From positions 558,001-622,000 of the forward strand of contig NZ_FQTW01000001.1 of the NCBI RefSeq assembly GCF_900129035.1: a stretch of 64,000 nucleotides of DNA, given 5' to 3'. How positions within the stretch are numbered: position 1 is the first letter of the stretch; every line of letters starts with the position of its first letter. This DNA comes from Psychroflexus salarius. Its GTDB lineage: Bacteria; Bacteroidota; Bacteroidia; Flavobacteriales; Flavobacteriaceae. The notes beneath the pieces are model-generated. The model was given only the letters and a program-made list of their open reading frames with translations, was not told where the DNA came from and made no database searches. Both the position numbers and the translations under genes were made by a program. Of the stretch, positions 1 to 64,000 are shown piece after piece.

Positions 1-672
1 AACTTTATAAAATTAGATGTGACATCTTCTGAAAGTATAAATAATGCTATTAATGAGATTATCAAACAAGAATCTAAGATTGATGTTTTAATTAACAATG
101 CAGGTGTTGGCATTACTGGTCCGGTTGAAGAAATACCCAACAAAGAAACACTCAATGTTTTTCAAACTAATTATTTTGGACCTGTACAAATAATCAATAC
201 TGTTTTACCCTTCATGCGTCAACAAAACAAAGGTTTTATCATCAACATAACATCTATTGCTGGATTTATGGGCTTACCTTTTCGAGGCCACTATTCAGCA
301 AGCAAAGGCGCATTTGAAACCATTACAGAAGCCTATCGTTTAGAGTTAAGAAACACAAATATTAAACTAACTAATATCGCTCCAGGCGACTTTGCAACAA
401 ATATTGCCTCTGGTCGTTATCACACACCTGTTAACGAAAAATCATTTTATAAAAACACTTATCAAAAGTCCTTAGATTTAATGAATGAACACGTTAATCA
501 TGGTTCAAACCCTGATCAAATGGCAAAAAAAGTTCTTCAAATACTTCAAAAATCAAACCCTAAAATTCACTATAAAGTTGGTAGTTTTTTACAAAAACTA
601 TCGCCTTTTTTAAAGGCTATTTTACCAGATAAAACCTACGAAAATTTATTAGCAAATCATTATAAACTTTAA
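1..672 (+). CDS. SDR family oxidoreductase (5' truncated by window edge)
   Basis: Short-chain dehydrogenase/reductase, a Rossmann-fold NAD(P)-dependent oxidoreductase. The frame is open from base 1, and the residues before the first possible start (a GTG at 19) already fit the family, so the true start lies outside the window and the TGxxxGxG cofactor motif is missing. Visible family marks are the NNAG motif (LINNAGVG), the catalytic serine strand (NITSIAG) and the YSASK active site of the YxxxK type. The C-terminal part (about 60 residues after the core) resembles classical SDRs of roughly 270 residues. The substrate cannot be inferred. It is followed 11 bases later by the aldolase gene on the same strand, so the two may be co-transcribed. 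Confidence 0.93.
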
Positions 673-683
673 ATTCACAACAC

Positions 684-1337
684 ATGAAATTTTTTATTGA
701 CACAGCAAATCTTGACCAAATTAAAGAAGCTCAAGATTTAGGCATTTTAGATGGCGTAACTACTAATCCTTCACTGATGGCTAAGGAAGGAATAACTGGT
801 GAAGAAAATATTATTAACCACTACAAAGCTATTTGTGAAATTGTAGACGGCGATGTCAGTGCTGAAGTCATCGCAACTGATTTTGATGGTATCATTAAAG
901 AAGGCGAAGCTTTAGCTAAGCTACACAACCAAATCGTTGTAAAAGTGCCGATGATTAAAGACGGTATAAAAGCCATAAAATATTTTTCTGATAAAGGAAT
1001 TAAAACTAACTGCACATTAGTTTTTTCTGTTGGTCAAGCTATTTTAGCCGCTAAAGCTGGAGCAACTTATGTCTCTCCTTTTATAGGTCGACTTGATGAC
1101 ATTTCAACGGATGGCCTTAACTTGATTGAAGAAATAAGACTAGTTTACGACAACTACATGTTTGAAACCGAAATTCTTGCTGCTTCTGTAAGACATACAA
1201 TGCACGTTGTTGACTGTGCTAAAATTGGTGCTGATGTAATGACTGGCCCATTATCTTCTATTGAGGGTTTGCTTAAACATCCTCTAACCGACATTGGTTT
1301 AGAAAAATTCTTAGCCGACCATCATAAAAACAAATAA
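684..1337 (+). CDS. fsa: Fructose-6-phosphate aldolase / small transaldolase
   Basis: TalC/FSA-type transaldolase family protein, a TIM-barrel class I aldolase acting on sugar phosphates in the cytoplasm. At 217 residues it has the short family length. The N-terminus [13 protein letters not shown], the GVTTNPS segment (residues 24-30) and the Schiff-base lysine at about residue 87 in VVKVPM are all present. Short members may act as true transaldolases or as fructose-6-phosphate aldolases, and sequence alone does not separate these. A clear hairpin terminator follows at 1391-1420. Confidence 0.93.
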
Positions 1338-1390
1338 CTTACCCGTTTATGAGTTAACGATTTAAAACGCTTAGATTACCATAAAACTCT

Positions 1391-1420
1391 AAAGCTCTGA
1401 AATTATATCAGGGCTTTTTT
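1391..1420 (+). terminator. Rho-independent terminator after fsa
   Basis: A 10-bp stem, AAAGCTCTGA paired with TCAGGGCTTT (one G-T pair), closes around a short AT loop and runs into six T's. It ends the SDR-fsa transcript. Confidence 0.85.
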
Positions 1421-1447
1421 ATTTTCAAGTGCTTTTATTTAATTTTA

Positions 1448-1479
1448 TTGCTTTAAAATTATTTTTATTGCTACTTTTG
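1448..1479 (+). promoter_or_regulatory. Bacteroidota-type promoter of the giant T9SS gene
   Basis: TTG at 1448-1450, a 21-base spacer, then TACTTTTG at 1472-1479 (consensus TAnnTTTG). The box ends 15 bases before the ATG at 1495. This is why the in-frame ATG at 1429, which lies upstream of the promoter, was rejected as the start. Confidence 0.65.
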
Positions 1480-1494
1480 AATAAATACTTAATC

Positions 1495-4400
1495 ATGAAT
1501 CGAATAATTACTCTTCTATCCTGCCTATTTTTGTTATTCAGCATTAAAGCAAATGCGCAATGCTCAACAACACCATCACAAGTTTCAAGTATTAATCTAA
1601 GTGTAAATGCTGGTTCACTTTCAGTTAGTTGGAACGAAGTCAGCACTGATGCGCGTTATTTAGTTATTGGTCGTGAAACATCAGAAACAACATTTACTCC
1701 TGTAGACGGAACAGCATACACAGCAGGAGCTAGCTTAAATTTTGCAACAGCTGCAATTGTAGGTGTTGACGATTCAAAACTTTTAGCAAATACTTCAAAT
1801 GAAAATGTTAATATAAGTGGTCTAGAAGAAGGTACAACTTATCACATTTCCATATTTGCATTTTGTGACAATGGCCTTTTATATAATACTTCACTTACAA
1901 ATGAAGCCAATTCAGATTCAATTTTATTCACGCTTAATTATTGCTCTATAGGTTCAAATATTGCTAGTGATACCGATATAAATAGTATCTCTACAAATGG
2001 TTTTAGCAATTCAGACGCTGGTGGTACAGAATCAAATGAATATTATGATAACACTAATCTTGGTCCAATTGAAGTATATCAAGACACTGAATTTGACTTA
2101 GAATTAGATGTAAGTTCAAGTGCATCTGAACCTTCTCAAGTTGTCGCTTGGATAGATTTTAATCGTGATGGCGATTTTAATGACTCAGGTGAAAATATAG
2201 ATTTTGGTGAAATTACATTGAACTCTACAACAAGCCTAACAGAAACCATACAAGTTCCTGCAAATGCAACGCTAGGTACTACCAGATTAAGAGTGGTTAT
2301 AAAAGAAGGAAGTGTAGACCCAACTAGTTGCGGTAATCAAGATGGAATTGAAATTGAAGACTACAGCTTAAACATCAATACAATCAATACCTCTGATATA
2401 ATAAATGTTTCTAATAATTCAACCTCAAATACCATTACAGCAAACGAACAAACCATAGATTTTGGTGGTATTGACTCAGGTATTGGTTTTGAGTCTATAT
2501 TTTTTGAAATTAAGGATGATAGTAATTTTTCTGATGGGATAAACACAGAAGTTAATCAAATGACACTCCAAGAAGGAGATAACAACAGCTTTAACTGGGA
2601 TGGTCTAGACCTAAATAAAGTTGTTATAACTCATAGCGATAATTCAGATTTTACCAGTGCTTCAACAATATTGCTAACATCAGCTGAAGTCACACAAACA
2701 GGAAATTCTATTAGTTTAGATTTATCAAGTACAACTGTAAACATTGCAGATAACACCTCTAAATACTTTAAAATAAATTTATTTTTAGATGAAACACTAC
2801 CAGTTGATAGTGATCAAAGTCTTTTTCAAGCTGAAGTTACTTTTAATAACTCAGGCTTTACAACTACTACGGGAAGTAATGGCTTCTTAAGCGAAATTAA
2901 TTCTGGAAATGATCTCTTAGGTCCAGAACTTACTATTAATGTTGAAGCTTCTCAACTTGTATTTACCAGCACCTTTTTAAGTGACTATTTTGTAAATATT
3001 GATTTTGAAACTATAAGCGTTCAAGCTCAAGACATTAACGGTAATTTAGATACAGATTACTCAAATGAAGTTACTTTAAGCTCAGACGATCTTAATAGTA
3101 TTGATATTTCAGTCGATGCTACAAATTCAGTATTTGCTGAAAATGGTGAAGCAAATTTTAATGCTATTTTTTATGATGAAGTAGCTACTGCAGAAACACT
3201 TCAAGCGACTGATGGAACATTTTCGTCTAATTCTTCATCAAGTTTTAATGTAATTGAAACTGATTCAGATACGCAAATTGAATCACCAACTACTCAAATT
3301 TCATCAAGCACAGTCATTGCAGCAGACCATACAAGCTCAGGCACACCAATTGAAGTTTTCAGATTTGATATTGAAGACTTAGGGACTTCAGATGGTTTGT
3401 CAACCTTTGTAACTGAAATTAAATTTACTTCAGCAGATAATAACACAGCAAATTTTCAAGATGTTATCAATAACATTAGCCTATCAGACGGAACACAAAC
3501 CTATGTTGCAGATAGCTTTACTACCACTCAAGACACCATTACCTTAAGCTTTACGGCAACACCAATTGAAGTAAATGATGCCTCAACTTTAACGCTTACT
3601 GCTTCAGTAGAACTTTCAAATAATCCAATTGTAGATAATAGCATTTTAGCTTTAGAAATTGATACCGCTAATCATGAATTTAGCTCTACTAATCAAGGTT
3701 CAAATTTTGAAGAAAACCAGAGCAACGGAATTATTACTGGACCTGAAATTACTCTAAATGTTGTTGCAACTGAGCTTATTTTCTTTCAACAACCTAGTAA
3801 TACGCTAATCGGGCAAACAATGATTCCAGAAGTTGAAGTTGCTGCGGTAGACGTCAACAATAACTTAGATACCGATTATTCTCAAAACGTCACATTAACA
3901 ACAAGTGGTGTATCAACCATTAGCGTTTCTTCAACACTAACAAAACAAGCTATTGATGGTGTTGCCTCATTTGATGATTTAAATTATTCTTCATTAGGTA
4001 TCGACAATTCGCTGTCTGCTGAAGATAATTCAACACCGACAAGCTTGGTTAGTGGCTCAAGCAACTTATTTGATATTTTAGGCACATTTGACGAAACAAG
4101 CTTAGTGAATGTTCCTGGATCACAATCAACAAATCAAATTATTGAAGCCGCATTATTTACTGATGCTTCATCTACATTTGAAGTCTTAAGTTTCAGTATT
4201 AATGATTCAGGTCCAGATGGTTTATCGACCAACGTTACTCAAGTCAGTTTTACACCTTCAACAGAAAATACAGCTGACTGGAGTGACCACATTTCGGGGC
4301 TTGTTTTAAGTGACGGAACTACAACATACACGCCAGATTCTTCAACAATAAATGATACCGAGATTATACTTGAATTTGACACGCCTATTATTGTTGAAGA

Positions 4401-7371
4401 CGCGTCAAGCCTAGAACTTAAAGTAAACGCTTTTTTAAATACAGCTAATATTGTAGATGGCGAGATTATTAGTTTTGAAATTGCAACTTCAAATGCAGGA
4501 TTCAGTACAAATACCTCAGGAAGTAGATTTAATTCACCTTACGTTACAGAAACTATTACAGGTCCAGAAATAACGGTTGATGTCGTAGGAACAGAACTTG
4601 CTTTTTCAGCTCAGCCTACAAATACATTAATATTTCAAAACATGTCTACAGTTGAAGTAAGCCTGACCGATATTAACGGTAATGAAGATACAACTTCAAC
4701 AATACAAGTGAGTATTACATCAACAGGTAGTTTGATTGGCGGCACGACTTCTTCTTTAACTAGTAGCGGCTTTGCATCATTTGATGATATTGTTCACGAT
4801 GCTACAGGTACAGGCTTAACTCTAACTGCTAACGCAACAGGGTTTACCCCGATTACTTCAACAAGTTTTGATATCACAGATGAAGAAGTCATTGCATTAC
4901 AAGATTGGGATGACACCACACCTGTTTGGTCTGTAAGTTCTGTAAGTAGCATATCAGGATCAGGATGGGATACTGATTTTTATGGCGAAATACAAAACAA
5001 TACGGGTAATGTAGATGAATTTTCTAATAGTGGATTCCAAAATGAAATCTTTGGGGTTAATAATTTAGATGCCATCACAGGTGCCTTAAACCCGGAACTT
5101 ATAGAATTAGTAAATGTGGATGTTTCAAATTATGACGATATCTCATTTTCATTCGACTATGAGTATTTAAACCTAGATGATGCTGTTGATATTCTATCTT
5201 ATGAACTATTTTATGATGATGTTTCACAAGGTGAAGTAAGCCTTCTATCTACTGGAACAGATCAAGACTTGAGTGGAAACATTAATCTGAGTGTAGATGA
5301 AAGTGGTGGAGAAATCAGTAACATACGCGTAACGTTAAAAGTATTTAATAATAGTTTAGATGAATATATTGGGATAGATAATATCTCTCTTTTGGGTAAA
5401 AAAGCAAGTATAGATTACGTTTATGATGGCACAAGTTGGTCTCCAGAAAATCCTGATGGCATTGCAACAATTCAGGATAATCTTACAGTAGAATCAGGAA
5501 CAACTAGTTTAAACTCAATTAACTTTTGCAATAACCTACAAATAGATGCTGGCGCAACCTTAAATTTAAATGCGGCAACAACATTTGCTGGTGATATCAC
5601 AAACGATGGTGAGTTAAATGCTACTGATGCAGATCTAGAATTTAAAGGTTCAACTATACAGAGCTTAACTTCATCAAACAAAATCAATGTAAAATCGATT
5701 AAATTAAGTAATTCAAACAATCTCACACTAGACACGGACATCGATTTGTTTGAAACCCTAACAATAGATGCAGGAAATATTAATATTAATACTAATGACA
5801 CCTTAACTCTAAGAAGTAATGCGTTAGGCACGGCATCTATCGGTCAAATTGCTAACGGTTCATCAATCAGTGGTGGGATTATAATTGAGCAATTTATTCC
5901 ACAATCTAATCGTGCATTTAGATATTTATCATCGCCAATTTCTACAACAACTTCAATTAATGACAACTGGCAAGAAGGTCAAAATAATAATTCTGGAGAA
6001 ATTTCAAATTACAACGAAAACTGGAGTAGTTATGTTACTGACGGAAACAATCAAGACAATAATCCAGGATTTGGTACTCATATAACAGGGTCTAACACTG
6101 GCTCTGATGGTTTTGACGAAACCATCACTGGTAATTCGTCTATATTTAGTTGGGATAATTCGTTTCAACAATGGAATTCAATCTCAAATACGCAATCTAA
6201 TTCATTAATTGCTGGCAATGCTTATGCAGTTCTCATTAGAGGCGACAGGTCTACTAGTTTATTTTCAAACTCAGTTGTCGGAGGTGCAACAACATTAAGA
6301 ATAAAAGACAATGCTGAAAACCTAGTTTATGGCAATACAAATGTCAATAGCAATTTATTAAATTCTGAAGCCATTGGAAGCTGGAATTTAATTGGGAATT
6401 TATATCAAGCTAAAGTTGATATGCAGCAAATCACTAATAATTCAACTGATATTCAATCGAATTACTACTATGTTTATGACCCAACTCTTAATGAACGTGG
6501 TGGCTATGTAGCAGTAGATTTAAATACTATTAATGGCTCACCAACGCCAAGTTCTAATCAAGACAAATACTTACAGCCAGGACAAGCCTTTTTTATTCAA
6601 AATACGGGAGTTTCACCTCAATTAAGCTTTCAAGAAAACTATAAAAAAGCCGGGCAAGTCACAAATGTTGTTTTAAGTACTTCAAATAATACTGACTTCA
6701 AAGAAGTTAATATTGAAGTATTTAAAAATCAAACTTTAGTTGATGGTGCGAAAGTTGAGTTTGGAAGCCAATATAGTGATGAAGTTAACTTTGAAGATGC
6801 TGTAAAATTATGGAATAATGACGAAAGCTTAGCAATTAAAAATAATGAAGATTATTTAAGTATTAATAAAATAAATTCTTTAGATCAGGATACTGAAATA
6901 AATTTATTCTTATGGAATTTTACTTCAACTAATTATATCTTTAAAATAAATATCACTAATGTTGAAAACGCAATATTATATGATCAATATTTAGAGACTT
7001 ATACATCATTAGAAAGCGGACAAAATTCTATTGATGTTGAAATTGACGAAGCCATAACTGAATCGATTGACTCTAACCGTTTTAAGATTATTTTTGATCC
7101 AACAACGCTTAACTTTGAGAATTTTGAAGACTCCATTGAAGCGCTTAGCATTTACCCGAACCCGAATTCTGGTAAATTGATTAACATAAAAGGAAACTAT
7201 GACTTCGAAAACATTAAAGTTAATATTTATGATCAATTCGGAAGACTTATTAACTCTCCTTCAATTAAACAACAACAAATTAACTTTAAGACTGCTTTAA
7301 ATCCAGGACTCTATTTTGTGGAGTTTAAAAACGGTAACAATAAATCGACTAAAAAATTGATTGTGAAATAA
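1495..7371 (+). CDS. Giant secreted multidomain protein with T9SS sorting domain
   Basis: A 1958-residue exported protein with a signal peptide of about 22 residues ending KANAQ. In order: a fibronectin III-like domain (about 23-145); a GEVED-type domain (about 150-291) with a WIDFNRDGDF calcium-loop-like motif; three diverged repeats of about 270-290 residues (starting near 299, 587 and 861), each ending with a GPEITxNVxxxxL strand and an NGNLDTDYS-like strand; a jelly-roll-like region (about 1143-1305); a beta-rich head with the FRYLSSP motif near 1475; a conserved module from about 1724; and a type A T9SS sorting domain (SIYPNPNSG, about 1885-1958). It is Asn/Ser/Thr-rich and almost cysteine-free, as is usual for surface adhesins. 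Function is unknown; adhesion or a cell-surface role is an inference. It shares its last 500 residues with the product of 42591-44384. Confidence 0.85.
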   Translation: MNRIITLLSCLFLLFSIKANAQCSTTPSQVSSINLSVNAGSLSVSWNEVSTDARYLVIGRETSETTFTPVDGTAYTAGASLNFATAAIVGVDDSKLLANTSNENVNISGLEEGTTYHISIFAFCDNGLLYNTSLTNEANSDSILFTLNYCSIGSNIASDTDINSISTNGFSNSDAGGTESNEYYDNTNLGPIEVYQDTEFDLELDVSSSASEPSQVVAWIDFNRDGDFNDSGENIDFGEITLNSTTSLTETIQVPANATLGTTRLRVVIKEGSVDPTSCGNQDGIEIEDYSLNINTINTSDIINVSNNSTSNTITANEQTIDFGGIDSGIGFESIFFEIKDDSNFSDGINTEVNQMTLQEGDNNSFNWDGLDLNKVVITHSDNSDFTSASTILLTSAEVTQTGNSISLDLSSTTVNIADNTSKYFKINLFLDETLPVDSDQSLFQAEVTFNNSGFTTTTGSNGFLSEINSGNDLLGPELTINVEASQLVFTSTFLSDYFVNIDFETISVQAQDINGNLDTDYSNEVTLSSDDLNSIDISVDATNSVFAENGEANFNAIFYDEVATAETLQATDGTFSSNSSSSFNVIETDSDTQIESPTTQISSSTVIAADHTSSGTPIEVFRFDIEDLGTSDGLSTFVTEIKFTSADNNTANFQDVINNISLSDGTQTYVADSFTTTQDTITLSFTATPIEVNDASTLTLTASVELSNNPIVDNSILALEIDTANHEFSSTNQGSNFEENQSNGIITGPEITLNVVATELIFFQQPSNTLIGQTMIPEVEVAAVDVNNNLDTDYSQNVTLTTSGVSTISVSSTLTKQAIDGVASFDDLNYSSLGIDNSLSAEDNSTPTSLVSGSSNLFDILGTFDETSLVNVPGSQSTNQIIEAALFTDASSTFEVLSFSINDSGPDGLSTNVTQVSFTPSTENTADWSDHISGLVLSDGTTTYTPDSSTINDTEIILEFDTPIIVEDASSLELKVNAFLNTANIVDGEIISFEIATSNAGFSTNTSGSRFNSPYVTETITGPEITVDVVGTELAFSAQPTNTLIFQNMSTVEVSLTDINGNEDTTSTIQVSITSTGSLIGGTTSSLTSSGFASFDDIVHDATGTGLTLTANATGFTPITSTSFDITDEEVIALQDWDDTTPVWSVSSVSSISGSGWDTDFYGEIQNNTGNVDEFSNSGFQNEIFGVNNLDAITGALNPELIELVNVDVSNYDDISFSFDYEYLNLDDAVDILSYELFYDDVSQGEVSLLSTGTDQDLSGNINLSVDESGGEISNIRVTLKVFNNSLDEYIGIDNISLLGKKASIDYVYDGTSWSPENPDGIATIQDNLTVESGTTSLNSINFCNNLQIDAGATLNLNAATTFAGDITNDGELNATDADLEFKGSTIQSLTSSNKINVKSIKLSNSNNLTLDTDIDLFETLTIDAGNININTNDTLTLRSNALGTASIGQIANGSSISGGIIIEQFIPQSNRAFRYLSSPISTTTSINDNWQEGQNNNSGEISNYNENWSSYVTDGNNQDNNPGFGTHITGSNTGSDGFDETITGNSSIFSWDNSFQQWNSISNTQSNSLIAGNAYAVLIRGDRSTSLFSNSVVGGATTLRIKDNAENLVYGNTNVNSNLLNSEAIGSWNLIGNLYQAKVDMQQITNNSTDIQSNYYYVYDPTLNERGGYVAVDLNTINGSPTPSSNQDKYLQPGQAFFIQNTGVSPQLSFQENYKKAGQVTNVVLSTSNNTDFKEVNIEVFKNQTLVDGAKVEFGSQYSDEVNFEDAVKLWNNDESLAIKNNEDYLSINKINSLDQDTEINLFLWNFTSTNYIFKINITNVENAILYDQYLETYTSLESGQNSIDVEIDEAITESIDSNRFKIIFDPTTLNFENFEDSIEALSIYPNPNSGKLINIKGNYDFENIKVNIYDQFGRLINSPSIKQQQINFKTALNPGLYFVEFKNGNNKSTKKLIVK

Positions 7372-7394
7372 ACAATTTACAAACTCTAAAAAAG

Positions 7395-7422
7395 ACCTGA
7401 GATTTAAGCTCAGGTTTTTTTT
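7395..7422 (+). terminator. Rho-independent terminator after the giant gene
   Basis: A perfect 7-bp stem, ACCTGAG/CTCAGGT, with a 7-base loop is followed by eight T's. It is located 24 bases after the stop codon. Confidence 0.88.
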
Positions 7423-7494
7423 ATGTTAAAAAATAATGTTTTTTGCTAACTATTAATATTTTTTGCTACTTTTATGTATGTAAAAACAATACCT

Positions 7495-8268
7495 ATGAAA
7501 ACAATTACTTTTTTTACGTGTTTAGTCGCCATTTTCGGGAGTGCTTATGGTATGCAGAATAACAATAGCGGAGAAATAACAGCTAATCTTTATCGTGTAA
7601 CTAATACAGATGAGATTTTAGTTGATGGTATTAGGGTTCAATTTAACGAAATCTACTCTAATCAAGTAACTAATGAAGATGCTGGTAAGATGTGGAATCC
7701 TGATGAAAGTGTAGCAATTTTAAACCAAAACTATTACCTAAGCATTGATAAAAGAAACTTGTATACACCAAATACAGAAGTTAAATTCTACTTCTACAAT
7801 TACGTTGCTACAAACTATAAGCTTGAAATTAATCATGATTTAAATGATCAAATATACTTATACGACAGCTTAGCAAATACCTATTCAACTTTAACATCTG
7901 GAACAAATGCTATTTATTACAGTGTTGAAAATAATCAAATTTCAGCTTCACCAGAACGCTTTAAAATAGTGTTTACAAATCCGTTCGATAGTACCTTATC
8001 AACCACTAAAATAACTTCAAAAGATGTAAAAGTTTATCCAAATCCCACAAAAGATGGTTTTGTAAATATTGACACACATTTATTAAAAGGTTTAGATGTT
8101 GAGCTTTTAGTGTATGACCAACTAGGGCGTCAAGTATTCCAAGAAAAAAGAAACATTCAAAACAATAGTTCAATGCTTAACTTAAATACATCAGTAAAGC
8201 AAGGCACCTATATTTTACAAATTAAAACAGACCAACAACAATTCACCAAGCGTTTGGTGGTGTTATAA
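7495..8268 (+). CDS. Small secreted protein: stand-alone copy of the T9SS C-terminal module
   Basis: A 257-residue protein. The ATG at 7495 gives a normal signal peptide (MKTITFFTCLVAIFGSAYG), and a TAnnTTTA-like box lies just upstream, so the in-frame ATG at 7474 is less likely. The mature part aligns by eye along its length with the last 250 residues of the preceding giant protein: KMWNPDESVAIL here against KLWNNDESLAIK there, then a YLSI strand, a TNYKLEI strand, a YLYD strand and a RFKIVF strand. It ends in its own T9SS type A sorting domain (VYPNPTKDGF). No catalytic residues are recognised. It looks like a duplication of the terminal module with its own secretion signals. Confidence 0.8.
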   Translation: MKTITFFTCLVAIFGSAYGMQNNNSGEITANLYRVTNTDEILVDGIRVQFNEIYSNQVTNEDAGKMWNPDESVAILNQNYYLSIDKRNLYTPNTEVKFYFYNYVATNYKLEINHDLNDQIYLYDSLANTYSTLTSGTNAIYYSVENNQISASPERFKIVFTNPFDSTLSTTKITSKDVKVYPNPTKDGFVNIDTHLLKGLDVELLVYDQLGRQVFQEKRNIQNNSSMLNLNTSVKQGTYILQIKTDQQQFTKRLVVL

Positions 8269-8275
8269 GTTATAT

Positions 8276-9298
8276 TTATATGTTTTCTAATAAATGCCTA
8301 ACATAATCATGTTGGGCATTTGTATAATCTAAATGCGTCACCATTCGCATTTTACCTTCACCCATGTTACTAATTCTGACTGAATTTTGATCTAAATGAT
8401 TTAAAAAGTCCTGTTCTGAAATTTTATTAGAATTTAAATAGAAAATAATAATATTAGTTTCTACAGCTTCAACTGAAGCGATATAGCTTTGCTCATTTAA
8501 ACAATTTTCTAGCTCTTTTGCTTTTTTATGATCGGCTTTGAGTTGGTCTAAATGATTTTCTAACGCATAAAGACCTGCAGCAGCTGCAAAGCCTACCTGA
8601 CGCATACCACCACCTAAAACCTTTCTTACACGTATAGCATTTTTCATTAAGCTAGAATTACCCACTAAAACAGTTCCCATTGGTGCACCTAGTCCTTTAG
8701 ACAAACAAATCGAAATGGTATCAAATAATGCCCCAAATTCTTTTGGGTCGTGTTGTTGAGCTACAATTGCATTCATTAATCGTGCACCATCTAAATGCAA
8801 ACCTAAATTGTGTTGATTGCATACTTCTCTAATCTTTTTAATTTCTTCTAAATCATAACAAGCACCGCCACCTTTATTGGTTGTATTTTCTAAACAAACC
8901 AAAGAAGTTAAAGGACTATGATAAAAATCTGGCGCATTAATTCCAGCTTCAACTTGCTTTGCTGTAATGATACCGCGATCGCCATCTATTAACTTACAAC
9001 TCACACCACTATTAAAAGAGGCGCCGCCACCTTCATAATTATAAACATGCGCCCATTTATCACAAATTAACTGTTCACCTGGTAGCGTATGTAATTTGAT
9101 GGCTGTCTGGTTAGCCATACTTCCTGTCGGAAAATATAAAGCCTCATCCATACCAAATAAATGAGCCACATAAGCTTCTAGTTGATTAACAGTTGGATCT
9201 TCTTTATAAACATCATCACCAACTTCAGCATTCATCATCGCTTGCATCATTCCTTCGGTTGGTTGAGTAACCGTATCACTTCTTAAATCGACTTGCAT
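8276..9298 (-). CDS. ltaE: Low-specificity L-threonine aldolase
   Basis: A PLP-dependent fold-type I enzyme of 340 residues that splits L-threonine or allo-threonine into glycine and acetaldehyde in the cytoplasm. The family start LRSDTVTQPT, the HLDGAR segment (168-173, with the cofactor-binding Asp) and the PLP lysine K201 in SKGLGAP are visible. A longer frame reaches 9379 but would overlap the divergent prfB start and its promoter, so the ATG at 9298 is preferred. The gene converges with the small T9SS gene, with only 7 bases between stop codons. Confidence 0.93.
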   Translation of the reverse strand: MQVDLRSDTVTQPTEGMMQAMMNAEVGDDVYKEDPTVNQLEAYVAHLFGMDEALYFPTGSMANQTAIKLHTLPGEQLICDKWAHVYNYEGGGASFNSGVSCKLIDGDRGIITAKQVEAGINAPDFYHSPLTSLVCLENTTNKGGGACYDLEEIKKIREVCNQHNLGLHLDGARLMNAIVAQQHDPKEFGALFDTISICLSKGLGAPMGTVLVGNSSLMKNAIRVRKVLGGGMRQVGFAAAAGLYALENHLDQLKADHKKAKELENCLNEQSYIASVEAVETNIIIFYLNSNKISEQDFLNHLDQNSVRISNMGEGKMRMVTHLDYTNAQHDYVRHLLENI

Positions 9299-9331
9299 AA
9301 CAATTTTTATTTCAAATAAACAATAAAGGTA

Positions 9332-9362
9332 TTGATATGACAACTCATATTTTCTAAATTTG
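9332..9362 (+). promoter_or_regulatory. Promoter of prfB
   Basis: TTG at 9332-9334, a 20-base spacer, and TAAATTTG at 9355-9362. The box ends 15 bases before the prfB ATG at 9378, predicting a very short leader. Confidence 0.65.
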
Positions 9363-9377
9363 TTCAAAAAATTAGCC

Positions 9378-10488
9378 ATGCTAAATCAAGACACACTCAA
9401 ATCACTTCAAAAAAGATTAACCGCCCTAAAACAGTATCTTTGACTTAGATGCTAAAGCCATAAAAATTTCAAACGAAGAAGAAAAAACCTTTGCGCCAGA
9501 TTTTTGGGATCAACCACGTCAGGCGCAAATCGTTATGCAAGAAATCAACAAAGAGAAACAGTGGATAAAAGATTTTAACCACGCCAAAACTTTAGTTGAA
9601 GAAACTGAAACACTTTACGAATTTTTTAAAGAAGATGAAGTCACTGAAACTGAAGTTGAGACTGCTTACGCTAATGCGGTTACTTCAATTGAAGATTTAG
9701 AATTTAAAAATATGCTTTCAGATGAAAGTGACGAGCTTACCGCTGTTTTACAAATTACCGCTGGTGCTGGTGGCACCGAGAGTTGTGATTGGGCTGAAAT
9801 GCTTATGAGAATGTATATTATGTGGGCTGAACGAAAGGGCTTTAAAATAAAAGAACTCAATAACCAATCTGGAGATGTTGCAGGTGTAAAAACAGTCACA
9901 TTAGAAATCGAAGGCGATTATGCTTTTGGGTGGCTTAAAGGTGAAAATGGTGTGCATCGCTTAGTCAGGATTTCGCCTTTTGATAGTAATGCCAAACGTC
10001 ACACTTCTTTTGCTTCGGTTTATGTCTATCCTTTAGTTGATGACCGTATAGAAATTGATATCAATCCTGCCGATATAAAATGGGATTTTGCGCGTTCTGG
10101 TGGCGCTGGCGGTCAAAATGTTAATAAAGTTGAAACCAAAGCCATCTTAACTCATCACCCAAGTGGTATTGTTATACATAATTCTGAAACACGTTCACAG
10201 CTTGAAAACCGTGAAAAAGCGATGCAAATGCTAAAATCTCAACTATACGAGATTGAATTACAAAAGCAACTTTCAGCACGAAACGAAATTGAATCAGAGA
10301 AAAAAAGTATTGAATGGGGTTCACAAATCAGAAATTATGTAATGCATCCTTATAAACTTGTAAAAGATGTTAGAACAAGTCACGAAACTGGAAATGTAGA
10401 TGCCGTAATGAACGGGAATATAGATGAGTTTTTAAAAGCTTACCTTATGGCTGAAGGACAAAAAACAGAACAAACAGAAGAATTATGA
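9378..10488 (+). CDS. prfB: Peptide chain release factor 2 with programmed +1 frameshift
   Basis: Release factor RF2, which ends translation at UGA and UAA codons. The ATG at 9378 opens a 21-codon frame ending in TAT CTT TGA C (stop at 9441-9443). Reading continues in the +1 frame from GAC at 9442 to 10488, giving about 369 residues, the usual length. This is the classical autoregulatory RF2 frameshift slip site. The SPF codon-recognition tripeptide (RISPFDS) and the catalytic GGQ (residues about 244-246, in GGAGGQNVNKVET) are present. The AGGGGG-like stimulator that precedes the slip site in E. coli is absent. The downstream arsC-like gene overlaps by 4 bases. Confidence 0.95.
9435..9443 (+). 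promoter_or_regulatory. prfB programmed +1 frameshift site (TATCTTTGAC)
   Basis: In-frame TAT CTT TGA immediately followed by C. The weak UGA-C stop context slows termination and lets the peptidyl-tRNA slip from CTT to TTT. The upstream codons (CTA AAA CAG) contain no purine-rich Shine-Dalgarno-like tract. Confidence 0.92.
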
Positions 10489-10826
10489 TAACAATTTACC
10501 ACAATCCAAGATGTAAAAAATCACGTGAAGGCCTTCAATTATTAGAAGAAGCTAATGTAGAATTTGAAATTGTGAAGTACCTAAATGAAGTACCTTCAAC
10601 CAATGAAATTGAATCAATTTTAGAGAAACTCAATAAAACACCAATTGAACTGGTGAGAACTAATGAAAAAATCTGGAAAGAAAATTTTAAAGGGAAAGAT
10701 TTAAGCGATCAAGATATTATTGAAGCGATGCATTCATTCCCTAAATTAATTGAACGACCAATCGTTATTAACAATCAAAAAGCAGTAATTGGCCGACCAC
10801 CAGAACAAATTAAATCAATAATTTAA
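10485..10826 (+). CDS. ArsC-family (glutaredoxin-type) arsenate reductase-like protein
   Basis: A 113-residue thioredoxin-fold protein of the ArsC/Spx/YffB family. The N-terminal NPRCKKS places the reactive cysteine at C10. Three arginines matching the oxyanion-binding arginines of classical ArsC are present (R58 in LVRTNE, R91 in IERPIV, R104 in IGRPPE), which favours arsenate reductase over Spx. No arsenite pump or ArsR regulator is nearby, so a general redox role remains possible. The start overlaps the prfB stop (ATGA), implying translational coupling. Confidence 0.88.
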   Translation: MITIYHNPRCKKSREGLQLLEEANVEFEIVKYLNEVPSTNEIESILEKLNKTPIELVRTNEKIWKENFKGKDLSDQDIIEAMHSFPKLIERPIVINNQKAVIGRPPEQIKSII

Positions 10827-10878
10827 GTTTTTTTAAACATGTATTTCAACTGAAACCTTGTTTATTTAAAGAAAAAAC

Positions 10879-11850
10879 ATGGTTCACAAAATTAAGAGTG
10901 AAAATTTAGCAAACGAATATCAAAATTGGAAGTTTAGTCAAAAACTAATTGAGTCAATTTGTGAAACCTTAATAAAGTATGAAATTGATCATCTAAAAGC
11001 TGGACTAGAAAACTCGCTAATCAACTCTTTACAAGGAGATGAAGCCTTTGATATTTATAACACTTTTAAAAAGCTAGACCTTACAAATCTAATTGATGGT
11101 TTTAATTATACTGAAATACAGCTATTAAAGTCAGATCTTGAAATTATCTTAAATTTAATCCGAGTCACTGAAAAAAACGCTACGGATTCAAATGAAGTGG
11201 GCATTACAGTAGATGATAAATCTTTAAGCATTGCCGATTTTAAGCTAACTAGAAATCAGTATGTTGACAAGGCTATTAATTATGTTGCTAAAAAACACAA
11301 TCTTAATAAAGCCTATGAATCAACGCTAATTGCAGCTTTAAGATATGCGTCAATTTACGCTAAGACTAGACATATTGGCCCACCACAAGATGTTTATGAT
11401 TTATTTTGTGATTGGGGAATTAAAAATGAAGGCTTTGCTTCTCCTTTTAACGCTAGACTTCTTGGCAAAGACAACTGTAAATTTTATAGTTTATTTAAAG
11501 AAACCGATTTTATTTTTGGTAGTGAAGGAAGCTTTTTTGACCAAGAAAAGCCTACAAACCCAGGGCATTGGAGTCTAGATCCGCCTTTTACCACCGAAAT
11601 CATTGAAATAACAGAGGCTAAACTTAAAAAATGGATTAAATTATATCCATCAATAAGCTTCTTATTAATTATACCAGCATCTTACCAGCTCAAGATAAAA
11701 CCTAATGAAACTGTTAGGCTTTTAAAAAATGTTCATTCTTACGAAGGCTTAGAAGGTGTCAAGAAAAAATTGCCACTAGATGTCAATATTCATCGTTTTG
11801 GTGAAATTGAAAAATTCTCTGTGGAAGCTATTAAAAATGCTTACACTTAA
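10879..11850 (+). CDS. PCIF1-like putative adenine-N6 methyltransferase
   Basis: A 323-residue protein. Residues 1-165 are mostly helical and unassigned. Residues 165-290 carry the ordered signature I associate with the PCIF1 family (the m6Am cap methyltransferase of animals): EGFASPFN (184-191), FGSEGSFFD (213-221), SLDPPF (232-237) and FLLIIPA (261-267). DPPF fits the (D/N/S)PP(F/Y/W) catalytic motif of adenine-N6 methyltransferases; human PCIF1 has NPPF in the equivalent place, preceded by FASP and FGSRG motifs. There is no WW domain, and the protein is under half the human length. The substrate (DNA, RNA or other) is unknown. It follows prfB-arsC by 52 bases on the same strand and is closed by a terminator. 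The assignment rests on motif order recalled from the family, not on a search. Confidence 0.7.
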   Translation: MVHKIKSENLANEYQNWKFSQKLIESICETLIKYEIDHLKAGLENSLINSLQGDEAFDIYNTFKKLDLTNLIDGFNYTEIQLLKSDLEIILNLIRVTEKNATDSNEVGITVDDKSLSIADFKLTRNQYVDKAINYVAKKHNLNKAYESTLIAALRYASIYAKTRHIGPPQDVYDLFCDWGIKNEGFASPFNARLLGKDNCKFYSLFKETDFIFGSEGSFFDQEKPTNPGHWSLDPPFTTEIIEITEAKLKKWIKLYPSISFLLIIPASYQLKIKPNETVRLLKNVHSYEGLEGVKKKLPLDVNIHRFGEIEKFSVEAIKNAYT

Positions 11851-11852
11851 TA

Positions 11853-11880
11853 AAAAAGCCTCAATTTGATGAGGCTTTTT
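11853..11880. terminator. Bidirectional terminator between the PCIF1-like gene and fumC
   Basis: An 11-bp perfect stem, AAAAAGCCTCA/TGAGGCTTTTT, gives T-runs on both strands between two convergent genes. Confidence 0.9.
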
Positions 11881-11897
11881 GGTAAAGTACAATTAAT

Positions 11898-13292
11898 TTA
11901 TTTTGAGTTTGTCATATCTTCAGGTTTAACCCATTCATCAAATTCTTCAGCTGTTGTATAGCCTAAATTAACAGCTTCCTCTTTTAAAGTTGTACCATTT
12001 TTATGGGCAGTATTGGCAATTTCAGCTGCTTTATAATATCCGATTTTTGTATTTAAAGCTGTAACTAACATCAACGAATTTCTTAAATGTTCGTCTATTC
12101 GTGCTTGATTAGGTTCAATACCTCTTACACAATTAACATCAAAAGAAACCGAAGCATCCCCAAGTAATTCAGCTGATTCTAAAACATTAGCAGCCATAAC
12201 TGGTTTAAATACATTCAGCTCAAATTGGCCTTGCATTCCACCAGTAGTTACAGCAAAATCATTACCTATAACTTGGCTGCAAACCATTGTTAAAGCTTCA
12301 CATTGTGTAGGATTAACTTTACCAGGCATTATAGATGAGCCTGGCTCATTGGCAGGAATATTTATCTCACCAATACCACTTCTAGGACCAGATGAAAGCA
12401 TTCTAATATCATTTCCTATTTTATTTAAAGAAACGGCTAGCTGTTTTAAAGCACCATGAGTTTCAACCAAAGCATCATGAGCAGCTAAAGCTTCAAATTT
12501 ATTTTCAGCTGAAACAAAAGGATATCCCGTAAATTCAGCAATATATTTAGCTACATTTTCAGCATAATTTTTAGGTGTATTTAAGCCTGTACCAACTGCT
12601 GTACCGCCTAAGGCTAATTCAAGTAAGTGAGGTAATGTATTTTCAAGAGCTCTTAAACCATGATCAAGTTGTGAAACATAACCGCTAAATTCTTGACCTA
12701 AAGTTAAAGGTGTGGCATCCATAAAATGCGTACGACCAATTTTAACTACATCGGCAAAAGCTTTTGATTTAACTTCTAATTGATTTCTTAACTGTTGAAT
12801 TCCTGGTAAAGTAACTTCAACTATTTTTTTATATATCGCAATATGCATTCCTGTCGGAAAGGTATCATTCGATGATTGAGATTTATTAACATCATCATTT
12901 GGCGCTATGGTCTTTTCACCTTCACCAAGTTTGTGTCCCTGAAGCTGATGAACGCGATTAGCAATAACTTCATTAACATTCATATTGCTTTGAGTACCTG
13001 AACCTGTTTGCCAAATAACTAGAGGAAATTCATTATCGTGTTTGCCTTCAAGAATCTCGTCACATACCTGAGCAATTAAATCTCGTTTTTCGGTAGATAA
13101 AACGCCTGCATCCGCATTAGTAAAGGCTGCTGCTTTTTTTAAGTAAGCAAATCCATAGATAATTTCTAGTGGCATTGAAGCCGCTTTTCCTATTTTAAAA
13201 TTATTTCTAGATCGTTCAGTTTGCGCTCCCCAAAGTTTATCTTCTGGAACTTTCACTTCGCCAATTGTATCTTTCTCTATTCTGTAGGTCAT
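11898..13292 (-). CDS. fumC: Class II fumarate hydratase
   Basis: Oxygen-stable, iron-free fumarase of the TCA cycle, interconverting fumarate and L-malate. It is 464 residues long, normal for FumC. The superfamily signature [11 protein letters not shown] is at 318-328 (the catalytic serine is in this loop), [10 protein letters not shown] at 186-195 carries the active-site histidine, and [13 protein letters not shown] at 96-108 is the substrate-binding segment. A TAAATTTG box on the minus strand at 13311-13318 lies 18 bases before the start. Confidence 0.97.
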
Positions 13293-13310
13293 GATGTTAT
13301 ATTTTATTTA

Positions 13311-13318
13311 CAAATTTA
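13311..13318 (-). promoter_or_regulatory. -7 box of fumC promoter
   Basis: Minus-strand TAAATTTG (TAnnTTTG consensus), 18 bases from the fumC ATG. No TTG at the usual spacing was found. Confidence 0.5.
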
Positions 13319-13405
13319 ATGAAACTCAATTACTGCATTAGAATTTTTTAGGAGTTATCACAAAATTTATTTAAAAAAAACAAATAATAGAATCTCTTAA
13401 TTACT

Positions 13406-13413
13406 TATATTTG
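13406..13413 (+). promoter_or_regulatory. -7 box of the 54-residue membrane protein gene
   Basis: TATATTTG, 19 bases before the ATG at 13433, in the divergent region with fumC. Confidence 0.5.
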
Positions 13414-13432
13414 TAGCAAATTAATAAGCGAT

Positions 13433-13597
13433 ATGTTCGAATTTGACCAGTATTTAGGATTTTTAGCATTTTTAGCCATTTTAACCATCGGCTTTTGGTT
13501 ATTGATATTTTTAACTGCCATTATTCCTTATTGGATTGGCGGTGCATTAATGGAACGTTTAAGGGAAATAAAAGAAAGTAAGAAATCTAAACAATAA
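13433..13597 (+). CDS. Small membrane protein, 54 residues
   Basis: The frame starts MFEFDQYLGFLAFLAIL and has two hydrophobic stretches (about residues 8-30) joined by a PYWIGG turn. It ends in a highly basic tail (RLREIKESKKSKQ), so the C-terminus is probably cytoplasmic. It has its own TATATTTG box upstream and a strong terminator just downstream, which supports a real transcribed gene. I do not recognise a family and propose no function. Confidence 0.68.
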   Translation: MFEFDQYLGFLAFLAILTIGFWLLIFLTAIIPYWIGGALMERLREIKESKKSKQ

Positions 13598-13616
13598 ATT
13601 AGATTTTACATTTATA

Positions 13617-13650
13617 AAAAAAAGGAGAGCAAATTGCTCTCCTTTTTTTT
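13617..13650. terminator. Bidirectional terminator
   Basis: AAAAGGAGAGCAA paired with TTGCTCTCCTTTT is a near-perfect stem with T-runs on both strands. It serves the small membrane protein gene and the convergent TonB-type receptor. Confidence 0.92.
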
Positions 13651-13667
13651 TATGTCAGTAAAAATTT

Positions 13668-16121
13668 TTAATAACCACCATCGTCACCATAATCTTGATT
13701 ACCACCTCTACTTTGGCGTTTATTTTGGTTAAAGCGATAAACTACAGTCATTGTAATTTGGCGTTCTCTCCACTGAAATTCACTATTAGAAGTAAACTCA
13801 TCGGTGACTGTAAATTGTTGACGTTTTCTTGAATTAAATAAATCTCTTACATTTAAAGAAATGGTCGCATTATCATTTAAAAAATCTTTACTAAAAGCTA
13901 AATCTAAAGAAGCGATTGGGTCAGTTTTAGTTTGAGCGTTTTCTCTAGGACCTCTATAAAAAGCGTTGGTTTGCCACTGCACTTTCCATGGTAAATCGAT
14001 TTTAGAACTAAATCTACCAAAAAAGCTTTCGTTTTCAGCACCAAAATCACGACCATTAAATTGACCATCTGAAATAAATTTAAAGTAATTAAAACTACCG
14101 TTTAATCGCCACCAATCTGTTGGATTGTATAATACACCGATTTCAGCTCCATAACGTTCGTTACTTGATAGATTGATTGGTATGGAGCGAATAATCGGGA
14201 TACCATCAGAAGTAGTTTGACCGGTTTCTTCTTGAATACGTTCAAAAGAATCTGTTTCACGTTGGTAATAAACAGAACCATTTAGTGTTAGTAACTTATC
14301 AAAACGTTTTAGGTAACCTAGATCAAAGGCATTAGAAAAAGCGGGATTTAAACTTGGATTACCTTGAAAAATATTAGTTCGGCTTGAACGTGATGGAAAC
14401 GGATTAACAAACCAACCTCTTGGCCTATTTATACGTCTATTGTAGCCTAAGGTAATATTTTCATCTTCGCCAATTTCAAAGTTTAAGTTAACCGTTGGAA
14501 AGAAACCTGAAAAGTTATTATCAAAATTAAGATCGACATCTTCTCCTAATAACTCTTGAATATTGTTGATATCGCCATAAGGTGTTGTTTTACCCTTAAG
14601 TTGTGTATGCTCATAACGCAGACCTAATAGAAAAGAAAATTTCCCGATTTTATTACCATATTGAGAATAAACAGCGGTCACATTTTCATTGTAATCAAAC
14701 ACATTAGAAATGGTATCATCAAACACTAATTGGCCATTTTGGTCTAATGTATTTAATCTAAAGTCAGTCACCTCATTTTCATAATTACCTCTAAAGCCAG
14801 CTTCAAATTGAGCATCTCCCATTGGCCGAACATAATCGGCTTGAATTAATAAATCAGTTTGGTCATTGTTCTCAACAATATCATCTTGTGCAATCAATTC
14901 AGGTGCTAAAAAAACTTCATTTTCTTCAATCAGGTTAGTTGTTTTTTCATCATCAATCGCATATTGAAAATCTGCTGTTAAACGGTGACCTTCAGAATCG
15001 TATCTTTTTTCAAAATTAACGGCAAACTGATGTGTCATTTCTTCTTCTAATTCATTTTCAACTCGAATGGTTTGACTAGCTAAATCTCCGTTAATGAAAC
15101 GCTCTGTATCGTTGTTTGTTAAATCAGAATCATCTCCCATTCGGTTAAAATAACTTACAGTCACTTCGGTTGTGTCATTAAAAAAATAGGTTGAACCAAT
15201 ATTAACATTAAAGTTTTCACGATCTCGGTCATAATCTCGGCGTTCAAAAATACGGTCAAATTGAGATGTATCTTCAAAATAGTTGTTTTCAAAAACAGCG
15301 TTACCTGGTGGTTGCCTTTGGGTATAACCTATGTTAGTAAAGAAATTGAAGCGATCTGTTCTAGCATTAGCATTAACATTGATACCATTGTTGAGTGGTG
15401 TACCTATATTTGCCCGTACAGAACCGTTAAAACCTAAGGTTTTATCTCGTTTAAGAACAATATTCAAAATACCGGCTGAACCTTCTGCATCATATCTTGC
15501 TGAAGGACTTGTAATAACTTCAACTTTCTCGATAGCTTCAGCAGGAAGCTGTTGTAGTACATCTGTCGATCCAAATCCAGCAATTGCCGATGGTTTACCG
15601 TTAATTAAAATTCTTACATTATTATTACCTCGGAGGTTGATAGCACCGTCAACATCAACTGTAACTGAAGGAACATTGGCTAAGGCATCAGAGATTGTTG
15701 CACCACTTGTGGTTAAATCTTTGCCAATATTGTATATCTTTTTATCAAGACGAACATCAACTGTTGTCGTTTCAGCTGTTACCACAACTTCATCTAAACT
15801 GTCAGCTTTGATTCCAAGTTTGATTGTTCCTAAATCTTTATTTTTTGATAAATCTAAATTATTGAAAGTTTTAGATTCAAATGAAATATATTCAATTTTT
15901 ACATTATAAGTACCTTTTTCTACTTTAAGTGAAAACTCACCTTTGGTATTAGTAACACCACCTTCAACAAGCTCGTTAGTTGTTGGATTCAGTATAGAGA
16001 TTGTTGCGTATTCTAAAGGAAAATTTTGGGATTTATCAATAACTTTACCTGTTAATTTGGATTCTTGACTTAGCCCAATTATTGGAAGGAGAAAAATTAA
16101 ACTTACATAAATATACTTCAC
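13668..16121 (-). CDS. TonB-dependent receptor-type outer-membrane protein
   Basis: An 817-residue outer-membrane beta-barrel. A signal peptide ends near residue 18 (GLSQ). It is followed by a CarboxypepD_reg-like domain (about 21-105), then a plug domain (about 125-225) containing EVVVTAE, an SDALANVPSVTVD stretch and a RGNNNVRILINGKP loop. The rest is a barrel rich in aromatic and Asn residues (outer-membrane beta-barrel family 3 style). The tail GGNQDYGDDGGY is low-complexity. No SusD partner is adjacent, so polysaccharide uptake is not implied. The ligand is unknown; peptide or metal uptake are possibilities. A weak hairpin (16172-16197) lies in the 91-base gap to ccsBA. Confidence 0.9.
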   Translation of the reverse strand: MKYIYVSLIFLLPIIGLSQESKLTGKVIDKSQNFPLEYATISILNPTTNELVEGGVTNTKGEFSLKVEKGTYNVKIEYISFESKTFNNLDLSKNKDLGTIKLGIKADSLDEVVVTAETTTVDVRLDKKIYNIGKDLTTSGATISDALANVPSVTVDVDGAINLRGNNNVRILINGKPSAIAGFGSTDVLQQLPAEAIEKVEVITSPSARYDAEGSAGILNIVLKRDKTLGFNGSVRANIGTPLNNGINVNANARTDRFNFFTNIGYTQRQPPGNAVFENNYFEDTSQFDRIFERRDYDRDRENFNVNIGSTYFFNDTTEVTVSYFNRMGDDSDLTNNDTERFINGDLASQTIRVENELEEEMTHQFAVNFEKRYDSEGHRLTADFQYAIDDEKTTNLIEENEVFLAPELIAQDDIVENNDQTDLLIQADYVRPMGDAQFEAGFRGNYENEVTDFRLNTLDQNGQLVFDDTISNVFDYNENVTAVYSQYGNKIGKFSFLLGLRYEHTQLKGKTTPYGDINNIQELLGEDVDLNFDNNFSGFFPTVNLNFEIGEDENITLGYNRRINRPRGWFVNPFPSRSSRTNIFQGNPSLNPAFSNAFDLGYLKRFDKLLTLNGSVYYQRETDSFERIQEETGQTTSDGIPIIRSIPINLSSNERYGAEIGVLYNPTDWWRLNGSFNYFKFISDGQFNGRDFGAENESFFGRFSSKIDLPWKVQWQTNAFYRGPRENAQTKTDPIASLDLAFSKDFLNDNATISLNVRDLFNSRKRQQFTVTDEFTSNSEFQWRERQITMTVVYRFNQNKRQSRGGNQDYGDDGGY

Positions 16122-16212
16122 GGTCTTAATTGTTTTATTAATTACACAACTATGACCTTGTATAAAGAATTAAGTTTAAGTGTTCTTCGTTAAACTTGAG
16201 TTAATAGAAATA

Positions 16213-19200
16213 TTAAGATTTAAAGTATTTCTTGTAATTACGTTTAGCAAAAAAACCAATAACGAACCAAATCACTAAACTTATAATGATAAATTGATAA
16301 CTAATAATTTGGTCTCCACTAGCATAAGAATGTAAGCCTGTTAAGTAGAAATTAACACCAAAATACGTCATTAAAATAGAACCAAAAGCAATTACAGCAG
16401 CCCAATTGAAAGCAAACATGCCTTTTAAACCAGGAACAAATCTCATATGAATCACAAATGCATAAACAATAATGCTAATTAAAGCCCAAGTTTCTTTAGG
16501 ATCCCAACCCCAGTAACGCCCCCAACTTTCATTGGCCCATTGGCCACCTAAGAAGTTTCCTATGGTTAGCATAATTAAACCAACTGTAAGTGATAATTCA
16601 TTAATTATGGTAAGCTCTTTTATATTTAGCTTCATTTTTTTCTTATTCTTTTTAGTTGTAGCGATTATCAAGAACAACGCAACTAAACCTATAATTGTGC
16701 TTAATGCAAAAGGACCATAACTACCAACAATGACCGCTACATGAATCATTAACCAATAAGAGTCTAATACAGGCTGTAAATTACCAATACTTGGGTCTAA
16801 CCAATTTAAGTGAGCAACAAATAAAATAATTGAAGCGACAAATGCAGTTGACGCCATAGTTAAGTCACTTTTCCTACCAAATGCTAAACCAAAAAACATG
16901 GTTGCCCATCCTACATAAATCATACTCTCATAAGCATTACTCCATGGCGCATGCCCTGAAATATACCAACGTAAAATTAATCCTGCCGTATGTGAAAGGA
17001 ACAATACAACGAGTAATATTTTACAAATATTTACAATAATGGTATTAACTTTAGACTGACTAAAAATTTGTATTAAAACAAACACAATCATGATAAAGCC
17101 AACCAATAAGTAATATTTGTAAAGTTTGTTGAAGACATCTAACTTATTGTAAAGTATTTCAGCTTCAACTTTATCTTTACTTGGTAACACTTCACTGCCA
17201 TATTTCTTCTGAAAATTATTCATGCTTGTCAAAATACTTTCTGCTTGTGTATAGTCACCAGTTTGTCTAGCTTTTTGAAGGGATTGAATATATATAGGCA
17301 AAATGCTTTTTGTATACAGCGTATCTTCATTGGCAAAAAAGCGATCTTCTTCTAACTCCGTATATGAGACCCAGCGGTTATTAGGGTGATTAGGAATAGG
17401 AAAAATACGCAACATTTCGCCTTGGAGTGTGCTAAACAATAAATTTACACGCTCATCGGCTTTTATAAAATCTTTTTGAAACTGATTAGGAACTTTAGCC
17501 CGATAGGCTTGCTCTAAAAAAGATCCTAACTTGTATGTACCATCTTTATTAAAAAATTGCGTTAAAGACAAATACTCTTTACCTTCCGGTATATCTAATA
17601 TATGATGAATACTATCGTTTTTAGCTTTTAAACTAATAATTGGCGCAGTGTACCAAACCATTGGATTTTCTATCATTGATAGTAATACCTGATCACTATT
17701 CAAGCCTTGATAAGAATCTTGTTTACCAAGTTTTCTTAGCAATTGAGAAGAATATGTATTAATCGGCTTCATTCGGCCGCCATAATCTTGAATAACTAAA
17801 TTTCCAAACTTAGCGGCGTGATTTTCATCAACGGCATTGGCTTTAATCATTTTGTTAACTTGTTCAACATCCATATTCATGACGCTTGACGCGGAAGAAT
17901 GATTGTCATGAACATCTACAGAGTCAACTTCAGTTTTAGGTTGAGGCTCAGCAACAACATTACCATTTTCTACTTGTGCAAAAGTTGAAGTTGATAAACC
18001 AAATAAAATTAAAAGGCTTGCCAGTTTTGCCTTTTTAGCTTTAACTTTTTTAAGAGAATGACGCAAATTTCCAAAACGTGAGTGGCGATCAAACATAATA
18101 AGCATTAAACCTAAATAAAGTAAAAAATAGCCAATATAAGTAATCCATGTGCCCCACCAATCGTTATTAACTGATAAAATGGTGCCACGTTCATCAGGTT
18201 GAAAAGAGGCTTGAAAAAACCGATAACCATCGTGGTCTAAGACATGGTTCATGTAAATATCATAAGGATAAGAATTTGCTCCATCAACAACTTCAACTTT
18301 AGACATAAATGAAACATAACTTGGTGTACCACGATCAGCTGTTCCAGGTTGTTTTTCAGCAATAAAATCGTTTAATTTTAAAGAAAATGGAAGTTCGACT
18401 TCTTTACTGCCATAACGCGTATATATATCAAACCCACCAACTTCAATTTTCTTTAAGTCTTCAATTGTACCTTGAGAGCCTAATAAACTAATTGTATCTG
18501 TTTCGGTTGGTGTAGTTACTTTGAATTTAACGCCATCACGTTCATTTTCATTTGGGTTTTCAATAGCCACTAAGTCATATTTTCCTTTGATAGCTTGTTC
18601 AGGAATTACAAACTGCATATTGCCAACATTGTAGAGTGATCTTAAGTTCAATTTTTGGATTGAATCTTTAATAAGTTGTCCTTTTTTTTGATCAGCCATT
18701 CGCATCCAGTCGCCTTCAAAAGCAGAGTTGATTGAAAAGCCAACATCGTTATTACCAGCTATGTTAATAGCGCCATCAGTTTGTTTATTAAATGCAAACA
18801 AGGTGTTGTGAATATTTACTACCTCACCAGATTCTAGGTAATGCTCATGACGACTGCCACTACTCGACTCTACTAATTTTAAAAATAAGTTACCTTCTTT
18901 ACTTGATACAACGCCTTCTTTAGCAGCTTTAATAAAATCGACAACTTCAAAACTAACTGGTGTACCGTTAAATTCAGTTTCAATAATTTTTCCTTTGCTA
19001 ATTTTAGGACCTAAATTAATGGGGTGATGTTGGATTCTACGTCTTGGTTCGCCATTAATTTTACCATCAATATAAGTGGTAAGGTAAGTTTTTTCAGAGA
19101 GCATTTTGTTGGTAAGCTCGCCTTCTTGAATTGGCATAATACCTTCTTCTCCTATATAACGGGTAACAAAAGCACCAAATAATATTAAAATAAAAGATAA

Positions 19201-19452
19201 GTGAAAAACCAGAGTTGTTAACTTTTCTTTTCTAAGAAGTTTAAATCTAAAAATATTCCCCACAAAATTAATGACAAAAAACACCATGATTGCTTCGAAC
19301 CACCAGGCATTGTAAATCCACTCACGTGCTGTGATGGTAGCATAAGAATTTTCTACAAATGTACCAACAGCCATAGCAACTGCAAATATGATGAATAAAG
19401 CAGCCATGAGTTTTGTAGAGAAAAGTATATCGGCTAATTTTTTCTGAAGCAT
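16213..19452 (-). CDS. ccsBA: Fused cytochrome c synthase CcsBA (System II)
   Basis: An integral membrane heme exporter and ligase that attaches heme to periplasmic c-type cytochromes. It is 1079 residues long. The N-terminal ResB/CcsB half has four early membrane segments and a large extracytoplasmic region. The C-terminal ResC/CcsA half (from about 790) has the tryptophan-rich WWD-type motif (GRYWGWDPKETWALI) and conserved histidines (HTAG, GHAPWSN). A start at 19488 is possible, but the ATG at 19452 gives the usual N-terminus (MLQKKLADILFSTKL). It would supply holo-CcoP and CcoO of the cbb3 oxidase encoded at the right end of the window. Confidence 0.95.
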   Translation of the reverse strand: MLQKKLADILFSTKLMAALFIIFAVAMAVGTFVENSYATITAREWIYNAWWFEAIMVFFVINFVGNIFRFKLLRKEKLTTLVFHLSFILILFGAFVTRYIGEEGIMPIQEGELTNKMLSEKTYLTTYIDGKINGEPRRRIQHHPINLGPKISKGKIIETEFNGTPVSFEVVDFIKAAKEGVVSSKEGNLFLKLVESSSGSRHEHYLESGEVVNIHNTLFAFNKQTDGAINIAGNNDVGFSINSAFEGDWMRMADQKKGQLIKDSIQKLNLRSLYNVGNMQFVIPEQAIKGKYDLVAIENPNENERDGVKFKVTTPTETDTISLLGSQGTIEDLKKIEVGGFDIYTRYGSKEVELPFSLKLNDFIAEKQPGTADRGTPSYVSFMSKVEVVDGANSYPYDIYMNHVLDHDGYRFFQASFQPDERGTILSVNNDWWGTWITYIGYFLLYLGLMLIMFDRHSRFGNLRHSLKKVKAKKAKLASLLILFGLSTSTFAQVENGNVVAEPQPKTEVDSVDVHDNHSSASSVMNMDVEQVNKMIKANAVDENHAAKFGNLVIQDYGGRMKPINTYSSQLLRKLGKQDSYQGLNSDQVLLSMIENPMVWYTAPIISLKAKNDSIHHILDIPEGKEYLSLTQFFNKDGTYKLGSFLEQAYRAKVPNQFQKDFIKADERVNLLFSTLQGEMLRIFPIPNHPNNRWVSYTELEEDRFFANEDTLYTKSILPIYIQSLQKARQTGDYTQAESILTSMNNFQKKYGSEVLPSKDKVEAEILYNKLDVFNKLYKYYLLVGFIMIVFVLIQIFSQSKVNTIIVNICKILLVVLFLSHTAGLILRWYISGHAPWSNAYESMIYVGWATMFFGLAFGRKSDLTMASTAFVASIILFVAHLNWLDPSIGNLQPVLDSYWLMIHVAVIVGSYGPFALSTIIGLVALFLIIATTKKNKKKMKLNIKELTIINELSLTVGLIMLTIGNFLGGQWANESWGRYWGWDPKETWALISIIVYAFVIHMRFVPGLKGMFAFNWAAVIAFGSILMTYFGVNFYLTGLHSYASGDQIISYQFIIISLVIWFVIGFFAKRNYKKYFKS

Positions 19453-19470
19453 AACTAAAATTTTGAAACG

Positions 19471-19478
19471 CAAAGATA
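19471..19478 (-). promoter_or_regulatory. -7 box of ccsBA
   Basis: Minus-strand TATCTTTG, 18 bases before the ATG at 19452. It lies inside the longer alternative reading frame, which supports the shorter start. Confidence 0.5.
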
Positions 19479-19606
19479 TTGAAAACAAGCCAATTTATTA
19501 GCTTAAATTCAGCTTATGCAAGTGATATTTATAAAATGTTTAGGCTTTAAAAAGTATTGAATAAATTTATAGACGAAAACCCATTTGTATTTTTAAATTT
19601 GTAAAT

Positions 19607-20380
19607 ATGAAGCATATTTCAATTATTGGTACTGGAAATGTAGCTTTCCATTTAAGTCAGGCGATATTAAAACTTGACCAATGGAAATTGTACCAAGTTT
19701 ATGGACGTAAGCCATCAGCAACGCAAGAATTTAAAAACGACTTAGCTTTAAATGATCTACAAACTGTTAACGATCTGAATGCTCTAGGAGAAGTTGATAT
19801 TATATTATGTTGTATTAGCGACAATGCCATTCAAGAAGTTATTTCAAAATTAAAACTACAAACAACGCTTATTGCGCATACATCAGGTGCCACGGCTTTG
19901 CAGAATACCGCTGTTAACAATGCTGTACTTTATCCTTTACAGAGTTTTTCTAAATGGAAGGAATTAAATTATCAAAACATCCCTTTTTGTATAGAAGCTG
20001 ATTCAGAAAGGAATTTAAAGCTCATAAAATCTTTGGCTAGTCATATTTCAACTGAAGTATATCATATCAATTCAAGTCAACGACTTCAACTGCATCTCGC
20101 TGCTGTTTTCGTGAATAATTTCACCAACTACATGGTTAAAATAGGTGAAGATTTATGTCAACAGAATAACATCGATTCTTCCATTTTGCAGCCATTAATT
20201 ATCGAAACCTTTGATAAGCTTAAACGTATGCCAGCTACTGAAGCGCAAACTGGTCCTGCTAAACGTCAAGATCATCAAAGTATTGAAGCACATTTCAATT
20301 TACTCAAAAACACGAATTATCAATCACTATATCAAAATATTAGTCAACACATTTTAAACGATTATGGAAAAAAATTATAA
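19607..20380 (+). CDS. Rossmann-like and DUF2520 domain protein
   Basis: A 257-residue NAD(P)-binding protein. It starts with a dinucleotide fold (ISIIGTGNVAFHLS, GTGNVA at about 7-12) and continues into an all-helical C-terminal half of the DUF2520 type (GPAKRQDHQSIEAH near the end). It resembles ketopantoate reductase/ProC-like dehydrogenases, but the substrate is not known. A TAAATTTG box ends only 5 bases before the ATG, suggesting a leaderless transcript. It overlaps the next gene by 17 bases. Confidence 0.88.
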   Translation: MKHISIIGTGNVAFHLSQAILKLDQWKLYQVYGRKPSATQEFKNDLALNDLQTVNDLNALGEVDIILCCISDNAIQEVISKLKLQTTLIAHTSGATALQNTAVNNAVLYPLQSFSKWKELNYQNIPFCIEADSERNLKLIKSLASHISTEVYHINSSQRLQLHLAAVFVNNFTNYMVKIGEDLCQQNNIDSSILQPLIIETFDKLKRMPATEAQTGPAKRQDHQSIEAHFNLLKNTNYQSLYQNISQHILNDYGKKL

Positions 20381-20870
20381 AGAATTACTCAACGACATTA
20401 CCACTTTTGTATTTGACATTGATGGTGTTTTAACCAATGGTAGCTTGCAGGTTACCTCAGAAGGCTTTTTACTGCGTAGTATGAATGTAAAAGATGGTTA
20501 TGCCTTAAAACAGGCACTAAAAAAAGGCTATGAAATCTTAATCATCTCTGGCGGTACTAATGAAGGTGTTAGAACACGATTAAAAGATTTAGGAATTACC
20601 AATATACATCTCGGAATTAATGATAAGGTAGAATGCTTAGAAGAATTTTTAGACATCTATGAAATTAAAGCCGAACAAGTAGCTTACATGGGTGATGATA
20701 TTCCTGATCTTTATCCCATGAAGTTGGTTGGTTTACCTTGTTGCCCTCAAGATGCCGTACCAGAAGTTAAAGCTGTTGCCAAATATATTTCACACCATCA
20801 TGGTGGAGAAACTTGTGTTCGAGATTTGATTGAACAAGTGATGAAAGCTCAGGACCAATGGGAAGTTTAA
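20364..20870 (+). CDS. kdsC: HAD phosphatase, KdsC-like (KDO-8-phosphate phosphatase)
   Basis: A 168-residue HAD-superfamily C0-type phosphatase. The nucleophile motif DIDGVLTNG (about 19-27, DxDGVLT) and the C-terminal motif MGDDIPD are both visible. The length and motif form match KdsC, which releases phosphate from KDO-8-P in lipopolysaccharide core synthesis. KdsA, the preceding enzyme, is encoded 10 kb away at 31269-32087, which strengthens the call. It overlaps the DUF2520 gene. Confidence 0.9.
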   Translation: MEKNYKELLNDITTFVFDIDGVLTNGSLQVTSEGFLLRSMNVKDGYALKQALKKGYEILIISGGTNEGVRTRLKDLGITNIHLGINDKVECLEEFLDIYEIKAEQVAYMGDDIPDLYPMKLVGLPCCPQDAVPEVKAVAKYISHHHGGETCVRDLIEQVMKAQDQWEV

Positions 20871-20871
20871 A

Positions 20872-21756
20872 GTGAATAGCTTCAGCTTTTTTAAGCTTAT
20901 TAGACCTGTAAACTTACTGATGATTATTGGTTTACATAGCATTATACGCTTTATTTTTTTACCTGCAGTTTTAGTTGAAGTTAATTTAGCTTTCACTCAT
21001 TTTTTGAGCTTAATTTTAGGGCTAATCTTAATAACTTCGGCAGGTTATTTAATCAACGACAAATATGATATCTTAACCGATCGTATTAATAATAAGCTGA
21101 AATTACCAGCACACAACTTCACTAAAAAATCAACTATTATACTTTATGGGATATTAAGCCTCACAGGAAGTATTGTAGGACTTTATGTAGGTGTTGTTTA
21201 TGCTGATTATTTTACAATATTTAGTTTTCTTGTTGTTCCATTTCTACTTTTTATTTATGCCAAACATCTTAAACAAAAACCACTTATTGGCAATATTTTA
21301 GTCAGCTTTCTGATTGCTTTAAATGTGATTCTTTATCTTAATTTAGAGATTGATTTACTGGATTTTAATCAATTAGTAGTAAAATTAAGTTGGTATTTTG
21401 CCGGAATGAGTTTTTTACTTCATCTTGGCCGTGAAATGATTAAAGATATAGAAGATATTAAAGGAGATTATGCTTCCCAAATGAATACATTACCAATTTG
21501 TATAGGCAAGAACCGAACTAAAAAGCTTGTTTTCATCCTTCTATTAACTTTAATTGGTTTAAGTATTGTGTTCTTTAATCTTCATTTTTCTGAAGAACCT
21601 CAAATACTTTTGTTTGCTTATAGCTTCATTATTTTACCAAATATGATATTAGCTTGGCTTACCACGCAAGCAAAATCTAATAAATCTTATAAGCGTTTGA
21701 GTACTTATTTTAAGTTTGTAAGTTTGTTAGGAATAAGTTTATTACTTGTATTTTAA
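20872..21756 (+). CDS. UbiA-family prenyltransferase
   Basis: A 294-residue polytopic membrane protein with about eight hydrophobic segments. It carries the UbiA aspartate motifs NDKYDILTD (near residue 62) and, later, DIEDIKGD. The family transfers prenyl groups to acceptors; flavobacterial members of this neighbourhood are often named geranylgeranylglycerol-phosphate geranylgeranyltransferase, but the acceptor cannot be read from sequence. MenA is an alternative, less likely by motif. It starts with GTG 2 bases after kdsC, so it is in the same operon. Confidence 0.85.
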   Translation: MNSFSFFKLIRPVNLLMIIGLHSIIRFIFLPAVLVEVNLAFTHFLSLILGLILITSAGYLINDKYDILTDRINNKLKLPAHNFTKKSTIILYGILSLTGSIVGLYVGVVYADYFTIFSFLVVPFLLFIYAKHLKQKPLIGNILVSFLIALNVILYLNLEIDLLDFNQLVVKLSWYFAGMSFLLHLGREMIKDIEDIKGDYASQMNTLPICIGKNRTKKLVFILLLTLIGLSIVFFNLHFSEEPQILLFAYSFIILPNMILAWLTTQAKSNKSYKRLSTYFKFVSLLGISLLLVF

Positions 21757-21766
21757 ACCATAAAAT

Positions 21767-22375
21767 ATGCTGCCACTCATAGAAAAAGTAAATGAAATTG
21801 ATCTCATCTTAGCATCTGGTTCACCAAGAAGAAAAGAAATTTTACAACAGCTTGGTTTTAAATTTAAGGTTGAAACTAGACCAATTGATGAAGTATATCC
21901 TGAACATTTAGTCAAAACAGAAATCAGTGATTTTTTAGCCGAGCAAAAAGCAAAAGCCTTTGAAGATATTCCGTCAAACACAATAGTAATAACTGGAGAC
22001 ACCATTGTTTGGCACAATAATCAAGCTTTAGGGAAACCTACCGATTATCGAGAAGCGGTTGAAATGCTAGAAAGCTTATCAGGTCAAACCCATGAGGTTA
22101 TTTCATCAATATCGATTAAAACAAAACAAACGATAACTACTGTGCATGAAACGACTCAAGTAAGCTTTAAAAAAATAGATGAGCACGAAATAGCACATTA
22201 CATTAATACCTATTTGCCTTATGATAAAGCTGGTTCTTATGGCATACAAGAATGGATTGGCCAAATCGGTATTACTAAAATAGAAGGATCTTTTTACAAT
22301 GTAATGGGTTTTCCGACGCGCGTATTTTATGAAGCCCTTAAAGAAGTCATAAAACAAGACTTCAACTCTAAATAA
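21767..22375 (+). CDS. maf: Maf family nucleotide pyrophosphatase
   Basis: A 202-residue Maf/HAM1-fold house-cleaning pyrophosphatase that removes non-canonical or excess nucleoside triphosphates (dTTP/UTP type in many members). The signature LASGSPRRKEIL is at about 15-26, the catalytic GDTIV follows, and the LGKP.D segment is in the expected order. It begins 10 bases after the prenyltransferase gene. Confidence 0.93.
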   Translation: MLPLIEKVNEIDLILASGSPRRKEILQQLGFKFKVETRPIDEVYPEHLVKTEISDFLAEQKAKAFEDIPSNTIVITGDTIVWHNNQALGKPTDYREAVEMLESLSGQTHEVISSISIKTKQTITTVHETTQVSFKKIDEHEIAHYINTYLPYDKAGSYGIQEWIGQIGITKIEGSFYNVMGFPTRVFYEALKEVIKQDFNSK

Positions 22376-22396
22376 TATTGTACATTTAAGTTAAAA

Positions 22397-23266
22397 ATGA
22401 AGTATTTAACTTTACTGATCTGGAGCGTTTTTATCATTGGCTGTCATAATCCCCCAAAAGAAACTCAAAACTCATTTTCTGACTTAAATCTACCCAAAGC
22501 GTTTAAAGATTACTGGTTCTCTGGACTCGGCGAAATTAATACTTACAAACTTAAGCAATCCAGATATGGTCAAACCAGAACTGGTCATGCAAGCTTAATT
22601 TTTGTAACTGAAGAATTTCAGAATAAATTGCAGGTTAAAGCCAACCAAAAATCAGCTCAAACTACTAATGTTTTAAAACTTAATGCCACCAAAAAGTTTA
22701 ATACTGGCATCTATCCATACAGTCTTATGCTAAGTGTTTTTGACCCATTAACTCAACAGCAATATGCCAAAAAACTGAGCTTCAGTAGTCAAGAATGGTG
22801 CGGTCAGGTTTACATGCAACTCAATAATCGTGAAAAATTTGAAATAAAGCTTCACTCCTATTTTCAAAATGAAGCAGACCAAGACTTTATGATCAGCAAG
22901 ACAGCTTTAGAAGATGAAATATGGACACAGTTACGTATAAATCCTTTTGAAATTAAATTAGGAAGGTATAAAATGCTTCCAAGTCTAGAATTTTTTAGGC
23001 TTCAACACAAGGCCTTAGAACCTGATTCTGTTGAAGTTTCTCAAAGTAAAGACGTTACACAAATCACTACAAAAATTCAATATTCTAATTTTAAAAGACA
23101 ACTCAGCATCGTTCAAAATTCGTCATTTCCTTACACTATTTTAAATTGGCAAGTCATTGTTAATCAAGACACAACATCAGCAAAATTATTAAAGCAGTTA
23201 CAAATTGATTATTGGAATAAAAATGATAATAAGTTCTTACATTTACGCGATAGTTTAAATCTGTGA
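22397..23266 (+). CDS. Putative lipoprotein of unknown function
   Basis: A 289-residue protein with a lipoprotein signal: MKYLTLLIWSVFIIGC with a lipobox IIGC, so the mature N-terminus would be C16. The rest is beta-rich with no recognised catalytic motif. It follows maf by 21 bases and precedes mscS by 3 bases, so it belongs to the same run. In flavobacterial genomes this protein can inherit the name of the adjacent Maf gene, but nothing here supports Maf function. Confidence 0.75.
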   Translation: MKYLTLLIWSVFIIGCHNPPKETQNSFSDLNLPKAFKDYWFSGLGEINTYKLKQSRYGQTRTGHASLIFVTEEFQNKLQVKANQKSAQTTNVLKLNATKKFNTGIYPYSLMLSVFDPLTQQQYAKKLSFSSQEWCGQVYMQLNNREKFEIKLHSYFQNEADQDFMISKTALEDEIWTQLRINPFEIKLGRYKMLPSLEFFRLQHKALEPDSVEVSQSKDVTQITTKIQYSNFKRQLSIVQNSSFPYTILNWQVIVNQDTTSAKLLKQLQIDYWNKNDNKFLHLRDSLNL

Positions 23267-23269
23267 AAT

Positions 23270-23791
23270 ATGTCCTCAGAGTTTTTAGAATTGTATTTAA
23301 AACCGATTATTTGGACGGTTGTAACGCTAATTATTTTAATTATCTTTAGGTTAATTTTGAAAAGTTCGGCTCGAAGAATTGCAAAAAAAACAAATAAAAA
23401 TGAAGGTCGAACACGCCAAATGGCCAAATACATTAATGTGTTGGTTTCATTTATTGCCATTTTTGCTTTATTGCTTATTTGGGGTGTAGATTATCAAAAC
23501 ATTGCACTTATATTTTCTTCTGTCTTTGCTGTTATCGGTATCGGTTTATTTGCCATTTGGTCAATTTTAAGCAACATCACTTCAGGGATTCTCATGTTTT
23601 TTTACTTCCCATTTAACATTGGCGATAAAATTAAAATTCATGATAAAGATTTTCCAATTGAAGCCGTTATTGAGGATATTAAAGCATTTCAATTACACTT
23701 ACGCACCAGCGAAAACGAATTAATTACTTATCCGAATAATTTAATTTTGCAAAAACCAATCAGTTTAATTGAAAAAGACGTGATTAACTAA
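23270..23791 (+). CDS. Small mechanosensitive channel (MscS) domain protein
   Basis: A 173-residue protein with three hydrophobic segments (about 12-28, 57-75 and 80-110). The last is a glycine/alanine-rich pore helix followed by the MscS beta-domain (GDKIKIHDKDFPIEAVIEDI). It lacks the large cytoplasmic C-terminal domain of MscS (286 residues in E. coli) and ends after a YPNNLILQKP strand, as in minimal members. The expected role is turgor release or ion conductance in the inner membrane. It overlaps nothing but is tightly spaced with the lipoprotein gene. Confidence 0.85.
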   Translation: MSSEFLELYLKPIIWTVVTLIILIIFRLILKSSARRIAKKTNKNEGRTRQMAKYINVLVSFIAIFALLLIWGVDYQNIALIFSSVFAVIGIGLFAIWSILSNITSGILMFFYFPFNIGDKIKIHDKDFPIEAVIEDIKAFQLHLRTSENELITYPNNLILQKPISLIEKDVIN

Positions 23792-23829
23792 ACGCTTAAT
23801 TGATTTTTTAGTCAAACAAAAAAACACCT

Positions 23830-26304
23830 ATGAAGTTGAAGTTCTTTTATTTATTCGTTCTTAGCATTAATTTTATATTAGCGCAACAACCTGAAAAACC
23901 AACCTCTGGTGAAATCTATCAGAATTTAAAAGCCCTTAATTTTTTAGGTAGTGTACTTTACATCGCTGCGCATCCAGATGATGAAAACACACGGCTAATA
24001 AGCTATTTATCTAATCAAGTTCATGCTAATACGGCGTATTTGTCACTTACACGTGGTGATGGTGGACAAAATTTAATAGGTCCTGAAATTGGGGCAGCAT
24101 TAGGACTAATTAGAACCCACGAACTGCTTGAAGCTAGAAAAATAGATGGCGGACAACAATTTTTTACTAGAGCTATAGATTTTGGCTACTCTAAAACACC
24201 AGATGAAACACTTAGTATTTGGAATAAAGACAAAGTACTAGCCGATGTTGTTTGGACAATCAGAAATTTTAAACCTGATGTTATTATTAATCGGTTTGAC
24301 CACCGAACCTCAGGTAGCACACATGGCCACCACACTGCATCAGCTTTATTAAGTGTTGAAGCCTTTGATAAAGCAAGTGACAAAAACCAATTTCCTGAGC
24401 AACTCCAATTCACCAAAACTTGGCAACCAAAGCGACTGTTCTTTAATACATCGTGGTGGTTTTTTGGCAGCAAAGAAAACTTTGAAAAAGCCAATAAATC
24501 TAATTTAATTTCAGTTGATATTGGTCAGTTTAATCCATTGCTAGGTTTGTCTATTAATGAAATTGCTGCCAATAGTAGAACTCAACATAAGTCTCAAGGT
24601 TTTGGTAGCACCGGCACAAGAGGTCAACAAATTGAATATCTTGAATTTTTGAAAGGTACAAAACCTCAAAAAGAAGCTATTTTCGGTGGGATAAACACCA
24701 CTTGGACGCGTTTAGAAAATGGCCAACAAATTGCTAATATTTTAAAACCACTCGAACAAAGTTTTGATTTTAACGAACCTTGGCGTATTGTCCCTCAACT
24801 TTTAAAAGCTAGAGACTTAATTAATCAAATAAACGATAATCATTGGCGAAAACTAAAGCTGAAGCAAATTAACTTATTAATTAAACAATGTTTAGGCTTG
24901 TTTTTAGAAGCAAAAACTTCAACTGAAACAGCTTACCCAGGACAAAATATCAGTATAGATATTGAGCTCATTAATAGAAGTCCTATTCAAGTTCAGTTGA
25001 AATCAATTTTCATAGAAAATGAAAACATAGGATTTAGAAAAGAGCTAAGGCTGAATAAAACTTTTAAACATGAATTAAAATATCAAATTCCAAAAACAAC
25101 TGAATTCACTTCGCCTTATTGGCTAAAACAACCTGCAAATAAAGGGCTTTACCAGGTAAATTCACAGCAAATAATTGGGCAACCCACATCAAATGAAGCC
25201 ATAGAAATAAGATATAATTTAAGTATTAATGGTGAAGAAATCAGTTACAAAAAGCCGCTAGTTTTTAAGACCAACTCTCCGATTGATGGGGAAGTTTATG
25301 ACTATTTTAAAATTATCCCTCAAGTAAATTTAAGTTTTTCAGCACCACAACTTAGTTTTAATCAACCAGAAACTAAAATAGTCAATTTAACAATCAAGGC
25401 TAATAAAACAATAAAAGATGCGGTTTTAGAGTTTAATAATTGTGATTCATGGACGATTTATCCCTCAAAAATTGATATTAAAACCCTTAATTCTGGAGAA
25501 TCACAACATATTGAATTAAAAGTTAAAGCTTCAAATATTTCAGAATCATGTGATTTAAAACCTGTTTTAAAATCAAAAACTGAAAACTTCCAAAAACACA
25601 TAAATACAATTGATTATAAACATATTGGGCAGTTACATATTGTTGAAGACAGCAAACTTCGCTTTAATAAATTTAATATTAAAGTACCGTCAAAAAAAGT
25701 AGCTTATATTAATGGTGCTGGGTCAAGCATACCTGAAAATTTAAGTGCTATTGGTATTAATGTAGATCGCTTTAACATTAATGAAATTACAACTAAGAAA
25801 CTTAAAAATTATGATGTTGTTATTACAGGTTTAAGACTTTATAACATAGAATCAAACATTGATATCAAACAAGCCTTATTTGAAAATTTTGTAGCTAACG
25901 GCGGTCATTTAATTATTCAGTATAATACAAATCGCTCTTTAAAAACAAACCAATTTAAACCATTAAATTTTAATATTTCGCGGGATCGCGTTACTGATGA
26001 AACTGCTAAAATGGAGATTTTAGAACCTCAGCATCCCATCATTAACCAACCAAATAAAATTACCACCTTAGATTTTGAAAATTGGGTGCAAGAACGCGGT
26101 TTATATTTTGCTGATAAATGGTCTGAAAGTTTTACGCCAATCTTTAGCTTAAATGATGCCAATGAAACACCAAAAAAAGGCGCTTTAATTATTGGCGAAT
26201 TTGGTAAAGGACATGTTACTTATTCAGGTATCAGCTTTTTTAGACAATTACCTGCTAATGTAGAAGGTGCTTATAAATTATTAACGAACTTAATTGCACT
26301 TTAA
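23830..26304 (+). CDS. Secreted PIG-L family deacetylase with C-terminal GATase-like domain
   Basis: An 824-residue protein with a signal peptide (about 1-19, ending FILAQ). Residues about 30-290 form a PIG-L/LmbE zinc-dependent deacetylase with AAHPDDENTRL (metal-binding His-Pro-Asp-Asp) and a later HGHH motif (THGHHTAS). The middle is beta-rich. Residues about 620-824 resemble a glutamine-amidotransferase-like fold (VVITGLRLYN, NGGHLIIQYNTN, GEFGKGHVTYSG). The substrate is probably an N-acetylated sugar or glycoconjugate outside the cytoplasm. It is joined by a TAATG overlap to a micro-ORF and then the symporter gene. Confidence 0.87.
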   Translation: MKLKFFYLFVLSINFILAQQPEKPTSGEIYQNLKALNFLGSVLYIAAHPDDENTRLISYLSNQVHANTAYLSLTRGDGGQNLIGPEIGAALGLIRTHELLEARKIDGGQQFFTRAIDFGYSKTPDETLSIWNKDKVLADVVWTIRNFKPDVIINRFDHRTSGSTHGHHTASALLSVEAFDKASDKNQFPEQLQFTKTWQPKRLFFNTSWWFFGSKENFEKANKSNLISVDIGQFNPLLGLSINEIAANSRTQHKSQGFGSTGTRGQQIEYLEFLKGTKPQKEAIFGGINTTWTRLENGQQIANILKPLEQSFDFNEPWRIVPQLLKARDLINQINDNHWRKLKLKQINLLIKQCLGLFLEAKTSTETAYPGQNISIDIELINRSPIQVQLKSIFIENENIGFRKELRLNKTFKHELKYQIPKTTEFTSPYWLKQPANKGLYQVNSQQIIGQPTSNEAIEIRYNLSINGEEISYKKPLVFKTNSPIDGEVYDYFKIIPQVNLSFSAPQLSFNQPETKIVNLTIKANKTIKDAVLEFNNCDSWTIYPSKIDIKTLNSGESQHIELKVKASNISESCDLKPVLKSKTENFQKHINTIDYKHIGQLHIVEDSKLRFNKFNIKVPSKKVAYINGAGSSIPENLSAIGINVDRFNINEITTKKLKNYDVVITGLRLYNIESNIDIKQALFENFVANGGHLIIQYNTNRSLKTNQFKPLNFNISRDRVTDETAKMEILEPQHPIINQPNKITTLDFENWVQERGLYFADKWSESFTPIFSLNDANETPKKGALIIGEFGKGHVTYSGISFFRQLPANVEGAYKLLTNLIAL

Positions 26305-26405
26305 TGAAAAACCGATTTACATGGAAAAAGAGTTTTAGCTGGGTGCTTATTTTGAACATCATCTATGTTATTTTACTTTTTATCTTCATGAAAATATATA
26401 ATTAA
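26304..26405 (+). CDS. Membrane micro-protein, 33 residues
   Basis: The frame starts at the ATG overlapping the PIG-L stop (TAATG) and ends 1 base before the symporter gene. The sequence has a basic N-terminus (MKNRFTWKKSFSW) and then one hydrophobic helix (VLILNIIYVILLFIFM). The perfect fit into the gap and the single transmembrane helix suggest a translated small partner of the symporter. No family is recognised. Confidence 0.58.
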   Translation: MKNRFTWKKSFSWVLILNIIYVILLFIFMKIYN

Positions 26406-26406
26406 T

Positions 26407-28080
26407 ATGACTTTAATAGACGTTATAATCCTCATAGCAACACTTAGTTTTATCGTGATATATGGCGTTTATAAAACACAGAAGCAAAATAGCGTTAATG
26501 ACTATATAAAAGGCGGTAATACTTCACAATGGTGGACAGTTGGTTTATCAGTCATGGCAACACAAGCTAGCGCCATTACATTTTTGTCAACACCAGGGCA
26601 AGCCTTTAACGATGGTATTGGGTTTGTACAATTTTACTTCGGATTGCCAATTGCAGTAGTTATTATATGCTTAGTGTTTATTCCAATTTATCACAAACTA
26701 AATGTTTATACAGCTTATGAATATTTAGAAAGTAGATTTGATTTAAAAACAAGAACTTTAACCGCACTACTTTTTCTAATTCAGCGTGGTTTAGCTGCTG
26801 GAATTACCATTTTTGCACCTTCAATTATTCTATCGGCTGTTTTAGGTTGGAATTTAATCTATCTTAATATCATTATCGGGAGTTTAGTCATCATTTATAC
26901 AGTTTCAGGCGGTACTAAAGCCGTAAACGTAACCCAAAAACAACAAATGGCTGTTATTTTTGGTGGACTTATTATTACATTTTTCATTATTTTAAGTCAA
27001 TTGCCTGATCAAGTCAACTTCAGTAATGCGTTAGACATTGCTGGTCGAACTGGAAAACTAGATGCACTTGATTTTTCGTTAGATTTTGATAATCGATATA
27101 CATTTTGGAGCGGAATTATTGGCGGAAGTTTTCTAGCTTTATCTTACTTTGGAACCGACCAGAGTCAAGTTCAACGGTATTTATCTGCAAAAAACCTAAA
27201 AGAAAGTCAACTTGGCATGTTGTTTAATGGTTTTTTAAAAGTTCCGATGCAGTTCTTTATTTTAATGGTTGGTGTAATGGTATTTGTGTTTTACCAGTTT
27301 AATGCAGCGCCATTAAATTTTAATCCTGCAGCTGAAGAAACCATAAAAACATCTATTCATGCTGAAGATTACAAGAATTTAGAGCAAGCCTTAATCGAAA
27401 TAGAAAGTAAACAACAACAGTTTAACCTTAAACACATCAATAAAACATTAACTTTAACTGAAGTAAAACAACTCAAAGCATTTGAAAAGCAAAAAGAAAA
27501 TTTAAGGGTTCAAGCTGCTCAATTAATAGACAGCTTAAATACTGAAGTTGAAACAAATGATAAAGACTATGTGTTTATTCATTATATCTTAAACCATTTA
27601 CCCAAAGGTTTAATTGGTTTATTAATTGCCGTCATTTTATCAGCTGCCATGTCTTCAACCGCATCAGAATTAAATGCCTTAGCCTCAACAACAACAATTG
27701 ATTTATACCAAAGAAACAAAGGAGATTTAAGCGAAAAACACTACGTTAAAGCTTCAAAATTATTTACACTTATTTGGGGCGTTTTAGCCATTATTGTTGC
27801 TTGTACAGCTAATTTGTTTGATAATTTAATTCAGCTAGTCAATATAATCGGCTCAATTTTTTACGGGAATGTTCTTGGTATTTTTCTATTGGCTTTCTTT
27901 ATTAAATTTGTTAAAAGCAGAGCGGTTTTTATCGCAGCATTAATCACTCAAGTTGTTGTTATTTTTGGTTTTTGGCAAGACTGGATGCCTTATTTATGGC
28001 TTAACTTATTTGGTTGCTTATTGGTAATTAGTATAGCCATTGCCATACAATCAACACAAAAAAAAGCTGAAACCACATAA
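26407..28080 (+). CDS. Sodium:solute symporter (SSS family)
   Basis: A 557-residue polytopic inner-membrane transporter with about 13 hydrophobic helices. The family pattern is visible: a GGNTSQWWTVGLSVMATQASAITFLSTPGQ-type helix 2 (about 38-66) with the Ala/Ser sodium-site residues, a YFGTDQSQVQRYLSAK loop, and the AVILSAAMSSTASELNALAS helix. A charged stretch of about 75 residues (about 315-390) rich in Glu, Lys and Gln interrupts the transmembrane region and looks coiled-coil. The cargo is unknown; with a PIG-L deacetylase upstream, a sugar or amino-sugar is plausible. Confidence 0.92.
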   Translation: MTLIDVIILIATLSFIVIYGVYKTQKQNSVNDYIKGGNTSQWWTVGLSVMATQASAITFLSTPGQAFNDGIGFVQFYFGLPIAVVIICLVFIPIYHKLNVYTAYEYLESRFDLKTRTLTALLFLIQRGLAAGITIFAPSIILSAVLGWNLIYLNIIIGSLVIIYTVSGGTKAVNVTQKQQMAVIFGGLIITFFIILSQLPDQVNFSNALDIAGRTGKLDALDFSLDFDNRYTFWSGIIGGSFLALSYFGTDQSQVQRYLSAKNLKESQLGMLFNGFLKVPMQFFILMVGVMVFVFYQFNAAPLNFNPAAEETIKTSIHAEDYKNLEQALIEIESKQQQFNLKHINKTLTLTEVKQLKAFEKQKENLRVQAAQLIDSLNTEVETNDKDYVFIHYILNHLPKGLIGLLIAVILSAAMSSTASELNALASTTTIDLYQRNKGDLSEKHYVKASKLFTLIWGVLAIIVACTANLFDNLIQLVNIIGSIFYGNVLGIFLLAFFIKFVKSRAVFIAALITQVVVIFGFWQDWMPYLWLNLFGCLLVISIAIAIQSTQKKAETT

Positions 28081-28091
28081 GGCTTCAGCTT
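28064..28091 (-). terminator. Terminator of the DUF2911 gene, inside the symporter 3' end
   Basis: An 8-bp stem, AAGCTGAA/TTCAGCTT, spans the symporter stop codon. On the minus strand the stem is followed by a run of T's (28058-28063), so it terminates the convergent DUF2911 transcript. Confidence 0.75.
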
Positions 28092-28115
28092 CTAAAATAC
28101 TTTAAAGGAATATTT

Positions 28116-28952
28116 TTATTGCCACTCGGCTAAACTATCCTTATTCATTTTTACATAATCTTGATTTCCAGCTTTTTTAGCACCTTCTAACGAAGCTTTT
28201 GCGGCATCAATCGCTTTATCTTTCATGCCAGCTTTCGCATAAATAAGTGATTGTTGCCTTAACATCCAATAAGGCTTATTTTCAACCATTGTCATCGCCT
28301 TTTCAATCCATTTAACTGATTGATTAATATCTTTACCAGAGGTTAAGTAATACACAGCTGCGTTATAAAAATCATTGGCTGAAGGGCCATTCATTACTTT
28401 ATTTATATTATCCATCACCATTTCATCTGTTGAAAATTGCATTGGTATACTAACCATTGTTTGCTCCCAAGAAATTTCTAAATGAGCTTGACTATTAGAT
28501 AAGTGATTAACACCAATCGTGAATGATTCTACCACTGGCTTTATAGCTTGCGTTTTAACTTCAATTTGTGCTGCAATTTTATCTTCATTCCATTGTTCTG
28601 GTCTTCCCCAATTATTGGTATCAGTATAGAAATAGACTGTCCAATCATTTTTTTCAGGTTTAGTAAAAATAGCGTAAGAACCAGCTTCTAAAACCTGATT
28701 AGCAATTGTTACATCGTGTTCAAAGCTAATTACTGTGTTAGCATTTGCGCCAGTACGCCAAAGTTGACCAAATGGCACTAAATCTCCAAAAATTATTCGA
28801 CCACGCATGGCTGGTCTTGAGTACTTTAAACTAACATTGGTTAAACCTACAACTTGTTCAACTTCAGCAAGTGGACTTGGTTGTGGCGTTTTAATTTGTG
28901 CATTAAATTGAGTGGCAATTAATAAGCAAAAAAGTGCAATAAATTTCTTCAT
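28116..28952 (-). CDS. DUF2911 domain-containing exported protein
   Basis: A 278-residue protein with a signal peptide (about 1-19, ending FNAQ). Residues about 22-165 match the DUF2911 pattern (PSPLAEVEQVVGLT, KYSRPAMRGR, GQLWRTGANANT). The C-terminal third has TPR-like helices (AVYYLTSGKDINQSVKWIEKA). It is common in Bacteroidota; its function is unknown. A TATATTTG -7 box lies 15 bases before the start. Confidence 0.9.
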   Translation of the reverse strand: MKKFIALFCLLIATQFNAQIKTPQPSPLAEVEQVVGLTNVSLKYSRPAMRGRIIFGDLVPFGQLWRTGANANTVISFEHDVTIANQVLEAGSYAIFTKPEKNDWTVYFYTDTNNWGRPEQWNEDKIAAQIEVKTQAIKPVVESFTIGVNHLSNSQAHLEISWEQTMVSIPMQFSTDEMVMDNINKVMNGPSANDFYNAAVYYLTSGKDINQSVKWIEKAMTMVENKPYWMLRQQSLIYAKAGMKDKAIDAAKASLEGAKKAGNQDYVKMNKDSLAEWQ

Positions 28953-28967
28953 ATTCTATTTTTTTGT

Positions 28968-28975
28968 CAAATATA
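28968..28975 (-). promoter_or_regulatory. -7 box of the DUF2911 gene
   Basis: Minus-strand TATATTTG, 15 bases from the ATG at 28952. Confidence 0.5.
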
Positions 28976-29042
28976 TTTATATAAAGTAAACGAACTCATA
29001 AATTAATTATATTTTTATAACATATTAGACAATATGATTTGT

Positions 29043-31226
29043 ATGAATAAATCTAATTTATCAATCCTTTTTATCATCTTAACTTTTTCAGTTGGTTTCA
29101 GTCAATCAATATGGCAAGTAAATTCAACTCAAGTAAGCAAGCAACTTCCGAAGCATATTTCCCCAACAGCACAACCTGTTTTTTATCAACTCAATAAACA
29201 ATTATTATATCAAAAACTTCAAAAGAAAGCCAAGAATACAGAAGGAATAAGTCTAGAATTACCCTATGGAAATACTAAAGCTGAATTAAAAACCTTTCAA
29301 ATTCAACAGGTGTTTACGATACCAAATCAAAAATCTAAATCAATCTCAAAACGAATTTTATCTTATAAAGGCACTTCGGTTGAAGGTAACGAGTCGGTAA
29401 GAATAACCATAACTCCCATTGGACTATTTGCCTCTATTATCGGACCAAATACACGCAAATATATTAACCCAATTGGTCATAATTATGCTGTTTTTAATCC
29501 TTCTGATTTCAACAAAAGATCTTTTGATTGCCTCAGCGAAAACAATTCTAAAAAATCTATTGAAACTACACCTAAAGTTATAGACGACAGTTTGTTAAGA
29601 ACTTATGATCTTGCTGTAGCTTGTTCTGGTGAGTATGCCCAATTTCATATTAATGCAGCCAATGCCAATAACGCAACTGATGCTGTTAAAAAAGACATTG
29701 TACTTTCGGCTATGGTAGTTACAATTGATCGTGTCAATCAAATTTATGAAAATGATTTAGCTATTAGTCTTCAACTCATTTCAAATAATAGAGATTTAAT
29801 TTTTTTAGATTCATCTACCGATCCTTATGACAACTTTGACTCTAGCCAATTAATTAACAATAATACTAGTGTCATTAACAACATTATTGGCGAAAACAAC
29901 TATGATTTAGGCCATGTTTTTACCACTGGTGGGGGTGGCATTGCGGCACTTGGTTCAGTTTGCTCAAATATTAAAGGCGCTGGCGTCACAGGTTTACCAA
30001 ATCCGGTTGGCGACCCTTATGATGTTGACTATGTTGCTCATGAAATTGGTCATCAATTTGGAGCAACACACACCTACAACAACAGTTGTGGCAATAATAG
30101 AACTAATTTTACGGCCTTCGAGCCTGGTAGCGGACAAACAATTATGGCTTATGCCGGCATTTGCGCACCAAACGTCGCTAATAATAGCGTTCCTTATTTT
30201 CACTCAGCTAGTATCAATCAAATCAGCAATTTTGTAAGCTTTGGAAATGGAGGCTTTTGCGTTGACAGCCAAATTATTAACAACACAGCACCACAAATTG
30301 AAGTCGTTAACAATTACACTATTCCAAAATCAACGCCTTTTAAATATAGTGCATCAGCAACCGATTTAGAAAATGATAATCTTACCTATACATGGGAACA
30401 GCTAGATAACGAAATTAGTACGCAACCACCTTTAGCTTTTTCGACAGAAGGACCAAATTTTAAATATCTTCCACCTTCTGAAGATCCGTTTAGATATTTT
30501 CCAGACTTAAGCACTGTTCTGGCCAACGAAAATTCAACCACATGGGAAGTTTTACCAAACGTGGCAAGAAATATGACTTTTGTGGTCACCGTTAGAGATA
30601 ATAATATGTCTGGCGGACAAGTCTCTACTGAACTAAGCAATTTAACAATTTCAGATGCGGGACCATTTGAAGTTACCTCTCAAAATACAAATTCACTTTC
30701 TTACACAGGAAATTCAAATATTGAAATCACTTGGGATGTGGCTGGGACTGATGCTAACAATATCAACACCAATGAAGTTGACATTTTATTATCTACCGAT
30801 GGAGGCCTAAATTTCGATCAAATCTTATCTGAAAATACACCTAATGACGGTAGTGAATTTGTTGATGTGCCTAATATTGATGCTTCAAATTGCCGTATCA
30901 TGATTCAACCAGTTAATAACATTTATTTCGCTGTAAACACAAGTCCGTTTTCAATCACTAAAGATTTATCAACCAACGACTTTCAGGCTATAAACTTCAA
31001 AATGTATCCCAATCCAACTAAGGCTAATGTTAATTTAGAATTTGGCACTCGACTTGAGGAAATTCAACTTAAAGTTTTTAATATTCAAGGGAAATTAATT
31101 TCTGAAAACTATTATCAAACAAGTTCAAAAATCACCTTAAATACTGAAGTTTTTAGTAGTGGTGTATATCTAGTTAAAGTTGAAGCTAATGGAACTTCTT
31201 TAATTAAAAAGTTGCTCATCAACTAA
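29043..31226 (+). CDS. Secreted reprolysin-like metalloprotease with T9SS sorting domain
   Basis: A 727-residue zinc metalloprotease. A signal peptide ends at VGFSQS, and a propeptide-like region (about 20-185) follows. The metzincin motif HEIGHQFGATH (HExxHxxGxxH) is near residue 330, with a Met-turn-like IMAYAG downstream. A beta-sandwich or proprotein-like C-terminal region follows, and then a T9SS type A sorting domain (MYPNPTKANV). The ATG at 29043 gives the best signal peptide; an in-frame ATG at 29034 would add only MIC. It is probably a secreted digestive protease. Confidence 0.92.
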   Translation: MNKSNLSILFIILTFSVGFSQSIWQVNSTQVSKQLPKHISPTAQPVFYQLNKQLLYQKLQKKAKNTEGISLELPYGNTKAELKTFQIQQVFTIPNQKSKSISKRILSYKGTSVEGNESVRITITPIGLFASIIGPNTRKYINPIGHNYAVFNPSDFNKRSFDCLSENNSKKSIETTPKVIDDSLLRTYDLAVACSGEYAQFHINAANANNATDAVKKDIVLSAMVVTIDRVNQIYENDLAISLQLISNNRDLIFLDSSTDPYDNFDSSQLINNNTSVINNIIGENNYDLGHVFTTGGGGIAALGSVCSNIKGAGVTGLPNPVGDPYDVDYVAHEIGHQFGATHTYNNSCGNNRTNFTAFEPGSGQTIMAYAGICAPNVANNSVPYFHSASINQISNFVSFGNGGFCVDSQIINNTAPQIEVVNNYTIPKSTPFKYSASATDLENDNLTYTWEQLDNEISTQPPLAFSTEGPNFKYLPPSEDPFRYFPDLSTVLANENSTTWEVLPNVARNMTFVVTVRDNNMSGGQVSTELSNLTISDAGPFEVTSQNTNSLSYTGNSNIEITWDVAGTDANNINTNEVDILLSTDGGLNFDQILSENTPNDGSEFVDVPNIDASNCRIMIQPVNNIYFAVNTSPFSITKDLSTNDFQAINFKMYPNPTKANVNLEFGTRLEEIQLKVFNIQGKLISENYYQTSSKITLNTEVFSSGVYLVKVEANGTSLIKKLLIN

Positions 31227-31246
31227 CAACGCAAAGCATTAGATTG

Positions 31247-31254
31247 TAAATTTG
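31247..31254 (+). promoter_or_regulatory. -7 box of kdsA
   Basis: TAAATTTG, 14 bases before the kdsA ATG at 31269. Confidence 0.5.
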
Positions 31255-31268
31255 TAATAAAAATACAC

Positions 31269-32087
31269 ATGGATATTTCTGTAATCCCAAATATTAAACA
31301 CACCCAAGCTGATAATTTCTTTTTATTAGCTGGTCCTTGCGCCATAGAAAGCGAAGCTATGGCCATGCAAATTGCTGAACAAATTTTAAAAATTAGCGAT
31401 ACTTATCAAGTGCCTTTTATTTTTAAAGGCTCATTCAAAAAAGCAAATCGAAGCCGAATTGACAGTTTTACTGGAATTGGCGATAAAAAAGCCTTAGAGA
31501 TTCTAAAAAAAGTAGGTGAGACTTTTAATATTCCTACCGTAACTGATATTCACCAAGTTCAGGATGCCACGATGGCGGCCAATTATGTTGATGTGCTTCA
31601 AATTCCAGCATTTTTAGTCCGGCAGACAGACTTAGTAGTTGCTGCTGCACAAACAGGTAAAGTCGTTAATTTAAAGAAAGGACAATTTATGAGTCCTGAA
31701 AGCATGCAACATGCCGTTCAAAAAGTTTTAGACAGTAATAATGAACTTGTGATGGTGACCGACCGTGGAACAATGTTTGGCTATCAAGATTTAATTGTAG
31801 ATTTTAGAGGTATTCCAAGCATGCGCGAATTTGCAACAACTGTCTTAGATGTAACACATTCCTTACAACAACCCAACCAATCATCTGGTGTAACAGGCGG
31901 AAGACCTGATATGATTGAAACTATTGCAAGAGCTGGTATCGTAAATCACGTAGATGGGCTTTTCATTGAAACGCATTATAATCCTTCTGAAGCCAAAAGT
32001 GATGGCGCCAATATGTTAGATTTAAAACATCTCGAGCAACTTATTAAACGTCTTACTCAAATCAGAGTAACAATTAATCAGTTTTAA
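31269..32087 (+). CDS. kdsA: 3-deoxy-8-phosphooctulonate synthase
   Basis: Makes KDO-8-phosphate from arabinose-5-phosphate and phosphoenolpyruvate, the first committed step of KDO synthesis for lipopolysaccharide. It is 272 residues long, the usual length. Clear family motifs are LAGPCAIES (about 18-26), FKGSFKKANRSR, VTDRGTMFGY and the C-terminal ETHYNPSEAKSDGANML. It overlaps the convergent DinB gene by 4 bases, so no terminator fits between them. Confidence 0.97.
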   Translation: MDISVIPNIKHTQADNFFLLAGPCAIESEAMAMQIAEQILKISDTYQVPFIFKGSFKKANRSRIDSFTGIGDKKALEILKKVGETFNIPTVTDIHQVQDATMAANYVDVLQIPAFLVRQTDLVVAAAQTGKVVNLKKGQFMSPESMQHAVQKVLDSNNELVMVTDRGTMFGYQDLIVDFRGIPSMREFATTVLDVTHSLQQPNQSSGVTGGRPDMIETIARAGIVNHVDGLFIETHYNPSEAKSDGANMLDLKHLEQLIKRLTQIRVTINQF

Positions 32088-32623
32088 AATTTTAAATACT
32101 TTTTATTCAAGATTGAAATATGATGCGTTTCGTGGCCTTTTAATATAAAGGGAATTACTCTAACTGAAAAAGGACCACCACTCGCCTGGCCTATTTTTAA
32201 GAGACTTTTTTCTGAAATACTTTCGTACAAAGAAATTGTAGAAGCACGATTATTTTGATAATCACTTATTAATTGGTTAATGCTGAGCTGTGACGAATTA
32301 TCATTTGCAGCATAATTATCAATATCAAATCCTGGTAATTCGGTTTGGTCACCTCTAGAAATGCGTAAAGCTCTTACAGTAAAGATACGTTCAACATCAG
32401 TAATATGTTGTAAAATTTGCTTCGGTGTCCATTTGCCTTCAGCATATCGATAATTAAGCTGTTCTACTGTTAAAGAAGAGAATACTTCAACTATTTCAGA
32501 TTCAAATAAAGTATCTTTAAGTTGAATTTTATCAGGTAATAAATCTAAATACCGATTATAATAATCTTGGTATTCAGCTTGATTAAGCTGAGTTTTAGTA
32601 AAATTAAGCGCTTTTAAATTCAT
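32084..32623 (-). CDS. DinB family protein
   Basis: A 179-residue protein of the DinB/YfiT four-helix metalloenzyme superfamily. Three histidines fit the usual divalent-metal triad: one in WTPKQILQHITDVE (about residue 71) and two near the C-terminus in KGHETHHISIL. The family includes thiol transferases with bacillithiol-like cofactors, but the activity here is unknown. It starts directly at the stop of proline dehydrogenase, so the two form one transcript. Confidence 0.88.
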   Translation of the reverse strand: MNLKALNFTKTQLNQAEYQDYYNRYLDLLPDKIQLKDTLFESEIVEVFSSLTVEQLNYRYAEGKWTPKQILQHITDVERIFTVRALRISRGDQTELPGFDIDNYAANDNSSQLSINQLISDYQNNRASTISLYESISEKSLLKIGQASGGPFSVRVIPFILKGHETHHISILNKKYLKF

Positions 32624-33817
32624 TTAATTAATTCGTTTTACATACTGGCCTTCACGTCGTTGTTTTTCTTCTTGTAGTAGCGCAAGCTCACGACCTGTTT
32701 GCCCTTTAACCGACGAATTTTCTTGTGCACGTCTAATTAAATAAGGTACTACATCACGTATTGGACCAAATGGCAATAATTTAATAGCATTTGATTGGTG
32801 CTTACCAATGTTGTAGCTAATATGGTCACTCATGCCATAAAGTTGGCCAAACCAAACACGGTCATCATCAAGATCAATGCCTTGTTGTTCCATTAACTGT
32901 AATGCCATGTAAGAACTAACTTCATTATGTGTACCAATAAACATGCTGATGTCTTCAATATTATTAATACAATAAGTCATTACAGCATTAAAGTTAACAT
33001 CGGTTGCTTCTTTATCTTCGCAAATTGGAGATTGATAACCTTTGCGTTTAGCACGCAAGTTTTCTTTTTCCATATAAGCTCCGCGAACAACTTTAAAGCC
33101 TAATTTAAAGCCTTGATTGTTAGCACGTTCATGCAATTCTTTTACGTAAGCCAATCTATCCCAACGATAACATTGAAGTGTATTAAAGATATAAGCCTTA
33201 TCCTTATTAAATTTCACCATCATTTCTTCAATAAGATTGTCAGCGGCATCTTGCATCCATGACTCTTCTGCATCAATTAATAATTTAGTATCATAATCTA
33301 CCGCTGCTTGACATATTTTTTCGAGACGATTTTTAATTCTATCCCATTCATTTTGTTCTTGAGAGCTTAAAGTTTCATTATGGGTTACTTTTTCCCAAAT
33401 CTCAAAGCGGCCTATACCAGTTGGTTTAGCTACAGCGAAAGGTAATTCTTTTGAGGTTGAAGCAAATTTAATAATTTCAATTTTTCGTCGTGCAGCTTTA
33501 TCAAAATCAGCTTCTGTTTCTTTACCTTCAACCGAATAATCTAAAACACTGTGAACATTTTTAGAATACATCAATTTAACCAAAGGCATACACTCTTCTT
33601 GTGTCTCACCACCACAAAACTGCTTAAAAATAGTTGCTCTAATTATAGACTCAATTGGGAGCTTAATTTTTAACGCAAACTGAGTTAAAACCGTTGAAAT
33701 TGGTACAAAAAAAGGAATGTTCATTAAAGAGAAAATGAATAATGAGCGCTTTAAATCTTTATCGGTTTTAAGAATGAAAGCATTTTTAGTATCGTTAAAT
33801 ATTTTAGTGTCGATCAT
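32624..33817 (-). CDS. Monofunctional proline dehydrogenase
   Basis: An FAD-dependent enzyme oxidising L-proline to pyrroline-5-carboxylate, 397 residues, with electrons passing to quinone at the membrane. The TIM-barrel motifs of ProDH are visible: LLIDAEESW, YRWDRLAYV, KLGFKVVRGAYMEKE, FIGTHNEVSSYMALQ, and the closing WFGQLYGMSDHISYN and PYLIRRAQEN segments. A TTG start at 33835 is in frame, but it lies inside the promoter box TATATTTG (33833-33840), so the ATG at 33817 was chosen. No P5C dehydrogenase is in the window. Confidence 0.94.
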   Translation of the reverse strand: MIDTKIFNDTKNAFILKTDKDLKRSLFIFSLMNIPFFVPISTVLTQFALKIKLPIESIIRATIFKQFCGGETQEECMPLVKLMYSKNVHSVLDYSVEGKETEADFDKAARRKIEIIKFASTSKELPFAVAKPTGIGRFEIWEKVTHNETLSSQEQNEWDRIKNRLEKICQAAVDYDTKLLIDAEESWMQDAADNLIEEMMVKFNKDKAYIFNTLQCYRWDRLAYVKELHERANNQGFKLGFKVVRGAYMEKENLRAKRKGYQSPICEDKEATDVNFNAVMTYCINNIEDISMFIGTHNEVSSYMALQLMEQQGIDLDDDRVWFGQLYGMSDHISYNIGKHQSNAIKLLPFGPIRDVVPYLIRRAQENSSVKGQTGRELALLQEEKQRREGQYVKRIN

Positions 33818-33832
33818 TAATTGAAATTTTGC

Positions 33833-33840
33833 CAAATATA
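33833..33840 (-). promoter_or_regulatory. -7 box of proline dehydrogenase
   Basis: Minus-strand TATATTTG, 15 bases before the ATG at 33817. It decides between the two candidate starts. Confidence 0.55.
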
Positions 33841-33852
33841 CTTATAGATAAG

Positions 33853-33884
33853 TTGACTTTATAGGCTTAAAGTTGCTAATTTCG
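33853..33884 (+). promoter_or_regulatory. Promoter of aroB
   Basis: TTG at 33853-33855, a 21-base spacer, and TAATTTCG at 33877-33884 (one mismatch to TAnnTTTG), 24 bases before the ATG. Confidence 0.45.
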
Positions 33885-33908
33885 CATAATTAACATAGCG
33901 TTTTTAAA

Positions 33909-34976
33909 ATGAATTCAATTATCTTAAAAAATTATAATATACACTTTCAAACTGAAGCATATCGTGCTTTAAATCAATATGTTTCAATTGAAGATTTCTC
34001 TAAAATAATTATTCTTGTTGACTCAAACACACACCAGTATTGCTTAAGTTCTTTTTTAGGAGAATTAGCGCAAACAGAACATATAGAAATTATTGAAGTT
34101 AATCCTGGTGAAGCACATAAGTCTGTTGAGACCTGTATCCAAATTTGGCAAAGTTTAGCCGATTTAAACATAGATCGCAAAGCTATGATGATCAATCTAG
34201 GTGGTGGCATTGTAACAGATTTGGGTGGATTTATTGCCTCATGTTTTAAACGCGGTATTAGCTTTGTACATATTCCCACGACACTTTTAGGCATGGTAGA
34301 TGCAGCAATTGGCGGTAAAAATGGGGTTAATTTAGGCGCACTTAAAAATCAAGTCGGCGTCATAAATCCGCCTGAAATGGTAATAGTTGACCCAAGTTAC
34401 TTAGCTACATTATCTCAAGCTGAAATGCGTAGTGGTCTTGCAGAAATGATTAAACATGGCTTAATAGCTGATCGTGATTACTTAAATAGCTTCAAAGATT
34501 TGTCGCAATTCACCACAGAACATTTAACAGATTTAATTCGTGGCTCAATTGACATTAAAACTAAAATTTCTGAAAATGATCCAACTGAAAAAGGGCTTCG
34601 GAAGGCACTTAATTTTGGACATACCTTAGGTCATGCTATTGAATCTTATAGCATGAACAGTAAAGAATTTCCAAAATTGCTTCATGGTGAAGCTGTGGCT
34701 ATCGGCATGATATTGGCTCTATATATTTCAACTGAAGTAAGTGGTTTTTGTAAAGATGATTGTGATGATTATTCTAATTTAATTCGTCAATACTTCAAAT
34801 CAGTTGAGTTTAATTCAGATGCTATTAAGCAAATTAAATCCTTACTTATTCACGATAAGAAAAATAGTAATGGACAAATCAATTTTGTTTTGCTTAATAA
34901 AATCGGAGAACCACAACTCGATTGTCAAGTTTCTGATCAATTAATAGATCAAGCTTTTGCTTATTACCAATCATAA
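33909..34976 (+). CDS. aroB: 3-dehydroquinate synthase
   Basis: Second enzyme of the shikimate pathway (DAHP to 3-dehydroquinate), NAD- and metal-dependent, 355 residues. Motifs are GGGIVTDLGGF (NAD-binding, about 99-109), PTTLLGMVDAAIGGKNGVN, EMIKHGLI, and the metal-binding NFGHTLGHAIE and LHGEAVAIGM. The product feeds chorismate, used by the menF/menD genes in this window. A strong terminator follows. Confidence 0.97.
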   Translation: MNSIILKNYNIHFQTEAYRALNQYVSIEDFSKIIILVDSNTHQYCLSSFLGELAQTEHIEIIEVNPGEAHKSVETCIQIWQSLADLNIDRKAMMINLGGGIVTDLGGFIASCFKRGISFVHIPTTLLGMVDAAIGGKNGVNLGALKNQVGVINPPEMVIVDPSYLATLSQAEMRSGLAEMIKHGLIADRDYLNSFKDLSQFTTEHLTDLIRGSIDIKTKISENDPTEKGLRKALNFGHTLGHAIESYSMNSKEFPKLLHGEAVAIGMILALYISTEVSGFCKDDCDDYSNLIRQYFKSVEFNSDAIKQIKSLLIHDKKNSNGQINFVLLNKIGEPQLDCQVSDQLIDQAFAYYQS

Positions 34977-35006
34977 AAAAAGCTTTCAAAAAATTGAAAG
35001 CTTTTT
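34977..35006. terminator. Bidirectional terminator between aroB and trxB
   Basis: A 13-bp perfect stem, AAAAAGCTTTCAA/TTGAAAGCTTTTT, with a 4-base loop lies between convergent genes. Confidence 0.92.
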
Positions 35007-35027
35007 AAGTAAGTTTATAATTACGTA

Positions 35028-35996
35028 TTAAGCAGTTTCTTCAACTAAATCTTCAATACTCGCTAAATATCGCTCTGCATCAAGTGCCGCCATACAGCCA
35101 GTTCCGGCAGCGGTTACTGCTTGTCGATATTCTTTATCTTGTACATCTCCCGAGGCAAAAACACCAGGAATGTTAGTTTTAGTAGACTTACCTTTTGTTA
35201 TTAAGTAGCCAGCGTCGTCCATATCTAAAAGACCTTTAAATATATCTGTATTAGGTTTGTGACCAATGGCAATAAACAAACCTGTTACAGGAATGTCTTC
35301 TTTTTCTTGAGTTTGGTTATTAACTACACGAATACCTTCAACAACTTGATCGCCTAAAACCTCATCAATTTCAGTAAAATAGCGCAAATCAATATTTTTA
35401 GTATTTTCAACACGGTGTTGCATAGCTTTAGAAGCTTTCATTTCACCTTTTCTAACCAACATCGTTACTTTTGTACAAATATTAGCTAAATAAGTAGCTT
35501 CTTCACAAGCCGTATCACCGCCGCCAACTATGGCTACATCTTGACCTTTATAGAAAAAACCGTCGCAAACAGCACAAGCAGAAACTCCACCACCACGAAG
35601 GCGTTGTTCACTTTCTAGACCTAAATATTTTGCTGATGCACCTGTAGAAATGATTAGGGTTTCAGCTTCAACCCATGTTTTATTATCAACCTGAGCTTTA
35701 TGAATTCCACCTTTTTCTTTAGATAATTCGACTTTAGTGACCATTCCAATTCGAACTTCAGTTCCAAAACGCTCGGCTTGTTGTTGTAATTCTACCATCA
35801 TTTTTGGACCATCAATACCTTCAGGATAACCTGGAAAATTATCAACTTCAGTTGTCGTTGTTAATTGTCCGCCAGGTTCCATACCTGTATACATCACAGG
35901 TTTTAAATCGGCTCTTGCCGCATAAATTGCAGCCGTGTACCCAGCAGGACCTGAGCCAATAATAAGACATTTTATACGTTCTATTTGATCTGACAT
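35028..35996 (-). CDS. trxB: Thioredoxin reductase
   Basis: An NADPH:thioredoxin oxidoreductase flavoprotein, 322 residues. It has the FAD motif GSGPAGYTAA (14-23), the redox pair CAVC (C141, C144), the NADPH motif GGGDTACEEA and the C-terminal GVFASGDVQD. It would reduce the TrxA encoded at 55470-55769. The promoter is recognisable upstream. Confidence 0.97.
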   Translation of the reverse strand: MSDQIERIKCLIIGSGPAGYTAAIYAARADLKPVMYTGMEPGGQLTTTTEVDNFPGYPEGIDGPKMMVELQQQAERFGTEVRIGMVTKVELSKEKGGIHKAQVDNKTWVEAETLIISTGASAKYLGLESEQRLRGGGVSACAVCDGFFYKGQDVAIVGGGDTACEEATYLANICTKVTMLVRKGEMKASKAMQHRVENTKNIDLRYFTEIDEVLGDQVVEGIRVVNNQTQEKEDIPVTGLFIAIGHKPNTDIFKGLLDMDDAGYLITKGKSTKTNIPGVFASGDVQDKEYRQAVTAAGTGCMAALDAERYLASIEDLVEETA

Positions 35997-36014
35997 AACT
36001 TTTAATTTAGATTA

Positions 36015-36047
36015 CAAATGTAGTAAGATTTTAAATGTTGTTTACAA
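36015..36047 (-). promoter_or_regulatory. Promoter of trxB
   Basis: Minus-strand TTG (36045-36047), a 22-base spacer, and TACATTTG (36015-36022), 18 bases before the ATG. Confidence 0.55.
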
Positions 36048-36116
36048 AATCAAATCATTTGTTTTTATCGGTGCATAAAGCTTGTTGATTATCATTTATT
36101 AAAAATTTTAGCAAGG

Positions 36117-36145
36117 TTGAATGTCACTATTTTTTAATAGATTTG
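36117..36145 (+). promoter_or_regulatory. Promoter of tryptophan 2,3-dioxygenase
   Basis: TTG at 36117-36119, an 18-base spacer, and TAGATTTG at 36138-36145, 19 bases before the ATG. Confidence 0.6.
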
Positions 36146-36164
36146 TTAAACAATCTTACATAAC

Positions 36165-37064
36165 ATGAACAGTGATCTACTTGCTCAATTAGAGCAAAAA
36201 TATAAAGATTTAGGTGAAAACCCAGAAGCTTATTTGAAAGGATTAATACATGCTAAACCCATTAATTACTGGGATTATATTGAAGTTGACACATTATTAT
36301 CATTACAAAAGCCACGTACTAATTTTAAGGATGAAGTTGTATTTATCATGTATCATCAAGTCACTGAACTTGTTTTACGACTTATGATTCATGAAATTAA
36401 GCAAATCACCGAGAAATCTAAACCGGATGAAGATTTTATAATTGAAAAATTAAATCGCTTACATCGCTACACTGATATGCTCATTACTTCATTTGATGTC
36501 ATGAAAGATGGTATGAACTATGATGATTATAACCAGTTTAGATTTACATTAACACCTGCTAGCGGATTTCAATCTGCGCAATTCAGAGAACTAGAATTAT
36601 ATTGCACACCTATTGAGCATCTTATAAATGCTGAAACCAAGGCTGAAATGCCGAACAATGCCTCTACAAGAACTAAATTTAATTTTATCTATTGGCAAGC
36701 TGCTGGTGTTGATAAAAAAACAGGTGAAAAATCTTTAACCTTAAAAGCTTTTGAAGACAAATATTTAGACCAATTTGTTGCTTTAACTGACAAAATGAAG
36801 GGTCAAACTTTATGCGAAATAATAGAAAGTTTTAGCTCACCATCAGAAAAATTGATTAAAGCTTCAAAGGACTTTGATCACGCTTACAACGTTAAGTGGC
36901 CACTCACCCATTTGCGAACAGCCACACAATATTTAGATAAGAAAGGAGAACGAAAAGCTGCAACTGGTGGCTCTAATTGGAAAAAGTATTTACACCCTAA
37001 GTTTCAACAACGTCAATTTTTCCCGCATTTATGGAAAGAAAGTGCAATTTTAGATTGGGCATAG
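36165..37064 (+). CDS. kynA: Tryptophan 2,3-dioxygenase
   Basis: A heme enzyme opening the indole ring of L-tryptophan to N-formylkynurenine, first step of the kynurenine pathway. It is 299 residues long. The substrate-binding segment MYHQVTELVLRLMIHE (62-77), a WPLTHLRT segment with the probable heme-ligand histidine, and ATGGSNWKKYLHP near the C-terminus are visible. Other kynurenine genes are not in this window. The gene has its own promoter, and a small exported protein gene follows by 19 bases. Confidence 0.95.
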   Translation: MNSDLLAQLEQKYKDLGENPEAYLKGLIHAKPINYWDYIEVDTLLSLQKPRTNFKDEVVFIMYHQVTELVLRLMIHEIKQITEKSKPDEDFIIEKLNRLHRYTDMLITSFDVMKDGMNYDDYNQFRFTLTPASGFQSAQFRELELYCTPIEHLINAETKAEMPNNASTRTKFNFIYWQAAGVDKKTGEKSLTLKAFEDKYLDQFVALTDKMKGQTLCEIIESFSSPSEKLIKASKDFDHAYNVKWPLTHLRTATQYLDKKGERKAATGGSNWKKYLHPKFQQRQFFPHLWKESAILDWA

Positions 37065-37083
37065 TTATTGGTCATTTTATAGT

Positions 37084-37590
37084 ATGAGTAACAAATTTAG
37101 TTTTTTAATTTTAATCGTTTGCTTCAGTTTTAGTAGTTGCTTAGCTCAACTAAGAGATTACAAACAGGTAAAAACTATAAATTTGGAACCTAATTTAAGC
37201 ATTTTAGAAGACCCGTTTAGTATTAAAAATCTGCCTCAACCACAGCTATTAAATATGGTTATTGATTTGAATGTAAATCCTTTTCAACAAAAAAGAGAAA
37301 TCAATATGGTAGCAGCAACGGCTCGTAAGGCTCAATCGCAGAATTATAATTTATCTGAATTCAAGTTTGTAGAGCGACAATTGGCCATTTTTAGAAAAGA
37401 ACGACCTAGATTAAATAACAGCATCCAAACACCTTTTTCACCAGATTATCATGACCAATTAATTTATTCAGGTTCTAACAGAGTTAATAATGACGCTTAC
37501 AAAGCAAATAAAACTTTTGAAACACCATCATATATAAATAATCTTTATCGCTCACCTTACAGGCGCTATAGAGGTTTTTGGCAATATTAA
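37084..37590 (+). CDS. Exported protein of unknown function
   Basis: A 168-residue protein with a hydrophobic N-terminus (SFLILIVCFSFSSCLAQ) that may be cleaved by signal peptidase I after LAQ or act as a lipoprotein signal (SSC). The remainder is polar with no recognised domain, and its C-terminus is rich in Tyr and Arg (YRSPYRRYRGFWQY). Close spacing suggests co-transcription with kynA, but nothing shows a shared function. Confidence 0.7.
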   Translation: MSNKFSFLILIVCFSFSSCLAQLRDYKQVKTINLEPNLSILEDPFSIKNLPQPQLLNMVIDLNVNPFQQKREINMVAATARKAQSQNYNLSEFKFVERQLAIFRKERPRLNNSIQTPFSPDYHDQLIYSGSNRVNNDAYKANKTFETPSYINNLYRSPYRRYRGFWQY

Positions 37591-37632
37591 TCTAAAATAA
37601 AATCAAGTTTTTATTAAGCCTTAACCAATATT

Positions 37633-38478
37633 TTAAGACTTATTTTTTAAGTAAATACCGTCACCATTCTTAATGATGATTTGCTTGTCTTTATACAAAC
37701 TCCCAATGGCTTTTTTAAATGCTTTTTTACTTAAATGAAGTGTTTGATAAATCGCTTCAGGCTTAGATTTATCATGAAGCGGTAAGTACCCTTTTTCTGT
37801 AGCTTTAAGGATATCATAAACCTTCTGCGCATTAGGTTCAATACTTTTGTAGCCAAATTTTTGTAAAGTGACATCAATTTTATTGTCAGGTCTCACCTTT
37901 TTGATGTAAGCTTTTAGTCGATCACCAGTTTTTAAATCAGCATAAACTTCGTCTTTATAAAGTAAACCAGCATGAATCTCGTTAATAATTACATTAAAAC
38001 CTAATTCTGTAGGATTGGTAATAATAATTTCAACTTCATCAAATTCATTTACTGTTAAAACAGAGTTATCTACAAATTTGTTTACTCTACTTGAAGCCAC
38101 TAGCCTATTGGTTTCTTCATCTAAGTAACAAAAAACCAAGTAATTATTGTTTGGTTTCATCTTGTAGGCTTGCTCGCTATGTGGCACAAATAGATGTTTT
38201 TCGAGATTCCAATCTAAAAATGCGCCAAAATCATTGCTATCAACACAAGTTAAAACTGCAAACTCATCAAGTTGTATTTTAGGCTCTAAAGTTGTGGCGA
38301 CAGGACGTTCTTCAAAATCTAAATAGACAAAAACTTCAATTGAATCGCCAATTTCATAGGTTTTTGGTTTGTATTTATTGGGAAGCAAAACTTCATCACC
38401 AGCTTCATTTTTTAAAAATAATCCAGGCGCAGTATCGCGATCAATTTCAAGCGTGTGTTTAAGGCCTAATTCAAGCAT
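37633..38478 (-). CDS. CvfB-like S1-domain RNA-binding protein
   Basis: A 281-residue protein of the CvfB/YitL family: tandem S1-type OB folds followed by a winged-helix end (KPEAIYQTLHLSKKAFKKAIGSLYKDKQI). S1-like strands are visible in EVLLPNKYKPKTYEIGDSIEVFVY-type and LKTGDRLKAYIKKVRPDNKIDV-type segments. The family is linked to RNA binding and virulence-factor regulation in Staphylococcus; its role in Bacteroidota is untested. The ATG at 38478 was chosen because the upstream start lies within a TACCTTTG box. Confidence 0.87.
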   Translation of the reverse strand: MLELGLKHTLEIDRDTAPGLFLKNEAGDEVLLPNKYKPKTYEIGDSIEVFVYLDFEERPVATTLEPKIQLDEFAVLTCVDSNDFGAFLDWNLEKHLFVPHSEQAYKMKPNNNYLVFCYLDEETNRLVASSRVNKFVDNSVLTVNEFDEVEIIITNPTELGFNVIINEIHAGLLYKDEVYADLKTGDRLKAYIKKVRPDNKIDVTLQKFGYKSIEPNAQKVYDILKATEKGYLPLHDKSKPEAIYQTLHLSKKAFKKAIGSLYKDKQIIIKNGDGIYLKNKS

Positions 38479-38492
38479 TGGTCTTTTTTTTG

Positions 38493-38500
38493 CAAAGGTA
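38493..38500 (-). promoter_or_regulatory. -7 box of the cvfB-like gene
   Basis: Minus-strand TACCTTTG, 14 bases before the ATG at 38478. Confidence 0.5.
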
Positions 38501-38555
38501 CACAAATATTAAAGAGCATTAAATTTAACCTGAAAGGCAATTCAACTCGACTTTA

Positions 38556-40283
38556 CTAACGAAATAAATGCTTATTGATATATTTAAAATAATTCAACAA
38601 AATCTGGTCATTTACTTCAGTAGGTGTAAATATTTCTAGAATTTTAGGCTTTTGTGAGGTTTCAAAAAATGAGCTCAACTCAACTTCCAACTCATTTAAA
38701 TTTTCTGCACTAAAATAGCTTAACCCAAACATTTTACTTAAATGTTTAGCTGTTAATTGATGCCTTGTCTCGAAATAGGTATGAAAATAATCGGCTTGCT
38801 TATCTCCTGGCAAGATTCTAAAAATACCACCGCCAGAATTATTAATTACAATAATTTTAAAATCAGATGTTAAGTAATTATTCCATAAAGCATTTGAATC
38901 GTAAAAAAAGCTTAAATCTCCAGTAATTATTGTGGTAGGATGCTGGCTTGCTAAAGCATAACCAATTGCTGTAGATGTACTGCCATCGATGCCACTAGTA
39001 CCACGATTTGAAAAGGCAATGAGTGGTGTTTTAGAATCGAATAAATTGGCATATCTTACAGTTGAACTGTTTGCAAAATGCATATGCTCGTTTTTTGGTA
39101 AGGCACTAAAAACTGAAGCAAACACTTTGAAGTCTGAATAATCAATTTCTTGAATATAGCGTTCTCGAATTGTTTCAATTCTTGTTTTTTGTTGATACCA
39201 ATGCTCAAAATAGTTTGATTCTACAGGCTGAAGTTTTGCAATAACTTGTTTAGAAAACTGCTTAACAGTTGACTTTAAGTGAATCGGATTTGTAAAAAAA
39301 GTGTCTAAGCAACGTTGCGGATGAACTTGATAATGCGCTTTTGGTTGATAAGTCCTTAAAAATGATTTTAATTTTTTACTTACCAACATACCACCTAAAC
39401 TCAACAATAGGTCAGGTTGAAGTCCTTTAAAATAAACTTCAGCATCATCTAGCTGTTCTATAGGAGCGATTAAAGCATCAATATTTTGAAAGAAATGCTT
39501 GTGAGCAATATTTGAAGTCACTTCAGTCATTACGATTACTGAAGGATCATTTGCTAAAGCTTCAACTAATTCTTTAGTAAAATCGAAATTAGAATTAACG
39601 CCAACTAACACGAGTTTTCTTTCAGCTGAATTCCAATCATTTACAAATTTTGAAACCAATTCTTCAGTAATTTTATTGATTTCAGGAAATTCTATAGCCG
39701 AAAGCGATTCAACTTCAGGAAGTTGGTTTTCAGTTGTATGATATAAAGGCTCATCAAAAGCCGCATTAATATGTACTGGTAATTGTTGCTGATAAGCAGT
39801 TAAAATGGCCGCTTGAACTTCAGTCTTGTTAAAATTAAAATCTTCTACTGAAATTTGTTGATGTGTATCATCTTTAAGATTAGCTGCATAACCAACATGT
39901 TCGCCAAAAAAATGGCGCTGCTTAATCGTTTGGCCATCGCCAATATCTAAAAGGTGACTTGGTCGATCTGCAGATAGAACAATTAAAGGTAATTGACTGT
40001 AGTATGCTTCTGTAACCGCAGGATAATAATTAGCCAATGCCGAACCCGATGTACAGATAACGGCAACAGGTCTTTGCAAATGCTGCGTCATACCTAAAGC
40101 AAAAAAAGCAGCCGAACGTTCATCAACAATACTGTAAGTATTGATACTTGGATGACTTGAAAACGCAATAGTTAATGGCGCATTTCTTGATCCTGGCGAA
40201 ATAACAACATGATTAATATGATTAAGCTCAAATGCTTTTACTAAAAGTTGTGCTGTAGCAATGCTTGAAAACTGTTGGCTCAT
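38556..40283 (-). CDS. menD: SEPHCHC synthase MenD
   Basis: A thiamine diphosphate-dependent enzyme of menaquinone synthesis joining isochorismate and 2-oxoglutarate. It is 575 residues long. The start matches the family (HVVISPGSRNAPLTIAF), the ERSAAFFALG segment holds the catalytic glutamate, and the ThDP-binding region GDLSFFYDSNALWN followed by NNSGGGIFRILPG is clear. It is third in a menI-menF-menD run on the minus strand. A TATCTTTG box ends 4 bases before the ATG, so an extra internal promoter is possible. Confidence 0.97.
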   Translation of the reverse strand: MSQQFSSIATAQLLVKAFELNHINHVVISPGSRNAPLTIAFSSHPSINTYSIVDERSAAFFALGMTQHLQRPVAVICTSGSALANYYPAVTEAYYSQLPLIVLSADRPSHLLDIGDGQTIKQRHFFGEHVGYAANLKDDTHQQISVEDFNFNKTEVQAAILTAYQQQLPVHINAAFDEPLYHTTENQLPEVESLSAIEFPEINKITEELVSKFVNDWNSAERKLVLVGVNSNFDFTKELVEALANDPSVIVMTEVTSNIAHKHFFQNIDALIAPIEQLDDAEVYFKGLQPDLLLSLGGMLVSKKLKSFLRTYQPKAHYQVHPQRCLDTFFTNPIHLKSTVKQFSKQVIAKLQPVESNYFEHWYQQKTRIETIRERYIQEIDYSDFKVFASVFSALPKNEHMHFANSSTVRYANLFDSKTPLIAFSNRGTSGIDGSTSTAIGYALASQHPTTIITGDLSFFYDSNALWNNYLTSDFKIIVINNSGGGIFRILPGDKQADYFHTYFETRHQLTAKHLSKMFGLSYFSAENLNELEVELSSFFETSQKPKILEIFTPTEVNDQILLNYFKYINKHLFR

Positions 40284-40334
40284 AACACAAAGATAAGAGA
40301 GTCTGCAAGTTTAAACAGAAACTAGCTCAGCAAT

Positions 40335-41450
40335 TTAAAGCACATTTAACATCGTTTGCGCCTTATTACAGGTTTCTTGCCATTCGGCTAATGCATTGCT
40401 TTTACTTGTAATACCTCCACCGACATAAATATAACAAGTCGCATCTTGAAAAGACATACAACGCAAGTTGACAAATAAATTTGAACTGGTTTTTAGACTT
40501 TTAAAAACTTGATTTTCTATATTTTGAGGGCGATTTGAACGTTTATTTTCAGACTTAAAATTAAGCTCACCGAAATAGCCGCTGTAAAACTGACGGTTGT
40601 AAGCTTCGTTTTGTTCTAAAAATTGTTTAGCAAGTTGAGTTGGTAAACCACAAACCGCTGGTGTAGGATGCAATTGAGCAATGACCTGTTGCAAAGATTG
40701 AGACTTGAGCTTAGCTTTGATTGTTGTTTTTAAATGAATTAATTGTCCTGCTTTAGATTCTGAGCGTTCGCTTTGATGTAATGTTTTTACATAGGGCTTT
40801 AAGTTATCAAGAATATGCTGTGTAACTAAATCTTGTTCTTCGTACTCCTTTGAAGTAAAAGGTTGAGCTGATAAGTCAGATTCATGTCTTGTACCAGCTA
40901 AAGCTACCGTTTCTAGATTTTGATGCTTTACTTTAAGCAGAGTTTCTGGTGAAGCACCAGCCCATAAGCCTACTTTGGGGTGGTACCAGACGTATGTCAT
41001 GGCGTCTGGATAAGTTGCCGTTAAGCGATGAAACAAATCGCTTACCTGAGGCACTTCAACTGGTAATTCTAAAACCCTTGACGTTACAATTTTCTTTAGT
41101 TCAGTTTGTTGAATACTGGCAATAGCTTTATTTACTAGTTCTTGATAAATTTCCGCTTGACGGGCATCTTCTTTATAATGAAACCCTTTAGAAAATGGTT
41201 GCTTTTCTAAAAACATTTGATGCGGAAAACTAAAACTATTGGTTTGCTTATGTGGAAAAATAATAGCCTTTTGAGATACATCAAAAGGTGCAAACACAAA
41301 ACCACTTTCATTTACAGTATCATTTAAGTAAAAAAGTTCTTGATCGGTTTGAGTCATCAAATTAACTTCGGCTTCTTGCGGTTTATGATACAGTACAAAT
41401 GGTAAATTTGCTTGATACTGTCGCTCTATAAGTTCTTTAAATTGTTGCAT
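40335..41450 (-). CDS. menF: Isochorismate synthase (chorismate-binding enzyme)
   Basis: Converts chorismate to isochorismate at the entry to menaquinone synthesis. It is 371 residues, at the short end for the family. The chorismate-binding fold motifs are visible: KKIVTSRVLELP, WAGASPETLL, VALAGTRH, HLKTTIKAKL, LHPTPAVCGLPTQ, FYSGYFGEL and the C-terminal YVGGGITSKSNALAEWQE. Its position next to menD and a thioesterase favours MenF over anthranilate or salicylate enzymes. Confidence 0.93.
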   Translation of the reverse strand: MQQFKELIERQYQANLPFVLYHKPQEAEVNLMTQTDQELFYLNDTVNESGFVFAPFDVSQKAIIFPHKQTNSFSFPHQMFLEKQPFSKGFHYKEDARQAEIYQELVNKAIASIQQTELKKIVTSRVLELPVEVPQVSDLFHRLTATYPDAMTYVWYHPKVGLWAGASPETLLKVKHQNLETVALAGTRHESDLSAQPFTSKEYEEQDLVTQHILDNLKPYVKTLHQSERSESKAGQLIHLKTTIKAKLKSQSLQQVIAQLHPTPAVCGLPTQLAKQFLEQNEAYNRQFYSGYFGELNFKSENKRSNRPQNIENQVFKSLKTSSNLFVNLRCMSFQDATCYIYVGGGITSKSNALAEWQETCNKAQTMLNVL

Positions 41451-41452
41451 GG

Positions 41453-41875
41453 TTAAGCTTTTGGTAAGGCGATAGTCGTCAATTTTAAAGCTGAAATTAA
41501 TTGTCCTTCAGCATTGGTTAGTTTAATATCCCAGACCTGAGTTGTGCGACCGCGATGTATAAACTGAGCTTTGGCAAAAACATCTCCTTTTTTCACGCTT
41601 CTAACATGATTAGCTGATATTTCCAGTCCACGAATCATGAATTTAGATGTATCTAAAAACACAAAACAAGCTGCACTACCAACACTTTCGGCAAGAGCGA
41701 CCATGGCGCCTCCGTGCAACACACCATCTGGTTGATGAACTTTAGGTGTTACTGGCATTTTAGCTGTTAAAAAGTCTTCACCAACATCTATATAAGTAAT
41801 TTCTAGTGTTTCCATCAGTGTGTTTGGTGTGACAGCATTGCAGGATTTAAGAATTTCAGACTTTGATTTATTCAT
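41453..41875 (-). CDS. menI: Hotdog thioesterase, probable DHNA-CoA thioesterase
   Basis: A 140-residue PaaI/YdiI-type hotdog thioesterase with the family core HQPDGVLHGGAMVALAES (catalytic Glu in the helix). It lies 2 bases from menF in a men operon, so hydrolysis of 1,4-dihydroxy-2-naphthoyl-CoA is the best guess. The family also includes phenylacetate-pathway enzymes, so the name rests partly on context. Confidence 0.87.
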   Translation of the reverse strand: MNKSKSEILKSCNAVTPNTLMETLEITYIDVGEDFLTAKMPVTPKVHQPDGVLHGGAMVALAESVGSAACFVFLDTSKFMIRGLEISANHVRSVKKGDVFAKAQFIHRGRTTQVWDIKLTNAEGQLISALKLTTIALPKA

Positions 41876-41919
41876 GTTTTATGTTTATTTGCATTGTAAA
41901 ATTACAAAAGCTTTTGCAA

Positions 41920-42561
41920 ATGGCTACTGATGAAAACAAAGTGAATTACACAACAACCAATACCTACTCAACTCTAAATAATTTAAACTCTAATACTGAG
42001 CAAGTTTGGATTGCATGCCATGGTATTGGTTATTTGAGTAGATACTTTATTCGGTATTTTAAAAATTTGCCTCAGCAGCATTATATTATTGCACCACAAG
42101 CGCCAGCAAAATATTACCAAACAAAAGATTTTAAATATGTTGGAGCGTCTTGGCTCACTAAAGAACAAACGGCATTAGAAATAGAAAATGTGCTGAATTA
42201 TTTAGATGCGGTTTGGCAAAACGAAAATTTGAAAGATTTACCATTAAATTTGATGGGATATTCACAAGGCGTTTCCATAGCCATGCGTTGGCTGGCAAGA
42301 CGTAAGTTGGTTTGCAACAACTTAATTATTCATTCGGGTAGCATTCCTAATGAATTTGAACCAGACGAATTTAAAGGTAAAGTAAACTCTAAAGTTCATT
42401 TGATTTATGGAAATAAAGATGAATATATTTCAGGTGAAAACTTAGAAACTCAGTTGAAGTTAGCAAAAGAATTATATAGCAATCAGCTTGAAATCCATGA
42501 ATTTGATGGTATACATGAAGTTAACCAAACACTCCTGAAAGATTTGGCTGAAGGTTTTTAG
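41920..42561 (+). CDS. Alpha/beta hydrolase (carboxylesterase-like)
   Basis: A 213-residue alpha/beta hydrolase of the phospholipase/carboxylesterase type. The nucleophile elbow GYSQG (in LMGYSQGVSIAMRW), an acid in YGNKDEYI and a histidine in DGIHEVN form a plausible triad; ACHGIGYLSR would be the oxyanion region. A longer frame begins at 41863, but it would overlap the divergent menI start, so the ATG at 41920 was preferred. It may serve the men pathway or be unrelated. Confidence 0.83.
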   Translation: MATDENKVNYTTTNTYSTLNNLNSNTEQVWIACHGIGYLSRYFIRYFKNLPQQHYIIAPQAPAKYYQTKDFKYVGASWLTKEQTALEIENVLNYLDAVWQNENLKDLPLNLMGYSQGVSIAMRWLARRKLVCNNLIIHSGSIPNEFEPDEFKGKVNSKVHLIYGNKDEYISGENLETQLKLAKELYSNQLEIHEFDGIHEVNQTLLKDLAEGF

Positions 42562-42590
42562 TTGAAGCCAGTAGTATAACAACTTAAAAA

Positions 42591-44384
42591 TTAATTAGTT
42601 TTAATAACTTTTTTAAAATAGCTATTGTTATTTAAGCTCAATTTTAAGACATAAACACCTGATTTTAAATGCGATAAGTTAATAGTTTTATTTCTAGGTT
42701 TTTGGCTAAACATAAGTTGAGATTTTAAATTATAAACTTCAACTAAGTTAATATCTGCTGTGGTATTAAATTTAATTTTAGATTTAAAAGGGTTAGGATA
42801 AACTTGAAGTTCAGGCGAGTCAAATTCATCGTGATTTAAAGAAACTTCATTAAAAACTAAACTAAAACGATTTGTACTAACCGAAGCTTGAATATTAGAG
42901 TCTACTTGAAAATTATAAGTATTAACTTCATTAAGGCTAAGTTGTGTTAATGAATTTAAATAATGATCCCTCAGATAAACTTGTTTTTGATTAAAATTGC
43001 TAAGATCTACCTCTAAATTATAATTAGTTTTTCGATAATTATTGGTAAAAATAGAAATTGTATCTGATTCTAATTCAGCTATTTTAGCAAGATTAGTATA
43101 TTGTTGATTTACAATTACCGCAATATTTTCATCGTTATTGAAAAGCTTAGAAGCTAATATTGTACCAAGCGCATTAAATTTCAAAACTACAGCATCTAAA
43201 ACTTCAGATGTTTGGTTTGATTTAAGATTTAAAACTATTTGTTCTGATAGACTTAAAATTTGATATTGTGGTTCCGTGTTGTTTTTACCTGCTTCTTCAA
43301 AGTCTATTGAAACATTGCCTGCACCGCTAGCTTGAATAAAAATAGACTGCCAAGGCTGTAAATATTGGTTTGCAGGCGAATCTACGTTATTATTTGTGTT
43401 ATCACTTAAATCTACGGTCACATAAGCTCCCCTTGTATTAATTGTGGGATCGTAAACATAAATAAAGTTTGTGTTTAGACCGGTGCTAGATTGCAAAGCC
43501 GATTTAATATCTATTACTGAGTGATAAGGATTTCCTATCATGAAGAAATTGTCAGCTGAATTAGCTGTAAAATTAAACGAATGTGTTCCTAAAGTCGGGT
43601 TACCTCTTAAGCGTAAGGTTGTTGCAGGACCAATAGCAAAATTAGAATTCAGACTTGAAGCTCTGCTACCTCTAATTAAAAGCGTATAAGTTTCACCTTT
43701 AGAAAGTGTTTTAGTATTTGTATTATCAAAACTATCCCAAGCGAAATTAGTATTATCCCATTGATATGCTGAAGCGTTTCCAGTTAAAGTAGCGTCAAAG
43801 CCTAACAAGCCTTGAGCATTACCAGTAATATGTGTGCCATAACCAATTGAATCGTTGAGGTTATCTTCAGGATAATCTGTGCCTGTGTTGTTTTGATTTT
43901 CTTGCAAATTGTACCTGACAGAAGCTGTAGTGCTAACAGGTGAGGAGAAATAACGAAATGCACGATTACTTTGTGGCAAATACTTTTCTACAATAAAATT
44001 GCCTTCTATTGTACCACCGCTACTTTGATTTATAATAGCTGTTAAAGTATCGCTACTTTTTAAAGTTAAACGTTCATTAGCTTTTAGATTACCACCATTT
44101 ATTTTAAAATTTCTTATCACCGATTGATAACCACTTACAATTTCAACTGTATTAGAAGTTTTATTGATTGATAAGTTCTCTATCATTCCATCACCTTTAA
44201 TTGATTGCAATTTCCCTTGAGAAAACTCGATAAAATCACTTCCGACCAATAAACCATTATTGTTCAAATCACCCAAGATATGTAGCGTTGAATCAATTTT
44301 AACTTGTTGAGCACTTCCCACGTAAAATTGAGAAAATACACTTGATTGAATAAAAAGTAAAACTAATAGTATTAATAATCGCAT
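42591..44384 (-). CDS. Large secreted protein with T9SS sorting domain, paralogue of 1495-7371
   Basis: A 597-residue exported protein with a signal peptide ending SSVFSQ. After a beta-rich head, the segment PQSNRAFRYFSSPVSTT, then GTHITGN, a TLLIRGSRAS strand, FIYVYDPTINTRGAYV, and a YLQPWQSIFIQ strand follow in the same order as residues about 1466-1725 of the giant protein. The terminal module (KLFNNDENIAV, TNYNLEV, RFSLVF) and the sorting domain (VYPNPFKSKI) also match. Function is unknown; it is presumably cell-surface or secreted. Confidence 0.87.
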   Translation of the reverse strand: MRLLILLVLLFIQSSVFSQFYVGSAQQVKIDSTLHILGDLNNNGLLVGSDFIEFSQGKLQSIKGDGMIENLSINKTSNTVEIVSGYQSVIRNFKINGGNLKANERLTLKSSDTLTAIINQSSGGTIEGNFIVEKYLPQSNRAFRYFSSPVSTTASVRYNLQENQNNTGTDYPEDNLNDSIGYGTHITGNAQGLLGFDATLTGNASAYQWDNTNFAWDSFDNTNTKTLSKGETYTLLIRGSRASSLNSNFAIGPATTLRLRGNPTLGTHSFNFTANSADNFFMIGNPYHSVIDIKSALQSSTGLNTNFIYVYDPTINTRGAYVTVDLSDNTNNNVDSPANQYLQPWQSIFIQASGAGNVSIDFEEAGKNNTEPQYQILSLSEQIVLNLKSNQTSEVLDAVVLKFNALGTILASKLFNNDENIAVIVNQQYTNLAKIAELESDTISIFTNNYRKTNYNLEVDLSNFNQKQVYLRDHYLNSLTQLSLNEVNTYNFQVDSNIQASVSTNRFSLVFNEVSLNHDEFDSPELQVYPNPFKSKIKFNTTADINLVEVYNLKSQLMFSQKPRNKTINLSHLKSGVYVLKLSLNNNSYFKKVIKTN

Positions 44385-44491
44385 AGCTTTTTTTTATAAA
44401 AATAATATAATTTTAGCAAAAAATATTAATTTAAAGCAAATATCATTAAAAAAAATTGTAATTTAAACCTATTAATATTAAAACCTCAGCC

Positions 44492-45910
44492 ATGAAAAAG
44501 TTATTAATCTTACTTATTTTCCCTTTTTTAGTTAGTGCACAAATTGGAATTGGTACTGAAAATCCTGATGCTTCAGCCATATTAGAAATTAAATCTACAG
44601 AAAGTGGTGTGTTGTTACCTAGAATGACGACATCAGAAAGAAATAGTATAGCTACTCCAGCTGATGGGTTAACAGTTTATGATACAACTGCTAATAGTTA
44701 TTTCTACTACGATGGTGATCTAGCCGAATGGTTAAGCTTGTCTAGCTCAAAAAACATTAGAGACAATTATGTGATTGTTAAATCTGAAAGTGATTTTCCA
44801 GAACCAACTGGAGGCGTTATTACCTTAAATGAAGATACTTATTACGAAATTAATGGTCTTATCACTTTAACAAATACGATAGATTTGAACGGTGCTTATC
44901 TTGCGGGTAAAGATGTTGGCGAAGATATCCTCTCTAGAACTTCCGGGACTATAATCCAATCAAGTGCAGGTGGTCTTATAAAAAATATTAGCCTTAATGG
45001 TGGACAAACATTTAATATCACTGGCGGAAGCTTATTAACAATTCAAAACTCAATTATATCAAACGCCACTACAGTTGGCAGTATAAGTAATGTTGGAGTG
45101 GCATTTTTAAATATTCTTCAATATACAAATAACAGTGATGGTGTTACATTTAGTGACATCAATACGTTATTATTAAACAATCAAGCTTGGCTAAGCTCTA
45201 ATTCAGGTGTTTATGAGACATATTCTGGTACTTTTGACTTAATCCAGAAAGTAAGTGGTTTTTTTGATGTAAGTACAGGAAATACCGCCATAGATGTTTC
45301 TTCAAACCCAAATGTTACGAATGGTGTTATTTTAAATACTGTATTTAAAGGCACTGCCACTGATTACATTAATGAATACACAACAGGTGCTGGCATCAAT
45401 TTTAACAAATCTTGGTATATCAATTCTCCAGGAATTAAAAATGAATATGATGATATTGCAACTGGTAATATTTACTATGATGGTAGCCTTTCAACAGGGT
45501 TTGGCCAAGAAATTGATGGTGTTTCAGGTGTAAAGTTATCAGGTGATACATCAAGCTCTTCATTGCTGAGGTTTGACACAAATTCGCAAAGTAATCGTTT
45601 AAGATATATTGGTAAAACAACAAGAAATTTTAGCTTCAAAGCAAGCTTGAGTGTTAGAGTTGCTGAAACTATAGCTGATTTTTATGCGTTTTACATTGTT
45701 AAAAACGGAACAACCCAAATTCTTAATAGTAAATCAATATTTTATAATGACAACAATCTAGTTGTAAAAAGTATTAGTTTATCAGGAAATTTAGAACTTA
45801 AAGAAAATGATTACATTGAAATTTACGTAGAGCGTTTAACCAATAATATCGGGCTCTTAAGTAGTTTAAGCAGCTTAGTTGTGTTTTCAATGAATTTAAC
45901 TATAGATTAA
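44492..45910 (+). CDS. Secreted protein with IGIGT-type N-terminal repeat head and beta-helix-like body
   Basis: A 472-residue protein with a signal peptide ending LVSAQ. It is followed by IGIGTENPDASAILEIKS, GVLLPRMTTSERN and GLTVYDTTANSYFYYDG, the head found in many Bacteroidota surface and phage-tail-fibre-like proteins. The middle (about 110-330) is repetitive, with short strand-turn units rich in Asn, Ile, Thr and Gly that suggest a parallel beta-helix. The last 120 residues look like a beta-sandwich. There is no T9SS sorting domain. Function is unknown; it is divergent from the T9SS gene at 42591. Confidence 0.75.
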   Translation: MKKLLILLIFPFLVSAQIGIGTENPDASAILEIKSTESGVLLPRMTTSERNSIATPADGLTVYDTTANSYFYYDGDLAEWLSLSSSKNIRDNYVIVKSESDFPEPTGGVITLNEDTYYEINGLITLTNTIDLNGAYLAGKDVGEDILSRTSGTIIQSSAGGLIKNISLNGGQTFNITGGSLLTIQNSIISNATTVGSISNVGVAFLNILQYTNNSDGVTFSDINTLLLNNQAWLSSNSGVYETYSGTFDLIQKVSGFFDVSTGNTAIDVSSNPNVTNGVILNTVFKGTATDYINEYTTGAGINFNKSWYINSPGIKNEYDDIATGNIYYDGSLSTGFGQEIDGVSGVKLSGDTSSSSLLRFDTNSQSNRLRYIGKTTRNFSFKASLSVRVAETIADFYAFYIVKNGTTQILNSKSIFYNDNNLVVKSISLSGNLELKENDYIEIYVERLTNNIGLLSSLSSLVVFSMNLTID

Positions 45911-45970
45911 AAGCGCCTAAAATAAAAATCTTCTAAATTTAAATATTACTAACTATTCTCTAAAAATTAT

Positions 45971-45998
45971 AAAAGCCAGCGTTTACACGCTGGCTTTT
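45971..45998. terminator. Bidirectional terminator upstream of the katG stop
   Basis: AAAAGCCAGCG/CGCTGGCTTTT stem with a 6-base loop and T-runs on both sides, between convergent genes. Confidence 0.92.
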
Positions 45999-46022
45999 AA
46001 ATTAATAAACAATCAAAAAACA

Positions 46023-48311
<2,289 letters not shown>

Positions 48312-48324
48312 TTAATTAATGAAT

Positions 48325-48332
48325 CAAAAATA
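48325..48332 (-). promoter_or_regulatory. -7 box of katG
   Basis: Minus-strand TATTTTTG, 25 bases before the katG ATG. The remaining 175 bases to ligA hold nothing I can identify. Confidence 0.4.
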
Positions 48333-48508
48333 AATATACGAATATCTAAAACAATAAGTAAATCATATTTTAATACAATGGTTTGATAAGCTAACCTTAT
48401 AGTTGTGAATTAGCGCTGTGTGATGTCTTTAAATAATCTATAAATAATTTGATTTATCCAAGGCTAATCCTTTCATTTACCTTGAGTTTAAAATAGCACT
48501 TAAGTGGT

Positions 48509-50509
<2,001 letters not shown>

Positions 50510-50596
50510 TCAATTAATATTTTTGATAAAAATACAACTTCGATTAAATTGACTCAAAATTATAATTCAAAAACTGATGTCATAAGTAGAAAAGAT

Positions 50597-51472
50597 TTAT
50601 TTTTCTTTAAATGGTTGCATTAATTGACCAAAAAAGTCTTGTGGGTAATCTTCTACTTTTTCAAAACCTAAATTAATATTTTTACCTTCTTTCGGAATGT
50701 AAGCTGTTTTAAAAATATAATCCCAAATACTCAAAGAAATACCAAAATTCATTCCGTAGCTGTGCGACTCTGGTAAAGCTTTAGAATGATGCCAAATATG
50801 CATTTTTGGGTTATTAAAAATATAACCTAACCACCCATAATTCCATGGCAAATTGGCGTGATTTAAATGACCGATAAACACACTGAACATATGCACCACG
50901 AAAAATTGCTCAATACCGAACCCAATCATCGCTAAGGGAATGTATTGAACAGATTTATAGATAATAGTTTCCATAAAATGAAATCTAAAATGAGCTGCAA
51001 AACCCATTTCTTGCACACTGTGATGAACTTTGTGAAATTTCCATAACCAAGGTTGTTTATGAAGTTGTACGTGAACAAACCATTGAATAAAATCGGCGAC
51101 AACAAACATGATTAGAAGTTGTGACCAAACAGGCATACTTTGCAGTTCTATGGCTACGATGTTAGAAATACCAAACCAAGCCAAAACATCATTAAATAAG
51201 TTAACACCGATGTTTGATAGTGCATTGTAGCCAATTAAAGAAAATAGAAAAAAGTTGAAAAAAATATAAAATACATCGAGCCAGAAACCTTTGCGCAGAA
51301 CTTTTTGTCCCTTTCGCCAAGGCAATATAATTTCAAATAAAAGCACCAATATTGAAAGTGCCAATAACCAATAAAAGTAATTGGTTAAATGTGGGTTGGC
51401 AATTTCTGAAACTAAGTAATTAAAATAACCTACGAAAGATTCTTCAACTATATTTAGATACTTCTCTAACAT
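50597..51472 (-). CDS. Sterol desaturase / fatty acid hydroxylase superfamily protein
   Basis: A 291-residue integral membrane di-iron enzyme. The histidine boxes are visible: HVQLHKQPWLWKFHKVHHS, HLNHANL and HIWHHSK. It has about four to five membrane helices. Members hydroxylate or desaturate fatty acids, sterols or carotenoids; the substrate here is unknown. A TATTTTTG box lies only 4 bases before the ATG. Confidence 0.9.
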   Translation of the reverse strand: MLEKYLNIVEESFVGYFNYLVSEIANPHLTNYFYWLLALSILVLLFEIILPWRKGQKVLRKGFWLDVFYIFFNFFLFSLIGYNALSNIGVNLFNDVLAWFGISNIVAIELQSMPVWSQLLIMFVVADFIQWFVHVQLHKQPWLWKFHKVHHSVQEMGFAAHFRFHFMETIIYKSVQYIPLAMIGFGIEQFFVVHMFSVFIGHLNHANLPWNYGWLGYIFNNPKMHIWHHSKALPESHSYGMNFGISLSIWDYIFKTAYIPKEGKNINLGFEKVEDYPQDFFGQLMQPFKEK

Positions 51473-51529
51473 ATTACAAAAATAGACATTCTATGCCCTA
51501 GTAATTGTAACACAAATCACAAAAAGCCT

Positions 51530-51982
51530 TTAAAACTTCGGAAAAAAACGACCAGTTTTAGATTGATAGGCTTTATAGTCAGGAAATTTTTTGCGCAATA
51601 ATTGTTCTTCATAAGTAGATTTAAACCAAAATAAAATAAGTAGACTAAAAGAAATTATAAGTTTCCAGCTATTAGAATTTAACATTGCATAACTAAAACA
51701 CACCAGAAGAATGGCTGTGTATATGGGATGCCTGATATATTTAAAAACACCTGAAGTCATTAATGTTGAATCATGTTTAGGGCTCGGAAAAGGCGACAAA
51801 TTAGTGTTTAATTGAAGTAAAGCCAGCAAACCGATTATAACACCTATGCCAATAAAAGCCCACCAAAACCAGCCCGATACATCTATTAGTAAAGAAACTT
51901 CAATTTGTACGGGAATCACATACAAAACAAACAATACGGCTTGCAAACTAACGTAAATTAAATCTTTCAACTTTGGCATCAT
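51530..51982 (-). CDS. Isoprenylcysteine carboxyl methyltransferase-like membrane protein
   Basis: A 150-residue ICMT/PEMT-type membrane protein with about four hydrophobic helices. The C-terminal half has the family pattern: GVFKYIRHPIYTAIL (RHPxY), followed by a YEEQLLRKKFPDYKAYQSKTGRF tail of the EExxL..FxxYxxY type. The methyl acceptor is unknown; many bacterial members have no proven activity. It could start one codon later. It lies 57 bases upstream of the sterol-desaturase-like gene on the same strand. Confidence 0.87.
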   Translation of the reverse strand: MMPKLKDLIYVSLQAVLFVLYVIPVQIEVSLLIDVSGWFWWAFIGIGVIIGLLALLQLNTNLSPFPSPKHDSTLMTSGVFKYIRHPIYTAILLVCFSYAMLNSNSWKLIISFSLLILFWFKSTYEEQLLRKKFPDYKAYQSKTGRFFPKF

Positions 51983-52009
51983 TCAAATTTAGGTCAATTC
52001 CTTCGATTA

Positions 52010-52053
52010 CTGACAATTATCATTTATAAGGCCTCAATTTAAAGCTAATTTTG
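52010..52053 (+). promoter_or_regulatory. hemN promoter with Fnr-like dyad
   Basis: The dyad CTGACAATTATCAT (52010-52023, half-sites TGAC/ATCA around 4 bases) has its centre 33 bases upstream of the centre of the -7 box TAATTTTG (52046-52053). There is no TTG at the -33 position. The same arrangement is found before ccoH and ccoS, placing the dyad near -40 as in class II Crp/Fnr activation. Confidence 0.62.
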
Positions 52054-52071
52054 AATAAATTCCTATAAACC

Positions 52072-53418
52072 ATGCAAGATTTAATTGCAAAATACAATGT
52101 TCCTGGGCCGAGATACACAAGTTATCCAACCGTGCCATTTTGGGAAGACATCGATTTTTCTACCCAAAAATGGATTTCAAGTTTGCAGCAACAAGATTCT
52201 AAAGCCTTAAGTCTGTACATTCATTTACCATTTTGTGAAAGTCTATGCACCTTTTGCGCTTGTAATAAACGCATTACAAAGCGGCATGATGTCGAAAAGC
52301 CTTATATCGAAGCTGTTTTAAAAGAATGGCAAATGTATTTAGAGATTTTAGATGAAACGCCTGTTTTAAAGGAAATTCACTTAGGCGGTGGAACGCCGAC
52401 TTTTTTTTCTGCTGAAAACTTAGAAAATCTTATCAAATCTATTTTAGATACGGTTGAAGTAACTGATGAAATAGAATTTAGCTTTGAAGGTCACCCGAAC
52501 AACACTAGCCGAGCTCACCTAGAAACACTTTATGATTTAGGATTTTCACGCGTAAGTTATGGCATTCAAGACTATAATCCCAAAGTACAAATAGCCATCC
52601 ACCGAATTCAAAGTTTTGAAGCCGTTGAACATGCTACTAACATAGCGCGAGAAATTGGTTACAAATCAGTTGGTCACGATATTATTTTCGGTTTACCTAT
52701 GCAAAGCCTTGAAGATGTAATTAATACTATCGAAAAGACTAAATTACTGATGCCAGACCGCATTGCATTTTACAGTTATGCACATGTGCCGTGGACCAAA
52801 GGTAATGGTCAGCGCGGTTATAATGAAAGTGATTTACCTTCGCCTGAACTCAAAAGACAGCAATATGAAACCGGTAAAAAAATGTTAGAAGAAATCGGTT
52901 ACATAGAAATTGGGATGGATCATTTTGCGCTTCCAGAAGACGATTTATCTAAAGCATATCACACCAATACCTTGCATCGAAATTTTATGGGTTACACCAC
53001 AACAAAAACCCAGACAATGATTGGTCTAGGCGTTTCTGCAATTAGTGACAGCTGGTTGGCTTTTGCTCAAAACGAAAAAAAACTTGACGATTATTACAAG
53101 AAAATTAATCGAAATGAATTACCAATTTTCAGGGGACACCTATTAAACAACGAAGACTTAATTATAAGAAAGCAAATTTTAAATTTAATGTGTAACTTTG
53201 AAACCAAGTGGAATAAAAAAGAGGAAGCCATTATAGATTTTAACTCAATCATAAATAATTTAAGTGAGTTTGAAGCCGACCAACTTTTAACAATTCATCA
53301 AAACTCAGTTGAAGTTTCTCAGAAAGGCAAAGCATTCATAAGGAATATATGCATGGCATTTGATTTACGCCTAAAAAGAGCCCAACCAGACCAGCAACTC
53401 TTTTCTATGACTATATAA
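52072..53418 (+). CDS. hemN: Oxygen-independent coproporphyrinogen III oxidase
   Basis: A radical-SAM enzyme that decarboxylates coproporphyrinogen III to protoporphyrinogen IX without oxygen. It is 448 residues long, in the HemN range. The N-terminal YNVPGPRYTSYPT and the cluster motif CESLCTFC (C55, C59, C62, followed by C64) are typical of genuine HemN rather than HemW. It serves heme supply under low oxygen and shares its promoter design with the cbb3 genes. The universal stress gene follows by 24 bases. Confidence 0.95.
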   Translation: MQDLIAKYNVPGPRYTSYPTVPFWEDIDFSTQKWISSLQQQDSKALSLYIHLPFCESLCTFCACNKRITKRHDVEKPYIEAVLKEWQMYLEILDETPVLKEIHLGGGTPTFFSAENLENLIKSILDTVEVTDEIEFSFEGHPNNTSRAHLETLYDLGFSRVSYGIQDYNPKVQIAIHRIQSFEAVEHATNIAREIGYKSVGHDIIFGLPMQSLEDVINTIEKTKLLMPDRIAFYSYAHVPWTKGNGQRGYNESDLPSPELKRQQYETGKKMLEEIGYIEIGMDHFALPEDDLSKAYHTNTLHRNFMGYTTTKTQTMIGLGVSAISDSWLAFAQNEKKLDDYYKKINRNELPIFRGHLLNNEDLIIRKQILNLMCNFETKWNKKEEAIIDFNSIINNLSEFEADQLLTIHQNSVEVSQKGKAFIRNICMAFDLRLKRAQPDQQLFSMTI

Positions 53419-53442
53419 TATTCAACCTAAAAATCCAAAACA

Positions 53443-54276
53443 ATGAAAAACATTTTAGTACCAGTCGATTTCTCTAAGCCATCTGAAAATGCCCTTAGAG
53501 TAGCTGCAAAACTTGCGCAACGTAATAATGCTAAGATTCACGTTTTACACGTTATTGAACTCGCTGAATCACTTTTTGGCGCTGAACAATTTAATGTCGA
53601 TGATGAGCAAATCATCTTTTTTATGAAATTAGCTAAAAAGAAATTTAGCGACTTTTTAGATAAAGATTTTTTGAAAGATATTGAAACCAACGATTTAGTT
53701 GAAGTCGGTTCTGCTACATTTGGCATTAAAGAAGCGGTTAAAGATCAAGATATAGATTTAATTATCATGGGTTCAAATGGCGCAAGCGGTTTAGAAGAAG
53801 TTTTAATTGGCTCCAATACAGAAAAAGTTGTTAGACATTCTAACGTACCTGTTTTAGTAGTTAAACACGACATCGAAAATTTAGATTTTAAAACCGTTTT
53901 ATTCGCTACTGATTTTGAACTTGAAAATGTGGAAGCTTACAATAAAGCCAAAACATTTGCTGACAGTTTCGGCGCTAAAATGAAATTAGTTTACGTTAAC
54001 TTACCAGGAAATCAATTTTATAGCACAAGTGAAGTTACTAATCACATGCGCAATTTTTTAAATGAAGTTCAAGTTCCTCTAAATCATGAAAACATAATTA
54101 TTTACAATGATTATACAATAGAGCAAGGCGTTTTAAACGCTGCAAATAATGAAAGTGCCGAGCTTATTGCTATGCCAACTCATGGCAGAAAAGGTCTATC
54201 TCACTTCTTTAATGGTAGTATTGGTGAAGACGTTGTTAATCACTCAGATTTACCAGTCATTACATTTAAAATTTAA
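53443..54276 (+). CDS. Universal stress protein, two UspA domains
   Basis: A 277-residue cytoplasmic protein with two UspA folds (about 1-145 and 150-277). The first has a complete ATP-binding-like GSNGASGLEEVLIGSNTEKV (G-2x-G-9x-G-S/T); the second has a shorter PTHGRKGLSHFFNGSIGEDV. It is probably in the hemN transcript and so perhaps low-oxygen induced. A strong terminator follows. Confidence 0.93.
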   Translation: MKNILVPVDFSKPSENALRVAAKLAQRNNAKIHVLHVIELAESLFGAEQFNVDDEQIIFFMKLAKKKFSDFLDKDFLKDIETNDLVEVGSATFGIKEAVKDQDIDLIIMGSNGASGLEEVLIGSNTEKVVRHSNVPVLVVKHDIENLDFKTVLFATDFELENVEAYNKAKTFADSFGAKMKLVYVNLPGNQFYSTSEVTNHMRNFLNEVQVPLNHENIIIYNDYTIEQGVLNAANNESAELIAMPTHGRKGLSHFFNGSIGEDVVNHSDLPVITFKI

Positions 54277-54325
54277 GTAAAGATTTTGTAAATCCAACAA
54301 CAAATACAAATAAAAAACTATTTTT

Positions 54326-54356
54326 AAGGTGTAATTAACCCGTTACACCTTTTTTT
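54326..54356 (+). terminator. Terminator after the universal stress gene
   Basis: A 9-bp stem, AAGGTGTAA/TTACACCTT, with an 8-base loop and a T-run that ends directly at the ATG (54357) of the next gene. Confidence 0.88.
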
Positions 54357-54779
54357 ATGTTAAAAAAAATATTTAGCACTATACTCGTTTTAAACTTAAC
54401 CAGTTGCCCAGCTGTTGTTGATATTGATAATACAGTTTCGGTTTACGAGGGTAATTTAGTTTTAGAAAACAATCAGCCGGCAAATAATGTTATTCTTGGT
54501 TTAACAAATACTGATATTGAAACTTATGATTCGGTAGAGTTTTTCAATAGTTTTGATGATCTTGGCGTTGAAACAACTTCAGATGAAAATGGTGTATTTA
54601 GCATTTTTCATCCTAAAAACATCAATAATTCGCACTTATATATTAAGAATAACGAAGACTATTTATTTCAAATTGAAGTTGATGGTGAAGTAATTTTAAC
54701 ACCGATTATTATAAGACCATACAATGCAGATGAGTATGAATTTAAGTATATTAACCAACGAGTTAAAAAACTAAATTAA
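54357..54779 (+). CDS. Small lipoprotein with CarboxypepD_reg-like fold
   Basis: A 140-residue lipoprotein with the signal MLKKIFSTILVLNLTSC (lipobox LTSC, mature C17). The rest has the alternating-strand look of a transthyretin or carboxypeptidase-regulatory-like domain (YEGNLVLENNQPANNV, then TSDENGVFSIFHP). The start sits immediately after a terminator with almost no leader, so some read-through or a leaderless start is needed. A TAATG overlap couples it to a beta-barrel protein. Function unknown. Confidence 0.75.
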   Translation: MLKKIFSTILVLNLTSCPAVVDIDNTVSVYEGNLVLENNQPANNVILGLTNTDIETYDSVEFFNSFDDLGVETTSDENGVFSIFHPKNINNSHLYIKNNEDYLFQIEVDGEVILTPIIIRPYNADEYEFKYINQRVKKLN

Positions 54780-55453
54780 TGGATCATTCAAAACTTATTG
54801 CGCTCATTTTTATTTTCACTACTTCATTTAGTTTTGGTCAAAATTTAAATGCATCAAATAAAGCAGTTGAGAATGATTCGCTATTTCATTATGAACTTTT
54901 ATTAGGGACAGGTATTTTTGAAGCGGTTGGCGATAATTTCATCCATGAAGCTTATGATGGAAATGACTTAGGTTTTAATATTGGTTTTAACTTCTTTTTT
55001 TACAAAAACTTAGGCATTGGAATTCATCTAAAACGCTCTGAATTAGATTTAGCGAAAGATAATTTTTTAGGAAGTCGATTTCATTCAGCACGAATTTCTA
55101 CACACGCGTTTTTTGGACTATACAAATTAAAACTAGCTAGAAAACTTGAATTAAGAACGAGTTTGGGTTATAGTTTATCTACCTTAAAAAATAGAAAAAA
55201 CACTGGCAATAATGATTATAAGCTTAATTTTAATGGTTTAACAGGCGGCGTATTTGTTCAATACTTTTTTAACAAGGCCGAAAACTTAGGTATTGGCGTA
55301 GGGATTGACTATAATTATAACTTATCTGACCGAGTAAGAACTTCAAATCAGTACAATGACTTTGTTAATCAAAATCAGTTTTACACCTTAAACTTTATGT
55401 TAGTTATAAAATCAGAAGCCTTGAGCTATTACTCAAGGCCTCAAAACAACTAA
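54779..55453 (+). CDS. Outer-membrane beta-barrel protein
   Basis: A 224-residue protein with a signal peptide ending FSFGQ and about eight amphipathic strands (FNIGFNFFFYKNLGIGIHLKR, GVFVQYFFNK and others), typical of small OmpA/OmpX-like barrels of Bacteroidota. It is translationally coupled to the upstream lipoprotein, so the two may form an outer-membrane complex. No family function is known. Its 3' end contains the hairpin at 55418-55439. Confidence 0.8.
   Translation: MDHSKLIALIFIFTTSFSFGQNLNASNKAVENDSLFHYELLLGTGIFEAVGDNFIHEAYDGNDLGFNIGFNFFFYKNLGIGIHLKRSELDLAKDNFLGSRFHSARISTHAFFGLYKLKLARKLELRTSLGYSLSTLKNRKNTGNNDYKLNFNGLTGGVFVQYFFNKAENLGIGVGIDYNYNLSDRVRTSNQYNDFVNQNQFYTLNFMLVIKSEALSYYSRPQNN
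55418..55439 (-). terminator. Possible trxA terminator inside the beta-barrel gene
   Basis: A perfect 8-bp stem, GCCTTGAG/CTCAAGGC. On the minus strand it is followed by TTCTGATTTT, a weak T-tract, so it may end the convergent trxA transcript. Confidence 0.5.
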
Positions 55454-55469
55454 CTAATTAAATCTATAA

Positions 55470-55769
55470 TTAAGAATTTGATTTTATTGTATTAATCAAA
55501 TCATCTTTTTGCAAAACGCCGCTTTGTCGCCAAAGTTGTTTTCCATTTTTAAAAATTAGCATCGTTGGCACACCTCTAACTTGATATTTTGCTGCTAAAG
55601 CTTGATTTTTATCAACATCAATTTTTATAATTTTAACCTCATCACCAAGTTCAGATTTAACATCTTCTAAAATTGGTGACAGCATTTTACAAGGTCCACA
55701 CCAATCAGCGAAAAAATCGATTAATACAGGCGTGTCGCTTTCTATAATTTTATTAAATTTTTCACTCAT
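55470..55769 (-). CDS. trxA: Thioredoxin
   Basis: A 99-residue cytoplasmic disulfide reductase with the active site WCGPCK (C24, C27), the cis-proline segment RGVPTMLIF and no signal peptide. It is the substrate of TrxB (35028-35996). It is the last of the CoA-transferase/SafE-like genes on this strand and lies 28 bases after the transferase gene. Confidence 0.96.
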   Translation of the reverse strand: MSEKFNKIIESDTPVLIDFFADWCGPCKMLSPILEDVKSELGDEVKIIKIDVDKNQALAAKYQVRGVPTMLIFKNGKQLWRQSGVLQKDDLINTIKSNS

Positions 55770-55797
55770 AACTTTTATTTATTATTAATGTTACAAA

Positions 55798-57066
55798 CTA
55801 CTTGCCAAAACGCTCAAACATCGCTTTTGTCAGTTCTTCTTGATGGTCTGGATGAGCTATTGAAATAAGTGCTTCTGCTCGTTGCTTTAAGTTTTTCCCG
55901 TATAAATTAACTACTCCATTTTCAGTTACAACATAATGAACGTGGGCTCTGGTTGTTGTAACGCCAGCACCTTGATTTAAAAATGGTACTATTTTAGTTA
56001 AACCTTTAGCAGTAGCTGAAGGCATGGCTATAATTGCTTTTCCACCTTCAGAAAGTGAAGCACCTCGTATAAAATCCATTTGACCGCCAACACCTGAATA
56101 TTGACGTTTACCAATAGTATCTGCACAAACTTGACCTGTCAAATCAATTTCTATAGCTGAATTTATGGCAGTTACTTTTGGGTTTCTTCTAATTAAAGCC
56201 GTATCATTAGTGTATGAGGCTTCTTTAAAATGAACCAACGGATTTTCATCTATAAAATCATATAGCTTTTGAGAACCCATAGCAAAACAAGTCACTATTT
56301 TTCCTTGCTTAACAACTTTATGCTCTCCTGTTATGACTCCTTTTTCAACTAAAGGAAGTACACCATCTGAAAACATTTCAGTATGAATCCCTAAACCTTT
56401 ATGTTGGTCTAAATTTGCTAATACGGCATTTGGTATAGCACCTATTCCCATTTGAAGTGTTGCACCATCTTCAACAAGATGTGCCACATGCTGACCTATT
56501 TTTTCTTCAATAGGAGTTGGAATTAAAGCATCATGGGCAAATATGGATTCATCTACTTCAATAGCAGCATCAATTTGATCAACATGAATAATTCCATCAC
56601 CGTGCGAACGAGGTACTTGAGGATTTACTTGGGCAATTATTCGTGTGGCCTTCTCGATTGCTGACAATGTCACATCTACTGAAGTTCCCAATGAACAATA
56701 ACCATGTTTATCTGGTGGTGAAACTTGAATAAAAGCAACATCTAATGGTAAGATATCTTTTTTAAATAACAAACTGATTTCACTTAAAAAAATAGGCACG
56801 TAATCTCCATGAGTAGAATTTATAGCATTACGAACATTACCACCAACAAAAAAACTATTGATTTTAAAGACATTTGAATAAGGCTCTTGTGTATACCTTG
56901 CATTTCCTTCGGTATGAAGTTGAGCGATTTCAACATCTTCTAATTCCTCATAACGATCGCACAAGGCATCAATTAGAACTTGTGGTGTCATAGCGGCACC
57001 TTGAAAAAAAATACGGTCACCGCTGTTGACGAGTGAAACGGCTATTTTTTTATCTGTATATTTCAT
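55798..57066 (-). CDS. Acetyl-CoA hydrolase/CoA-transferase family protein
   Basis: A 422-residue class I CoA-transferase of the acetyl-CoA hydrolase / 4-hydroxybutyrate CoA-transferase type. Visible motifs are GVGGQMDFIRGA, the catalytic glutamate segment INSAIEIDLTGQV, and QMGIGAIPNAV. It moves CoA between acetate and another acyl group, or hydrolyses acetyl-CoA. The partner substrate cannot be told. It starts 10 bases after the SafE-like gene, so it may be transcribed with the cbb3 assembly genes. Confidence 0.9.
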   Translation of the reverse strand: MKYTDKKIAVSLVNSGDRIFFQGAAMTPQVLIDALCDRYEELEDVEIAQLHTEGNARYTQEPYSNVFKINSFFVGGNVRNAINSTHGDYVPIFLSEISLLFKKDILPLDVAFIQVSPPDKHGYCSLGTSVDVTLSAIEKATRIIAQVNPQVPRSHGDGIIHVDQIDAAIEVDESIFAHDALIPTPIEEKIGQHVAHLVEDGATLQMGIGAIPNAVLANLDQHKGLGIHTEMFSDGVLPLVEKGVITGEHKVVKQGKIVTCFAMGSQKLYDFIDENPLVHFKEASYTNDTALIRRNPKVTAINSAIEIDLTGQVCADTIGKRQYSGVGGQMDFIRGASLSEGGKAIIAMPSATAKGLTKIVPFLNQGAGVTTTRAHVHYVVTENGVVNLYGKNLKQRAEALISIAHPDHQEELTKAMFERFGK

Positions 57067-57076
57067 ATAATTATAT

Positions 57077-57778
57077 TTAATGACAATTTAAATCGGCTGT
57101 CACTTTTTCAGTCATCGGTTTTGGAGAAATATATGGAATACCTAATCCCATACCTCGTAAAATAAACAATATACCAATAACAGCAACTGCATAAGGTATG
57201 ATTTTACGTAGGTTTAACTTTAATACATTTTTTGTAAAATCCCTCATATAAGTTACCATAGCCATCATTGGTATTGTACCTAAACCGAATAAAGCCATGT
57301 AAGCAGCACTCATTGTTAAGTCTGCCGTTGCTATTGAGGCAAAAACAGCCATATAAACTAATCCACATGGTAGAAAGCCATTTAAAAATCCTAAATAAAA
57401 AAATGTATCAAAACTTTTCTTTTTGAAGCTTTCACCCATCTCAGATTTCACTTTAGCCACTGCTTTGTAAAAAGGTTTAGAAATTTTAAACTTTTGTAAT
57501 TGCTTTTGAGGTAAAATAACAGAAAGTAGCATTATTATACCAATTATAATAGATAATTGTTGCTGAAAACCAAAGGTAGCAATACTTTCACCTAATAAAC
57601 CAAAAACTAAACCAATGATGATGTAGGTTAATACTCTACCTACGTTGTACAATAGTATTTGAAGGCTTTTTTTATAGGGATTATGCTGAGAAACTGGCAA
57701 CATTAATGCAATTGGCCCGCACATTCCTACACAATGTAAACTTCCTAAAAACCCTAGTATGAAGGCGGACCAAAGCAT
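57077..57778 (-). CDS. TauE/SafE-family membrane protein of the cbb3 cluster
   Basis: A 233-residue polytopic protein with about six helices. It carries the metal-site-like motif SLHCVGMCGPIA near the N-terminus, typical of the SafE/UreH-like family located beside cbb3 genes. It is thought to help copper handling or oxidase assembly, though other members export sulfite. The stop of ccoH and the start of this gene share one base (57778), so they are coupled. Confidence 0.85.
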   Translation of the reverse strand: MLWSAFILGFLGSLHCVGMCGPIALMLPVSQHNPYKKSLQILLYNVGRVLTYIIIGLVFGLLGESIATFGFQQQLSIIIGIIMLLSVILPQKQLQKFKISKPFYKAVAKVKSEMGESFKKKSFDTFFYLGFLNGFLPCGLVYMAVFASIATADLTMSAAYMALFGLGTIPMMAMVTYMRDFTKNVLKLNLRKIIPYAVAVIGILFILRGMGLGIPYISPKPMTEKVTADLNCH

Positions 57779-58224
57779 TATTTATTAATTTTTTTAGTTA
57801 CCATATAATCTTCATTATTATATGAAAACTTCAATATAGCATCCCAACGACCTGATGTAAAGTCATTATGAGGTAATACAAAACGTGATGACTTCAACTG
57901 AAGGTTTGTGGTAAAATCAAGTGCTTTATCTGATGGTCTATACATAAATAATTCAGCCTTAATATCAGCAAAATTAAATTCTGTTGGAAAAATAATTTCT
58001 AAACCTTCTTTAGCCAGATTAATTTCAACATTTTGATCTAAAGCCAACGCTTTTTTTGAGTCGTCTATATCTTTTTGAAGGGTTAAATTTTTCTTGTAAT
58101 ATGATTCGACTACTAAATCGTGATCATATTTATCATCGGTTAACATATTAACTACAAAAAACATGATAAAGCCGATAAATAGAATGAAAGCAATGACTAT
58201 TGAAGTTCCCCAGTTTAATTTCAT
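57778..58224 (-). CDS. ccoH: FixH/CcoH-type cbb3 oxidase assembly protein
   Basis: A 148-residue protein with one N-terminal helix (SIVIAFILFIGFIMFFVVNM) and an extracytoplasmic domain starting DDKYDHDLVVESYYKKN, the standard FixH pattern. A start at 58254 is in frame, but the ATG at 58224 gives the family N-terminus (MKLNWGTSIV) and sits downstream of the promoter at 58252-58295. It helps assemble the cbb3 oxidase. It is separated from ccoG by a terminator and a structured element. Confidence 0.92.
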   Translation of the reverse strand: MKLNWGTSIVIAFILFIGFIMFFVVNMLTDDKYDHDLVVESYYKKNLTLQKDIDDSKKALALDQNVEINLAKEGLEIIFPTEFNFADIKAELFMYRPSDKALDFTTNLQLKSSRFVLPHNDFTSGRWDAILKFSYNNEDYMVTKKINK

Positions 58225-58251
58225 TATCGTAAAAGATTTGTGTTCGAGAAA

Positions 58252-58295
58252 CAAATATCATTTTTTACTGCGGTAAAATTTATGATAATCGTCAT
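58252..58295 (-). promoter_or_regulatory. ccoH promoter with Fnr-like dyad
   Basis: On the minus strand, the dyad ATGACGATTATCAT (58282-58295) is followed by GATATTTG (58252-58259, one mismatch to TAnnTTTG). The centre-to-centre distance is 33 bases, equal to that at hemN and ccoS. The dyad differs from the hemN site in only two of 14 positions. Confidence 0.6.
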
Positions 58296-58299
58296 ACTT

Positions 58300-58460
58300 A
58301 TACCAAATATTCTATAAAATGAGATAAAAGAAATTGAATTATAATTGCCTTAATCAAGGCAAAAAAATTAAGCATAGCCTAAGCTACGTTTCATTTTTTT
58401 AACGAAGAGAAAGGCAATTAGAAACTAATTATTTGTCTTATTTTATGGGATATTTGGTAT
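58300..58460. repeat. 161-bp structured element with 28-bp terminal inverted repeats (MITE-like)
   Basis: The arms at 58300-58327 and 58433-58460 are inverted copies identical at 24 of 28 positions. All four differences become G-U pairs if the plus strand is folded as RNA. Inside lie a perfect hairpin at 58345-58362 (TTGCCTT/AAGGCAA) and a second pair, AATTGCCT (58343-58350) with AGGCAATT (58412-58419). There is no coding frame. No convincing target-site duplication flanks it. It lies 5 bases from the ccoH dyad. It could be a non-autonomous transposable element or a transcribed structured RNA. Confidence 0.7.
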
Positions 58461-58470
58461 TATATAAAAC

Positions 58471-58502
58471 AAAAAACCTTTTGATTTAACAAAAGGTTTT
58501 TT
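58471..58502. terminator. Bidirectional terminator after ccoG
   Basis: A 13-bp perfect stem, AAAAAACCTTTTG/CAAAAGGTTTTTT, with a 6-base loop, 20 bases beyond the ccoG stop. It should separate ccoG from ccoH transcription. Confidence 0.9.
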
Positions 58503-58521
58503 GAGTTGTTTAAACTTAAAA

Positions 58522-59949
58522 CTAATTAAAAGTTCTTGGTCCCATAAAATTGGTTTTTGTTTTGTCAATAAGTGTTTTATTACTGTAAACACCAATTTCA
58601 AGATCGTTCTTATCACCCGATAGTAGGGCTGGATTAATTTCAATAAACAGTGTTCCTTCAGATAGACCTTGTTCAGGAATAGTGAAGTTATTTTCTTTTA
58701 CAAGTTTAATTTTTCCTTTATGAGATAGTAATTCAAAATGTATACTATCCATTTCTTTAGTGGTTTTATTGATGATTTTGTAGGTAAATACGTTACTTAC
58801 CATGCCGTTTTCTTTGGTTTCATAAAGTTCACCTGGTAAGCGTAAAATCTTTGCTTCAACACTTGTGCGTAAAAACAACATTCCTATTAAAATTCCGATT
58901 AAAATAACTAAAACACCTGAATAGGCTTTCATACGAGCCGAAAATTCAAATGGCTTTTTCTTTTCAATATTTTCTTCGCTAGCATATCTAATTAAACCTT
59001 TAGGTAAATTAACACGCTCCATGACCAAATCGCATGAATCGATACAAGCTGTACAATTTACGCATTCTAATTGTGTCCCGTTTCTAATATCAATACCAGT
59101 TGGACAAACGGTAACACATTGATTACAGTCTATACAGTCGCCATAACCTTCTGCTTGTCGATCTTCATTTTTCTTGAATTTTTTACGGCCTTTTTCGGCT
59201 TCTCCACGTTTGTGATCATAAGCAACGACGACAGATTTATTGTCTAGTAACGCACCTTGTAAACGACCATAAGGACAAGCGATGATGCAAACCTGTTCTC
59301 TAAACCAAGCGAAAATAAAGTAGAAAACTCCTGTGAAAATAATAAGCGGTATAAACGTTCCCAAATGTTGCATTGGGCCTTCTGTAATGTATTTTATTAA
59401 CTCGTCACTACTAATTAGATAAGCAAGAAATATATTTGCTACCAGGAATGAAATAATGGCGAAGATTAACCACTTAGATGATTTTTTGATGATTTTTTCT
59501 TTATTCCAAGGCATTTTATCAAGCTTCATTTGCTTGTTACGATCACCTTCTATAGCATATTCAATTCTGCGAAAGACCATTTCTAAAAAAATGGTTTGTG
59601 GGCAAATCCACCCGCAGAAAATTCGCCCAAAAGCAACGGTAAAAAAAGCAATAAAAACAACGCCAATAATCATGGAAATTACAAACAAGTAAAAATCTTG
59701 CGGCCAAAATGGAAATCCGAAAATATTGAACTTACGTTCTAAAACATTAAATAGTAAAAACTGATTACCATCAATTTTAATAAATGGTGCTGAGAATAAA
59801 AAGATTAAAAGAGCATAACTTACCCACTTCCTGTATTCATAAAACTTGCCTGAAGGTTTTTTAGGATAGACCCATTGGCGCTTACCATCATCATTAATGG
59901 TGCCAATGCTATCTCTAAATTTTTCGCTATTGCTACTTTGATCTTCCAT
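58522..59949 (-). CDS. ccoG: CcoG, cbb3 oxidase accessory iron-sulfur protein (FixG/RdxA)
   Basis: A 475-residue membrane protein with about five helices. It has GRIFCGWICPQTIFLEMVFR, two 4Fe-4S ferredoxin-type motifs (CIDCNQCVTVCPTGIDI and CVNCTACIDSCD) and a C-terminal immunoglobulin-like domain. It is linked to copper reduction during cbb3 assembly in other bacteria. It follows ccoP by 16 bases and ends the first cco transcript, because a terminator follows. Confidence 0.97.
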   Translation of the reverse strand: MEDQSSNSEKFRDSIGTINDDGKRQWVYPKKPSGKFYEYRKWVSYALLIFLFSAPFIKIDGNQFLLFNVLERKFNIFGFPFWPQDFYLFVISMIIGVVFIAFFTVAFGRIFCGWICPQTIFLEMVFRRIEYAIEGDRNKQMKLDKMPWNKEKIIKKSSKWLIFAIISFLVANIFLAYLISSDELIKYITEGPMQHLGTFIPLIIFTGVFYFIFAWFREQVCIIACPYGRLQGALLDNKSVVVAYDHKRGEAEKGRKKFKKNEDRQAEGYGDCIDCNQCVTVCPTGIDIRNGTQLECVNCTACIDSCDLVMERVNLPKGLIRYASEENIEKKKPFEFSARMKAYSGVLVILIGILIGMLFLRTSVEAKILRLPGELYETKENGMVSNVFTYKIINKTTKEMDSIHFELLSHKGKIKLVKENNFTIPEQGLSEGTLFIEINPALLSGDKNDLEIGVYSNKTLIDKTKTNFMGPRTFN

Positions 59950-59965
59950 GTCAGTTTAATTTAGA

Positions 59966-60853
59966 TTATGATTCAGGTTGCCAAATAATTTCGCCTTCAG
60001 CCGCTTTAGGGTCAGCTGGCTCTGTACCATATAAACTTAGCACGTAACTAGCAACTTGTTGCATTTCAGAAGGTTTTAAATCGTTTTTCCATGACACCAT
60101 ACCTTTACCTGGACGGCCACCTTCGCTAATTGTTTTAAAGACATTTTTAATACCACCGCCTAAAATCCAATTTTCGTCTGTTAAATTTGGCCCAATACCA
60201 CCACCACCATCAGATTTGTGACATGCAACACAATTAGTTGTATAAATGGCTTCACCAGCTTGTAAGTCTGAGGCTTCCGTTAACATGGTAACTGTTTCAA
60301 AGTCTACTAAATCTTTGGCTGTTTTTTTATACTCTTCTATATCGATTTTAGCCTGAGCCACTTCCATTTCATATTCTTCTTCCTGGGTATAATCATTAAA
60401 CACGTGGAATCTCGCCAAATAAACAACAGCAAAGACAATGCTAATGTAGAAGCTATAAACCCACCATGGCGGAAGCTTATTGTCGAGCTCTCTAATACCA
60501 TCATAGTTATGGTCAAGCTCAATTTCTTCTTCAGTTTCAATTGGTTTTGAACGAGTTAAGGCTTTTAACAGCCAGTCAAACTTCTTCGCAAAGGCTTGTT
60601 TACGTTCTGCTTCAAGAGCGTGATAGCGTTCTTTTTTATCTTCTGTTAAAGCTTGATAAAGCGTATTATTTAGAGCTGAGATTGATACTTCTATCGCTAC
60701 TGAAAATAAAAATACTATTCCAAGAAAAACCCAAGTATTAGGATATTCAAGTACAGCCCACTGGCCTGGTTCAGTTTCTACTAAATACTCGACTCCTATG
60801 AAAGCCACACTTAGCAGAACAATAATTCGTAAAAATGATGCTAAATTTCTCAT
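59966..60853 (-). CDS. ccoP: Cytochrome cbb3 oxidase subunit CcoP (single heme motif)
   Basis: A 295-residue protein. It has N-terminal membrane segments, an acidic linker, and a third helix (WWVYSFYISIVFAVVYLA) before one cytochrome c domain with CVACH and the axial methionine region GKGMVSW. Only one CxxCH is visible, whereas the classical CcoP has two hemes. The family assignment rests on position and architecture. It overlaps ccoQ by 4 bases and precedes ccoG. Confidence 0.93.
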   Translation of the reverse strand: MRNLASFLRIIVLLSVAFIGVEYLVETEPGQWAVLEYPNTWVFLGIVFLFSVAIEVSISALNNTLYQALTEDKKERYHALEAERKQAFAKKFDWLLKALTRSKPIETEEEIELDHNYDGIRELDNKLPPWWVYSFYISIVFAVVYLARFHVFNDYTQEEEYEMEVAQAKIDIEEYKKTAKDLVDFETVTMLTEASDLQAGEAIYTTNCVACHKSDGGGGIGPNLTDENWILGGGIKNVFKTISEGGRPGKGMVSWKNDLKPSEMQQVASYVLSLYGTEPADPKAAEGEIIWQPES

Positions 60854-61035
60854 TGTTTATCTTCTTTTTTTTGCTCTAAAGGCAGTTCGCTTAAAAATTT
60901 AATATTTTTCTTATTGTAAGTCATCACCCACCAAAACAGTGCAACAAAAAAGGTAAAAAAGATGAGTAATGAAATAATAGGGTATAACTCAATTCCTACT
61001 ATAGTTTCTAGATTTTCTTTTACAAACTTCAACAT
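60850..61035 (-). CDS. ccoQ: CcoQ-like small subunit of cbb3 oxidase
   Basis: A 61-residue protein with one transmembrane helix (IISLLIFFTFFVALFWWVMTY) followed by a basic and charged tail, matching CcoQ/FixQ in size, topology and position between ccoNO and ccoP. It probably stabilises the complex. Confidence 0.85.
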   Translation of the reverse strand: MLKFVKENLETIVGIELYPIISLLIFFTFFVALFWWVMTYNKKNIKFLSELPLEQKKEDKQ

Positions 61036-61046
61036 AACTTTAAGTT

Positions 61047-63245
61047 TTATTTAGAAGCAGAAGCTTCTTGAGTTTTGTTTACTTTTATATCTGTTCCTAG
61101 TCTTTGAAGGTAGGCAATTAAAGCAACGATTTCGCGGTTTTTCATTTCAACAAACTCTAAACCTTGTGCTTCAGCTCTTGCACGATCAGCTTCATAACTT
61201 TTTACAAAATCTGGATCGTTATATAAGTTCTTTTCTATTTCAGCGCCTTGCTTTAGCATTTGTTCTTGAGCATTTTCAATTTCTTCTTCTGAATATGGCA
61301 CACCTAGTGTTACTAAAGTTTGCATTTTAGCTTCAGTATCAGACTTGTCTAATTCATTTTTAATTAACCACTGATAACTTGGCATAATTGAACCTGGTGA
61401 GGTACTCTGCGGATTATACATGTGATTAAAATGCCAGTTATCTGAATATTTATTACCAAGGCGATGCAAATCTGGTCCTGTACGCTTACTTCCCCATAAA
61501 AATGGATGATCATATACGTATTCTCCAGCTTTAGAATATTCACCATAACGTTCTACCTCACTTCTAAATGGACGTACCATTTGAGAGTGACAGCTTACAC
61601 AACCTTCACGCATGTATAGGTCACGTCCTTCAAGTTCAAGAGGCGTATAAGGTTTAACACTTGTAATTGTTGGAATATTAGAGTCTACTAATAAAGTTGG
61701 TACAATTTGAACTATACCACCAATTAAAATAGCTATGGTTGCAAGCACAGCCAACTGAATTGGCTTACGCTCTAACCAAGTATGAAAAGTTTCTCCAGCT
61801 AAACGACGTTTTGATATTCTTTTAAGTGGTGCAGCTTCAGCTAATTCGTTTTCAACTGCAGAGCCTGATCTAATAGTTTGAACGACATTTACAATTAACA
61901 TGATCATTCCTAAAATATACAATGTACCACCGATAGCTCTCATCCAATACATTGGCATAATTTCGGTAACGGTTTCTAAGAAGTTACCATAAACTAATGT
62001 TCCATCAGGATTGAACTGTTTCCACATAGATGCTTGTAAAAATCCGGCCACGTACATTGGTAAGGCATATAAAACAATACCTAAGGTTCCTACCCAGAAG
62101 TGTGCGTTAGCTAAACCGACTGAAAACAACTTTGTTTTAAATAATCTAGGCACTAACCAATAAATCATACCAAAGGTTAAGAAACCATTCCAAGCTAGTG
62201 CACCAACATGAACGTGAGCAATAATCCAATCAGTAAAATGGGCAATAGCATTTACGTTTTTAAGTGACAACATTGGTCCTTCAAATGTTGCCATACCATA
62301 ACCTGTAATAGCAACAACCATAAATTTAAGAACAGGATCAGTCCTAACTTTATCCCAAGCACCTCTTAGAGTTAACAAACCGTTAATCATACCACCCCAA
62401 GATGGCATTAATAACATAATTGAAAATGTAGTCCCTAAACTTTGCGCCCAATCTGGTAGAGCTGTATATAATAAGTGGTGAGGACCAGCCCAGATATATA
62501 TGAAAATTAAAGACCAGAAGTGAATGATAGATAATTTATAAGAATATACAGGTCTGTTTGCTGCTTTAGGAACAAAATAATACATTAAACCTAAGAACGG
62601 AGTTGTTAAAAAGAAGGCTACGGCATTATGACCATACCACCACTGCACCAAAGCATCTTGAACACCAGCGTAAACTGAATAACTTTTTAGAAAACTAACA
62701 GGTAACTCTAAATTATTAAATATATGAAGTACAGCAACAGTAACGAAAGTTGCCACGTAGAACCAGATTGCCACATAAAAATGACGTTGGCGACGCTTAA
62801 TCATGGTTCCGATTAAGTTCCACCCAAAAGCAACCCAAACTATTGCAATTGCAATATCTATTGGCCACTCAAGCTCTGCATACTCTTTAGTTGTTGTGTA
62901 ACCCAATGGTAATGTAATTGCGGCTGCAACGATGATTAATTGCCAACCCCAAAAGTTTAATTTACTTAAGAAGTCGCTAAACATTCTTGCTTTAAGTAAA
63001 CGTTGAGTTGAGTAGTATACACCAGCAAAAATGGCATTCCCAACAAAGGCAAAAATTACTGCATTCGTATGCAACGGTCTTAATCTCCCAAAACTTAACC
63101 ACGAAATGCCGTCAGTTAAATCTGGAAATAAAAAAAGAAAAGCCAACAAGAGGCCAACAGACATTCCTACAACACCCCAAACAATGGTTGCATACAGGAA
63201 GTTTCTTACGATCTTATTATCGTAGTTAAATTGCTCTAACTCCAT
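61047..63245 (-). CDS. ccoNO: Fused CcoNO, catalytic and heme c subunits of cbb3 oxidase
   Basis: A 732-residue fusion. The CcoN part (about 1-480, about 12-14 helices) contains the heme and copper histidines: HTNAVIFAF, WYGHNAVAFF, WAGPHHLLY and IIAHVHVGALAWNG. The CcoO part (from about 505) has one helix and a cytochrome c with the heme motif CVSCHSQM and the PDLHRLG segment. It reduces oxygen to water with high affinity, pumping protons. Fusion is frequent in Bacteroidota. It is 2 bases downstream of ccoS. Confidence 0.97.
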   Translation of the reverse strand: MELEQFNYDNKIVRNFLYATIVWGVVGMSVGLLLAFLFLFPDLTDGISWLSFGRLRPLHTNAVIFAFVGNAIFAGVYYSTQRLLKARMFSDFLSKLNFWGWQLIIVAAAITLPLGYTTTKEYAELEWPIDIAIAIVWVAFGWNLIGTMIKRRQRHFYVAIWFYVATFVTVAVLHIFNNLELPVSFLKSYSVYAGVQDALVQWWYGHNAVAFFLTTPFLGLMYYFVPKAANRPVYSYKLSIIHFWSLIFIYIWAGPHHLLYTALPDWAQSLGTTFSIMLLMPSWGGMINGLLTLRGAWDKVRTDPVLKFMVVAITGYGMATFEGPMLSLKNVNAIAHFTDWIIAHVHVGALAWNGFLTFGMIYWLVPRLFKTKLFSVGLANAHFWVGTLGIVLYALPMYVAGFLQASMWKQFNPDGTLVYGNFLETVTEIMPMYWMRAIGGTLYILGMIMLIVNVVQTIRSGSAVENELAEAAPLKRISKRRLAGETFHTWLERKPIQLAVLATIAILIGGIVQIVPTLLVDSNIPTITSVKPYTPLELEGRDLYMREGCVSCHSQMVRPFRSEVERYGEYSKAGEYVYDHPFLWGSKRTGPDLHRLGNKYSDNWHFNHMYNPQSTSPGSIMPSYQWLIKNELDKSDTEAKMQTLVTLGVPYSEEEIENAQEQMLKQGAEIEKNLYNDPDFVKSYEADRARAEAQGLEFVEMKNREIVALIAYLQRLGTDIKVNKTQEASASK

Positions 63246-63247
63246 AG

Positions 63248-63463
63248 TTATGATTGTTTATGTTTATGATTTGGTTTTTGATTTTCTGAAGAAGATGAAG
63301 AACCCGATTTATCAGTTTTAACTAGCTCATCATCAAATAACATTCGTACTGATGGTGTATAAGTATCTTCATATTGATGGTTTTTTACTGAAACTATAAA
63401 CACAATAAAAAACACAATCGCTATAGCAATACTGATAGCTAGTAAACCGTAAATAACGTTCAT
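63248..63463 (-). CDS. ccoS: CcoS, cbb3 oxidase maturation protein
   Basis: A 71-residue protein with one helix (YGLLAISIAIAIVFFIVFIVSV) and a polar tail ending in a Ser-rich and Lys/His-rich stretch; CcoS is needed to insert cofactors in the catalytic subunit. The ATG at 63463 is preferred over 63493, which overlaps the TACTTTTG promoter box. It is the first gene of the cco structural transcript. Confidence 0.88.
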   Translation of the reverse strand: MNVIYGLLAISIAIAIVFFIVFIVSVKNHQYEDTYTPSVRMLFDDELVKTDKSGSSSSSENQKPNHKHKQS

Positions 63464-63478
63464 AGTGTTAATTTTATC

Positions 63479-63522
63479 CAAAAGTAAAGGCATTATGAAG
63501 CTTAAAAAATGACTTTAGTCAT
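63479..63522 (-). promoter_or_regulatory. Promoter of the ccoS-NO-Q-P-G operon with Fnr-like dyad
   Basis: The minus strand has the perfect dyad ATGACTAAAGTCAT (63509-63522, TGAC-N4-GTCA), then TACTTTTG (63479-63486) 15 bases before the ccoS ATG. The dyad centre is 33 bases from the -7 box centre, as at hemN and ccoH. This places it near -40, where a class II activator sits. Confidence 0.65.
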
Positions 63523-63534
63523 ATTTAAAGTTCT

Positions 63535-64000
63535 TTACATTTTTGGAAGTTTTTTTGAAATATATGCGGTTGCTAAAGTTGTAAATACCACGATACTAAT
63601 TGAACTTAATGGCATTAAAATAGCCGCAATAACGGGTTTTAATTGCCCAGTTACTGCAAAATATAGACCTATACTATTGTAGATAAATGAAAACAAAAAA
63701 CTTAACTTGATCACACGCATACCTTGTTGAGAAACTTTTAAAAAATCGGCTAGGTATTTAAATTGCTTAGCGCTTAAAATGGCATCACAAGCTGGCGAAA
63801 AGACATTAACATTTTCTGAAATCGCAATACCTACATCAGCTTGTTTTAGCGCGCCAGCATCATTAAGTCCGTCTCCTAACATACAAACTTGCTTTCCTTC
63901 TTCTTGAAGTGCTTCGATATAGCGCATTTTTGCATCGGGTTTTTGATTAAACTTTAACTGGGTAGATTGTGGCAATAATTTGCTTAAATACTGCTTTTCT
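63535..64000 (-). CDS. ccoI: P-type copper ATPase CcoI/FixI (N-terminus beyond the window)
   Basis: The C-terminal 154 residues of a P1B-type ATPase. The phosphatase-domain hinge GDGLNDAGALKQADVGIAIS and the last two membrane helices are visible. The frame is open to the window edge, so a TTG at 63975 is not the true start. Its place before ccoS identifies it as CcoI, which supplies copper for the cbb3 oxidase. The dyad of the ccoS promoter begins 12 bases beyond its stop. Confidence 0.93.
   Translation of the reverse strand, partial: EKQYLSKLLPQSTQLKFNQKPDAKMRYIEALQEEGKQVCMLGDGLNDAGALKQADVGIAISENVNVFSPACDAILSAKQFKYLADFLKVSQQGMRVIKLSFLFSFIYNSIGLYFAVTGQLKPVIAAILMPLSSISIVVFTTLATAYISKKLPKM

What the first reader, a model, noticed from the sequence alone, without database searches (positions are those of the whole stretch)
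10879..11850. PCIF1-like methyltransferase in a flavobacterium
The order FASPFN (186-191), FGSEG (213-217), DPPF (234-237), LIIPA matches what I know of the animal m6Am cap methyltransferase PCIF1 (FASP, FGSRG, NPPF, FIP). DPPF is a valid adenine-N6 motif. Bacterial mRNA lacks the eukaryotic cap, so the substrate must differ: DNA, tRNA, rRNA, NAD-capped RNA or a phage nucleic acid. It sits after prfB-arsC with no visible restriction enzyme, so it is not an obvious restriction-modification gene. Residues 1-165 have no assignment.
Basis: partly seen in the sequence, partly recalled or inferred. Interest (0 to 1): 0.75.

Follow-up and report, generated by a model that had tools for sequence, protein, structure and literature searches.

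The report
Bacterial relative of mRNA-cap methyltransferase PCIF1
A Psychroflexus bacterium carries a well-kept gene for an enzyme of the same family as PCIF1, the animal enzyme that methylates the first adenosine next to the mRNA cap, although bacteria are not known to make that cap, so its target is an open and testable question.

Summary
The 323-aa ORF at 10879-11850 has the motifs where stated and matches Pfam PF12237 (PCIF1_WW; in fact the CAPAM methyltransferase core) at E 6.7e-17, 62 bits against a cut-off of 31.1. A family profile finds only vertebrate PCIF1 in the PDB below E 0.1 (3.5e-9). An AlphaFold model (pLDDT 89) matches only PCIF1 entries at E<=0.001; seven of its nine best viral matches are giant-virus proteins annotated as PCIF1 or WW-domain proteins. 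In its genus, Psychroflexus, 14 of 27 genomes carry the gene, 12 of these 14 at one prfB-arsC-X-fumC site, under purifying selection. Elsewhere it is very rare.

It belongs to the PCIF1-type family but is not shown to be a cap enzyme: no WW domain, DPPF instead of NPPF, a different C-terminal segment, no capping enzyme found in 8 carriers. The N-terminal domain alone has no significant PDB match. No defence neighbour was found.

Best reading: an adenine-N6 methyltransferase, probably acting on RNA; substrate untested. I found no earlier report of it in the papers I could search.

The parts
10879..11850 (+). CDS of the bacterial PCIF1-family methyltransferase (323 aa plus stop)
10879..11373 (+). 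N-terminal, mostly helical domain, residues 1-165; fast evolving (25-38% identity to 14 relatives)
   Evidence: model of residues 1-169 alone, pLDDT 87.2; identity by region; no PDB match at E<=0.001 alone
11338..11385 (+). Conserved LRYAS (154-158) and TRHIGPP (163-169) at the domain junction; LRYAS is shared with two giant-virus-like homologues, TRHIGPP is not
11434..11451 (+). FASPFN (186-191), aligned with FASPLN of vertebrate PCIF1 (active-site loop region)
   Evidence: loop name from PMC10544176 passages
11515..11529 (+). FGSEG (213-217), aligned with FGSRG of PCIF1
11578..11589 (+). DPPF (234-237), catalytic motif IV, aligned with NPPF of PCIF1
11740..11802 (+). C-terminal segment YEGL...LPLDVNIHRFG (288-308), conserved in the bacterial proteins and mostly gapped in the two giant-virus-like homologues; perhaps a bacteria-specific substrate loop (inference)
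11853..11880 (+). Inverted repeat AAAAAGCCTCA/TGAGGCTTTTT just after the stop; looks like a terminator (read by eye; not listed by the scan)
   Evidence: read by eye
9378..10488 (+). prfB (release factor 2), conserved neighbour
10485..10826 (+). ArsC-family gene, conserved neighbour, ends 52 bp upstream
11898..13292 (-). fumC (fumarase), conserved convergent neighbour

Best explanation
The gene encodes a SAM-dependent adenine-N6 methyltransferase that forms a bacterial branch of the PCIF1/CAPAM (PF12237) family. Shown: family homology, the predicted methyltransferase fold, conserved active-site motifs and purifying selection. Inferred: SAM binds at the FASPFN/FGSxG loops, the target adenine stacks on F237 of DPPF, and D234/P235 hold its N6 amino group, as in other [DNS]PP[FYW] enzymes. 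The N-terminal domain and the bacteria-specific C-terminal segment should choose the substrate. I think the substrate is most likely RNA (about 60%), because the one characterised member of the family, PCIF1, is an RNA enzyme; which RNA, and whether its 5'-terminal A, is not shown. The gene is an accessory chromosomal gene, kept at one site in most Psychroflexus carriers and found sporadically in a few other bacteria.
For: PF12237 at 6.7e-17 and in 15 of 15 members of alignment A2. PDB profile search: only PCIF1 below E 0.1, 3.5e-9, and 9.3e-17 with two giant-virus-like homologues added. Foldseek: 6 of 6 PDB matches at E<=0.001 are PCIF1, best 1.9e-11. DPPF, FASPFN and FGSxG in 15 of 15. dN 0.110, dS 0.770 for the 79%-identical pair. 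Same site in 12 of 14 Psychroflexus carriers (window plus 11 of 13 loci). G+C follows each host: 31% here, 67.5% in L029. No PADLOC hit for 3 family members or 10 flanking proteins.
Against: D replaces the catalytic N of NPPF in 15 of 15. Foldseek alignments to PCIF1 have high rmsd (13-18 A) and TMq only 0.52-0.60. The N-terminal domain alone matches nothing at E<=0.001, and no PCIF1 entry is in the 50 rows shown. No PF01331 capping enzyme in 8 of 8 carriers. No neighbour is shared between the syntenic Psychroflexus loci and the other carriers, so context does not name a substrate. Activity was not tested; a DNA or other target is not excluded.
Confidence: 0.6

Rival explanations
1. A special case of the best reading: it methylates the first transcribed adenosine of bacterial RNA (5'-triphosphate, NAD-capped or Np4-capped ends), a bacterial counterpart of m6Am writing.
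For: The family's characterised member acts on the cap-adjacent A (PMC6378647, part 1 of 2 of the text). A helical region before the methyltransferase domain is present in the model.
Against: Reported cap-contact residues (R239, R269, E563; PMC11550742 passage) could not be placed: no significant sequence alignment reaches the PCIF1 helical domain, and after DPPF-x the next residue is E in 2 of 15 while the one after is E in 14 of 15, and I could not fix which one E563 is. The N-terminal domain alone does not match PCIF1. No positive evidence for a 5'-end substrate.
Confidence: 0.18
2. It is an orphan DNA adenine methyltransferase that regulates genes or protects DNA.
For: DPPF is compatible with DNA adenine enzymes (established knowledge of Dam-type motifs). 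The next Foldseek tier among viral models is a phage DNA N6-adenine methylase (E 1.7e-4).
Against: PCIF1-type viral proteins match up to about nine orders of magnitude better (2.1e-13); Pfam reports no DNA methylase at E<=10, though its filters drop most weak hits; no restriction or defence gene in 10 flanking proteins.
Confidence: 0.2
3. A special case of the RNA reading: a tRNA or rRNA m6A enzyme.
For: Near prfB in 12 of 14 Psychroflexus carriers; a tRNase Z-like neighbour in L031 and a YchF-type ribosome-binding GTPase in L030; the catalytic half is well conserved.
Against: Absent from 13 of 27 Psychroflexus genomes, 11 of 23 among the good-quality ones, and rare in other bacteria sampled, unlike core tRNA/rRNA enzymes.
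Confidence: 0.25
4. Contamination by eukaryote or giant-virus DNA, or a decayed import.
For: Giant-virus-like homologues are the nearest non-bacterial relatives seen here (L054: 21-30% identity to seven bacterial proteins).
Against: Same site in isolates, single-contig genomes G315 and G322 included, host-like G+C, low dN/dS.
Confidence: 0.01

Closest known systems
PCIF1/CAPAM, vertebrate cap-specific m6Am methyltransferase (PDB 6irv-6is0)
   Same: PF12237 core; FASPxN, FGSxG, xPPF and the following IP strand; a helical region before the Rossmann domain
   Different: No WW domain, DPPF not NPPF, different C-terminal segment, 323 aa against 704 aa in human (PMC11550742 passage), no capping enzyme found in carriers; N-terminal domain not matched on its own
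Giant-virus PCIF1-like proteins (Cafeteria roenbergensis virus E3T4I2, Pithovirus LCPAC103, Hokovirus, Bodo saltans virus; contigs L054, L061)
   Same: CroV protein of similar size (362 aa); best fold matches (TMq 0.75 Pithovirus LCPAC103, 0.65 CroV); L054 shares EYxxW and LRYAS in the N-terminal half
   Different: NPPF in L054 and L061, no TRHIGPP, shorter C-terminal segment
Jumbo-phage adenine methylase AMM43637.1, described as closest to the PCIF1 clade (PMC7824862, one passage)
   Same: Proposed RNA adenine methylase in a prokaryotic setting
   Different: 180 aa, Pfam PF05869 Dam only, no match to the bacterial profile A2
Bacterial rRNA/tRNA m6A enzymes (RlmJ, RlmF, TrmM)
   Same: Catalytic NPPF/Y (PMC8868631 passage); RlmJ appears low in the fold search (E 0.069)
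   Different: No Pfam or NCBIfam match to these families was reported

Membership tests
PF12237 (PCIF1_WW, the CAPAM methyltransferase core) | Score above the curated Pfam cut-off | tested here: met
   62 bits against 31.1; 15 of 15 members of A2 match the family
PF12237 (PCIF1_WW, the CAPAM methyltransferase core) | FASPxN and FGSxG loops and xPPF motif in this order | tested here: met
   15 of 15, aligned with 6irv and 6irx
PCIF1/CAPAM orthologue (cap m6Am writer) | Catalytic NPPF with asparagine | tested here: not met
   DPPF in 15 of 15; N553A lowers PCIF1 activity (PMC11550742 passage), though D serves in other adenine methylases (established knowledge)
PCIF1/CAPAM orthologue (cap m6Am writer) | N-terminal WW domain binding the Pol II CTD | tested here: not met
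   PF12237 is the only Pfam family reported at E<=10
PCIF1/CAPAM orthologue (cap m6Am writer) | PCIF1 helical domain | tested here: inconclusive
   Full-length model TMq 0.52-0.60 to PCIF1 and 0.75 to a pithovirus homologue, more than the Rossmann half alone could give; domain alone has no PDB match at E<=0.001
PCIF1/CAPAM orthologue (cap m6Am writer) | Cap-contact residues R239, R269, E563 | tested here: inconclusive
   No significant alignment reaches the helical domain; E563 could not be placed with certainty
PCIF1/CAPAM orthologue (cap m6Am writer) | m7G-capped RNA as substrate | not testable with these tools
   Indirect: PF01331 capping enzyme in 0 of 8 carriers; the same search rings below its cut-off in 2 of 14 controls
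Restriction-modification or known defence system | Linked restriction or defence gene, or own match to such a family | tested here: not met
   0 of 10 flanking window proteins and 0 of 3 family members hit PADLOC-DB
Phage Dam family PF05869 | Profile match | tested here: not met
   Not reported at E<=10

The most novel reading that the evidence does not exclude
Some bacteria write N6-methyladenosine on the first nucleotide of their RNAs (for example NAD-capped or 5'-triphosphate A-starting transcripts) with a PCIF1-family enzyme, so that 5'-end adenosine methylation is not confined to eukaryotes and their viruses and PCIF1 has a prokaryotic branch shared with giant viruses.
Probability: 0.18. 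Interest if true: 0.88.

Novelty: new variant of a known kind. Interest (0 to 1): 0.62.

Why it matters
A 2022 survey states that PCIF1 was found only in eukaryotes and lacks prokaryotic homologues (PMC8868631, passages). A conserved bacterial branch offers a small version of the enzyme in cells without known m7G caps, sharpens the question of where PCIF1 came from (bacteria, giant viruses or protists), and makes an RNA-modification question directly testable in Psychroflexus, a genus with named carrier isolates and non-carrier genomes.

Tried and rejected
Searches with the single protein found nothing: genome contigs, phages, plasmids. NCBIfam gave no family and PHROGs only a hit at E 0.16. 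The viral-contig hit L033 is a chance match of 21 residues in a contig of phage tail-type genes (by eye). Two PF12237 hits below the cut-off were not counted: L004 lies in an M16-peptidase-like ORF (by eye), and L005 lies in a 37-aa frame with stops. Four of five pattern hits (L055-L058) are chance; a second pattern found nothing. Jumbo-phage AMM43637 was tested as a possible link and gave only PF05869. Searching the N-terminal domain on its own for PCIF1's helical domain failed, a result against full-length similarity. Empty site: of 13 non-carriers, 11 have an ArsC match; I looked at the 7 strong ones, where the ArsC gene is followed by other genes within about 1.5 kb and no significant remnant of X is seen; the 4 with weak matches only, and the 2 without, were not looked at. 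A close fumC (80-88% identity) is in 12 of 13. So the region is rearranged and no clean excision can be read. No tree for the direction of transfer was made: full eukaryotic sequences were not at hand.

Full report
What is there. The window holds an intact ATG ORF at 10879-11850 (+), 323 aa. The gene starts 52 bp after an ArsC-family gene, which follows prfB, and is convergent with fumC. An inverted repeat ending in T at 11853-11880 follows the stop; I read it by eye, and the terminator scan did not list it.

Family. Pfam reports a single family, PF12237 PCIF1_WW, 62 bits against a cut-off of 31.1, E 6.7e-17. According to PMC7641849 (one passage) this Pfam family is misannotated: it is a CAPAM-like methyltransferase, not a WW domain. 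A single-sequence PDB search has PCIF1 as its only two hits, weak (0.0054 and 0.083). A profile of 15 proteins (A2: the window and 14 loci) finds PCIF1 at 3.5e-9, the next chain being at 0.31. A profile of 11 proteins (A4: nine of A2 and two giant-virus-like homologues) gives 9.3e-17 and no other hit up to E 1. All 15 members of A2 match PF12237, and FASPFN, FGSxG, DPPF, TRHIGPP and LRY(A/G) occur in 15 of 15.

Fold. AlphaFold2 with A2 gives mean pLDDT 89.2, pTM 0.86. In the PDB only six entries match at E<=0.001 and all are PCIF1 (best 1.9e-11, TMq 0.52-0.60); the alignments have high rmsd, 13-18 A, so the domains may be placed differently. Among viral models the nine best are three pithovirus proteins, Hokovirus, Cafeteria roenbergensis virus, Bodo saltans virus, Tetraselmis virus 1, one entry without a name and a fish-poxvirus protein; the best TMq is 0.75, and a phage DNA N6-adenine methylase comes next at 1.7e-4. 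Because the Rossmann half is about half of the protein, TMq 0.60-0.75 implies that part of residues 1-165 is aligned too (inference). Against this, the N-terminal domain modelled alone (residues 1-169, pLDDT 87.2) has no PDB match at E<=0.001 and no PCIF1 entry among the 50 rows shown. So equivalence to the PCIF1 helical domain is plausible but not shown. The N-terminal half also evolves faster: 25-38% identity to the window protein against 49-63% for the rest, over 14 relatives.

Who carries it. Record titles of matching contigs name Psychroflexus, and these genomes are of the window's genus. In this genus 14 of 27 genomes have the gene, 12 of 23 among the good-quality ones. A pattern-seeded scan of genome contigs (84,980 species) returned 14 loci: eight named Psychroflexus isolates, two MAGs labelled Psychroflexus, a MAG labelled Flavobacteriaceae (its contig is that of G311, in the window's genus), Salibacter halophilus, a Bacteroidetes MAG, and a MAG labelled proteobacterium. 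That scan needs an exact conserved peptide, so more distant branches could be missed. PF12237 passes its cut-off in 2 of 299 genomes of the family and 3 of 395 of the phylum, each time in this genus only; in 1 of 377 of the phylum of the proteobacterium MAG, that MAG itself; and in 0 of 14 controls. Profiles A1, A2 and A4 found 3 of 395 in the phylum, all this genus, 1 of 42 in the order of Salibacter and 1 of 71 in the class of the MAG, the starting genome each time. Nothing was found in phage or plasmid records with the single protein.

A resident gene. Of the 14 Psychroflexus carriers, 12 have prfB, the ArsC gene, X and fumC in the same order: the window and 11 of 13 loci tested; the two others (L017, L018, both from fragmented assemblies) have none of the three neighbours within 1.5 kb. 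The longer loci L026 and L029-L032 share no neighbour with the window either. Their own neighbours, 20 proteins scanned, are of mixed kinds and differ between loci; among them are a tRNase Z-like protein and a secreted endonuclease I in L031 and a YchF-type GTPase in L030. ORF picking in G+C-rich L029 is uncertain. G+C of the gene is 31% here, 44% in Salibacter and 67.5% in L029, near each source (window 33%, loci 39% and 65%). For the 79%-identical pair dN/dS is 0.110/0.770, or 0.14, against 0.013/0.681 for prfB, 0.057/0.507 for the ArsC gene and 0.010/0.396 for fumC: constrained, but faster than prfB and fumC. In the 7 of 13 non-carriers that I compared, the ArsC gene is followed by other genes, without a significant remnant of X.

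Giant-virus link. A motif pattern and a profile scan of viral contigs gave two homologues (L054, L061). L054 has PF12237 at 7e-21 and lies near what looks like a ubiquitin-hydrolase gene (by eye), so I take it for a giant-virus contig; this is not proven. Both have NPPF, and both score against the bacterial profile (81.8 and 45.2 bits), whereas 20 shuffles and the jumbo-phage Dam are not reported. A 2012 paper lists Psychroflexus torquis among the species of a tree figure of giant-virus transcription genes (PMC3493329, section 7), a hint of gene flow that I could not follow.

Function. The order of motifs, the fold and the conserved xPPF support a SAM-dependent adenine-N6 methyltransferase; this step rests on established knowledge of [DNS]PP[FYW] enzymes. 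In PCIF1, changes at N553 and F556 of NPPF reduce activity, and R239, R269 and E563 are reported to recognise the cap ribose (PMC11550742, passages); the active-site, catalytic and substrate loops are described in PMC10544176 (passages). D for N is compatible with adenine methylation in other families (established knowledge). Cap contacts could not be mapped: no significant alignment reaches the helical domain, and the residues after DPPF-x are E in 2 of 15 and then E in 14 of 15. Carriers show no guanylyltransferase of family PF01331 (0 of 8), so an m7G cap is not expected. No restriction or defence gene lies in 10 flanking proteins. I therefore put RNA as substrate at about 60%, with tRNA/rRNA and 5'-end RNA as special cases and DNA as the live alternative; the 5'-end reading gets 18%.

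Prior work. PMC8868631 (passages) states that PCIF1 was found only in eukaryotes and speaks of an absence of prokaryotic homologues. PMC7824862 (passage) calls a jumbo-phage family closest to the PCIF1 clade; here that protein matches PF05869 Dam. I saw no report of a bacterial PCIF1 homologue in nine searches of an open-licence library; several listings were capped and I opened passages or sections of 11 papers. A 2016 survey of adenine methylases that I recall was not held. Protein databases may already carry the PF12237 label for these proteins; I could not check.

Verdict. A real, rare, conserved bacterial branch of the PCIF1 family; a family member by profile and fold, not shown to be a cap enzyme. 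New variant of a known kind.

Noticed in passing
window 9378-9535: prfB seems to start at ATG 9378 in another frame and meets TAT CTT TGA C at 9435-9444, the classic programmed +1 frameshift site of release factor 2 (recalled); the ORF listed from 9535 would lack the N-terminus for that reason.
   Followed up: partly
L054:6169-7212 (-) and L061:2902-3804 (+): Two uncultivated giant-virus-like contigs encode PCIF1-family proteins with NPPF; the L054 one has a hydrophobic N-terminal stretch (by eye) that could be a membrane anchor.
   Followed up: partly
PMC3493329 Figure 3 legend (section 7): Psychroflexus torquis is listed among the species of giant-virus transcription-gene trees; it could be contamination of an early draft or real gene flow between giant viruses and this genus.
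   Followed up: no
window 1429-7371: 1980-aa ORF that looks like a large secreted protein (by eye), followed by a Por_Secre_tail protein (7474-8268); not studied.
   Followed up: no
L029 (CAJWOS010000252.1): A MAG of about 7 Mb labelled proteobacterium carries the gene on a 10 kb contig with a flagellin gene; it is the only carrier found with a label outside Bacteroidota, and its placement rests on MAG binning.
   Followed up: partly
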